Shown in pieces: positions 1-38,865 of a DNA stretch of 38,865 nt. The notes below the pieces were generated by a model. It saw nothing but the letters and a program-made list of their open reading frames with translations, was not told the DNA's origin and made no database searches. Made by a program: the position numbers and the translations under genes. This DNA comes from Candidatus Avibacteroides avistercoris (GTDB lineage Bacteria > Bacteroidota > Bacteroidia > Bacteroidales > Bacteroidaceae). Every line of letters begins with the position of its first letter. The first letter of the stretch is position 1. The stretch lies in assembly GCA_020012075.1 (NCBI GenBank), contig DWUP01000097.1, positions 1 to 38,865 of the forward strand, read 5' to 3'.

Positions 1-30
1 GCCGCCGATGGCGGGGGCGGCAAGTGTCAT
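1..30 (-). CDS. 5' end of an unidentified gene, cut by the window edge
   Basis: On the minus strand an ATG at 30-28 shares its A with the TGA stop (32-30) of the lipoprotein gene upstream, an arrangement typical of translational coupling. Only ten codons are visible (MTLAAPAIGG), which is too few to name a family. Reading stays open to the edge. The overlap is the only evidence that this is a gene; it would be in the same transcript as the lipoprotein. Confidence 0.4.
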   Translation of the reverse strand, partial: MTLAAPAIGG

Positions 31-866
31 CACTCGATGTCCATATTCACCACCCAACCCTTGTCGTTGAAGTAAGTGAACGAACACTTCTGGGCTTGAG
101 GCTGTCCCTCGTGCACGTCGCCGATGATCCGCCCGAACGGTGTCACATCGACAAATCTGAATATCGCCTCACAAGTCGCACGGCCGTCCTTGGCCATATC
201 ATCAGTGCAACGCAGGTTGCGCACCTTGTCCAGATCGAGTTTATACAGCTGTACGTAGCACAGCTCGCTCTTCTCACGCGCCTTGGCACGCTCATATTCG
301 CTCATGTCGGCAGTGGCCTTCGATGCAGTGGCCTGTGTTGCCTGTGATTTTGAGGCTTGTGAGCCGCTCGATGACCCGCCTGCGGGAGCCTTGTCGCCCG
401 GGAAAGTCTCTTCGGGCGATACGCCGTCCTCGGGATATTCCTCGCCGGATGCATCAAACTGCAAATCTTCGTCCACGGCAACGGCTGCCATGGCCTCATC
501 TATCTCTTCGATCTGCTCCTGAGTCAGCTGGTATTTCTTGCCCTCCTCTGTCAGCGAGACGGTGACGAAGACATGCTCCTCGTTCCACGAATAATAGTAG
601 CTGCCCTTCTGTTCGAGGATTTTGGCCGCTGAATAGTTAATCACGCCCGCCGCCTGCAATTTGCGCAGCTGATAGCGGTCGGCCTCAGAGTTGAGTTCAT
701 AGTAGCCCACCTTGACTTCGCCGTAGGTAAAATTCTTGGTCATGGGTGAAACCATCTCATTGACCGCACTCTCGGCCGCACCCTCGGTGAACGCTGCACT
801 GTCGCCACATGACGTGGCCAGCAAAGCTCCGCACATGACGAGGCTTGCTATAAACAAATTCTTCAT
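30..866 (-). CDS. hypothetical lipoprotein
   Basis: A 278-residue protein starting MKNLF with a short hydrophobic signal and a lipobox ending at Cys20 (ATSC), so it should be a lipid-anchored envelope protein. The middle (about residues 120-185) is acidic and then rich in Ser, Gln, Ala and Thr, probably a disordered linker. The C-terminal part has three Cys and ends in a compact, possibly beta-rich segment. The reading frame is open to 920, but a promoter at 904-911 on this strand places the transcript start near 897, which excludes the upstream start; an ATG at 875 remains possible. I do not recognise the family and propose no function. Confidence 0.8.
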   Translation of the reverse strand: MKNLFIASLVMCGALLATSCGDSAAFTEGAAESAVNEMVSPMTKNFTYGEVKVGYYELNSEADRYQLRKLQAAGVINYSAAKILEQKGSYYYSWNEEHVFVTVSLTEEGKKYQLTQEQIEEIDEAMAAVAVDEDLQFDASGEEYPEDGVSPEETFPGDKAPAGGSSSGSQASKSQATQATASKATADMSEYERAKAREKSELCYVQLYKLDLDKVRNLRCTDDMAKDGRATCEAIFRFVDVTPFGRIIGDVHEGQPQAQKCSFTYFNDKGWVVNMDIE

Positions 867-903
867 TGTCACCATATATTTTGTATAATTTAAGTTTATA
901 TCA

Positions 904-933
904 CAAATATAGACATTCACAGATGCCGGGCAA
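904..933 (-). promoter_or_regulatory. promoter of the lipoprotein gene
   Basis: On the minus strand, TTG (933-931) is followed after 19 bases by TATATTTG (911-904), which matches the Bacteroidetes -33/-7 consensus. It predicts transcription from about 897 and a leader of about 30 nt before the ATG at 866. Confidence 0.65.
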
Positions 934-1061
934 TAGTCAGGGCAGCGATGGCGGCGAAAATCACTATTTCACATGATGCGGCAGGGCGCAAAGGCGGCGG
1001 CAAGGCGGACAAACCCCAGCAGGGTAGGACACAAAGGCACCGGAGGCGGGACATAAAGTAC

Positions 1062-1155
1062 ATTCGCAAGTTGCGTACATATATTCGCAAGCCTCGTATA
1101 TACATTCGCAAGTTTCGTACATATATTCGCAACTTGCGTATATAGTTTGCATGCG
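1062..1155. repeat. 21-bp-period intergenic array, copy A
   Basis: Four units start exactly 21 bases apart at 1062, 1083, 1104 and 1125, each opening with ATTCGCAA and continuing with (G/T)CGTAYATA; a degenerate fifth begins at 1146. The first unit has CGCAAGTTGCG and the fourth its reverse complement CGCAACTTGCG, so the array is roughly symmetric between strands. It lies between the 3' end of yidC and the promoter of the lipoprotein gene. A near copy is at 30627-30720 with related flanks (GGCGG...ACA...AAAGTA before, TATAGTTT(G/A)CAT(G/A)CG after). Apart from this array and the yidC terminator, the 416-base gap 867-1282 holds nothing I can call. Confidence 0.85.
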
Positions 1156-1207
1156 GTGATGAGTGGGTTTTCTTCCCTCCCCGGTGAAGTCTGTCCGCCG
1201 GGCCGGG

Positions 1208-1247
1208 AAGAAATATCCCGCACCGGACTTGACATCCGATGCGGGAT
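1208..1247 (-). terminator. probable terminator of yidC
   Basis: Arms at 1215-1227 and 1235-1247 form a 13-bp stem with one mismatch and a 7-nt loop. On the minus strand it is followed by ATTTCTT. It sits about 35 bases after the yidC stop codon. Confidence 0.55.
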
Positions 1248-1282
1248 TATGGTTTGCAGTCACTCCGGTGGAGCGCGTCACA

Positions 1283-3109
1283 TCATTTCTGGCGGCGCTT
1301 CTGCTCATCCATGATGCGCTGCTGTTCTTTCTGCATTTCCTCCAGACGCTGCATGAAGTTTGACTTCTTGCGCGGCTTTTTGAGATTCTCCTCGAGGCGC
1401 GCCCTCAGCTTCGCTTTATCCAGCGTCTTGTCGAGGACAAACATGATGGCAATGCTGAACACCGTCGAGAGGAAGTAATAGTAGTTCAATCCCGAGGGAT
1501 AATCGTTGAGGATGAAGATGAACATGAGCGGCATGAGATACATGAACCACTTCATGAACGCCATGCCTTCCTGCTGCATGGGCTGCTGCTTCTGCATATA
1601 ATAAGTGTTGGCCAGCGTCGTGATGCACATGAGGAGACAGAAGAGGCTGATATGATTGCCGATCAGAGGGATGTGTACCCCCCAGCTGATCAGTGCGTCA
1701 TAGGACGAGAGGTCGTCCGCCCACAGGAAACTCTGCTGGCGGAGCTCGATGGCCGAGGGCACGAACATGAAGAGGGCGAAAAGCACCGGCATCTGCAACA
1801 GCATCGGCAGGCATCCGCCCATGGGACTGACCCCATAGCGCGAGTATAGTGCCATGGTCTCCTGCTGGCGGCGCATCGCATCCTCCTGATTGGGATACTT
1901 CTTGTTGATTTCGTCAATCTCGGGACGCAAAGCCTTGAGCTTGGCCGACGACATGAATGATTTGTACTGGAAGGGGAATATGACCAGCTTGACGATGACA
2001 GTCATGATGAGCAGGATGAGTCCCATGCTCAGGCCATAACCGCTGAGCCAATCGAAAAGCGGTATGGTGAATATGCGATTGACCCATCTGAAGAGCACCC
2101 AGCCGAGGTAGACCAACTGTTGCAGGTCATAGTCTGTGCCGAGCGTCTCGTCGATGTCCTTCAGGGTGTTGAAATGATTGGGACCGATGTAAAAGAGCAT
2201 CCCGGCCGCCTCATCGTCGGCGCGCAAGTCAATGCCGGCATGTGTGGTGAAGCGCTTCAGATAGCCCTTGGACTCGTCGAGCTGGGCTGACTCGAGCGTC
2301 GTGGACGAAAATCCGGCGTCGCATATCCATGCCGTAGAGAAGAATTGGTTCTTATATCCTATCCACTGCACCAAGTCCTTGATCTCCTCGCTGTCCGAGC
2401 CGCCGCGCGAGAGGTTGTCCACATCGCCGTCCATCGTGCGATAGATCAGCTCGGTGCGTGTATTCTCAAACGTCGCGCTGCGCTCCTGCTGGCGGGTGTC
2501 CTGCACCCAATCGACATCCATCCTGCGGTCGTCGGGCGACATATAGCGGTCCATGCCGTGCGTTGTGACCGAGAATGCGACCAGATAGCTGCCTTGCCTG
2601 AGGGCGTAGTCGAAGTCTATGTAGCTCGTGCTGTCGGCCATGAGGCGCATGGTGAGCGTCGTGTCGGTGTGATTGACGGGGGTAAAATAGTAGTTGGCCG
2701 TGTTGTAGACCTTGCCGTCGGCATTGAATTTGAAATTGAAATGCGCATCTTCGCCTCCGAAGAGCGTGAGCGGCCGGTGCTGCTGGTCATTGTAACGCTT
2801 GAGGACGGCCTGTGCCAATGTCCCTCCCTTGGCATCCACCTCGATGTCAAGCACGTCGTTGTGCAATCTGAGGCTCATGCTTTCGCCACTCGCGGCACGG
2901 CCGAAGAGGGCATTGGTGTCGGCGGCAGCCTTTTTTGCGGCTGCTGCTTCGGCGCGGCGGGCTGCTTCGATTTCGTTTTTCAAATGCTGTATCGAGTCGT
3001 TGTAACGCTCGATGCGGGCTATCTCCTCCTGCGAAGGACGGCTGAAATAGCTGAAGCCCACTATCACAAGTATGATGAGGACGAAACCGATAATGGTATT
3101 CTTATCCAT
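1283..3109 (-). CDS. yidC: membrane protein insertase YidC
   Basis: YidC (608 residues) inserts and folds inner-membrane proteins, alone or with SecYEG. Seen here: an N-terminal membrane anchor (residues about 5-20), a large periplasmic domain (about 25-340) as in other Gram-negative YidC, then the conserved insertase core with several membrane segments (about 345-560) including the PMGGCLPMLLQMP motif. A basic, heavily charged tail (about 560-608) follows, as expected for ribosome contact. The groove position that is Arg in E. coli appears to be Lys here (SSAKLKAL), read by eye. Length is normal for Bacteroidetes. It starts 10 bases after the pyrG stop, so the two are almost certainly co-transcribed. 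Confidence 0.97.
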   Translation of the reverse strand: MDKNTIIGFVLIILVIVGFSYFSRPSQEEIARIERYNDSIQHLKNEIEAARRAEAAAAKKAAADTNALFGRAASGESMSLRLHNDVLDIEVDAKGGTLAQAVLKRYNDQQHRPLTLFGGEDAHFNFKFNADGKVYNTANYYFTPVNHTDTTLTMRLMADSTSYIDFDYALRQGSYLVAFSVTTHGMDRYMSPDDRRMDVDWVQDTRQQERSATFENTRTELIYRTMDGDVDNLSRGGSDSEEIKDLVQWIGYKNQFFSTAWICDAGFSSTTLESAQLDESKGYLKRFTTHAGIDLRADDEAAGMLFYIGPNHFNTLKDIDETLGTDYDLQQLVYLGWVLFRWVNRIFTIPLFDWLSGYGLSMGLILLIMTVIVKLVIFPFQYKSFMSSAKLKALRPEIDEINKKYPNQEDAMRRQQETMALYSRYGVSPMGGCLPMLLQMPVLFALFMFVPSAIELRQQSFLWADDLSSYDALISWGVHIPLIGNHISLFCLLMCITTLANTYYMQKQQPMQQEGMAFMKWFMYLMPLMFIFILNDYPSGLNYYYFLSTVFSIAIMFVLDKTLDKAKLRARLEENLKKPRKKSNFMQRLEEMQKEQQRIMDEQKRRQK

Positions 3110-3119
3110 GGGTCTTTGC

Positions 3120-5051
<1,932 letters not shown>

Positions 5052-5134
5052 CCGTGAGCCGCACGCGGAGTCATGCGCGCGACGGCCATTGATAAAATAT
5101 GATTATCGCGATGACATAAATTGAATAAATGTCT

Positions 5135-5142
5135 TACTTTTG
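5135..5142 (+). promoter_or_regulatory. -7 element of the MFS/GH130 promoter
   Basis: TACTTTTG matches TAnnTTTG and lies 55 bases before the permease start. A TTG is present at 5121-5123, which is closer than the usual -33 spacing, so the upstream element is uncertain. Confidence 0.55.
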
Positions 5143-5197
5143 CACCATACGCCGCGCGGTGTGACGGGCGGCGCGACACAAACGATTGTAGCACAAG

Positions 5198-6565
5198 ATG
5201 GAAAAGAATAATCCTGTGAGAAAGGTGAGCCCCGTGGCGTGGGTGCCGACGGCCTATTTCGCGATGGGCCTGCCATTCGTCATATTAAATATGGTAGCCG
5301 TGCTGATGTTCAGCGGGCTGGGTGTCGATGACAAGCTGACGACATTCTGGACATCACTGATCATGCTGCCGTGGACACTGAAGTTCCTGTGGAGTCCGTT
5401 CATAGGCATCTTCAAGACCAAGAAATTCTTTGTCGTCACGACACAGATTGTCACGGGCGTGGCATTCGGTCTCGTGGCATCGGTCCTCGGGCTGCCCCAC
5501 TTCTTCAGCCTGACGATAGCACTGATGGCCATCATCGCATTCAGCGGCGCCACTCATGACATCGCGTGCGACGGCGTCTACATGAGCGAGCTGTCACTGA
5601 CCGACCAAGCCCGCTACATCGGGTGGCAGGGCGGCTTCTATAACATCGCCAAGGTCGTAGCGATGGGCGGACTGGTCTATGCGGCAGGCTATCTCATCGA
5701 GACGTTCGGCGGGGGCAAGGGCCGTCCGGCCGAGGCCGTGCTCGCGGCCAACGAGAAGGCATGGGCAATCATCATGCTCACCATCGGCATCATCATGGTG
5801 CTGCTGGGCATTTACCATATATTCATACTCCCCTCGCACGAGGACAAGAAGAAAAAGGGCGAGAAGCGCAGCATGAATGAAATAATGGTTGAGATCGGAC
5901 GTGTACTCGCTGACTTCCTGACCAAGCGGCACATCGTCTACTACATCTTCTTCATCATCCTCTACCGCTTCGCCGAGGGATTTGTGATGAAGATTGTCCC
6001 CCTCTTCCTCAAGGCCGACCGCGCGATGGGTGGTCTGGGGCTGAGCGAGAAAGAGATAGGTCTTTACTACGGCACGGGTGGAGCCATAGCCTTCGTGATC
6101 GGCTCGTTGCTGGCCGGATACTACGTTGCCGCCAAGGGTTTGAAGAACACATTGTTCAAATTGTGTTGCATCTTCAACATCCCGTTCGTCGTCTATACCT
6201 ACCTGTCAATATTCCAACCCGACAGCCACATCATAATCTGCTCGTGCATCGTCTTCGAGTACTTCAGCTACGGTTTCGGCTTCGTGGGCCTGACACTGTT
6301 CATGATGCAGCAGATCGCTCCGGGCAAGCACCAGATGGCACACTATGCCTTCGCGTCGGGCATAATGAACCTCGGGGTGATGCTCCCGGGCATGGCCAGC
6401 GGCTGGCTGTGCGAACAGCTGGGACATTGGTTTGACAAGCCCGGCGGCTACGAGCCATTCTTCATCTTCGTGCTTATTGCCACCATCCCGGCATTCTTGA
6501 TCACCTACTTCGTGCCGTTCAAGTACGGCCGCGACGGGCAGCTCCTGCCGGGTGAATCCAACTGA
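5198..6565 (+). CDS. MFS permease, AmpG/sugar-symporter type
   Basis: A 455-residue inner-membrane protein with about twelve hydrophobic segments. The stretch SGATHDIACDGVYM (about residues 115-128) resembles the conserved acidic motif of AmpG-type muropeptide and sugar permeases. The adjacent gene, 44 bases downstream, is a GH130 phosphorylase of the N-glycan core type; in Bacteroidetes such enzymes are commonly paired with an MFS importer of the disaccharide. The likely substrate is therefore beta-1,4-mannosyl-GlcNAc or a related mannoside. That is inferred from context; the sequence alone only shows a permease, and a muropeptide substrate cannot be excluded. Confidence 0.85.
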   Translation: MEKNNPVRKVSPVAWVPTAYFAMGLPFVILNMVAVLMFSGLGVDDKLTTFWTSLIMLPWTLKFLWSPFIGIFKTKKFFVVTTQIVTGVAFGLVASVLGLPHFFSLTIALMAIIAFSGATHDIACDGVYMSELSLTDQARYIGWQGGFYNIAKVVAMGGLVYAAGYLIETFGGGKGRPAEAVLAANEKAWAIIMLTIGIIMVLLGIYHIFILPSHEDKKKKGEKRSMNEIMVEIGRVLADFLTKRHIVYYIFFIILYRFAEGFVMKIVPLFLKADRAMGGLGLSEKEIGLYYGTGGAIAFVIGSLLAGYYVAAKGLKNTLFKLCCIFNIPFVVYTYLSIFQPDSHIIICSCIVFEYFSYGFGFVGLTLFMMQQIAPGKHQMAHYAFASGIMNLGVMLPGMASGWLCEQLGHWFDKPGGYEPFFIFVLIATIPAFLITYFVPFKYGRDGQLLPGESN

Positions 6566-6609
6566 TTTTGTCAGAAACATTAGATAGAACATAAAAACAG
6601 AAAGAAATT

Positions 6610-7587
6610 ATGTCAGAGAAAATTGCTATGCCATGGGAGGAGCGTCCCGCCGGATGCACAGACCCAATGTGGCGTTACACCAAAAACCCGGTGATAGGAC
6701 GCTACCAGATACCGACATCAAACAGCATCTTCAACAGTGCCGTAGTGCCTTTCAAGGATGGCTATGCCGGCGTGTTCCGCTGCGACAACAAAGCAGTGCA
6801 GATGAATATCTTCGCAGGCTTCAGCAAAGACGGGATAAACTGGGACATCGAGCACACACCCATCAAATTCAAGCCGGGCAACACCGAGATGATCGACTCG
6901 GACTACAAGTATGACCCGCGCGTGACTTGGATCGAAGACCGCTATTGGATCACATGGTGCAACGGTTACCACGGACCGACGATAGGCATAGGCTATACAT
7001 TTGACTTCAAGGAGTTCTTCCAATGCGAGAATGCCTTCCTGCCCTTCAACCGCAACGGCGTGCTGTTCCCGCAGAAATTCAACGGCCGTTATGCCATGTT
7101 GAGCAGACCAAGCGACAACGGACACACACCATTCGGTGACATTTATATCAGCTACAGCCCCGACATGAAATATTGGGGCGAGCACAGATGTGTGATGAAA
7201 GTGACGCCATTCGAGGAGAGCGCATGGCAATGCACCAAGATTGGCGCAGGGTCAGTCCCGTTCCTGACCGATGCAGGATGGCTGATGTTCTATCATGGAG
7301 TCATCACCACGTGCAACGGCTACCGCTATTCGATGGGCGCGGCCATACTTGACAAGGACAACCCCGAGAAGGTGCTCTACCGCACACGCGACTATCTGCT
7401 CGCACCTGCCGCACCCTACGAGCTGCAAGGTGATGTGGCCAATGTCGTATTCCCGTGTGCCGCACTGCACGACGACCGCCGTGTAGCCGTCTACTACGGA
7501 GCTGCCGACACGGTAGTCTGCATGGCATTCGGCTATATAGACGAGATAATAGAATATGTAAAGGCTCATTCCTATACCGGCAAATGA
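6610..7587 (+). CDS. GH130 beta-1,4-mannoside phosphorylase (N-glycan core type)
   Basis: This 325-residue cytoplasmic enzyme closely resembles the GH130_2 mannoside phosphorylases of gut Bacteroidetes that cleave beta-1,4-mannosyl-N-acetylglucosamine with phosphate, giving mannose 1-phosphate and GlcNAc. Shared blocks seen here are PWEERPAGC near the N-terminus, [18 protein letters not shown] with the probable catalytic Asp102, [37 protein letters not shown] and WQCTKIGAG. Length matches that subfamily (about 325-330), not the longer mannosylglucose phosphorylases (about 390). No signal peptide. It probably works on disaccharide imported by the upstream permease. Exact acceptor (GlcNAc or glucose) is inferred from subfamily likeness. 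Confidence 0.92.
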
Positions 7588-7608
7588 CATAAAAGACGGA
7601 CATATCTG

Positions 7609-7643
7609 ACGAAGGCGTGCCGGCATCGACACGCCTTCGTTTT
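7609..7643 (+). terminator. terminator of the MFS/GH130 unit
   Basis: ACGAAGGCGTG (7609-7619) pairs perfectly with CACGCCTTCGT (7630-7640) across a 10-nt loop, followed by TTT. It begins about 20 bases after the GH130 stop. Confidence 0.8.
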
Positions 7644-7675
7644 GGATATGCCCCAAGCCACGACACGACTGACCG

Positions 7676-9007
7676 ATGAAGCCCAACATCACTGACAGGC
7701 AGATAATGGCTATCGCCCTGCCGTCGATAGTGTCCAATGTCACTGTCCCGCTGCTCGGGATGTGCGACCTCGCCATAGCAGGACACACAGGCGATGCCAC
7801 ACTCGTGGCGGCAGTCTCGGTGGGAGCCACGCTGTTTAATGTGCTATACTGGCTCTTCGGCTTCCTGCGGATGGGCACGGGCGGCCTGACCTCGCAGGCA
7901 TACGGCCGCGGGGACGATGCCGGGACGGTGGGCATCATCACACGCTCGATACTGGCAGGGGCTGCAATGTCAGCAATGTTGCTGGCAGTGCACCGGCCAC
8001 TCATAGACTTCACATTCGCCCACATCATCGAGACCGAGCCGTCTGTCGAGCGGCTGGCCCGCACCTACATATCAATATGTATCTGGGGCATCCCCGCCAT
8101 GCTGCTGCAATATTGCTTCACAGGATGGTTCATCGGGATGCAAAATTCCCGCCTGCCGATGGCCGTGTCCATACTCCAGAACATCATCAACATAGCTGTC
8201 AGCCTGTCATGTGTCACCATCGGCGGCATGACAATAGACGGCATAGCCATAGGCACACTGACTGCACAGTGGTCGGCAGTGATGATTTCGGCGGTGGCAT
8301 GGGCACTGCGCTATGGCAATCTGCGGAGGCACCTCCGTGAGGTGCGTCTGTCAGAGATAAAGCCAATGCTGCATTTCCTCGATTTGAACAAAGACATCTT
8401 CCTGCGCACCCTATGTCTGGTGGCCGTCACTCTGTTTTTCACCTCGGCAGGAGCGGCGCAAGGCGACATGACGGTGGCGGCCAATGCCCTGTTGATGCAG
8501 TTTTTCACCATATTCTCCTATATAATGGACGGACTTGCCTACGCTGCCGAGGCCCTCACGGGCAAACATATCGGCGCACGTGATGCGGCATCGCTGCAAA
8601 CGACGGTCAGGCGTATATTCCGTTGGACCTATGGAGTGGTGGCACTGTTTACCATCACATATACCGTGGCAGGCGGAGCACTCATCGGTCTGCTCACTTC
8701 TGATGCGGCGCTGGCCGGATATGCCATGTATTACCACCCGTGGGTAGTGCTCATTCCGTTGGCCGGTTTCCAAGCATTCGTCTGGGACGGAGTCTTCATT
8801 GGTGCGACCGCCACGCGTGCGATGCTGCTCACGATGGCCGTTGCCACAGCCGCATTTTTCATCTGCTACCATCTGACATTCCCGTTGTGGGGCAACAATG
8901 GCCTGTGGATGTCGTTCATCATCTACCTGTTCTCGCGGGGGATGCTCCAGACAGCCTTGGCCAAGCGGACCATATCAAAGACCTTGGACGGCCAAAATGG
9001 CCGGTGA
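7676..9007 (+). CDS. MATE family efflux transporter (DinF-like)
   Basis: A 443-residue polytopic membrane protein with about twelve hydrophobic segments, beginning with the MATE-type block ITDRQIMAIALPSIVSNVTV and the following AIAGHTGD. MATE proteins export cationic drugs or metabolites using sodium or proton gradients; the shorter DinF-like branch is the best match by eye. It starts 33 bases after a terminator, so it should have its own transcript, but I could not find a good TAnnTTTG element in the short gap. Substrate unknown. Confidence 0.9.
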   Translation: MKPNITDRQIMAIALPSIVSNVTVPLLGMCDLAIAGHTGDATLVAAVSVGATLFNVLYWLFGFLRMGTGGLTSQAYGRGDDAGTVGIITRSILAGAAMSAMLLAVHRPLIDFTFAHIIETEPSVERLARTYISICIWGIPAMLLQYCFTGWFIGMQNSRLPMAVSILQNIINIAVSLSCVTIGGMTIDGIAIGTLTAQWSAVMISAVAWALRYGNLRRHLREVRLSEIKPMLHFLDLNKDIFLRTLCLVAVTLFFTSAGAAQGDMTVAANALLMQFFTIFSYIMDGLAYAAEALTGKHIGARDAASLQTTVRRIFRWTYGVVALFTITYTVAGGALIGLLTSDAALAGYAMYYHPWVVLIPLAGFQAFVWDGVFIGATATRAMLLTMAVATAAFFICYHLTFPLWGNNGLWMSFIIYLFSRGMLQTALAKRTISKTLDGQNGR

Positions 9008-9037
9008 GAGATGCGCGGCCTTAATATTTGCGGAGCA

Positions 9038-9071
9038 TTGTATCACGAATAAATATTAATACGTACTTTTG
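9038..9071 (+). promoter_or_regulatory. promoter of the fumarase gene
   Basis: TTG (9038-9040) and TACTTTTG (9064-9071) are 23 bases apart, slightly long but otherwise matching the Bacteroidetes consensus. The predicted leader before the ATG at 9107 is about 30 nt. Confidence 0.65.
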
Positions 9072-9106
9072 CGATAGCAACAATACCAAACCAAAACTTC
9101 ACTAAT

Positions 9107-10744
9107 ATGGCTAACGTACCGTTTAAGTATAGTCCCATGTTCCAGCAAGGCAAGGACGAAACTGAGTACTACCTGCTCACCAAGGACTATGTGTCAGTAG
9201 GCGAATTCGAGGGGAAACCTATCCTCAAGGTCGCAAAGGAAGGGCTTACCCTCATGGCAAACGCCGCATTCCACGATGTGTCATTCATGCTGCGCCGCTC
9301 ACACAATGAGCAAGTAGCCAAAATCCTCGACGACCCCGAGGCAAGCGACAACGACAAATATGTCGCACTGACTTTCCTCCGCAACGCCGACATCGCAAGC
9401 AAAGGCAAGCTGCCATTCTGCCAAGACACCGGCACAGCCATCATCCACGGCGAAAAGGGCCAGCAAGTGTGGACAGGCTACTGTGACGAAGAGGCACTGT
9501 CGATGGGTGTCTACAAGACTTACACCGAGGAAAACCTCCGTTACTCACAGAATGCGCCGCTGACGATGTATGACGAAGTAAACACCAAGTGCAACCTCCC
9601 GGCACAAATCGACATCGAGGCGACAGAAGGGATGGAGTACCGTTTCCTCTGCGTCACCAAAGGCGGAGGCTCGGCCAACAAGACATACCTCTACCAAGAG
9701 ACCAAGGCAATCCTCAATCCGGCGACCCTCGTCCCGTTCCTCGTAGAGAAAATGAAGACGCTCGGTACGGCCGCATGCCCGCCCTATCACATTGCTTTCG
9801 TCATCGGCGGCACATCTGCCGAGAAAAACCTTCTGACCGTCAAGCTCGCATCGACCCACTACTATGACAACCTGCCGACGACCGGCGACGAGACAGGCCG
9901 TGCGTTCCGCGACGTGGAACTCGAAGCACAGCTCCTCAAGGAGGCACACCGCATAGGGCTCGGAGCACAGTTCGGAGGCAAATATTACGCCCACGACGTG
10001 CGTGTCATCAGACTGCCGCGCCACGGAGCGTCATGCCCCGTAGGCCTCGGAGTGTCATGCTCGGCAGACCGCAATATCAAATGCAAGATTGACAAAGACG
10101 GAATATGGATCGAGAAGCTCGACTCCAACCCGTCTGAACTCATCCCCGAGCACCTGCGTCAGGCCGGCGAAGGCGGTGCAGTGAGCATCGACCTCAACCG
10201 CCCGATGAGCGAAGTCCTCGCAGAGCTGACCAAATACCCCGTCTCGACCCGCCTGTCGCTCAACGGCACCATCATCGTGGGCCGCGACATCGCACATGCC
10301 AAACTCAAAGAACGCCTCGACCGCGGAGAAGACTTGCCGCAATATATGAAAGACCACCCCATCTACTACGCAGGGCCCGCCAAAACACCCGAAGGCATGG
10401 CATGCGGCTCGATGGGCCCCACGACGGCAAACCGCATGGACCCCTACGTAGACCTCTTCCAGAGTCATGGCGGCTCGATGATAATGCTTGCCAAAGGCAA
10501 CCGCAGCCAGATTGTCACCGACGCCTGCAAGAAGCACGGAGGATTCTACCTCGGCTCAATAGGAGGCCCGGCAGCGATACTGGCACAAAACAACATCAAG
10601 AGCATCGAGTGTGTCGAATACCCAGAGCTCGGCATGGAAGCCATCTGGAAGATTGAAGTAGTGGACTTCCCCGCATTCATCCTCGTGGATGACAAAGGCA
10701 ACGACTTCTTCAAACAAATCAAACCGTGGCCTTGCAAAGGCTGA
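9107..10744 (+). CDS. fumA: fumarate hydratase, class I
   Basis: Class I fumarase is an oxygen-sensitive 4Fe-4S enzyme interconverting fumarate and malate; in Bacteroidales it serves the reductive branch that leads to succinate. The 545 residues cover both the N-terminal alpha domain and the C-terminal beta domain in one chain. Cys105 (PFCQDTG), Cys224 (AACPPYH) and Cys318 (GVSCSADRN) fall at the same numbers as the cluster ligands I know for E. coli FumA. Other blocks are SCPVGLG and [14 protein letters not shown]. Single-gene transcript: own promoter, hairpin after the stop. Confidence 0.97.
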
Positions 10745-10772
10745 CGCACCGCAAGCGACACGACAGACCACC

Positions 10773-10810
10773 GAGAGCCGCACAGACGAGACCAAGCCTG
10801 TGCGGCTCTC
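10773..10810 (+). terminator. hairpin after the fumarase gene
   Basis: GAGAGCCGCACAG (10773-10785) and CTGTGCGGCTCTC (10798-10810) form a perfect 13-bp stem with a 12-nt loop. Only a weak T-run (TCATCT) follows, so it may be an imperfect intrinsic terminator or an mRNA end stabiliser. Confidence 0.6.
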
Positions 10811-10876
10811 TCATCTGCACACATCCCGCCCGGCACCGCACGCCCGCACCGGGACACACGGCGAAAGCGCCGACGG

Positions 10877-10986
10877 CATACGACCCCATCGCCGACAGGG
10901 TCAGACCCCACGACCGGAAACATACTACCCCATCACCCGAAACACCGTACCCCACGGCCGGAAACATACTACCCCGCGGCGCCGTC
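10877..10986. repeat. five-unit array with exact 22-bp period
   Basis: The word (G/T)ACCCC(A/G) begins at 10882, 10904, 10926, 10948 and 10970, exactly 22 bases apart. Three units start CATAC and three end GGAAA or CGAAA. Units differ at many positions while the spacing is kept. It lies between fumarase and the PorT-like gene, both on the plus strand, and ends about 50 bases before the latter. With the terminator hairpin it fills most of the 291-base gap. Confidence 0.85.
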
Positions 10987-11035
10987 ACACCAGCCCGGCG
11001 CGCCGGGCAATAAAACACACCTTTTCACGTTCTGA

Positions 11036-11755
11036 ATGAAAAAAGCACGCCGAGTGAAGAAACTATTGATGACACTGCTCATGCTCGTCAGCACCATTGC
11101 CGCCTCAGCACAGGTACAAAAGGTGCAGATACGCCCATACATAGACCAAAGGAGATTCCACTACGGATTCTTCATCGGCGTACACATGCAGGACATCGAG
11201 TTTGTAAACAACGGTTTCGTGACCGAGGACGGACAGTCGTGGTTCATGGATGCCAACGAATACCTGCCCGGATTCCAAGTCGGAGTACTCGGCGAACTGT
11301 ATCTGCACAAGAACATCGCCGTGCGCCTGCTCCCCTCACTCTACTTCGGCGACCGCAAAGTCGTATTCAAAGAGTCAGTCAGCGGCGAACGCCGCTACCA
11401 GCAGATGAGGTCATGCTATGTGAGCGTGCCCGTCAATGTCAAGTTTGCCGCCAACCGCGTGAACAACTACCGCCCATACGTCATGGCAGGCATCGCTCCC
11501 ATGTTCAACCTCGTCAATCCCAGACAGAAGGAACTGCGCACCAACATGTATGACATGCAGATCGAAATCGGACTGGGGTGCGACATCTATCTGCCATTCT
11601 TCAAACTTATCCCCGAGTTGAAATTCTGCTTCGGAGTCATAGACATAATCAACAAGAACAGAAATGACCTGACTGACAAAGACATGTATAAGTTCACACA
11701 ATCCATTGACCACGCCATGTCGAGGTCCATCGCACTGACATTCTACTTCGAATGA
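11036..11755 (+). CDS. porT: PorT-like outer-membrane beta-barrel protein
   Basis: A 239-residue exported protein: basic start, hydrophobic signal segment and a likely cleavage after ASA before QVQKVQ. The remainder is beta-strand rich, with the pattern of small eight-stranded barrels (YGFFIGVHMQD, GFQVGVLGELYLH, YVSVPVNVKF, YRPYVMAGIAP) and ends in an aromatic residue two from the C-terminus (FYFE). Length and pattern fit the PorT family, of which the founding member is needed for type IX secretion in Porphyromonas; members also occur in species with no proven type IX system. No convincing promoter is visible. Confidence 0.75.
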   Translation: MKKARRVKKLLMTLLMLVSTIAASAQVQKVQIRPYIDQRRFHYGFFIGVHMQDIEFVNNGFVTEDGQSWFMDANEYLPGFQVGVLGELYLHKNIAVRLLPSLYFGDRKVVFKESVSGERRYQQMRSCYVSVPVNVKFAANRVNNYRPYVMAGIAPMFNLVNPRQKELRTNMYDMQIEIGLGCDIYLPFFKLIPELKFCFGVIDIINKNRNDLTDKDMYKFTQSIDHAMSRSIALTFYFE

Positions 11756-11822
11756 CCCACCATCCGTTTGCAAACGATTATTAATCCGCCGCCCGCACCC
11801 CGGCATGGTGTCCAAAAAAGAT

Positions 11823-11830
11823 TATTTTTG
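11823..11830 (+). promoter_or_regulatory. -7 element before the PPIase/SurA cluster
   Basis: TATTTTTG matches TAnnTTTG and lies 42 bases before the ATG at 11872. The upstream -33 element is not clear. Confidence 0.55.
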
Positions 11831-11871
11831 CAACCACACAGATCAAACCAAAGGAAAACTGACACAGGAAT

Positions 11872-13827
11872 ATGAAAAGACTACTATCACTGGCCGTCTC
11901 GCTGTCGCTTGCCATCACCATAAGCGCCCAAGAGACATCCGACCCGGTAATAATGGAGATCGGAGGCAAAAAAGTGAAACGTTCAGAATTTGAGTACATC
12001 TACAACAAAAACAACTCGGCATCCACGGCCGAAAAGAAAAGCCTCGATGAATATGTAGACATGTTCATCAACTACAAACTCAAAGTACTCGAAGCCGAAA
12101 ACGCCGGTATCGACACCACACAGAGCTTCATCAACGAATTCAACGGCTACCGCGCACAGCTGGCCAAGACCTATCTGACCGACAAGGAAGCCGACGAGGA
12201 ATATGTCAGGACAGTCTATGACCGCCTCAAGGAGGACGTGCGCGCATCACACATACTAATCAACTGCCCCGAGAGCGCATCACCCGCCGACACGCTCAGA
12301 GCTTATGACCGCGCCATGGAGGTCTATGGCAAGCTGGCAGACGGCGCAGACTTCACGGCTACGGCAAGAGAATACTCAGACGACAAGTCGGTGAAGTACA
12401 ACGACGGCGACCTCGGCTATTTCACCGCACTCCAGATGGTGCCGACATTCGAAGCAGCCGTCTATGCACTCAGCCCGGGCGAAATCAGCCTCCCGGTGCG
12501 CTCACGCTTCGGCTATCACATCATCAAGATGACAGGCCGCCGCCCGTCACGAGGCAAAGTGCAGGTAGCACACATCTACAAACACGTGGGGCAGGACGCG
12601 TCAGACAGCGTGATGCAGGCCGCCATGGAGCAGATGGATTCCATCTACGACGCTATAATGGCCGGGGCAGACTTCGGGGAAATGGCAATGAAATACTCCG
12701 ACGACAAAGGCTCGGCACAGCACAGAGGCCAGCTGGGATGGATAGGAATGCGACAGACTATCCCGGAATTTGAAGAAAAGATATTCGCAATGAAAGACGG
12801 CGAAGTCAGCCGCCCGTTTACCACACCGGTCGGAATACATATTGCCAAAGTCATAAAGCACAAAGGACTGGAGCCATTTGACGAAAAACACGACGAGATA
12901 GTCATGATGCTGAACCGCATGGGCGAAAACGACAAAGGACAAAAAGCCATGATCGCACGCCTCAAAAAGGAATACGCCATGAGCGCGGTCAATGAAGCGG
13001 CCTACGCCACACTGCTGGCCACCGCACCCGACGCATGGCTGGGCGACTCGGCATATATCGCGGCACTCGACGGGCGCGACGACACACTGTTTACCCTCGA
13101 CGGCAAACCCTACGGCATACAAGGCTTCATCAGCTTCGTAAACGGCAACTCACGATTCAACAAAGTGTCCCGCCCGCTGGCACTCAAACGACTGATGGAC
13201 ATGTACCGCGACCGCGCAGTATTGGACTATGAAGACTCAAGGCTGGAAGAGAAATATCCCGAATTCGCCCTGCTCGTAAACGAATACCGCGACGGCATCC
13301 TGCTGTTTGACATCAGCAACCGCGAAGTGTGGAACAAGGCCACATCAGACGAAAAAGGACTGGCCGAATACTTCAAAAAGCACAGGCGCGACTATAAATG
13401 GAAGACTCCACGCTTCAAAGGCGTCATTGTGCACTGCGTCAGTGATTCACTCGAACAGCCCGTCAAGCAGCTGCTCGGCAAGACAGAATACGAAAGATGG
13501 ATGGCCGAACTCCGCCGCGCCTATATGTCAGACTCGGTGAAACTGGTCAAAGCGCAGCGAGGCCTCTATGCCAAAGGTGAAAACAAATATGTGGACTTCT
13601 TCAAGTTCAAAGGTCCTGAATTCGAACAACCGGAGGGCTTCCCCTATACATTCGTCTATGGCAAGGTCTTGAAGCGCAGACCCGAGGACTTCCGCGATGT
13701 GCGCGGGCCTGTGTCATCAGACTATCAGAATTATCTGGAGGAACAATGGATCAAGGCACTAAGAAAGAAATACGCCGATCAAATAATTGTCCACGAAGAT
13801 GTCCTCAAAACTGTCAATAACCATTAA
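11872..13827 (+). CDS. periplasmic peptidylprolyl isomerase with two PpiC domains
   Basis: A 651-residue exported chaperone/isomerase. After a signal peptide (likely cleavage SAQ/ETS) comes a SurA-N-like helical region (about 30-120), then two parvulin domains (about 125-223, RASHILINCPE to HIIKMTGRR, and about 229-333, VQVAHIYKHV to HIAKVIKH). The C-terminal half (about 335-651) looks mainly helical and matches nothing I can name. Parvulin-type SurA relatives escort outer-membrane proteins through the periplasm. It heads a run of three SurA-like genes. AGGAA lies just before the ATG. Confidence 0.9.
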   Translation: MKRLLSLAVSLSLAITISAQETSDPVIMEIGGKKVKRSEFEYIYNKNNSASTAEKKSLDEYVDMFINYKLKVLEAENAGIDTTQSFINEFNGYRAQLAKTYLTDKEADEEYVRTVYDRLKEDVRASHILINCPESASPADTLRAYDRAMEVYGKLADGADFTATAREYSDDKSVKYNDGDLGYFTALQMVPTFEAAVYALSPGEISLPVRSRFGYHIIKMTGRRPSRGKVQVAHIYKHVGQDASDSVMQAAMEQMDSIYDAIMAGADFGEMAMKYSDDKGSAQHRGQLGWIGMRQTIPEFEEKIFAMKDGEVSRPFTTPVGIHIAKVIKHKGLEPFDEKHDEIVMMLNRMGENDKGQKAMIARLKKEYAMSAVNEAAYATLLATAPDAWLGDSAYIAALDGRDDTLFTLDGKPYGIQGFISFVNGNSRFNKVSRPLALKRLMDMYRDRAVLDYEDSRLEEKYPEFALLVNEYRDGILLFDISNREVWNKATSDEKGLAEYFKKHRRDYKWKTPRFKGVIVHCVSDSLEQPVKQLLGKTEYERWMAELRRAYMSDSVKLVKAQRGLYAKGENKYVDFFKFKGPEFEQPEGFPYTFVYGKVLKRRPEDFRDVRGPVSSDYQNYLEEQWIKALRKKYADQIIVHEDVLKTVNNH

Positions 13828-14701
13828 CAGCGGCAGAGGGCAGGCACTACCTGCCCTCTGCCGCTATTGCACGCTCGCATTGATTACGATCGCACTATGC
13901 AGCTGCGGCAACGACACAGAGACCGATGGCGGAACGCCTGTCGTAAAAGTCTATGGACACACACTCTATGTCGATGACGTCGAACACATCGTGCCCGACG
14001 GACTGTCACCGGCCGACAGCGCACAGTTTGTAGCCGACTATGCCAAACGGTGGGCAGAAGAAATCCTCTTTTACGAAAAGGCAAAATCAAATGTCGCCGA
14101 TGACGGCATGATCGAGAAGCTGGTCGAAGACTACCGCAAGAATCTGGTCATCAACTACTATCAAAACCGCTTGATCGACGAACACCTCGACGGCATAATC
14201 TCTGACGACTCGGTGAGGGCATACTACGGACGCAACCACGAGTCACTGCGCATGGACCGGCCGGTAATGAAGGGCGTGTTCATCAAACTGCGCAAAGACA
14301 GCCGCTACATCAAGACCGCCCGCCAGCTGATAAGCAGGCATGACAAGCGTGATGAGCTTGAAAGACTCTCTCTCAAGGCAGCTGCCGGCTACCTGTACTT
14401 CCGCGATCAATGGATGGAGCCGGATGCCGTAGCCGACAGGTCACCGTTTGGGCCACAACTGGAGACTATGGACCGGGGCGGGACAATGCTCGAAACTACC
14501 GACTCGTCTTACACCTACCTCTTTTACATCGACAGCCTGTTGCCCAAAGGCAGTGAGATGCCCTACGGACTGGCAGAGAAATCCATCCGCGAGACAATAC
14601 GCAATGAGCAGAAAGTAGCATTCATCCGCTCGGTCAAAGACGACATCTACCGCTCGGCGACCGAGGCCGGGAAAGTCATCTACAGCACACCACAGCAGTA
14701 G
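13799..14701 (+). CDS. lipoprotein, SurA-N-like, no parvulin domain
   Basis: A 300-residue protein starting at ATG 13799, overlapping the previous gene by 29 bases; a TTG at 13787 is also in frame. A hydrophobic stretch precedes a lipobox LCSC with Cys36 as the likely lipidated residue. The rest (VVKVYGHTLYVDDVEHIVP, then helical repeats) resembles the chaperone core of SurA proteins, but the parvulin signature is missing. It sits between two clear SurA-type isomerases, as in other Bacteroidales, so a role in outer-membrane protein assembly is inferred. The N-terminus before the hydrophobic part is long for a lipoprotein, so the start is less certain than the gene. Confidence 0.8.
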   Translation: MSSKLSITINSGRGQALPALCRYCTLALITIALCSCGNDTETDGGTPVVKVYGHTLYVDDVEHIVPDGLSPADSAQFVADYAKRWAEEILFYEKAKSNVADDGMIEKLVEDYRKNLVINYYQNRLIDEHLDGIISDDSVRAYYGRNHESLRMDRPVMKGVFIKLRKDSRYIKTARQLISRHDKRDELERLSLKAAAGYLYFRDQWMEPDAVADRSPFGPQLETMDRGGTMLETTDSSYTYLFYIDSLLPKGSEMPYGLAEKSIRETIRNEQKVAFIRSVKDDIYRSATEAGKVIYSTPQQ

Positions 14702-14809
14702 ACATACCACATGACATGCCATAATACCTAAATATTCTGAAATCATGGCACTGTGACAAAAAATTGATTATTTTCGCTGACTGTTTAAACAACATAAGCC
14801 ATATTGTGA

Positions 14810-16174
14810 ATGATACGGACAATCACACTACCCAAACCAATACTATTACTCATCTCGGTCATTATATCAGCAGCCACATACGCACAAGACAACATCATTG
14901 ACCAAGTGGTGTGGGTCGTCGGCGACGAGGCCATACTCAAATCGGAAGTAGAAGAAGAGCGCCTCAATGCACTGATGGAACACAGAGATCTGGATGGAGA
15001 CCCCTATTGTGTCATACCTGAACAACTCGCCATACAGAAACTGTTCCTCAACCAAGCCGAGATAGACAGTATAGAGGTGACCGAATCTGAAGTCATCGCC
15101 AGACTTGACGCACAACTCAACTTCATGATACAACAGATCGGGTCAGAAGAAAAAGTCGAAGAATACTTCAACAAGACCATGACCCAAATACGTGAGAAAC
15201 TGCGTCAAAACATACATGACGGACTTACAGCGCAACGTATGCAACAAGAAATAGTAGGCGAAATCAAAGTAACTCCCGCCGAAGTACGCAATTTCTTCAA
15301 TCAATTGCCCTATGACAGCATCCCCTACATCCCGACAAACGTCGAGGTACAAATCATAACAAGAGAGCCCAAAGTGCCACAAAAAGAGGTAGATGCCGTA
15401 AAGGCACAGCTACGCGAATTCACAGACCGCATCAACTCGGGCGAAACATCGTTCTCGACATTAGCTTTGCTCTATTCAGAAGACCCGGGATCGCGCATGA
15501 GAGGCGGAGAACTCGGTTTCATGGGACGCGGACAACTCCTCCCGGAGTTTGCAAACGTGGCATTCAACCTGCAAGACCCCAACAAGGTCTCAAAGATTGT
15601 GGAGACCGAATACGGCTTCCACATCATACAGTTAATCGAGAAACGCGGCGACCGCATCAACTGCAGGCACATACTCCTACGCCCGCACATACCGTCAGAG
15701 GCCATCGACAGTGCGATGCTCACGCTCGACTCCATAGCCGACAACATCCGCAACGCCAAATACACCTTCGAGCAGGCTGCGCTCTATCTGTCAGATGACA
15801 AGGACACAAGACTCAACAACGGACTGATGCCCAACCCCTATGACAATACGTCGAAGTTTGAGATGCAGCAACTCCCGCAAGAGATAGCGCGCGTAGTCGA
15901 TGCCCTCAAAGTAGGCGAAATCTCCGACCCCTTTACAATGGTCACCGACAACGGCATGGAAGTCTGCGCGATAGTAAAGCTGAAAACCAAGACCGAAGGA
16001 CACAAGGCCACAATCAGTGAAGACTATCAGCGACTGAAAGACCTTGTAACACAACAAATGGGCGAAGAAAAGCTCAAGGAATGGATAAAGGAGAAGCTCA
16101 AAACCACATACGTCCGCATCGATCCCGCCTGGAGAAACTGCGACTTCAAATATGAAGGTTGGATAAAAGAATGA
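14810..16174 (+). CDS. surA: periplasmic chaperone/isomerase SurA
   Basis: SurA guides unfolded outer-membrane proteins to the BAM complex. The 454 residues hold a signal peptide (cleavage near TYAQ/DNI), the SurA N-terminal domain (IIDQVVWVVGDEAILKSEVE onwards, about 25-165), and two parvulin domains (about 177-283 and 285-390) with GGELGFMGRGQL and YGFHIIQLIEKR in the first; a C-terminal helix (EEKLKEWIKEKL) returns to the core domain as in SurA. The 108-base gap upstream has a variant -7 element TATTTTCG at 14769-14776. The OstA-like gene follows after 10 bases. Confidence 0.93.
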   Translation: MIRTITLPKPILLLISVIISAATYAQDNIIDQVVWVVGDEAILKSEVEEERLNALMEHRDLDGDPYCVIPEQLAIQKLFLNQAEIDSIEVTESEVIARLDAQLNFMIQQIGSEEKVEEYFNKTMTQIREKLRQNIHDGLTAQRMQQEIVGEIKVTPAEVRNFFNQLPYDSIPYIPTNVEVQIITREPKVPQKEVDAVKAQLREFTDRINSGETSFSTLALLYSEDPGSRMRGGELGFMGRGQLLPEFANVAFNLQDPNKVSKIVETEYGFHIIQLIEKRGDRINCRHILLRPHIPSEAIDSAMLTLDSIADNIRNAKYTFEQAALYLSDDKDTRLNNGLMPNPYDNTSKFEMQQLPQEIARVVDALKVGEISDPFTMVTDNGMEVCAIVKLKTKTEGHKATISEDYQRLKDLVTQQMGEEKLKEWIKEKLKTTYVRIDPAWRNCDFKYEGWIKE

Positions 16175-16184
16175 CACCCGCCAG

Positions 16185-17837
16185 ATGAAAGTCCGCATCC
16201 ATGCTTTCATTGCCAGACGACGTGCAGTCCTGATGACCATCATCACGATGGCTGTCATTGCATTTGCTTCGGCCAAGCCCCAGCAGCAAGAAGGGCAACC
16301 AAAGGTCACCAAGGTCTATCTCCTCCATGCCGACAAGGCAAAAGCCGACGACAAACGGCTCCCGGGCGTGCAGATATTGATCGGCAACGTCAAGTTCCGC
16401 CACGACAGCATGTATATGTATTGCGACAGCGCCCATGTCTATGAGGCGACAAACTCATTCGAGGCATTCAATCATGTGCACATGGAGCAAGGTGACACCC
16501 TCTTCATCGACGGCGACCACCTGTTCTACGACGGCCAGTCGATGATAGCACAGATGCGCAACAACGTAGTGATGATCAACCGCAATACCACCCTTGAGAC
16601 CGACAGTTTCAACTTCGACCGCGTGGCCAACCTCGGCTATTACTTCGAGGGAGGCACGCTCTACGACGACAAAAACACACTCACATCTTTCTGGGGGCAA
16701 TACAGCCCGGAGACGAAGATAGCCAAGTTCAATCATGACGTAGAGCTTGTCAACGAACAGATGACCCTGCTGTCAGACACATTGGTCTATTCCACCACTA
16801 CCAAGATAGCCGAAATCGTAGGTCCTTCTGACATATACAACGACAGTAGCCACATCTACTCAGAATTGGGCTTTTACAACACAGGCACCGACCGGGCCAT
16901 CCTGCTCAACCGCTCGATAGTGACGAGCGACAACAAGCAGCTCACAGGCGACAGCATCTTCTATGACCGGCAGAAAGGCTACGGCGAAGCATTCATGAAT
17001 GTCACTCTGACAGACACCATCGACAGGCATCTGCTGCTCGGGGACTATTGCTTCTATGACGAGAAGACAGACTATGCCTATGCCACACACAATGCCGTGG
17101 CAATCGACTACTCACAAGGCGACAGCCTGTATATGCACGCAGACACGCTGAAACTCATCACACGCAACATTGACACCGACTCAATGTACCGCGACATGCT
17201 GGCCTACCGCAAAGTCAGGATATACCGCAGCGACGTGCAGGCCATCTGCGACTCACTGGCATTCTCGACAGCCGACTCCTGCCTGCAGATGTTCTACGAG
17301 CCGGTCCTGTGGCATGGCAAACAACAGATATTGGGCGAGAAGATAGACATCTTCATGAACGACTCCACCATCGACTGGGCACACATCTACAATCAGTCAC
17401 TGTCGGTAGAACACGTGGACACGACCTACTACAACCAAGTCTCAGGCAAGGAAATGTTCGCATACTTCAACGGCGAAGGCGACGTCTACCGCATCGATGT
17501 GGCGGGCAATGTCCTGTCGGTCTACTATCCGCAGGAAAAAGACAGCACCGTGCTGCTCATGAACGTCGCCGAGACAAGCCTGCTCAACGTCTATGTCAGC
17601 GACCGCCGCATAGAGCGCATGGTCATGAGCCCGGCATCCAACGGCGTCGCATACCCGCTGGACCAGATACCCGAAGGCGAAGATTTCCTCAAAGGCTTCG
17701 TATGGCTCGAAGCCCTGCGCCCGAAAGACAAGGACGACATATTCGTCTGGAAAGGCAAAAAGGAAGAAGATAAACTCAAAGACATAGAAACCAGAGAAAT
17801 AAAACTCCCCACACGTGTCATCATCGAAGGCGAATGA
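16185..17837 (+). CDS. OstA/LptA-like LPS transport protein
   Basis: A 550-residue exported protein. After an uncleaved-looking basic start and hydrophobic segment (cleavage near ASA/KPQ) come repeated short beta-strand units with the pattern G-x-V/I-x-F-x-x-D-S-x-x-x-x-C-D-S-A (for example VKFRHDSMYMYCDSAHVYE and LTGDSIFYDRQKGYGEAF), as in OstA/LptA beta-jellyroll proteins. Length is much greater than LptA of E. coli, as is common for the Bacteroidetes OstA-like proteins. The expected role is in the periplasmic bridge carrying LPS to the outer membrane. It follows surA by 10 bases and is probably co-transcribed with it. Confidence 0.88.
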   Translation: MKVRIHAFIARRRAVLMTIITMAVIAFASAKPQQQEGQPKVTKVYLLHADKAKADDKRLPGVQILIGNVKFRHDSMYMYCDSAHVYEATNSFEAFNHVHMEQGDTLFIDGDHLFYDGQSMIAQMRNNVVMINRNTTLETDSFNFDRVANLGYYFEGGTLYDDKNTLTSFWGQYSPETKIAKFNHDVELVNEQMTLLSDTLVYSTTTKIAEIVGPSDIYNDSSHIYSELGFYNTGTDRAILLNRSIVTSDNKQLTGDSIFYDRQKGYGEAFMNVTLTDTIDRHLLLGDYCFYDEKTDYAYATHNAVAIDYSQGDSLYMHADTLKLITRNIDTDSMYRDMLAYRKVRIYRSDVQAICDSLAFSTADSCLQMFYEPVLWHGKQQILGEKIDIFMNDSTIDWAHIYNQSLSVEHVDTTYYNQVSGKEMFAYFNGEGDVYRIDVAGNVLSVYYPQEKDSTVLLMNVAETSLLNVYVSDRRIERMVMSPASNGVAYPLDQIPEGEDFLKGFVWLEALRPKDKDDIFVWKGKKEEDKLKDIETREIKLPTRVIIEGE

Positions 17838-17847
17838 CACCCGCATG

Positions 17848-17926
17848 GCATTGTATGTTTTGCCTGCCGGGGTCTGACCCCGCCGGCCGCAGGGTCAGAT
17901 GGTTTCGGTCGTTTCATCGTATGGTA
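17848..17926. repeat. probable 22-bp-type array, diverged
   Basis: GTATG words at 17853 and 17919 are 66 bases apart (three times 22), with GTCTG at 17872 and GTCAG at 17894 between them. The last unit (TTTCGG...CATCGTATG) matches the reverse complement of units in the array at 10877-10986. It includes CGGGGTCTGACCCCG, an almost perfect palindrome that may act as a hairpin. It separates the OstA-like gene from mutL. Confidence 0.55.
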
Positions 17927-17939
17927 AATTGTTTAGCTT

Positions 17940-19814
17940 ATGAGTGATGTAATCAGACTACTGCCAGACTCCGTAGCCAACCAGATTGCCGCAGGCGAAG
18001 TGATACAACGCCCATCGTCAGTAATCAAAGAGCTGGTCGAAAATGCAGTGGACGCAGGAGCGACCTCCATCAATATCGTCATCACCGATGCCGGCAAGAC
18101 ATGCATCCAAGTCATAGACAATGGCAAAGGCATGTCGGTGACCGACGCCCGCATGGCATTCGAGCGACATGCCACATCCAAGATACGCATGGCCTCAGAC
18201 CTGTTTGCACTGCACACCATGGGCTTCCGTGGGGAAGCATTGGCCTCAATAGCAGCCGTGGCACAAGTAGAGCTACGCACGCGGACAGAAGACGAAGAAG
18301 TAGGCACATCGATTGTCATCGAGGGATCGCAAGTGAAATCACAAGAGCCCGTGGCATGTCCCAAAGGCTCAAACTTTATGGTCAAAAACCTGTTCTACAA
18401 TGTGCCTGCCAGACGCAAGTTCCTAAAGTCCGACCACACAGAGCTCAGCAACATCCTCGCCGAGATGGAACGCATAATGCTGGTCAATCCCGGCATATCA
18501 TTCACCATGCGCCACAACGGCAATGACCTATATTCCTACCTGCCATCCACCACCAAAAAACGCATAGTGGACATCTTCGGGCGCAAAACGGGTCAGCAAC
18601 TGCTGCACATAGCAGTGACGACACAGCTTGCCACTATCGACGGCTTCATCGGCACGCCCGCATCTTCACGCAAAAAGGCCCAACAGTTTTTCTTCGTAAA
18701 CGGCAGATATATGCGCCATCCATACTTCAACAAAGCCGTGATGGAGGCGTATGACAAGATAATACCCGCCGGCGAGCAGGTGCCATATTTCATCTACTTC
18801 ACCGTAGACCCGGCAAGCATCGACGTAAACATACACCCGACCAAGACCGAAATCAAGTTTGAAAACGAACAGTCAATCTGGCAAATACTCCTGTCTGCCG
18901 TACGCGAAGGCATCGCACACTCATCATCAGTCCCGGCGATAGACTTCGACACCGACGGGATGCCCGACATCCCGCCGCTCACATCGGGAGGCAAGACCGA
19001 CGTGCCCCGGGTGTCTGTCAATGACAGCTACAATCCTTTCGACCACGGCCACAGGCGCGACAGCGACAACAACTGGCGTGAGCTCTATGAAGGTCTGAGG
19101 CGAAACGACGATTTCGACGCCGGCTCGTGGGACGACGACCTGGCCAACGCCGTCGGTGGCGGCACGATGACGCCGGCCGCGCCCGACGACAATGCCGACA
19201 CCATCGTGCTCGAGAGCAAGTCCAATGAGACATTCTTCACCGATGAATCAGACAAGACATCCATCTACTTCCAATACAAAGGACGCTACATCCTGACATC
19301 GGTCGCCTCGGGACTGCTCATCATCGACCAGCACCACGCACATGTCCGCATCCTGTATGACCGATTCCGCCGGATGATAGACAGGCACGACGGCAATTCA
19401 CAGGGGCTTTTATTCCCCGAGATACTCACACTCTCGCCGTCTGAAGAAGCCATGATGCCCGTCATCGCCGATGACATGCAGGCTTTGGGCTTCGAAATCA
19501 CCAATCTGGGCGGAGGCTCCTACTCGATCAGTGCAGTGCCGCCCGAACTTAATGGCGCCGATTATGTCAAGGTCATAGGAGAAATGCTCCGTTCTGTCGC
19601 CGACAGAGCCAAGGATGTCAAAGACGACCTGCGGACATCCATGGCACTCAATCTGGCAAAATCATCGGCCATACCATACGGACAAGTGCTTTCAACCAAC
19701 GAAATGGACAACCTCGTCGCCCACCTGCTCGCTTTGCCCGACCACAAGATGACGCCCGACGGCAAAAGGACCATCGTGACCATAAAAGACGACGAACTGA
19801 ACAAAATGTTTTAG
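17940..19814 (+). CDS. mutL: DNA mismatch repair protein MutL
   Basis: MutL couples mismatch recognition by MutS to strand removal. The 624 residues contain the GHKL ATPase (LPDSVANQIAAGEV, VENAVDAGA, DNGKGM, GFRGEALASI within the first 105 residues), the transducer domain to about 330, an acidic low-complexity linker (about 335-435) and the C-terminal dimer domain. At the endonuclease site the motif reads D463-Q-H-H-A-H-V-R470, so the glutamate of DQHA(x)2E(x)4E is absent and intrinsic nicking activity is doubtful. ATG is at 17940; no strong promoter seen, so it may be read through from the SurA cluster. Confidence 0.96.
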   Translation: MSDVIRLLPDSVANQIAAGEVIQRPSSVIKELVENAVDAGATSINIVITDAGKTCIQVIDNGKGMSVTDARMAFERHATSKIRMASDLFALHTMGFRGEALASIAAVAQVELRTRTEDEEVGTSIVIEGSQVKSQEPVACPKGSNFMVKNLFYNVPARRKFLKSDHTELSNILAEMERIMLVNPGISFTMRHNGNDLYSYLPSTTKKRIVDIFGRKTGQQLLHIAVTTQLATIDGFIGTPASSRKKAQQFFFVNGRYMRHPYFNKAVMEAYDKIIPAGEQVPYFIYFTVDPASIDVNIHPTKTEIKFENEQSIWQILLSAVREGIAHSSSVPAIDFDTDGMPDIPPLTSGGKTDVPRVSVNDSYNPFDHGHRRDSDNNWRELYEGLRRNDDFDAGSWDDDLANAVGGGTMTPAAPDDNADTIVLESKSNETFFTDESDKTSIYFQYKGRYILTSVASGLLIIDQHHAHVRILYDRFRRMIDRHDGNSQGLLFPEILTLSPSEEAMMPVIADDMQALGFEITNLGGGSYSISAVPPELNGADYVKVIGEMLRSVADRAKDVKDDLRTSMALNLAKSSAIPYGQVLSTNEMDNLVAHLLALPDHKMTPDGKRTIVTIKDDELNKMF

Positions 19815-19820
19815 CCCGAG

Positions 19821-20600
19821 ATGGAAAAGAACCCTTCAATCACCTATCTGCCACTCGTCCCGGTGCGTGCTTTCCCCTCGGAGAGGGCGGAAATGGTCAC
19901 ACAGATGCTCTTCGGCGAATTGTGCCGCGTCATGGACACGCACGGCAACTGGAGCCGCGTCGAGCTGGAAGCCGACGGATATTCCGGATGGGTGGACAGC
20001 AGGATGATTGACGCCGTGGCAGAAGCCAATACGGACACACTGCTCGGATACGGCAGTTGCGTCGTCACATCGCCCGTCGCAGAGGCCCGCAACGTCACGA
20101 CAGGACGCAGCACGTGGTTGCCCGCCGGCAGTCTGCTGCCGCACTGCGACAGTCAGCGCGGCACGTTCGCGGCACGCAGCATGGTCTATTCGGTCGAGCC
20201 TTCGGCCATAGGCCCCATCGTGGGGCGTTTCACACTGACAGCCCAGCGGTTTCTCGGCGTGCCCTACCTGTGGGGAGGCAAGACCATCTTCGGGATGGAC
20301 TGTTCAGGCTTCATGCAGGTCGTGTTTTCCCTCCACGGCATCAGACTGCCACGCGACGCATCACAGCAGGCATTGTGCGGCCGCCAAGTGCCTTTCAACA
20401 AGAGAGTGGCCGGCGACCTCGCATTCTTCGCCAATGCCGACGGCCACATAGTCCATGTCGGCATGGTGATGGACGGAGGCTCAATCATCCACGCATCAGG
20501 CTCGGTCCGCATAGACCGCCTCGACTCATGCGGCATATTCGACGAGTCGCGCCACATCTACACACACCGTCTGCACAGCATCCGTTCCATCAGCGGATGA
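19821..20600 (+). CDS. NlpC/P60 cysteine peptidase with SH3-like domains
   Basis: A 259-residue protein with no signal peptide. Two bacterial SH3-like regions (about 5-65 and 75-125) precede an NlpC/P60 domain with Cys161 (GMDCSGF), His212 (HIVHVGMV) and His224 (IIHASG) as the apparent catalytic set. This layout matches cytoplasmic gamma-D-glutamyl-L-diamino acid endopeptidases (YkfC, dipeptidyl-peptidase VI), which trim peptides recovered from cell-wall turnover. It begins 6 bases after the mutL stop, so the two are co-transcribed; a strong terminator follows. Confidence 0.9.
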   Translation: MEKNPSITYLPLVPVRAFPSERAEMVTQMLFGELCRVMDTHGNWSRVELEADGYSGWVDSRMIDAVAEANTDTLLGYGSCVVTSPVAEARNVTTGRSTWLPAGSLLPHCDSQRGTFAARSMVYSVEPSAIGPIVGRFTLTAQRFLGVPYLWGGKTIFGMDCSGFMQVVFSLHGIRLPRDASQQALCGRQVPFNKRVAGDLAFFANADGHIVHVGMVMDGGSIIHASGSVRIDRLDSCGIFDESRHIYTHRLHSIRSISG

Positions 20601-20617
20601 CACACCGAGCCAATGGC

Positions 20618-20659
20618 AAAAAGACCGTATGCCACGACCGATGGCATACGGTCTTTTTT
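20618..20659 (+). terminator. strong intrinsic terminator after the NlpC/P60 gene
   Basis: AAAAAGACCGTATGCCA (20618-20634) pairs perfectly with TGGCATACGGTCTTTTT (20642-20658) across a 7-nt loop, ending in six T. The A-run before the stem makes it potentially bidirectional. The stem carries the same GTATGCCA word seen in the array at 4964-5051. Confidence 0.9.
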
Positions 20660-20800
20660 GTCACAGGGTCTGACCATAATCGCCACGGCATCATACCCTG
20701 CAACCAAGAGGCACCGCACCATCACCCACAATGCCGAATAATCCATATATTTGCAAATGGCGGCCGAGTCGCCGTCATCGGCATTTGTCTCAAAAGGAAT

Positions 20801-23800
20801 ATGACTATGAACAGTAAGAGGATTATGGCATGCGCCATTTCATTGTTAATGGCGGCCATCGTATATGCAGGCTACGACATACACCCCACCCCGCAGCAGA
20901 TGGATGAGACGGGCGAAACAGTCAGCATCACGGGGACGGTCAATGTCGTCTGTGAGGCAGACATCGCGCAGACATCCATCGACCGCCTCATCGAAGTGCT
21001 GACAGGTCACGGGCTGGACTATGTCCTCGCCGACCGGATGTCAGGCACATTGCCCAACGTCATCGTCGGCAGCAACGGCTCGGGCGGAGTGGCAGACAGC
21101 TATGCATCGCGTCTCGGGCTCACAGGAGATGCTTTTGTGGCAGCCGACAACAAGTTTGACGCCCACTGCATAGCGGTGACCAATGCCGACGGGCTCAACG
21201 GCGTAGCCATAATCGGTGATGGCAATGGGTCAGAATACTATGCCATGGCCACACTCGACCAGATACTCGGGCAATCGCCAGACGGGGCAGCCGGCGGTGT
21301 GACCATACGTGACTTCGCCCACACCGAGCATCGCGGCATAGTCGAGGGCTTCTATGGCATCCCTTATTCGCACGAGACGATAGCCGAGCTGCTGGCATTC
21401 TGCAAGAGATATAAGATGAACACCTTCATCTACGGCCCGAAGTCTGACCCCTACCACCTTGGCCAGTGGCGCGAGGACTATCCCACCCGGCTGACAGAAG
21501 AGCAGGAGCGCAACGGAGTGCTCTGTCAAAACGATTTCAGGGAGCTGACCGCCATAGCAAAAGCCTGCAACGTAGACTTCGTGTGGGCGATTCATCCGGG
21601 GATGCAAAACGGCATCAGCTTCACGGACGAAAGCTCCATAGACCAAGGTGTCGCCGACATAATGGACAAATTCAAGCACATGCACGACCTCGGGGTGAGG
21701 GCATTCGGCATCTTCATCGACGACATGAGCTACACTCCGTCGGGAGCTATGCAGGCCAGACTTGCCGACCGCGCACAGGAACAGCTGCGCTCGACATTCG
21801 GCGACGGCGGCGATGACGGTGTCACACCATTGTTTTTCGTGCCGACAGCCTATGCGCTCAACTATTCATCTTCATATACCCTCACAAGCCTTGCCACGGT
21901 AGACCCCGACGTGGTCATAGCTTTCACCGGGTATGACTGTTTCTCCAACATCCGTGGTTCGTCCATCGACGACATGGCCGGCCGTGTGGCACGCCATCCC
22001 GTCATGTGGTGGAACAATCCGGTCAATGACGACCACGACGACAGATTGTACATGCGCAGCCTGACGACACACTGGACCATCGAGGACACAGCGCCCATCG
22101 GCTCGCTCGCCGGCCTCGTGCTCAACCCTATGGTGCAGGGCAATGCCTCCAAGGTGGCACTATTCGGGGCGGCTGAATATGCGTGGCATCCTGCGACATT
22201 CGATGCCGACAAGAGTTGGGAGGACTTCTTCAAGGCAGAATACACCGACAAGGAGATGCGCGAAGCATTGATGACATTCGCTGCCAACTCTGATGCCATT
22301 GTCGAAGAGCAGACCCTGACAGACCTCTACGAGCAGTTCCGCCGCGAATACAGCCCCGGGAAACTGCCCGGATGCGCAGACAAGCTGATGGACGAGGCCG
22401 AAAGGATACGCAAGGCTTGCACCAAGCTCGCAGATATGGAGACGAGCGACGACCCGAGATACAGCCTGATGTATGCCGACATCAAACCATGGGTAGCAAA
22501 ACTCGGATGCATGGCAGGCATAATTGCCGATGCCATAACATATATGAAAGGTGAAGATGAGTCAGCATGGACTCTCGCCCCGCGCATCACAGAGGCTGCC
22601 GCAAGGCTGCACACCGACCCGGACCATGCTGTGACGGTGTTTGAGGGCTCGGGCAACGATGTCACACAACGGCTCCAAGAAGTCAGCCCGTCACAACAAC
22701 AGATGGAGCCTTTCGCCGAATACATTGCAGGCCTCATCGACGATTTCGCCTACAACCTGCCGGAGCGCAGGCAAGAGCCTGAGATAATCACCAATCTCGA
22801 CACTGTCCCCGCAAGGATCAGCATAAATGTAGCAACCGGCAGAATTGCCCTCAAGGGACTTTCGAGCCTGAAACTCGGGAGCAATGAATACATAGGTATA
22901 AACCTCAACAGCATCAAAGCGGCATCTTTCGTGACATGGCCGGAAGATGACACCCCATCCTTGCAGTTGCAACACTCGATGAGCGGCAAGCAGTGGACAG
23001 AAGCATCGCACGGTGACACGACGAGGCAGGAGATGGCCTACTTCCGCCTGCGCAACACAGACCCGCATGACAGTACCACGGTCGCCACAGACTCGATAGT
23101 CATCACATTTGAGGAAGCACACGGGACGGCGGCAGCCACCGCCTCGACCAACATGGAGGCTTACGAAGATTACACCGTAGACAATGTGACCGACGGCGAC
23201 ACCGGCACTTTCTTCTGGAGCGACCGCAAGCAGCAAGAGGGAGATTGCATCACCCTCGACCTTGGGACAACTGCCACATGCCATGAAATAACAGTCAAGT
23301 TCAACGATGGTGACAAGCCATCGGGCATAGCGGCCATTGAGACATCGACCGACAGCCTGTCATGGGACGAAGTAGCTGCTTTCACACGCGGAGAATTGGA
23401 CGATGACAACCGATACACATGCGATGCCGGCGGCCGGCAAGCACGCTACATACGCCTCATCATCAGGACATCGGGCAGCGAAGAATGGCTGCAAGTGGCA
23501 GATTTCTCAGTCATGAGCGCGACAGACATAGCACAAGCCGTGAACGACCAAGGTGAGCCGGTGCCGTGTCTGTCCGACCGCAGGCTCGACGACACTTATT
23601 CTCCCGACGAGGCGGGCCGGGTGATTTACCGGTTCATAGAGAACATCAGTATAGACACCATCACTATCTACCAATACACAGACTTTACCGATGCAGCAAG
23701 CGCTCCCATCGTCGAACTGCTGGCCGACGGGCAAAACATCGACTTGGGACCATTGACCGGTACAGTCATGCACTATGACGTGGCGGGGACAGACAGTATC

Positions 23801-24139
23801 TCGGCCATCCGCATCAGTTGGGAGGCCGACTGCCTCCCCTCACTGGTCGAGGTTTATCCCGTGGGAAAGCCTTACGTGGAGCTTCCCGGCGAGCCGGATG
23901 AACCCGTGGTGGGCCTCACTCCACCGACATCTGTGCCTGTCTGCCGCCATGCAAACATCATCAACATAGGGGACAACGGACAAATAGCCGGCATCAAGGT
24001 CTGGACTGTGGATGGCATTTGTATCGCCGAGGCAACACGTCCATCAACGATCTTAACGCTGGACGAGGCATATAGCAATACTGTCGTCATCGTGACATTG
24101 ACCTTCGACGACGGGAAGGTAATAACCCAAAAACTGTGA
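20801..24139 (+). CDS. secreted GH84 beta-N-acetylglucosaminidase with C-terminal binding domains
   Basis: GH84 enzymes remove beta-linked GlcNAc by substrate-assisted catalysis. From the start at 20801 (1112 residues; ATG at 20807 is an alternative) there is a signal peptide, the GH20/84 N-terminal domain (about 25-170), then the GH84 barrel (about 175-480) with VEGFYGIPYS, YGPKSDPYH and the catalytic pair Asp307-Asp308 (FIDDMS). A helical region follows, then an F5/8 type C domain (about 778-905), a second probable beta-sandwich, and a C-terminal 60 residues resembling a type IX sorting tail. Likely targets are host mucin or O-GlcNAc glycans. The frame is open upstream through the NlpC gene, but the signal peptide marks the real start. 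Confidence 0.93.
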   Translation: MTMNSKRIMACAISLLMAAIVYAGYDIHPTPQQMDETGETVSITGTVNVVCEADIAQTSIDRLIEVLTGHGLDYVLADRMSGTLPNVIVGSNGSGGVADSYASRLGLTGDAFVAADNKFDAHCIAVTNADGLNGVAIIGDGNGSEYYAMATLDQILGQSPDGAAGGVTIRDFAHTEHRGIVEGFYGIPYSHETIAELLAFCKRYKMNTFIYGPKSDPYHLGQWREDYPTRLTEEQERNGVLCQNDFRELTAIAKACNVDFVWAIHPGMQNGISFTDESSIDQGVADIMDKFKHMHDLGVRAFGIFIDDMSYTPSGAMQARLADRAQEQLRSTFGDGGDDGVTPLFFVPTAYALNYSSSYTLTSLATVDPDVVIAFTGYDCFSNIRGSSIDDMAGRVARHPVMWWNNPVNDDHDDRLYMRSLTTHWTIEDTAPIGSLAGLVLNPMVQGNASKVALFGAAEYAWHPATFDADKSWEDFFKAEYTDKEMREALMTFAANSDAIVEEQTLTDLYEQFRREYSPGKLPGCADKLMDEAERIRKACTKLADMETSDDPRYSLMYADIKPWVAKLGCMAGIIADAITYMKGEDESAWTLAPRITEAAARLHTDPDHAVTVFEGSGNDVTQRLQEVSPSQQQMEPFAEYIAGLIDDFAYNLPERRQEPEIITNLDTVPARISINVATGRIALKGLSSLKLGSNEYIGINLNSIKAASFVTWPEDDTPSLQLQHSMSGKQWTEASHGDTTRQEMAYFRLRNTDPHDSTTVATDSIVITFEEAHGTAAATASTNMEAYEDYTVDNVTDGDTGTFFWSDRKQQEGDCITLDLGTTATCHEITVKFNDGDKPSGIAAIETSTDSLSWDEVAAFTRGELDDDNRYTCDAGGRQARYIRLIIRTSGSEEWLQVADFSVMSATDIAQAVNDQGEPVPCLSDRRLDDTYSPDEAGRVIYRFIENISIDTITIYQYTDFTDAASAPIVELLADGQNIDLGPLTGTVMHYDVAGTDSISAIRISWEADCLPSLVEVYPVGKPYVELPGEPDEPVVGLTPPTSVPVCRHANIINIGDNGQIAGIKVWTVDGICIAEATRPSTILTLDEAYSNTVVIVTLTFDDGKVITQKL

Positions 24140-24141
24140 CA

Positions 24142-27100
24142 ATGGACACAAATGACAAGACACAAGGACTGGTCGTCTACAAGGCTTCTGCCGGCAGCGG
24201 GAAGACTTTCACCCTGTCGGTAGAATACATCGAAATGGTCTTGCGCGACACTGCTGCCTACAAGCGCATATTGGCGGTGACATTCACCAACAAAGCAACC
24301 ATCGAGATGAAGACGAGGATTCTGTCACAGCTCTATGGTCTGGCGCACGGCCTTGATTCGTCAGTCCCCTATCGCGAAGTGTTGAAAGAGAGGAACGGGG
24401 ACTTCACCGACGACTACATCACAGAGCGTGCGTCCCGGGCATTCACATCCATCATCAATGATTACAGCAACTTCCGCATCGAGACGATAGACGCATTCTT
24501 CCAGCGGGTATTGAAGCAGCTCGCACACGAATTGAGGCTGAGCACCAGCTTCAACATCGAACTCGACTCGACAAAAGCCCTCGATGAAGCCGTAGACTCA
24601 ATGCTCGAAAACCTGCACAATGACGGAGAATTGCTGAAGACCATCCTGCGATACATAGAAGAGCGCATGACAGATGACAAAGGATGGAAAATCGACGCAA
24701 GCATAAAGGGATTCTCCCGCCATATCTTCGATGAGACCTATGCCACACAACAGACAAGGCCTACGCATCAGACCATCGAGAGATTCAAACTGACACTCGC
24801 ACGGCAACGGGAATCGGCGACAGAGACAATAGGCCAATATGTCGCACAGTTTGATGACTTGCTACGCGACAACGGCCTTTCCGCATCAGACTTCATGAGA
24901 GGCGAGCGCGGACCATGCGGCTTCTTTATCAAGTTGGGCAAAGGCGTGATGTCTGACAGCAAATTTGCCACAAGCACCTATGAAGAGGCAATGAACGACC
25001 CCGACAAATGGGTAAGCAAGAAGTCTCCCGACACGGCAAAGCAACTCGCACCACAATTGGCCGCACTCATGAGACACGCAGACAAAGCCAGGACGGAAGC
25101 TAACTCTATCATCAACACCATCGACCTCGCTTCCAAAGACATCAACAACCTGAGCCTGCTGGAAAACATATCGGCGACACTGAAAAAAGCAAACGAAGAA
25201 AAAAACCGCTTCCTGCTGGCCGACACCAACAGCCTGCTACGTGAAGTCATCGGAGACGACGACCCATCATTCATATATGAGAAACTCGGCAACTATATAG
25301 AGCACATCATGATCGATGAGTTCCAAGACACATCGACACTGCAATGGGAAAACTTCAGCAAACTACTTAAAGAAAGCCTTGCCAACGGCAAACACAACCT
25401 CATCGTCGGTGATGTGAAACAGAGCATATACCGGTGGCGTGGCGGCGACTGGAACATACTCAACTCGCGGCTCGGAGAAGACATTGCACCATTCAAGTGC
25501 GAAGAAAAAACCCTCGCGACCAACAGACGGAGCGAAGAGAATCTGGTCACGTTCAACAACACACTCTTCGAATCAATCGTCAGCGCCATGGGCTTGCCCA
25601 AACTGACACAAGCCTATAGCGACGTCAGACAGGACTTGCCGGCCGGCAAAGCAAGGGACAAAGGCCATGTCAAAGTAGTGCAACTGGGCATGACACCTGA
25701 CGAAACGCCCGGAGACAATGCCGACGAAAGACAAAAGCCCGACTACGTGGCACAGACCCTGGAGCAACTCACAGAGGAGATAAGAGACCTGCTCTCACAC
25801 GGGCTGCGGCAGAAAGACATCTGCATCCTCGTGAGACGGCGCAATGCAATACGCGACATAGCCGACCACATCTCATCATCAATGCCTGAAGTAACTCTGA
25901 TCAGTGAGGAAGCATTCAGACTCGGCACCTCGCACGCCATATCAATCGTCATCTCGGCATTGCGATATCTGAACGACAGCAACGACCACATTGCCATGGC
26001 ACAACTTGCCACCGACGGCAAGACATGCCGCCAGTGGAACGAGACCCTGCTGAGCGACCATGAAGGATTGGCATCCACGGCATTGCCGCCTGAATTCGTC
26101 ACCCGCTATGACGAACTCAGGGCCATGCCACTCTACGAGACGACAGTCAATCTGGCGAGGATATTCAAGATATTCGATTACTGTGACGAACAGGCATATA
26201 TAAGCACGTTCATGGATTTGGTCAAGGATTCATCGGCCGACGACGGGACTGACATCCCGACATTCCTCAAGCAATGGGACGAATCATTGTCAGCAAGGAC
26301 TGTCTCGGCAGGGTCCCCTGACGGGATACGCATAATGACCATACACAAAAGCAAAGGACTGCAGGCACACACCATCTTGCTACCGTTCTGCGACTGGAGT
26401 CTGACGACCGAATCACATCTGGCCGACAACATCGTGTGGTGCAACAATCCCATAGCAGAGAGCGGCGAAGGTCTCGACATCCTGCCTGTCTCCTACGGCA
26501 AACGTATGGCCGAAAGCCGATTTGCGGAAGCCTACGAAGAAGAAACAGAGCAAATGAATGTCGATAGCATCAATCTGCTCTATGTAGCTCTTACGAGGGC
26601 AGAGAAAAACATGGTAATCATCACACGCGAAAAGGCCAATACCGTCGGCGAACAAATATTGATGGCATTAGGTAGTGACAGCATGAAACGTATCTCACAG
26701 TCCCCCCTTCCGACATTCGAGGTCGGGGAAAGAATCTACAAAAGCAAAGACAAAAGCGGTGAAACATCTGACAACCCTCTGACGACCACACCGCACGACC
26801 TGACCGCAGAAATGAAGAATGCACCGATGAGAATCAATTTCCGCCAAAGCAACAAATCTGAAAAATTCATGATGCACGGTGACGTGCAGCAGCAAGAATA
26901 TATTGATCGAGGCGTAGTCATGCACCAACTATTCTCATCACTTGCCACGGGCAGCGAGGCCGAGATAGACAAAGCCGTCCGCGACATCTGGCACCAAGGC
27001 CTCTTCAAGGATGCCGGACAAAAGGACGAAGCAAAATCACTGGCCATCAAGCGCATTGCATCGGTCGCCGGCTACGGATGGTTTGACAGCGGCAACCGCC

Positions 27101-27360
27101 TGTACAACGAGTGCAATATGATCTACTGCGATGCAAGAGGCGACATACAGCAGTGCAGGCCTGACCGTGTGATTGTCAAAGATGACACGGTGACGGTGGT
27201 GGATTTCAAATTCGGCAAGCCACACAATGAGCACCGCGAGCAAGTGCAACACTACAAGGAATTGCTTGCCAAAGTCACTTTCGGCCACAAGCCGGCAGGC
27301 GGAATGACCGTCAAGGGTTATCTGTGGTATGTATATGAAAACAAAATAATAGAAGTCTGA
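24142..27360 (+). CDS. AddA-like UvrD-family helicase/exonuclease
   Basis: A 1072-residue recombination helicase-nuclease subunit that would process double-strand ends with the next gene's product. Superfamily 1A motifs are complete: Walker A ASAGSGKT (Lys21), TFTNKA, DEFQDTS (Asp392-Glu393), GDVKQSIYRWRG, TIHKSKGLQ and LYVALTRA. A RecB-type nuclease domain ends the protein (RPDRV...VVDFKFG, Asp1021 and Lys1023; then QVQHY). Start chosen at ATG 24142, just after the GH84 stop (24137-24139); a GTG at 24136 overlaps it. Neighbour spacing suggests a shared transcript with GH84, although the functions are unrelated. Confidence 0.92.
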   Translation: MDTNDKTQGLVVYKASAGSGKTFTLSVEYIEMVLRDTAAYKRILAVTFTNKATIEMKTRILSQLYGLAHGLDSSVPYREVLKERNGDFTDDYITERASRAFTSIINDYSNFRIETIDAFFQRVLKQLAHELRLSTSFNIELDSTKALDEAVDSMLENLHNDGELLKTILRYIEERMTDDKGWKIDASIKGFSRHIFDETYATQQTRPTHQTIERFKLTLARQRESATETIGQYVAQFDDLLRDNGLSASDFMRGERGPCGFFIKLGKGVMSDSKFATSTYEEAMNDPDKWVSKKSPDTAKQLAPQLAALMRHADKARTEANSIINTIDLASKDINNLSLLENISATLKKANEEKNRFLLADTNSLLREVIGDDDPSFIYEKLGNYIEHIMIDEFQDTSTLQWENFSKLLKESLANGKHNLIVGDVKQSIYRWRGGDWNILNSRLGEDIAPFKCEEKTLATNRRSEENLVTFNNTLFESIVSAMGLPKLTQAYSDVRQDLPAGKARDKGHVKVVQLGMTPDETPGDNADERQKPDYVAQTLEQLTEEIRDLLSHGLRQKDICILVRRRNAIRDIADHISSSMPEVTLISEEAFRLGTSHAISIVISALRYLNDSNDHIAMAQLATDGKTCRQWNETLLSDHEGLASTALPPEFVTRYDELRAMPLYETTVNLARIFKIFDYCDEQAYISTFMDLVKDSSADDGTDIPTFLKQWDESLSARTVSAGSPDGIRIMTIHKSKGLQAHTILLPFCDWSLTTESHLADNIVWCNNPIAESGEGLDILPVSYGKRMAESRFAEAYEEETEQMNVDSINLLYVALTRAEKNMVIITREKANTVGEQILMALGSDSMKRISQSPLPTFEVGERIYKSKDKSGETSDNPLTTTPHDLTAEMKNAPMRINFRQSNKSEKFMMHGDVQQQEYIDRGVVMHQLFSSLATGSEAEIDKAVRDIWHQGLFKDAGQKDEAKSLAIKRIASVAGYGWFDSGNRLYNECNMIYCDARGDIQQCRPDRVIVKDDTVTVVDFKFGKPHNEHREQVQHYKELLAKVTFGHKPAGGMTVKGYLWYVYENKIIEV

Positions 27361-27361
27361 G

Positions 27362-30300
27362 ATGAACAAATTCCTACAATCTGTTGCCAAAGACATGAAG
27401 GTTAGGATAGGCAAAGATTTGTCATCCACCCTAGCCGTCTTTCCCAACAAGCGTGCAGCCCTGTTCTTTGACCGCTACCTCGCCGAAGGTGAGAAACACC
27501 CCATCTGGTCACCCCGCTATCTGACCATCAGCGAGCTGTTTCGCGAAGCATGTCCTGCCGTGTCCGTGCCAGACACGATAGAGCTGGTCTGCCGCCTATA
27601 CCACGCATACCGCACGGTCACTGCCGCCCGCATCGCAGACGGACGCAGCGAAACCGATGCATCACCCGAGACACTGGACTATTTCTACCAATGGGGAGAA
27701 ACGTTGCTCTCAGACTTCGACGACATTGACAAAAACCTCATCGACGCCCGCTCTCTGTTCCAGCAGATAGATGATTGGAACAAGATGGAGGACACCGGCT
27801 ACATCAGTCCCGAGATGGAGCAACGCATACGCCACTTCTTCGCAGGCTTCTCGGCCGACAAACTGACAAAGCTCAAGACGAGGTTCATACAGATGTGGGA
27901 AAAACTGGGCGACATATACACACAGTTCAATTCCGACTTGGAAAGCGAGGGGATGGCCTACGAGGGAGCTTTATACAGACGGGTCGCCGAGCAAGGCACC
28001 ATCACCGCATTACCCTACGACAACTTTGCTTTCATAGGTTTCAACGTCATCGACAAAGTAGAGGAACTAATATTCAGGCAGCTTGCCGACGACGGACGCG
28101 CCCTGTTCTATTGGGATTACGACCGGACATGGGACAATGACGAAGCAGGCCGCTTCGTCCGGAAGAATATCGAGAAATTCCCCAACTCGCTGCCCGATGC
28201 GGTTAGCGAGCCGGACACAGCCCCCGACATCACTGTCATTTCATCTAAGACCGGCGACATGCAGGCACAATATGCAGGACAATGGCTGTCAGACAACAAG
28301 ACTGATGACGAGAGCGACACCGCCATCGTGCTCTGTGACGAAGGACAATTGCAGCAAGTCATGCACACCCTGCCACACGATGTCCGTGCGCTCAATGTCA
28401 CTATGGGCTACCCGCTGGCCCAGACCCCGGTGGCAAGTTTCATCAACTGCCTTGCCGGGCTGCAAGACAGCTATGACTTCGCCAGACAATGCTTCAGCCA
28501 TCAATGTGTCTGCAAACTGTTGCGCCACCCCTATGCACCGCTCCTTTCGCCTTTGGCAAGCGGCATCCTCGCCCACATAGTAGGCCAAAACCTGTTTTAC
28601 CCACGCCCCGGGCAGCTCTGCACCGCCGATGGCCGGACAGACGACACGATGCAAGCCGTATTCACTCCGCAAACCGACAACTCGGGCTTCTGCAATTATG
28701 TGCTCAGCCTCATCACCATAGTGGCCCGAACAATACACGACAACCGTGAGGGCGATGCACATGACGGCACAGAGGATGCCGGCCAAGGAGAGGCGGCACT
28801 CTTCACACAGCTATACAACGAGAGCCTTTTCCAAGCCTACACCACCTTCTCACGCTTTGCATCACTCATCGACAGCGGCACACTCGATGTGGGCAGGCCG
28901 ACAATGCTCCGCCTGATAGACCGTGTGATGAAGGGCATCAGCATCCCCTTCCACGGCGAACCTGCCGTCGGGCTGCAAGTGATGGGTATGCTCGAGACGC
29001 GCAATCTCGACTTCAGGCACATCATCATGCTCAATGTCAATGAGGGGATGCTGCCACGGCACGACGACCGCCCGTCGTTCATCCCCGACACTTTGCGCCG
29101 CGCCTTCGGGATGACGACCCCCGACCGCCGCGTGGCAGTCTTCGCCTACTACTTCTTCAGACTCGTCAGGCGGTGCGAGAGGCTCTGTCTGGTCTATAAT
29201 GACGAAGTGGAGAATGGCAAGAAAAATGAGATGTCACGCTTCATCCTGCAACTCATCGCACGGCATGGCTGCCGCATACACAATTTCGTCCTCGTGCCAC
29301 GCCTCAAGCCCGGCGAAAGGCCGCAGATAGCCATCCCACGTGACAATCAGACTCTGGGACGGCTCAAGGCAAGGTTTGCCGACCGCACGACCGGCAGTGC
29401 AAGCCGCGACATAGATGCATGGCTGGCCGCATGGGCTGACAATCCCGGCGCACGCCGCACCATCTGGCACACCACCGACCGGCTCGACAGCAACAGGCGC
29501 ATACTCTCGCCATCGGCCATCAATGTCTACTTGGATTGCCGTCTGAAGTTCTATTTCAGATATATCGCCCGTCTCAAGCCGAGCGAAGAAATGAGTCAGG
29601 ACATCGACAGTGCACTGTTCGGCACGATATTCCATGCCACGGCCGAGGAGGTCTATGACCGCCTCGCTTCTGACGACAACTTCATCGACGCGCCACGCAT
29701 CAGACAGGCGCTGCACGGCGACGACGCGGGCGCCGGGGCAATGCCAGTCGATGACATCGTGGATTTCTACTTCCGCAAATATATGTTCAAGCAGGCGGCA
29801 CTCGACGGCATAGACAGTCTCGCCACGCAAGTCAAAGCCGGCATAGAGTGCCCGGGAGTGGAATACAACGGCATCCAGCTCATCAACCGCGCCGTCATCA
29901 TCCGTCTGGTGCGCAAACTCCTCGACATCGACACCGGTCTCGGCGGCTTCCACTACATAGGCTCTGAGGTGAACGTCAGCCGCCCGATGACCATACGCCT
30001 CAATGACGGCACAGACATCAACCTGCGGCTGGGAGGCAACATCGACCGCATCGACTATGTCACCGGCGGGCAATCGGCGGCAGGAGGCACACTGCGCGTC
30101 ATCGACTACAAGACCGGGGCGAGCAAAGCCACGGCCAAAGACCTCGGCACAATCTTCGCACGTGACGAAAAGCACTCGGGCTACCACCTCCAGACCCTGC
30201 TCTATGCCTCCATCATATCCGACCTCACCGGCGGCAAGGTAGCAGTGTCGCCGGCCCTGCTTTATATCCAAAAGCAACGGCGCGACGAGTCCCCCGCCCT

Positions 30301-30469
30301 CAAGATAGGACGCGACGAGGTCGATGACATCCGCCCCATCAAGCGTGAGGTGGACGACGGCATCGCCTCCATCGTGACAGACATCTTCTGCGGCACCGAC
30401 AACTACACGCAGACCGACGACGAGAGCCGTTGCGCCTACTGCGACTTCAAAGCCCTGTGCGGCAGGTAG
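27362..30469 (+). CDS. AddB-like PD-(D/E)XK nuclease with Fe-S site
   Basis: A 1035-residue partner of the preceding helicase, whose stop codon it follows by one base. The N-terminal half is helicase-like but degenerate (VFPNKRAALFF in place of Walker A), as in AddB. The C-terminal nuclease has the core Asp915-Tyr-Lys917 (VIDYKTG) after NIDRIDYV. Four Cys, C726 (YLDCRLKFYF), C1024, C1027 and C1033 (CAYCDFKALC), have the C...C-x2-C-x5-C spacing of the 4Fe-4S cluster in AddB nucleases. Together the pair probably forms the RecBCD-equivalent of this organism. Confidence 0.9.
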   Translation: MNKFLQSVAKDMKVRIGKDLSSTLAVFPNKRAALFFDRYLAEGEKHPIWSPRYLTISELFREACPAVSVPDTIELVCRLYHAYRTVTAARIADGRSETDASPETLDYFYQWGETLLSDFDDIDKNLIDARSLFQQIDDWNKMEDTGYISPEMEQRIRHFFAGFSADKLTKLKTRFIQMWEKLGDIYTQFNSDLESEGMAYEGALYRRVAEQGTITALPYDNFAFIGFNVIDKVEELIFRQLADDGRALFYWDYDRTWDNDEAGRFVRKNIEKFPNSLPDAVSEPDTAPDITVISSKTGDMQAQYAGQWLSDNKTDDESDTAIVLCDEGQLQQVMHTLPHDVRALNVTMGYPLAQTPVASFINCLAGLQDSYDFARQCFSHQCVCKLLRHPYAPLLSPLASGILAHIVGQNLFYPRPGQLCTADGRTDDTMQAVFTPQTDNSGFCNYVLSLITIVARTIHDNREGDAHDGTEDAGQGEAALFTQLYNESLFQAYTTFSRFASLIDSGTLDVGRPTMLRLIDRVMKGISIPFHGEPAVGLQVMGMLETRNLDFRHIIMLNVNEGMLPRHDDRPSFIPDTLRRAFGMTTPDRRVAVFAYYFFRLVRRCERLCLVYNDEVENGKKNEMSRFILQLIARHGCRIHNFVLVPRLKPGERPQIAIPRDNQTLGRLKARFADRTTGSASRDIDAWLAAWADNPGARRTIWHTTDRLDSNRRILSPSAINVYLDCRLKFYFRYIARLKPSEEMSQDIDSALFGTIFHATAEEVYDRLASDDNFIDAPRIRQALHGDDAGAGAMPVDDIVDFYFRKYMFKQAALDGIDSLATQVKAGIECPGVEYNGIQLINRAVIIRLVRKLLDIDTGLGGFHYIGSEVNVSRPMTIRLNDGTDINLRLGGNIDRIDYVTGGQSAAGGTLRVIDYKTGASKATAKDLGTIFARDEKHSGYHLQTLLYASIISDLTGGKVAVSPALLYIQKQRRDESPALKIGRDEVDDIRPIKREVDDGIASIVTDIFCGTDNYTQTDDESRCAYCDFKALCGR

Positions 30470-30537
30470 CCGCCCGCCACACACCGCCCCCGCGACAGAG
30501 AGCGGGGCACAGCGGGACAGTCCGGCCACCATCTGAC

Positions 30538-30575
30538 GGTGCGGGGGCAGACGCAGACGCGCCTGACCCCGCACC
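30538..30575 (+). terminator. hairpin after the AddB-like gene
   Basis: GGTGCGGGG (30538-30546) pairs perfectly with CCCCGCACC (30567-30575), 20-nt loop, followed by AAAACTTAT. A smaller hairpin CCCCGC/GCGGGG lies at 30488-30507. There is no T-run, so termination is uncertain. Confidence 0.4.
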
Positions 30576-30626
30576 AAAACTTATATGCCTCCCCGCATAA
30601 ACCCGGAAGCACGGCGGACAAAGTAT

Positions 30627-30720
30627 ATTCGCAAGTTGCGAATATATAAACGCAAGTTTCGTATGTATATTCGCAAGTTTAGAATATACATTCGCAACTT
30701 GCGTTTATAGTTTACATACG
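30627..30720. repeat. 21-bp-period intergenic array, copy B
   Basis: Units start at 30627, 30648, 30669 and 30690, exactly 21 bases apart, with ATTCGCAAG, AAACGCAAG, ATTCGCAAG and ATTCGCAAC; a degenerate fifth starts at 30711. As in copy A (1062-1155), the first core CGCAAGTTGCG is the reverse complement of the fourth, CGCAACTTGCG. The rest of the 421-base gap (30470-30890) holds hairpins at its left end and the receptor promoter at its right end. Confidence 0.85.
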
Positions 30721-30838
30721 ACCCGGGGCAACTTTATGTACGGCCGTCAGCAAGTCGGCATGCCTTGCCGCCGCTTTTGCCCGCATCACCGGCAGCACGC
30801 CCACGGCCATGGCGACAGTGACATGCCGCGGCTGATGC

Positions 30839-30870
30839 TTGCCGGCATGGGATAAAAAAGCATAACTTTG
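30839..30870 (+). promoter_or_regulatory. promoter of the TonB-dependent receptor
   Basis: TTG (30839-30841) and TAACTTTG (30863-30870) are separated by 21 bases, a good consensus match. The predicted transcript start near 30877 would leave the ATG at 30879 almost leaderless, favouring the start at 30891, which has AAGGAG just upstream. Confidence 0.75.
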
Positions 30871-30890
30871 CACCGGCAATGAAAGGAGAA

Positions 30891-33260
30891 ATGATGAAAC
30901 AGACAATCATGACTGCCGCCACCGCACTCATGCTCGTCATCTGGGCGGCGACGGCTGCGGCTTATGACATCCGCGGCCGTGTGATCGACAAGATGTCGCG
31001 CGCCCCCATCGCTTACGCCAACGTGTCAGTCGTCGGCCTGCCCACAGTGGGGGCGACGACCGCCGACGACGGCACATTCACCATCACGGGACTCAAGCCG
31101 GGTTTCTATAGCCTCACGGCATCGTTTGTAGGCTACAAGACGGCTGTCACATCAGACTATCAAGTGGCGCAGACCGCACCATTCGTCGAGATAGAGCTTG
31201 AGGAAGACAGCGAGATGCTCGACGGAGTGACAGTCACGTCGTCGGTGTTCCGCCGCCTGCCCGATGCGCCCAACAGCCTGAGACTCATCTCACTGCAAGA
31301 AATCGAGAAGAGTCCCGGCGGCAACCGTGACATCTCACGCATCGTGCGTTCCTATCCCGGGGTGAGCTATTCGCCGGCCGGCTACCGCAACGACCTGATC
31401 GTGCGGGGCGGGTCGCCGTCTGAAAACCGATTCTTCATGGATGGCATCGAAATCCCCAATATCAACCACTTCAGCACACAAGGGGCATCGGGCGGGCCAG
31501 TGGGCATCATCAACGCCGACTTCCTCCGCGAAGTGAAGTTCTACACCGGGAGCTTCCCGGCCGACAAGGGGAATGCGCTCAGCTCCATCCTCGACTTCAG
31601 CCTCAAGGACGGCAACATGACGAGCAACACCTATAAGGCCACGCTCGGTGCGTCAGAGGTGTCGTTCACGGGCGACGGGCACATCGGCGAGCGGGTCAGC
31701 TATCTGGTGTCGGTGCGGCAATCCTATCTGCAACTGCTCTTCAAGATGCTGGGTCTGCCATTCCTGCCCAAGTACACCGACGGGCAGCTTAAGCTCAAGG
31801 TCAAGATTGACAGGCACAACGAGCTCACCATCCTCGGGCTGTTCGGCATCGACGACATGCAGCTCAACACGTCTATCACCGGCGGCAATGCCGAATATCT
31901 GCTGAGCTATCTGCCGACGATCAAGCAAGAGACGTTCACCGCCGGGGCGGCCTACAAGCACTATGGCGGGCGGCACGTGCAGACACTCTCGCTCGGTCAC
32001 AGCTGGCTGAACAACCGCAACTTCAAATACCGCAACAACGACGAGTCGTCGGAAGACAACCTGACACTGCGCATCGGCTCCATCGAGCAGAAGACTTCAT
32101 TGCGGTTTGACAACAAGGCATACCTCGGACGCTGGACGTGGGCGGTGGGAGCCGACGTTGCATACGCCTCCTACACCGACGAGTCGTTCAGACGGATATT
32201 CACCGACAGGACCATGACATCCACCTATTCGACCGACCTCGGGCTGGTGATGTGGGGCATCTATACCACGGCATCCTATACGTCGGCCGACGACCGCTTC
32301 TCCACCTCCTTCGGCTTCAGGAGCGACGGCACGGACTTCTCACACAAGACATCGCAGATGTGGCGCAACATCTCGCCGCGTGCATCAGTGACTTACTCGC
32401 CGTCACGGCATGTGGACATCAGTGCCAGCGCCGGCTACTACAGCCAGTTGCCGGCCTACACAGCACTGGGCTACAAGGACAACGACGGCCACTATGCCAA
32501 CACGGGGCTTGACTATATGCACGTCATGCAAGGCACGCTGGGCGTCAATTGGAATGTCAGGCCCAACGCCTCGCTGTCGGTGGAGGCATTCTACAAAGGT
32601 TACACCGACATCCCCCTGTCTGTCAGCGACAACATCCCGCTGCTCTGCAAGGGCAATGACTATGGCGTCGTCGGCAACGAAGCACTCATATCATCGGCCT
32701 CAGGACGTTCCTACGGCGTGGAACTGATGGGGAAATGGCAAGTGCCGGGCAAAGTGAGCCTCGTGTCGTCGCTCACCATCTACAAGAGCGAGTACCGCAA
32801 CGACCGCCACAGCCCATATATCGCCTCGGCATGGGACAACCGCTTCGTGTGGAACACAAGCTGCACATACGAACTGCCGCACTCGTGGAGCATAGGGGCG
32901 AGGCTCAGCTGCCTCGGCGGGGCACCCTACACGCCCTACGATGCGGACAAATCGTCGCTCATAGAGGCATGGGATGCCACAGGCCGCCCCTATCTCGACT
33001 ATTCACGCTACAATGATGAGCGTCTGCCCGCCTATTACCAGCTCGATGTCAGGGTGGACAAGGTGTTTTTCTTCCCCCGTGTGCGCTTCGGGGTCTATGT
33101 GGACCTCCAGAATGTGACGGTCTCGCAGTACCGCCAACCCGACGCACTGATGAGCACGGGCATCATCGACCCGGCAGACCCGCGACGGTATGTGATGAAA
33201 AGTGTGGACCAAGACAGCGGTTCGCTCATTCCCACCATCGGCCTCAGCGTAGAGTTTTAG
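30891..33260 (+). CDS. TonB-dependent outer-membrane receptor
   Basis: A 789-residue receptor: signal peptide (about 1-20), CarboxypepD_reg-like domain (about 21-105, DIRGRVIDKMSRAPIAYANV), plug domain (about 115-235, with NDLIVRGGSPSENRFFMDGIEI) and a 22-strand-type barrel to the C-terminal SVEF. TonB energises uptake of large or scarce substrates through such barrels. No SusD-like gene is next to it, so it is not a standard SusC glycan importer; the ligand is unknown. The start follows AAGGAG; ATG at 30879 and 30894 are alternatives. Confidence 0.93.
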   Translation: MMKQTIMTAATALMLVIWAATAAAYDIRGRVIDKMSRAPIAYANVSVVGLPTVGATTADDGTFTITGLKPGFYSLTASFVGYKTAVTSDYQVAQTAPFVEIELEEDSEMLDGVTVTSSVFRRLPDAPNSLRLISLQEIEKSPGGNRDISRIVRSYPGVSYSPAGYRNDLIVRGGSPSENRFFMDGIEIPNINHFSTQGASGGPVGIINADFLREVKFYTGSFPADKGNALSSILDFSLKDGNMTSNTYKATLGASEVSFTGDGHIGERVSYLVSVRQSYLQLLFKMLGLPFLPKYTDGQLKLKVKIDRHNELTILGLFGIDDMQLNTSITGGNAEYLLSYLPTIKQETFTAGAAYKHYGGRHVQTLSLGHSWLNNRNFKYRNNDESSEDNLTLRIGSIEQKTSLRFDNKAYLGRWTWAVGADVAYASYTDESFRRIFTDRTMTSTYSTDLGLVMWGIYTTASYTSADDRFSTSFGFRSDGTDFSHKTSQMWRNISPRASVTYSPSRHVDISASAGYYSQLPAYTALGYKDNDGHYANTGLDYMHVMQGTLGVNWNVRPNASLSVEAFYKGYTDIPLSVSDNIPLLCKGNDYGVVGNEALISSASGRSYGVELMGKWQVPGKVSLVSSLTIYKSEYRNDRHSPYIASAWDNRFVWNTSCTYELPHSWSIGARLSCLGGAPYTPYDADKSSLIEAWDATGRPYLDYSRYNDERLPAYYQLDVRVDKVFFFPRVRFGVYVDLQNVTVSQYRQPDALMSTGIIDPADPRRYVMKSVDQDSGSLIPTIGLSVEF

Positions 33261-33283
33261 AGCCGCGGTTGTCGCCACGGATA

Positions 33284-33314
33284 TTGGCGGCGAGGCATTT
33301 TTGCTGTAATTTTG
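33284..33314 (+). promoter_or_regulatory. promoter of the ThrE-type exporter
   Basis: TTG (33284-33286) and TAATTTTG (33307-33314) are 20 bases apart. The ATG at 33331 follows 17 bases later, so the leader is very short. Confidence 0.7.
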
Positions 33315-33330
33315 CAGCCCAAAAACAGAA

Positions 33331-34710
33331 ATGATGGATATTGAAAACGCCAGCGCCTGCCCCAAGGCCGCGCAGGATGACGAGCAAGACGTGCTGCTGT
33401 TGCGCCGCAAACTCGACTTGCTCCTGCGCACCGGCAAACTGCTAATAGAGAATGCCGCCGACACCAACCGCGTCATGCGCAACATGAAGCGTGTCGCCGC
33501 CTATCTGGGGCTGCCCGAAGACAAACTGCACATCGAGGCCAGCTACACGATGCTGCTCGTCAATGTGAGTGACGAAGCACATTCCTATTCCAAATTCCAG
33601 AAGTGCGGGAACCATGCAGTCAATATGACCGTACTGACCGCCGTGAGCAAGCTGTCATGGCGCGCCATCGAGAATGACTATTCGCTCGACCAATATGAAG
33701 CCGAGCTGGTGCGCATCGCGACCAAGCCACGCAACTATCGGCCGATGATTGTCGCCGTCGGCGCGGCTTTCGCCTGTGGCGGCTTCTGCAAACTCTTCGG
33801 GGGAGACTGGATGGCATTCCTCTTCGCATCGATCTGCGCCTTTGCCGGCTACTGGACACGTCAGAAGTGCAACCACTTCGGGATCAACCCTTATATGAGC
33901 ATCGCCATAGCCGCTTTCGTCGCTACCTGCTTGGCATACGCCTCGACGATGAGCGGATTGTCGCAGACCCCCTATCATCCGCTGCTGGCATGTGCACTGT
34001 TTGTCGTGCCGGGAGTGCCACTGATCAACTTCGTCGATGACCTCATCGACAACTATCTGCAAGTGGGGCTGGTGCGTGCGACCAATGTCATGGTGACAAT
34101 GGGGGCAATGGCCTTCGGCATATTCGGTGCAATCAAAGCCCTTTCGATACAGGAAATCAACATCGACAAGAAGTTTTCCGAACTCAGCATGGTGCCACAT
34201 GACACCTACCTCGCCTATGCGCTGGCCGCAGCAATATCGGCAGTGGGCTTCTCGATGATATTCAACATCCAGCGGCGTCTGTTGTGGGTAGTCGCCATCG
34301 GCGGCATGATAGCCGTCTGCACCCGCAACTTCGTCAATTTCGAACTCGGCTACGGCCCGGTGATAGGCTCGTTCATGGGGGCATTCGTCGTGAGCCTCAT
34401 CGCTGTCAAGGCGGTCCACATCTTCCATGTCCCCAACCATGTGCTGACCATCCCCAGTGTCATCCCCATGATACCGGGTGTCCTGATGTATCGCTCGCTG
34501 TTTGCCTTCATCAACATGACGGGCGTCGTGGGTGAAGTAACGGCGGCAGTCTACAATGGCATCAACTCGGCGATGATAATACTCGTCATCTCGATTGGCG
34601 TGGCTTTCCCCAACATCATGGTGCGTCGCTTCATTGCCAAAGACAGGCAGCGTTTCCTCAACGAAGAGCTTGAACGCCGCAGGCAACGTGGTAAATTCAT
34701 CGAATGGTGA
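33331..34710 (+). CDS. threonine/serine exporter, ThrE family
   Basis: A 459-residue inner-membrane protein in which both ThrE halves are fused. The N-terminal soluble/helical region (LLRTGKLLIENAADTNRVMRNM, about 25-150) is followed by about five membrane segments, then the second half (about 300-440) with the pattern YGPVIGSFMGAFVVSL and VLTIPSVIPMIPGVLMYRSL. In E. coli these parts are separate proteins (YjjP and YjjB). Members export threonine, serine or dicarboxylates; the substrate here is unknown. ATG 33331 and 33334 are both possible. The lipoprotein gene follows after 7 bases. Confidence 0.9.
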   Translation: MMDIENASACPKAAQDDEQDVLLLRRKLDLLLRTGKLLIENAADTNRVMRNMKRVAAYLGLPEDKLHIEASYTMLLVNVSDEAHSYSKFQKCGNHAVNMTVLTAVSKLSWRAIENDYSLDQYEAELVRIATKPRNYRPMIVAVGAAFACGGFCKLFGGDWMAFLFASICAFAGYWTRQKCNHFGINPYMSIAIAAFVATCLAYASTMSGLSQTPYHPLLACALFVVPGVPLINFVDDLIDNYLQVGLVRATNVMVTMGAMAFGIFGAIKALSIQEINIDKKFSELSMVPHDTYLAYALAAAISAVGFSMIFNIQRRLLWVVAIGGMIAVCTRNFVNFELGYGPVIGSFMGAFVVSLIAVKAVHIFHVPNHVLTIPSVIPMIPGVLMYRSLFAFINMTGVVGEVTAAVYNGINSAMIILVISIGVAFPNIMVRRFIAKDRQRFLNEELERRRQRGKFIEW

Positions 34711-34717
34711 TGCAGCC

Positions 34718-35407
34718 ATGTCCTCACGCCTTACCATTATATTATTATCACTCATCTTACTGCCCGGATGCGGCAATGACCGCAGGATAGACGACCGCAC
34801 GGCAATGGGTATCAACGGCGATGTCAGACAGATGACAGTCGTGCGTGAGGATTTGGCCAACGGGCTGCCGCCCATGCTCGACGATTGGCTGAGCGAAGTG
34901 TGGTTTGACTCCGCCGGACGGCTCTCGGCAGTCAATGGCTTCGAATTCTCTGCCCACGGCGACAGCATCACCGTCACGCCGTCTGACAGCCGCACCGGTA
35001 TCGTCATCAAGCTCCGCAGATGGCAAGACGGCACGGCACTGCACTATGACGGCACGGTCACTGACCTGTCATTCCCGGGAGGGGAAACATCACAATGCTC
35101 GGCAAGCATAACACTCGACGACATGGGGCGGGTGGCAGCCGTGCAAGACACGGGACTGCTGGGCGGATTGCTCCGCTTGGCCGACTACTGCACATCAAGC
35201 ACGAGGACATTCACCTACGAGAGTGAGGGTCCGTTCCCCTCGGGCGAACATATCAAGGCATCGCTCGGCGACAATCTGACAGAAGTGACCATCACGTTCG
35301 CCTACACCGCCACCGACAGCCTTGGCAACTGGACCATGCGCACGGCCACCGATGCCACGACAGGCAAGCCCGCCTACATCGAGAGACGGCGACTGGACTA
35401 CCAATGA
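34718..35407 (+). CDS. hypothetical lipoprotein
   Basis: A 229-residue protein with a short hydrophobic signal and lipobox LPGC (Cys18). The frame is open further upstream inside the ThrE gene, but the signal peptide fixes the start at ATG 34718. The rest looks beta-rich, with repeated strand pairs (VWFDSAGRLSAVNGFEF, ITLDDMGRVAAVQDTG, TFAYTATDSLGNWTMRT) similar in style to RHS-like or calycin-like Bacteroidales lipoproteins. No function can be assigned. Co-transcribed with the exporter. Confidence 0.8.
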   Translation: MSSRLTIILLSLILLPGCGNDRRIDDRTAMGINGDVRQMTVVREDLANGLPPMLDDWLSEVWFDSAGRLSAVNGFEFSAHGDSITVTPSDSRTGIVIKLRRWQDGTALHYDGTVTDLSFPGGETSQCSASITLDDMGRVAAVQDTGLLGGLLRLADYCTSSTRTFTYESEGPFPSGEHIKASLGDNLTEVTITFAYTATDSLGNWTMRTATDATTGKPAYIERRRLDYQ

Positions 35408-35436
35408 CAGTCCGCCGCCATAAGCATGAAAAGCAC

Positions 35437-35444
35437 TATATTTG
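35437..35444 (+). promoter_or_regulatory. -7 element before the alkylation-repair-like gene
   Basis: TATATTTG matches TAnnTTTG, 33 bases before the ATG at 35477. No TTG is seen at the -33 spacing. Confidence 0.55.
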
Positions 35445-35476
35445 CAGGCATAACAATATAGCAACACTTCACTTAT

Positions 35477-36142
35477 ATGCCTAACATCGAAGAAACAATC
35501 AAAGACATAAAGACGCAATGCCGCCTTGCAATGAACGGGATGGTCTCGACAGCCATGCGCGAGCGGGGCATGGACTACCGCCTCAACTTCGGTGTCGAAT
35601 ACCCGCGCATCCGAGAGATTGCCCGGAGATATACCCCCGACCACGCCCTTGCATCAGAACTGTGGAAGAGCGGCATACGCGAACTGCAGATCATGGCCGG
35701 CATCTTGCAGCCCGCCGAGACGTTTGACCCCGCGATTGCCGATATATGGATCAGCGACATACACAATAGCGAACTGGCCGAAATGACGAGCATGAACCTC
35801 TTCAGCCGCCTGCCATACGCATCTGAGGCCGCCTTCAGATGGATAGCAGCAGACGACGAAATGACGCAATACTGCGGTTATCTGACCATCACACGCCTCA
35901 TGGCACGCGGAGCATCACTCAATGAACGGGCACGCCACGAGCTGACCGACCAAGCCATAGCTGCCGCCATGACCGAAGACATGTACCCCCGGCGGGCAGC
36001 CATCAACGCACTCTGCGAACTGGCACTCAGCAGCGAGGAGGGCAAAAGGGCAGTCCTCAATGCCGTCAAGCCATATACACACGCCGGCAACCCCCTCGGG
36101 CAAGAGCTGCACACACAGCTGGCCTACGCACTGGGAATGTGA
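35477..36142 (+). CDS. DNA alkylation repair-like HEAT-repeat protein
   Basis: A 221-residue cytoplasmic protein, almost entirely helical, matching the shape of AlkD-type DNA glycosylases or HEAT-like repeat proteins (NFGVEYPRIREIARRY, LWKSGIRELQIMAGIL, SEAAFRWIAADDEMTQYCGYLTI). Enzymes of this family remove alkylated purines without base flipping. One Trp (FRWIAADD) is at about the right place for the active region, but the Arg-rich helix that usually follows is not evident, so activity is uncertain. Own promoter; not in an operon. Confidence 0.75.
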   Translation: MPNIEETIKDIKTQCRLAMNGMVSTAMRERGMDYRLNFGVEYPRIREIARRYTPDHALASELWKSGIRELQIMAGILQPAETFDPAIADIWISDIHNSELAEMTSMNLFSRLPYASEAAFRWIAADDEMTQYCGYLTITRLMARGASLNERARHELTDQAIAAAMTEDMYPRRAAINALCELALSSEEGKRAVLNAVKPYTHAGNPLGQELHTQLAYALGM

Positions 36143-36197
36143 CAAGACGACAAGACATCTTTGGCCGGAGACGGTAATGATTTAAAGGAAAATTGCC

Positions 36198-36205
36198 TAC
36201 CTTTG
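36198..36205 (+). promoter_or_regulatory. -7 element of the fur-purA promoter
   Basis: TACCTTTG matches TAnnTTTG, 19 bases before the fur ATG. The upstream -33 element is not clear. Confidence 0.6.
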
Positions 36206-36224
36206 TCGGACAAGCATTCAACGT

Positions 36225-36704
36225 ATGGGGAACACCGGGGTCCAAGAGAAAGTCAGAAAACTCTTCACCGACTATTTGGAGAAAAACGGCCAAAGGAAAA
36301 CGTCGGAAAGGCTCGCCATACTCGACAAAATCTACTCACTCGACGGCCTCTTCAGCATAGAGCAAATACTGCAAGGCATGGAACAAATGAAGTTCAGGGT
36401 CAGCCGCGCCACAGTCTACAACACCGTCACACTGCTCCTTGATGCCAAGCTGATTGTCCGTCACAACCTCGGCAACGGCTCAAAATACGAAAAGTCATTC
36501 GACCTGACGACACACCATCACATCATCTGCACCGAATGTGGCAAATCACAGGTCTTTGACATCCCGGCCATCAAGAATATCATAGACAACACCAGATTCC
36601 CGAGATTTACCCCCAACGACTATTCCCTATACATATATGGTATATGCAGCACCTGCAAAAGGGCAAAGACAATGAAACTAAAGAAACAGAACAAAACGAA
36701 ATAA
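36225..36704 (+). CDS. fur: Fur family metal-responsive repressor
   Basis: A 159-residue repressor that would bind DNA when loaded with iron or another metal. The winged-helix region covers about residues 20-85 (RKTSERLAILDKIYS, VSRATVYNTVTLL). Metal sites are visible: His97-His99, Cys102/Cys105 and Cys141/Cys144, the two CxxC pairs of the structural zinc site. The tail is Lys-rich. It may equally be a PerR-type peroxide sensor; the family cannot be subdivided by eye. The purA ATG follows after one base, so the genes share a transcript. Confidence 0.92.
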   Translation: MGNTGVQEKVRKLFTDYLEKNGQRKTSERLAILDKIYSLDGLFSIEQILQGMEQMKFRVSRATVYNTVTLLLDAKLIVRHNLGNGSKYEKSFDLTTHHHIICTECGKSQVFDIPAIKNIIDNTRFPRFTPNDYSLYIYGICSTCKRAKTMKLKKQNKTK

Positions 36705-36705
36705 C

Positions 36706-37983
36706 ATGAAATCAGTAGACGTACTATTAGGTTTGCAATGGGGCGACGAAGGCAAAGGTAAAGTCGTCGACGTCCTCACCCCGCGATATGACGTCGTGGC
36801 ACGCTTCCAAGGAGGCCCCAACGCAGGGCACACATTAGAGTTTGAAGGACAGAAATACGTCCTGCGCTCCATCCCGTCGGGCATATTCCAAGGCGACAAA
36901 ATCAACGTCATCGGCAACGGCGTCGTGCTCGACCCGGCACTCTTCCGTCAGGAGGCAGAGCAACTGGCAGCCAGCGGACACGACGTGACCCGGCGACTCT
37001 ATATCTCAAAGAAAGCACACCTCATCATGCCCACACACCGCGTCCTCGACGCCGCCTACGAAGCCGCCAAGGGCGATGCCCGTGTGGGGACGACAGGCAA
37101 AGGCATCGGTCCGACCTACGCCGACAAGACCAGCCGCAACGGACTCCGCGTGGGAGACATCCTCGGGGACTTCCCCGCAGCCTACGCCAAAGCAAAAGCA
37201 CGCCACGAAGCCATATTGCAATCGCTCGGCTACCAGTATGACATCACCGAGGCCGAGCGCGAATGGCTCGACGCCATCGAATATCTGAAGCAATTCACCC
37301 TCATCGACAGCGAGTTTTTCATCAACCAATTGCTCGACGAGGGCAAGTCAGTCCTCTGCGAGGGCGCACAAGGCACGATGCTCGACGTAGACTTCGGGTC
37401 ATATCCATTCGTCACTTCGTCCAACACCATCAGCGCCGGCGCATGCACAGGCCTCGGGGTCGCGCCGCGACGCATAGGCGAAGTCTATGGCATCTTCAAA
37501 GCCTACTGCACACGGGTCGGCGCGGGACCATTCCCCACCGAGCTGCACGACGCCACCGGCGACCTTATCTGCGACCGCGGACATGAATACGGAGCAGTCA
37601 CAGGGCGCAAACGCCGCTGCGGATGGATAGACCTCGTCGCCCTCAGATATGCAGTCATGCTCAACGGAGTGACCCGCCTCATCATGATGAAGAGCGACAT
37701 CCTCGACGACTTCGACACCATCAAGGCCTGCGTCGCCTACGACATCGACGGCACAGAGACCGACCGCTTCCCCTACGACATCACACACGACATCACACCG
37801 GTCTATGCCGAGATGCCCGGATGGAAGACAGACATGAGCTACATGACAGACGAAGACGAGTTCCCCGAAGAGTTCAACGCCTACATATCATTCATCGAGG
37901 ACTACCTCGGGGTGCCCATCAAAATCATATCACTCGGCCCCGACCGCAGCCAGACCATAGAGCGCTACACCGAGGGCGAATGA
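36706..37983 (+). CDS. purA: adenylosuccinate synthase
   Basis: PurA joins aspartate to IMP with GTP, the first committed step to AMP. The 425 residues have normal length and all main motifs: GDEGKGK with the catalytic Asp14, NAGHT with His42, TTGKGIGPTYADK for IMP binding, CEGAQGTMLDVDFG, and TGRKRRCGW near the aspartate loop. Cytoplasmic. Coupled to fur with one base between stop and start, an uncommon but tidy pairing that places a purine gene behind a metal regulator. Confidence 0.98.
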   Translation: MKSVDVLLGLQWGDEGKGKVVDVLTPRYDVVARFQGGPNAGHTLEFEGQKYVLRSIPSGIFQGDKINVIGNGVVLDPALFRQEAEQLAASGHDVTRRLYISKKAHLIMPTHRVLDAAYEAAKGDARVGTTGKGIGPTYADKTSRNGLRVGDILGDFPAAYAKAKARHEAILQSLGYQYDITEAEREWLDAIEYLKQFTLIDSEFFINQLLDEGKSVLCEGAQGTMLDVDFGSYPFVTSSNTISAGACTGLGVAPRRIGEVYGIFKAYCTRVGAGPFPTELHDATGDLICDRGHEYGAVTGRKRRCGWIDLVALRYAVMLNGVTRLIMMKSDILDDFDTIKACVAYDIDGTETDRFPYDITHDITPVYAEMPGWKTDMSYMTDEDEFPEEFNAYISFIEDYLGVPIKIISLGPDRSQTIERYTEGE

Positions 37984-38006
37984 CATCCGCCCAGCACCAC
38001 ACCATT

Positions 38007-38044
38007 GCCCGCCGGCGACAGGCCACACAGCCACGCCGGCGGGC
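38007..38044 (+). terminator. terminator hairpin after purA
   Basis: GCCCGCCGGC (38007-38016) and GCCGGCGGGC (38035-38044) form a perfect 10-bp GC stem with an 18-nt loop, followed by ATCTTGTCT, a weak T-rich tail. Confidence 0.6.
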
Positions 38045-38167
38045 ATCTTGTCTCACTGCCCGAGACATCGCAAGGCAGACGGCCGCACACAGCGGCAGCC
38101 ACATCCCGTCACGAAGCCAACAACACCAGACAAAGAGAGACTGAAGCCCGCACCCCGGAGCTATTCC

Positions 38168-38240
38168 TTAGGCTGCAAATATATATTTGCAGCCTAACGT
38201 CTATATATCTCTAACCTAAAAACACATATTTTTAGCCTAA
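38168..38240. repeat. 30-bp perfect palindrome plus 21-22-bp repeats
   Basis: Positions 38168-38197 are a perfect palindrome without a loop; one arm is TTAGGCTGCAAATAT. The word CCTAA then recurs at 38193, 38215 and 38236, spaced 22 and 21 bases, each preceded by an AT-rich TATAT or CATAT core. The spacing links it to the arrays elsewhere in the window although the words differ. Confidence 0.7.
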
Positions 38241-38522
38241 GCTAAGGCGACGGCATCCCACCCTGCCGCCATCACCATGGCACATCCGCCCTTCAACGAC
38301 CGTGACCGATTTTTAGCTTCATGGCACTCCATGCACACAGTTTTTAATATCACATCACAGGCAATCTGATGCCTACGCGCGGCACATGCTGTCAAAAAGA
38401 CACTTTATCCGGACATTTCCACCAGAAACAAAGCGAAAGCAAACCATATATCACCTATATTGCAACGCACAAATATCATTATGACAAAATGAAAGAATTA
38501 TTTAAAATTTCATGGCATTTTA

Positions 38523-38554
38523 TTTGGTATTCAGCAAACTTCGCCTTACCTTTG
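38523..38554 (+). promoter_or_regulatory. consensus promoter without a following protein gene
   Basis: TTTG (38523-38526), 20 bases, TACCTTTG (38547-38554): the best match to the Bacteroidetes consensus in the window. A direct repeat TAAAATTTCAT at 38503-38513 and 38568-38578 flanks it. Confidence 0.65.
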
Positions 38555-38560
38555 ACACGT

Positions 38561-38678
38561 AGGTTAATAAAATTTCATTTCCAAAGGCAAGAGAGCTTGT
38601 TTAATGGCAAAAACTTCATTTTGATATTAACGTATGTTGCGGCGTGATTCTTTGTGAAAAGCATCACGCCGTTTTTTT
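38561..38678 (+). ncRNA. candidate small RNA of about 118 nt
   Basis: The consensus promoter at 38523-38554 predicts a start near 38561, and a strong intrinsic terminator ends at 38678, leaving no room for more than a tiny protein. The body is AT-rich with several short purine and T-rich runs. I cannot assign it to a known RNA family. If expressed it would be a free-standing, intergenic small RNA. Confidence 0.45.
38640..38678 (+). terminator. strong intrinsic terminator
   Basis: CGGCGTGAT (38640-38648) and ATCACGCCG (38663-38671) form a perfect 9-bp stem with a 14-nt loop followed by seven T. It works only in the plus direction and has no protein gene within 600 bases upstream. Confidence 0.85.
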
Positions 38679-38736
38679 ATTGCACAAAATGACAGCCACG
38701 GCGGCAGCCGGGCAGCACATCGCCACAGGAAAGCAC

Positions 38737-38744
38737 TATCTTTG
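38737..38744 (+). promoter_or_regulatory. -7 element before the last, truncated gene
   Basis: TATCTTTG matches TAnnTTTG; predicted transcription start about 38751. No clear -33 TTG. Confidence 0.5.
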
Positions 38745-38765
38745 CACACACAAGACCGACGCCGA

Positions 38766-38865
38766 CTGGAAGAAATACAGAGCATACACGACACCGAGCT
38801 GGGCGACATAGCCATCAAGACACATTGGAATGCACGCAAAGCCACCGCGAGAATCACCGGCGGGC
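38766..38865 (+). CDS. N-terminus of a probable YgjP-like (M48-type) metallopeptidase, cut by the edge
   Basis: The frame reads LEEIQSIHDTELGDIAIK and continues WNARKATARITGG to the edge. The pattern ELG-x-I-x-(I/V)-x-x-x-x-x-A-(R/K) is how YgjP/DUF45-type zinc metallopeptidases of Bacteroidales begin. No ATG, GTG or TTG lies in frame after the predicted transcription start; candidates are CTG 38766 or ATA 38775 (after GGAAGAA), and a TTG at 38742 overlaps the -7 element. The start is therefore unresolved and the family call rests on about 33 residues. Confidence 0.45.
   Translation, partial: MEEIQSIHDTELGDIAIKTHWNARKATARITGG

Follow-up and report, generated by a model that had tools for sequence, protein, structure and literature searches.

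Among the interspersed repeats described in the open-access literature, BrickBuilt was the only near relative found of the element reported here. BrickBuilt is a minisatellite-MITE of Porphyromonas gingivalis made of 23-nt direct repeats (1 to 22.8 units), present in 19 dispersed copies, confined to P. gingivalis and P. gulae, and bounded by a leader and tail, up to ~300 nt long, that carry terminal inverted repeats (PMC4596501). The element resembles it in occurring in Bacteroidales, in lying between genes as tandem units of about two helical turns with flanking segments, in being dispersed, and in breaking assemblies. It differs in that its units measure 21 bp and number four in nearly every complete array, against 23-nt repeats in variable number, and also in arms phased at 22 bp, the absence of terminal inverted repeats in this genus, and a geometry that crosses genera while its words change. 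Plasmid iterons and ParR-type centromeres are short rows of binding sites, directly spaced and about 20-22 bp each, at one locus per replicon. Their spacing is similar, whereas the copies here are dispersed over the chromosome.

REP/BIME elements are also short, regularly spaced intergenic palindromes in many mosaic copies, and are known to bind proteins (PMC2817692). In contrast to these, the element has a fixed four-unit architecture and no hairpin covariation, and a RAYT-type transposase was not found. Helically phased A-tract clusters (PMC3940949) share the helical phasing of short A/T runs; here, however, a species keeps its specific words, and other words take their place in another species. 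As tested, the element belongs to none of the REP, MITE and BrickBuilt families. Because unit number, terminal repeats and arms set BrickBuilt apart, and REP/BIME fails on transposase and pairing, we regard the element as a new variant among the interspersed repeats of bacteria.

Arrays A and B

The window, meaning the whole stretch of 38,865 nucleotides that was analysed (contig DWUP01000097.1), derives from a ~2 Mb Bacteroidaceae MAG, which is the source of arrays A and B. Its features are as follows.

985..1059, no strand assigned: left arm of element A, AAA at 990, 1011, 1033 and 1055 (steps of 21, 22 and 22 bp)
1060..1143, no strand assigned: centre of element A, four 21-bp odd-palindrome units with dyads at 1070, 1091, 1112 and 1133; unit words in order CGCAAGTTGCG, CGCAAGCCTCG, CGCAAGTTTCG, CGCAACTTGCG
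1144..1215, no strand assigned: right arm of element A, inverted, TTT at 1146 and 1168, TCT at 1190 (steps of 22 and 22 bp)
4963..5037, minus strand: array of a second family, word CATACRATG / CATYGTATG, same spacing principle with a different word
30556..30624, no strand assigned: left arm of element B, AAA at 30577, 30599 and 30620
30625..30708, no strand assigned: centre of element B, four 21-bp units with dyads at 30635, 30656, 30677 and 30698
30709..30780, no strand assigned: right arm of element B, TTT at 30711 and 30733; third unit degenerate, AAGTC near 30755

The preliminary description saw four 21-bp units in each array, aligning unit by unit and differing by substitutions only, and both points were confirmed. 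AAAGTA, TATAGTTT and the last unit CGCAACTTGCG are common to A and B. The first two had been taken for flanks; they are shared, as claimed, but are really the inner ends of 22-bp-periodic arms that reach ~80 bp outward. Likewise, the last unit is shared but is not inverted, showing merely a flip of its central base, a position occupied by C in 42 and G in 40 of all units of the window's species. Unrelated flanks had been named as the observation that would speak against a common element, and here the outcome was mixed: the letters of the flanks are mostly unrelated, while their architecture (AAA/TTT every 22 bp) is shared.

A and B are 57% identical overall, with 83% in the centre against 43% in the arms. 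Closer relatives of both lie elsewhere, A being 65% identical to one other copy and B 63% identical to another. The view of A as the twin of B was not upheld, since the assembly contains at least 22 arrays and each of the two is closer to other copies; with no special similarity between them, a twin or duplication origin was rejected. Of the proposed duplication or mobility of a non-coding element, the dispersed non-coding element stands, and the copying of one array into the other does not (57% overall identity). Recent mobility has little in its favour, as there is no target-site duplication, there are no terminal inverted repeats, and the arms differ between copies.

Anatomy of the full element

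The full element spans ~235-245 bp and consists of an 84-bp centre, formed by the four 21-bp odd palindromes, between two inverted arms, each with about three units of 22 bp. An arm profile was obtained by aligning, at the array edge, 106 half-elements from this genome and from two of its congeners. It places TTT at +2, +24, +46 and +67 with GC-rich words in between, and conservation reaches background at ~+80. Spacing is 21 bp in the centre and 22 bp in the arms, with few indels. Exactly four motif-matching units were present in 43 of 60 g1 arrays; many of the others are cut by contig ends or contain a unit missed by the motif, or are real variants; C162 has one unit and C156 five. Arms are 43-50% identical between copies and centres about 80%. 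Near-duplicates also occur in congener G003 (centre identity 1.00, arms 0.80), in which some arms, read by eye, are pieced together from shared modules, a pattern consistent with exchange between copies.

Copies in this genome and in other taxa

A DNA search of the assembly (1.99 Mb, 201 contigs, 88% complete) returned 41 matches, both strands counted, at 22 places, with E values from 3e-112 (self) to about 1e-5. Matches of the arrays to the rest of the genome are far beyond chance (E 1e-25 to 1e-20). The family extends over the whole genome and is more than a pair. In a 312-kb sample of this genome, a count made with no prior model ranked the array words TATATTCGCAA and CGCAAGTTGCG first among over-represented 11-mers. 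Six of 20 sampled G003 contigs start inside an element, and contig ends inside an element were recorded for C1, C2, C10, C17, C18 and C41 (loci L116, L117, L125, L132, L133 and L134). Copy numbers are lower bounds, because short-read assemblies of this genus break at the elements.

In samples of about 400 kb, congeners G001 and G003 contain 20 and 24 elements, respectively; across each whole genome, at least 40 candidates were scored. In both, the word CAGAAGTTTTG replaces CGCAAGTTGCG of this genome. As the array word changes, a DNA search of 40 relatives gave no match. A sequence-only model built from the g1 elements matched 59 of 301 genomes of the family. Beyond the family there were 8 mostly weak matches among about 290 genomes drawn from the order, and 4 single borderline matches among 247 drawn at phylum level. 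The copies in other genera mostly have four 21-bp units, a few weaker matches lacking clear resolution, and in nearly all of those examined units 0 and 5 are at background. Their words are genus-specific (AATCATAAGTTGTGATT, AAACCAAACTTTGGTTT, ATTCATAAGTTATGAAT, AATCAGCAGTGCCGTTT and CCCAAGGCTTGGG). From genus to genus the geometry stays the same, and within a species the words change jointly. G272, the complete genome of a different genus, has about eleven copies; their words differ, and their arms have TTT/GTT at +2, +24, +46 and +68, compared with +2, +24, +46 and +67 in this genus.

Some G272 copies (L238-L240, L244) are contained in units of ~480 bp with long inverted repeats at the ends, GCCCTTCACC...GGTGAAGGGC, and three of their centres are nearly identical. 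Such a unit is possibly a mobile carrier; inspection of these units by eye revealed no consistent target-site duplication.

Other 22-bp-phased arrays

The CATACRATG array at 4963-5037 sits in the gap that separates the CTP synthase gene from the next one. The start of the listed 620-aa CTP synthase ORF is probably too far upstream, as the domain begins at residue 92. When 2-30 free bases were allowed between words, three genomes contained 220 CATACRATG pairs versus 4 for the reversed pattern used as a control. The period is 22 bp in nearly all listed pairs, and in samples 46 of 48 neighbours within 40 bp are at exactly 22. CATACRATG is only weakly palindromic, yet its spacing is the same as that of the four-unit family.

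In element-free intergenic DNA, self-similarity is strongest at lags 22 and 44. The lag-22 signal per 10,000, compared with the median, is 65 vs 17 in G000, 101 vs 17 in G001 and 104 vs 16 in G003. A peak is also present in G004, G007, G009, G012 and G014, and is absent in G005 and in a small Escherichia coli sample. Several other word families lie behind this signal. A search for a three-copy AAGTTT pattern found nothing.

Further arrays were observed individually. The window itself contains, at 10745-11035, a degenerate array of 22-bp period (CATACGACCCCATCGCC..., AAACATACTACCCC) between two co-directed genes. Another 22-bp family, of near-perfect palindromes, is represented by TTGTTAGTCGCACTAACAA in G003 (L117, L121, L125, L129 and L134) and by TTGTAAGTGCCATTTACAA in G001 (L106, L108 and L115). 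Intergenic gaps of G000 (L159, L167 and L171) contain a multi-unit array, TTTAGCCTGAAAATATATA..., and a separate over-represented word, ATTAATCGCGTCTCTAC, has about 26 copies in the 400 kb of the G001 sample (L096-L115).

Proposed function and alternatives

We consider it fairly probable that the element is a helically phased protein-binding array that would form a nucleoprotein complex between genes. Its spacing is strictly helical and independent of the letters between sites, and a fixed two-turn spacing with free intervening letters is what co-operative binding on one helix face predicts. We observed the geometry, the number of copies, words that change in concert and no pairing constraint; a protein, a wrapped form and a structural role are what we infer. 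Each palindrome would bind a dimer of a sequence-specific double-stranded-DNA-binding protein; with palindromes 21 bp, or two turns, apart, four dimers could stack side by side on one face of the helix. The same protein or a partner may occupy the inverted arms, and about 240 bp of DNA would in this way be bent or wrapped into one particle. The binding protein would co-evolve with its word, and copies would be kept uniform by selection and by recombination between them. The likely role is structural, for example as a domain/insulator point or chromosome anchoring point, and not that of a promoter or terminator. The last two of these proposals, ending with the structural role, are the weakest and less secure than the rest.

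That letters change wholesale between species, and spacing does not change even between genera, suggests that geometry is under strong selection and that a reader protein co-evolves. The four-unit element is among the commonest intergenic features of these genomes, and one that breaks short-read assemblies. More tentatively, the Bacteroidaceae may possess a system, general and so far undescribed, of intergenic arrays in helical phase (21/22 bp), with several word families per genome, each with its own rapidly evolving DNA-binding protein; the armed four-unit element would then be its most ordered form, a chromosome-structuring particle.

A selfish MITE or REP/BIME-like repeat, spread by a transposase in trans with the phased units as transposase binding sites, is the alternative to which we give most weight, although we regard it as unlikely. 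Copies are many and dispersed, and the closest known element, BrickBuilt, has been called a MITE (PMC4596501). About half of the G272 copies lie near the inverted repeats GCCCTTCACC / GGTGAAGGGC, and three are alike over ~480 bp; together with the near-duplicates in G003, these demonstrate that copying does occur. Against mobilisation, the arms are far less conserved than the centres, the four-unit geometry is kept across genera, and g1 lacks both hallmarks of transposition. The longest word shared across the edges of g1 elements was 5.70 versus 5.64 after shuffling, although the boundary is not base-sharp and a duplication of 2-4 bp could escape. Outer flanks gave an inverted match of 5.81 versus 5.77 shuffled (n=47), and the outermost arm words a z of 0.2. 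A MITE was accordingly rejected for g1, in the absence of TIR and TSD. The Y1/RAYT transposase domain (PF01797) was not found in this genome, control genomes being positive, although at 88% completeness a copy may have been missed; the RAYT/REP explanation was rejected on this basis.

The element could also act as RNA, as an attenuator or bidirectional terminator of tandem hairpins, which we hold to be improbable. The units are palindromic and fold better than shuffled sequences (single-strand MFE z of -3.8 to -9.4 for A and B), and because single strands can fold, energy alone does not dispose of a structured transcript. However, compensatory changes are absent both within units and between arms. 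Watson-Crick partners at variable symmetric unit positions are as common as expected or rarer (0.26 vs 0.52; 0.54 vs 0.55). Within one element, the left and right arms resemble or complement each other no more than shuffled partners do (z about 0 overall), the first outer word being symmetric between arms in G003 (z 3.8) and the opposite in G000 (z -3.4). The window has no Rfam match, and the equal spacing of the weakly palindromic CATACRATG also argues against hairpins. RNA or cruciform was rejected for want of covariation although the units fold. Nor are convergent gene pairs favoured, and no orientation bias was found among convergent, divergent and co-directional neighbours, so a terminator was rejected as well. 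Slightly more doubtful still is intrinsically curved DNA, in which phased AT-rich steps would act without a dedicated protein. AAA/TTT steps do lie in phase with the helix, and phased A-tracts are widespread in prokaryotes (PMC3940949), but curvature does not need long specific words, GC-rich CCCAAGGCTTGGG included, that are exchanged jointly from one species to the next. It is very improbable that the element is a cluster of promoters, the role proposed for BrickBuilt segments. The element is intergenic, and BrickBuilt segments have bidirectional promoter activity (PMC4596501); the Bacteroidota -33/-7 motifs, however, occur about five times less often in elements (0.08 vs 0.44 per kb for the strict motif, 0.47 vs 2.58 for -7 alone), and a promoter was rejected.

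Genomic location and persistence of sites

Elements are intergenic and are overlapped only by short ORFs of doubtful reality. Neighbouring genes are ordinary and mostly of the housekeeping kind (YidC, CTP synthase, EF-G, RmuC, peptidases), a PD-(D/E)XK nuclease and a TonB receptor also being among the products encoded, and none of the flanking genes is an obvious candidate for the reader of a binding array. Orthologous flanks were counted from a table read by hand, accepting flanks above about 60% identity. At ~8 of ~19 clear orthologous flanks, another species has an element in the corresponding position, in some pairs with a different word, and at ~11 of 19 such gaps the relatives are without one. 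At A and B the neighbouring gene order differs too, leaving no clean empty site. Neither congener has a four-unit element at site A, where G003 carries a CATACRATG-family array; at site B, a G003 contig ends inside an element and G001 has none. Because orthologous copies are no more alike than non-orthologous copies, places persist longer than letters.

The surroundings of two genes differ between G000 and G001. In G000 (L157, 3800-8623), arginine decarboxylase and S46 peptidase genes are together enclosed by one element on either side. In G001 (L110, 18977-19134), a single element lies between the 5' ends of the two genes, as if the region had been re-joined by recombination between elements.
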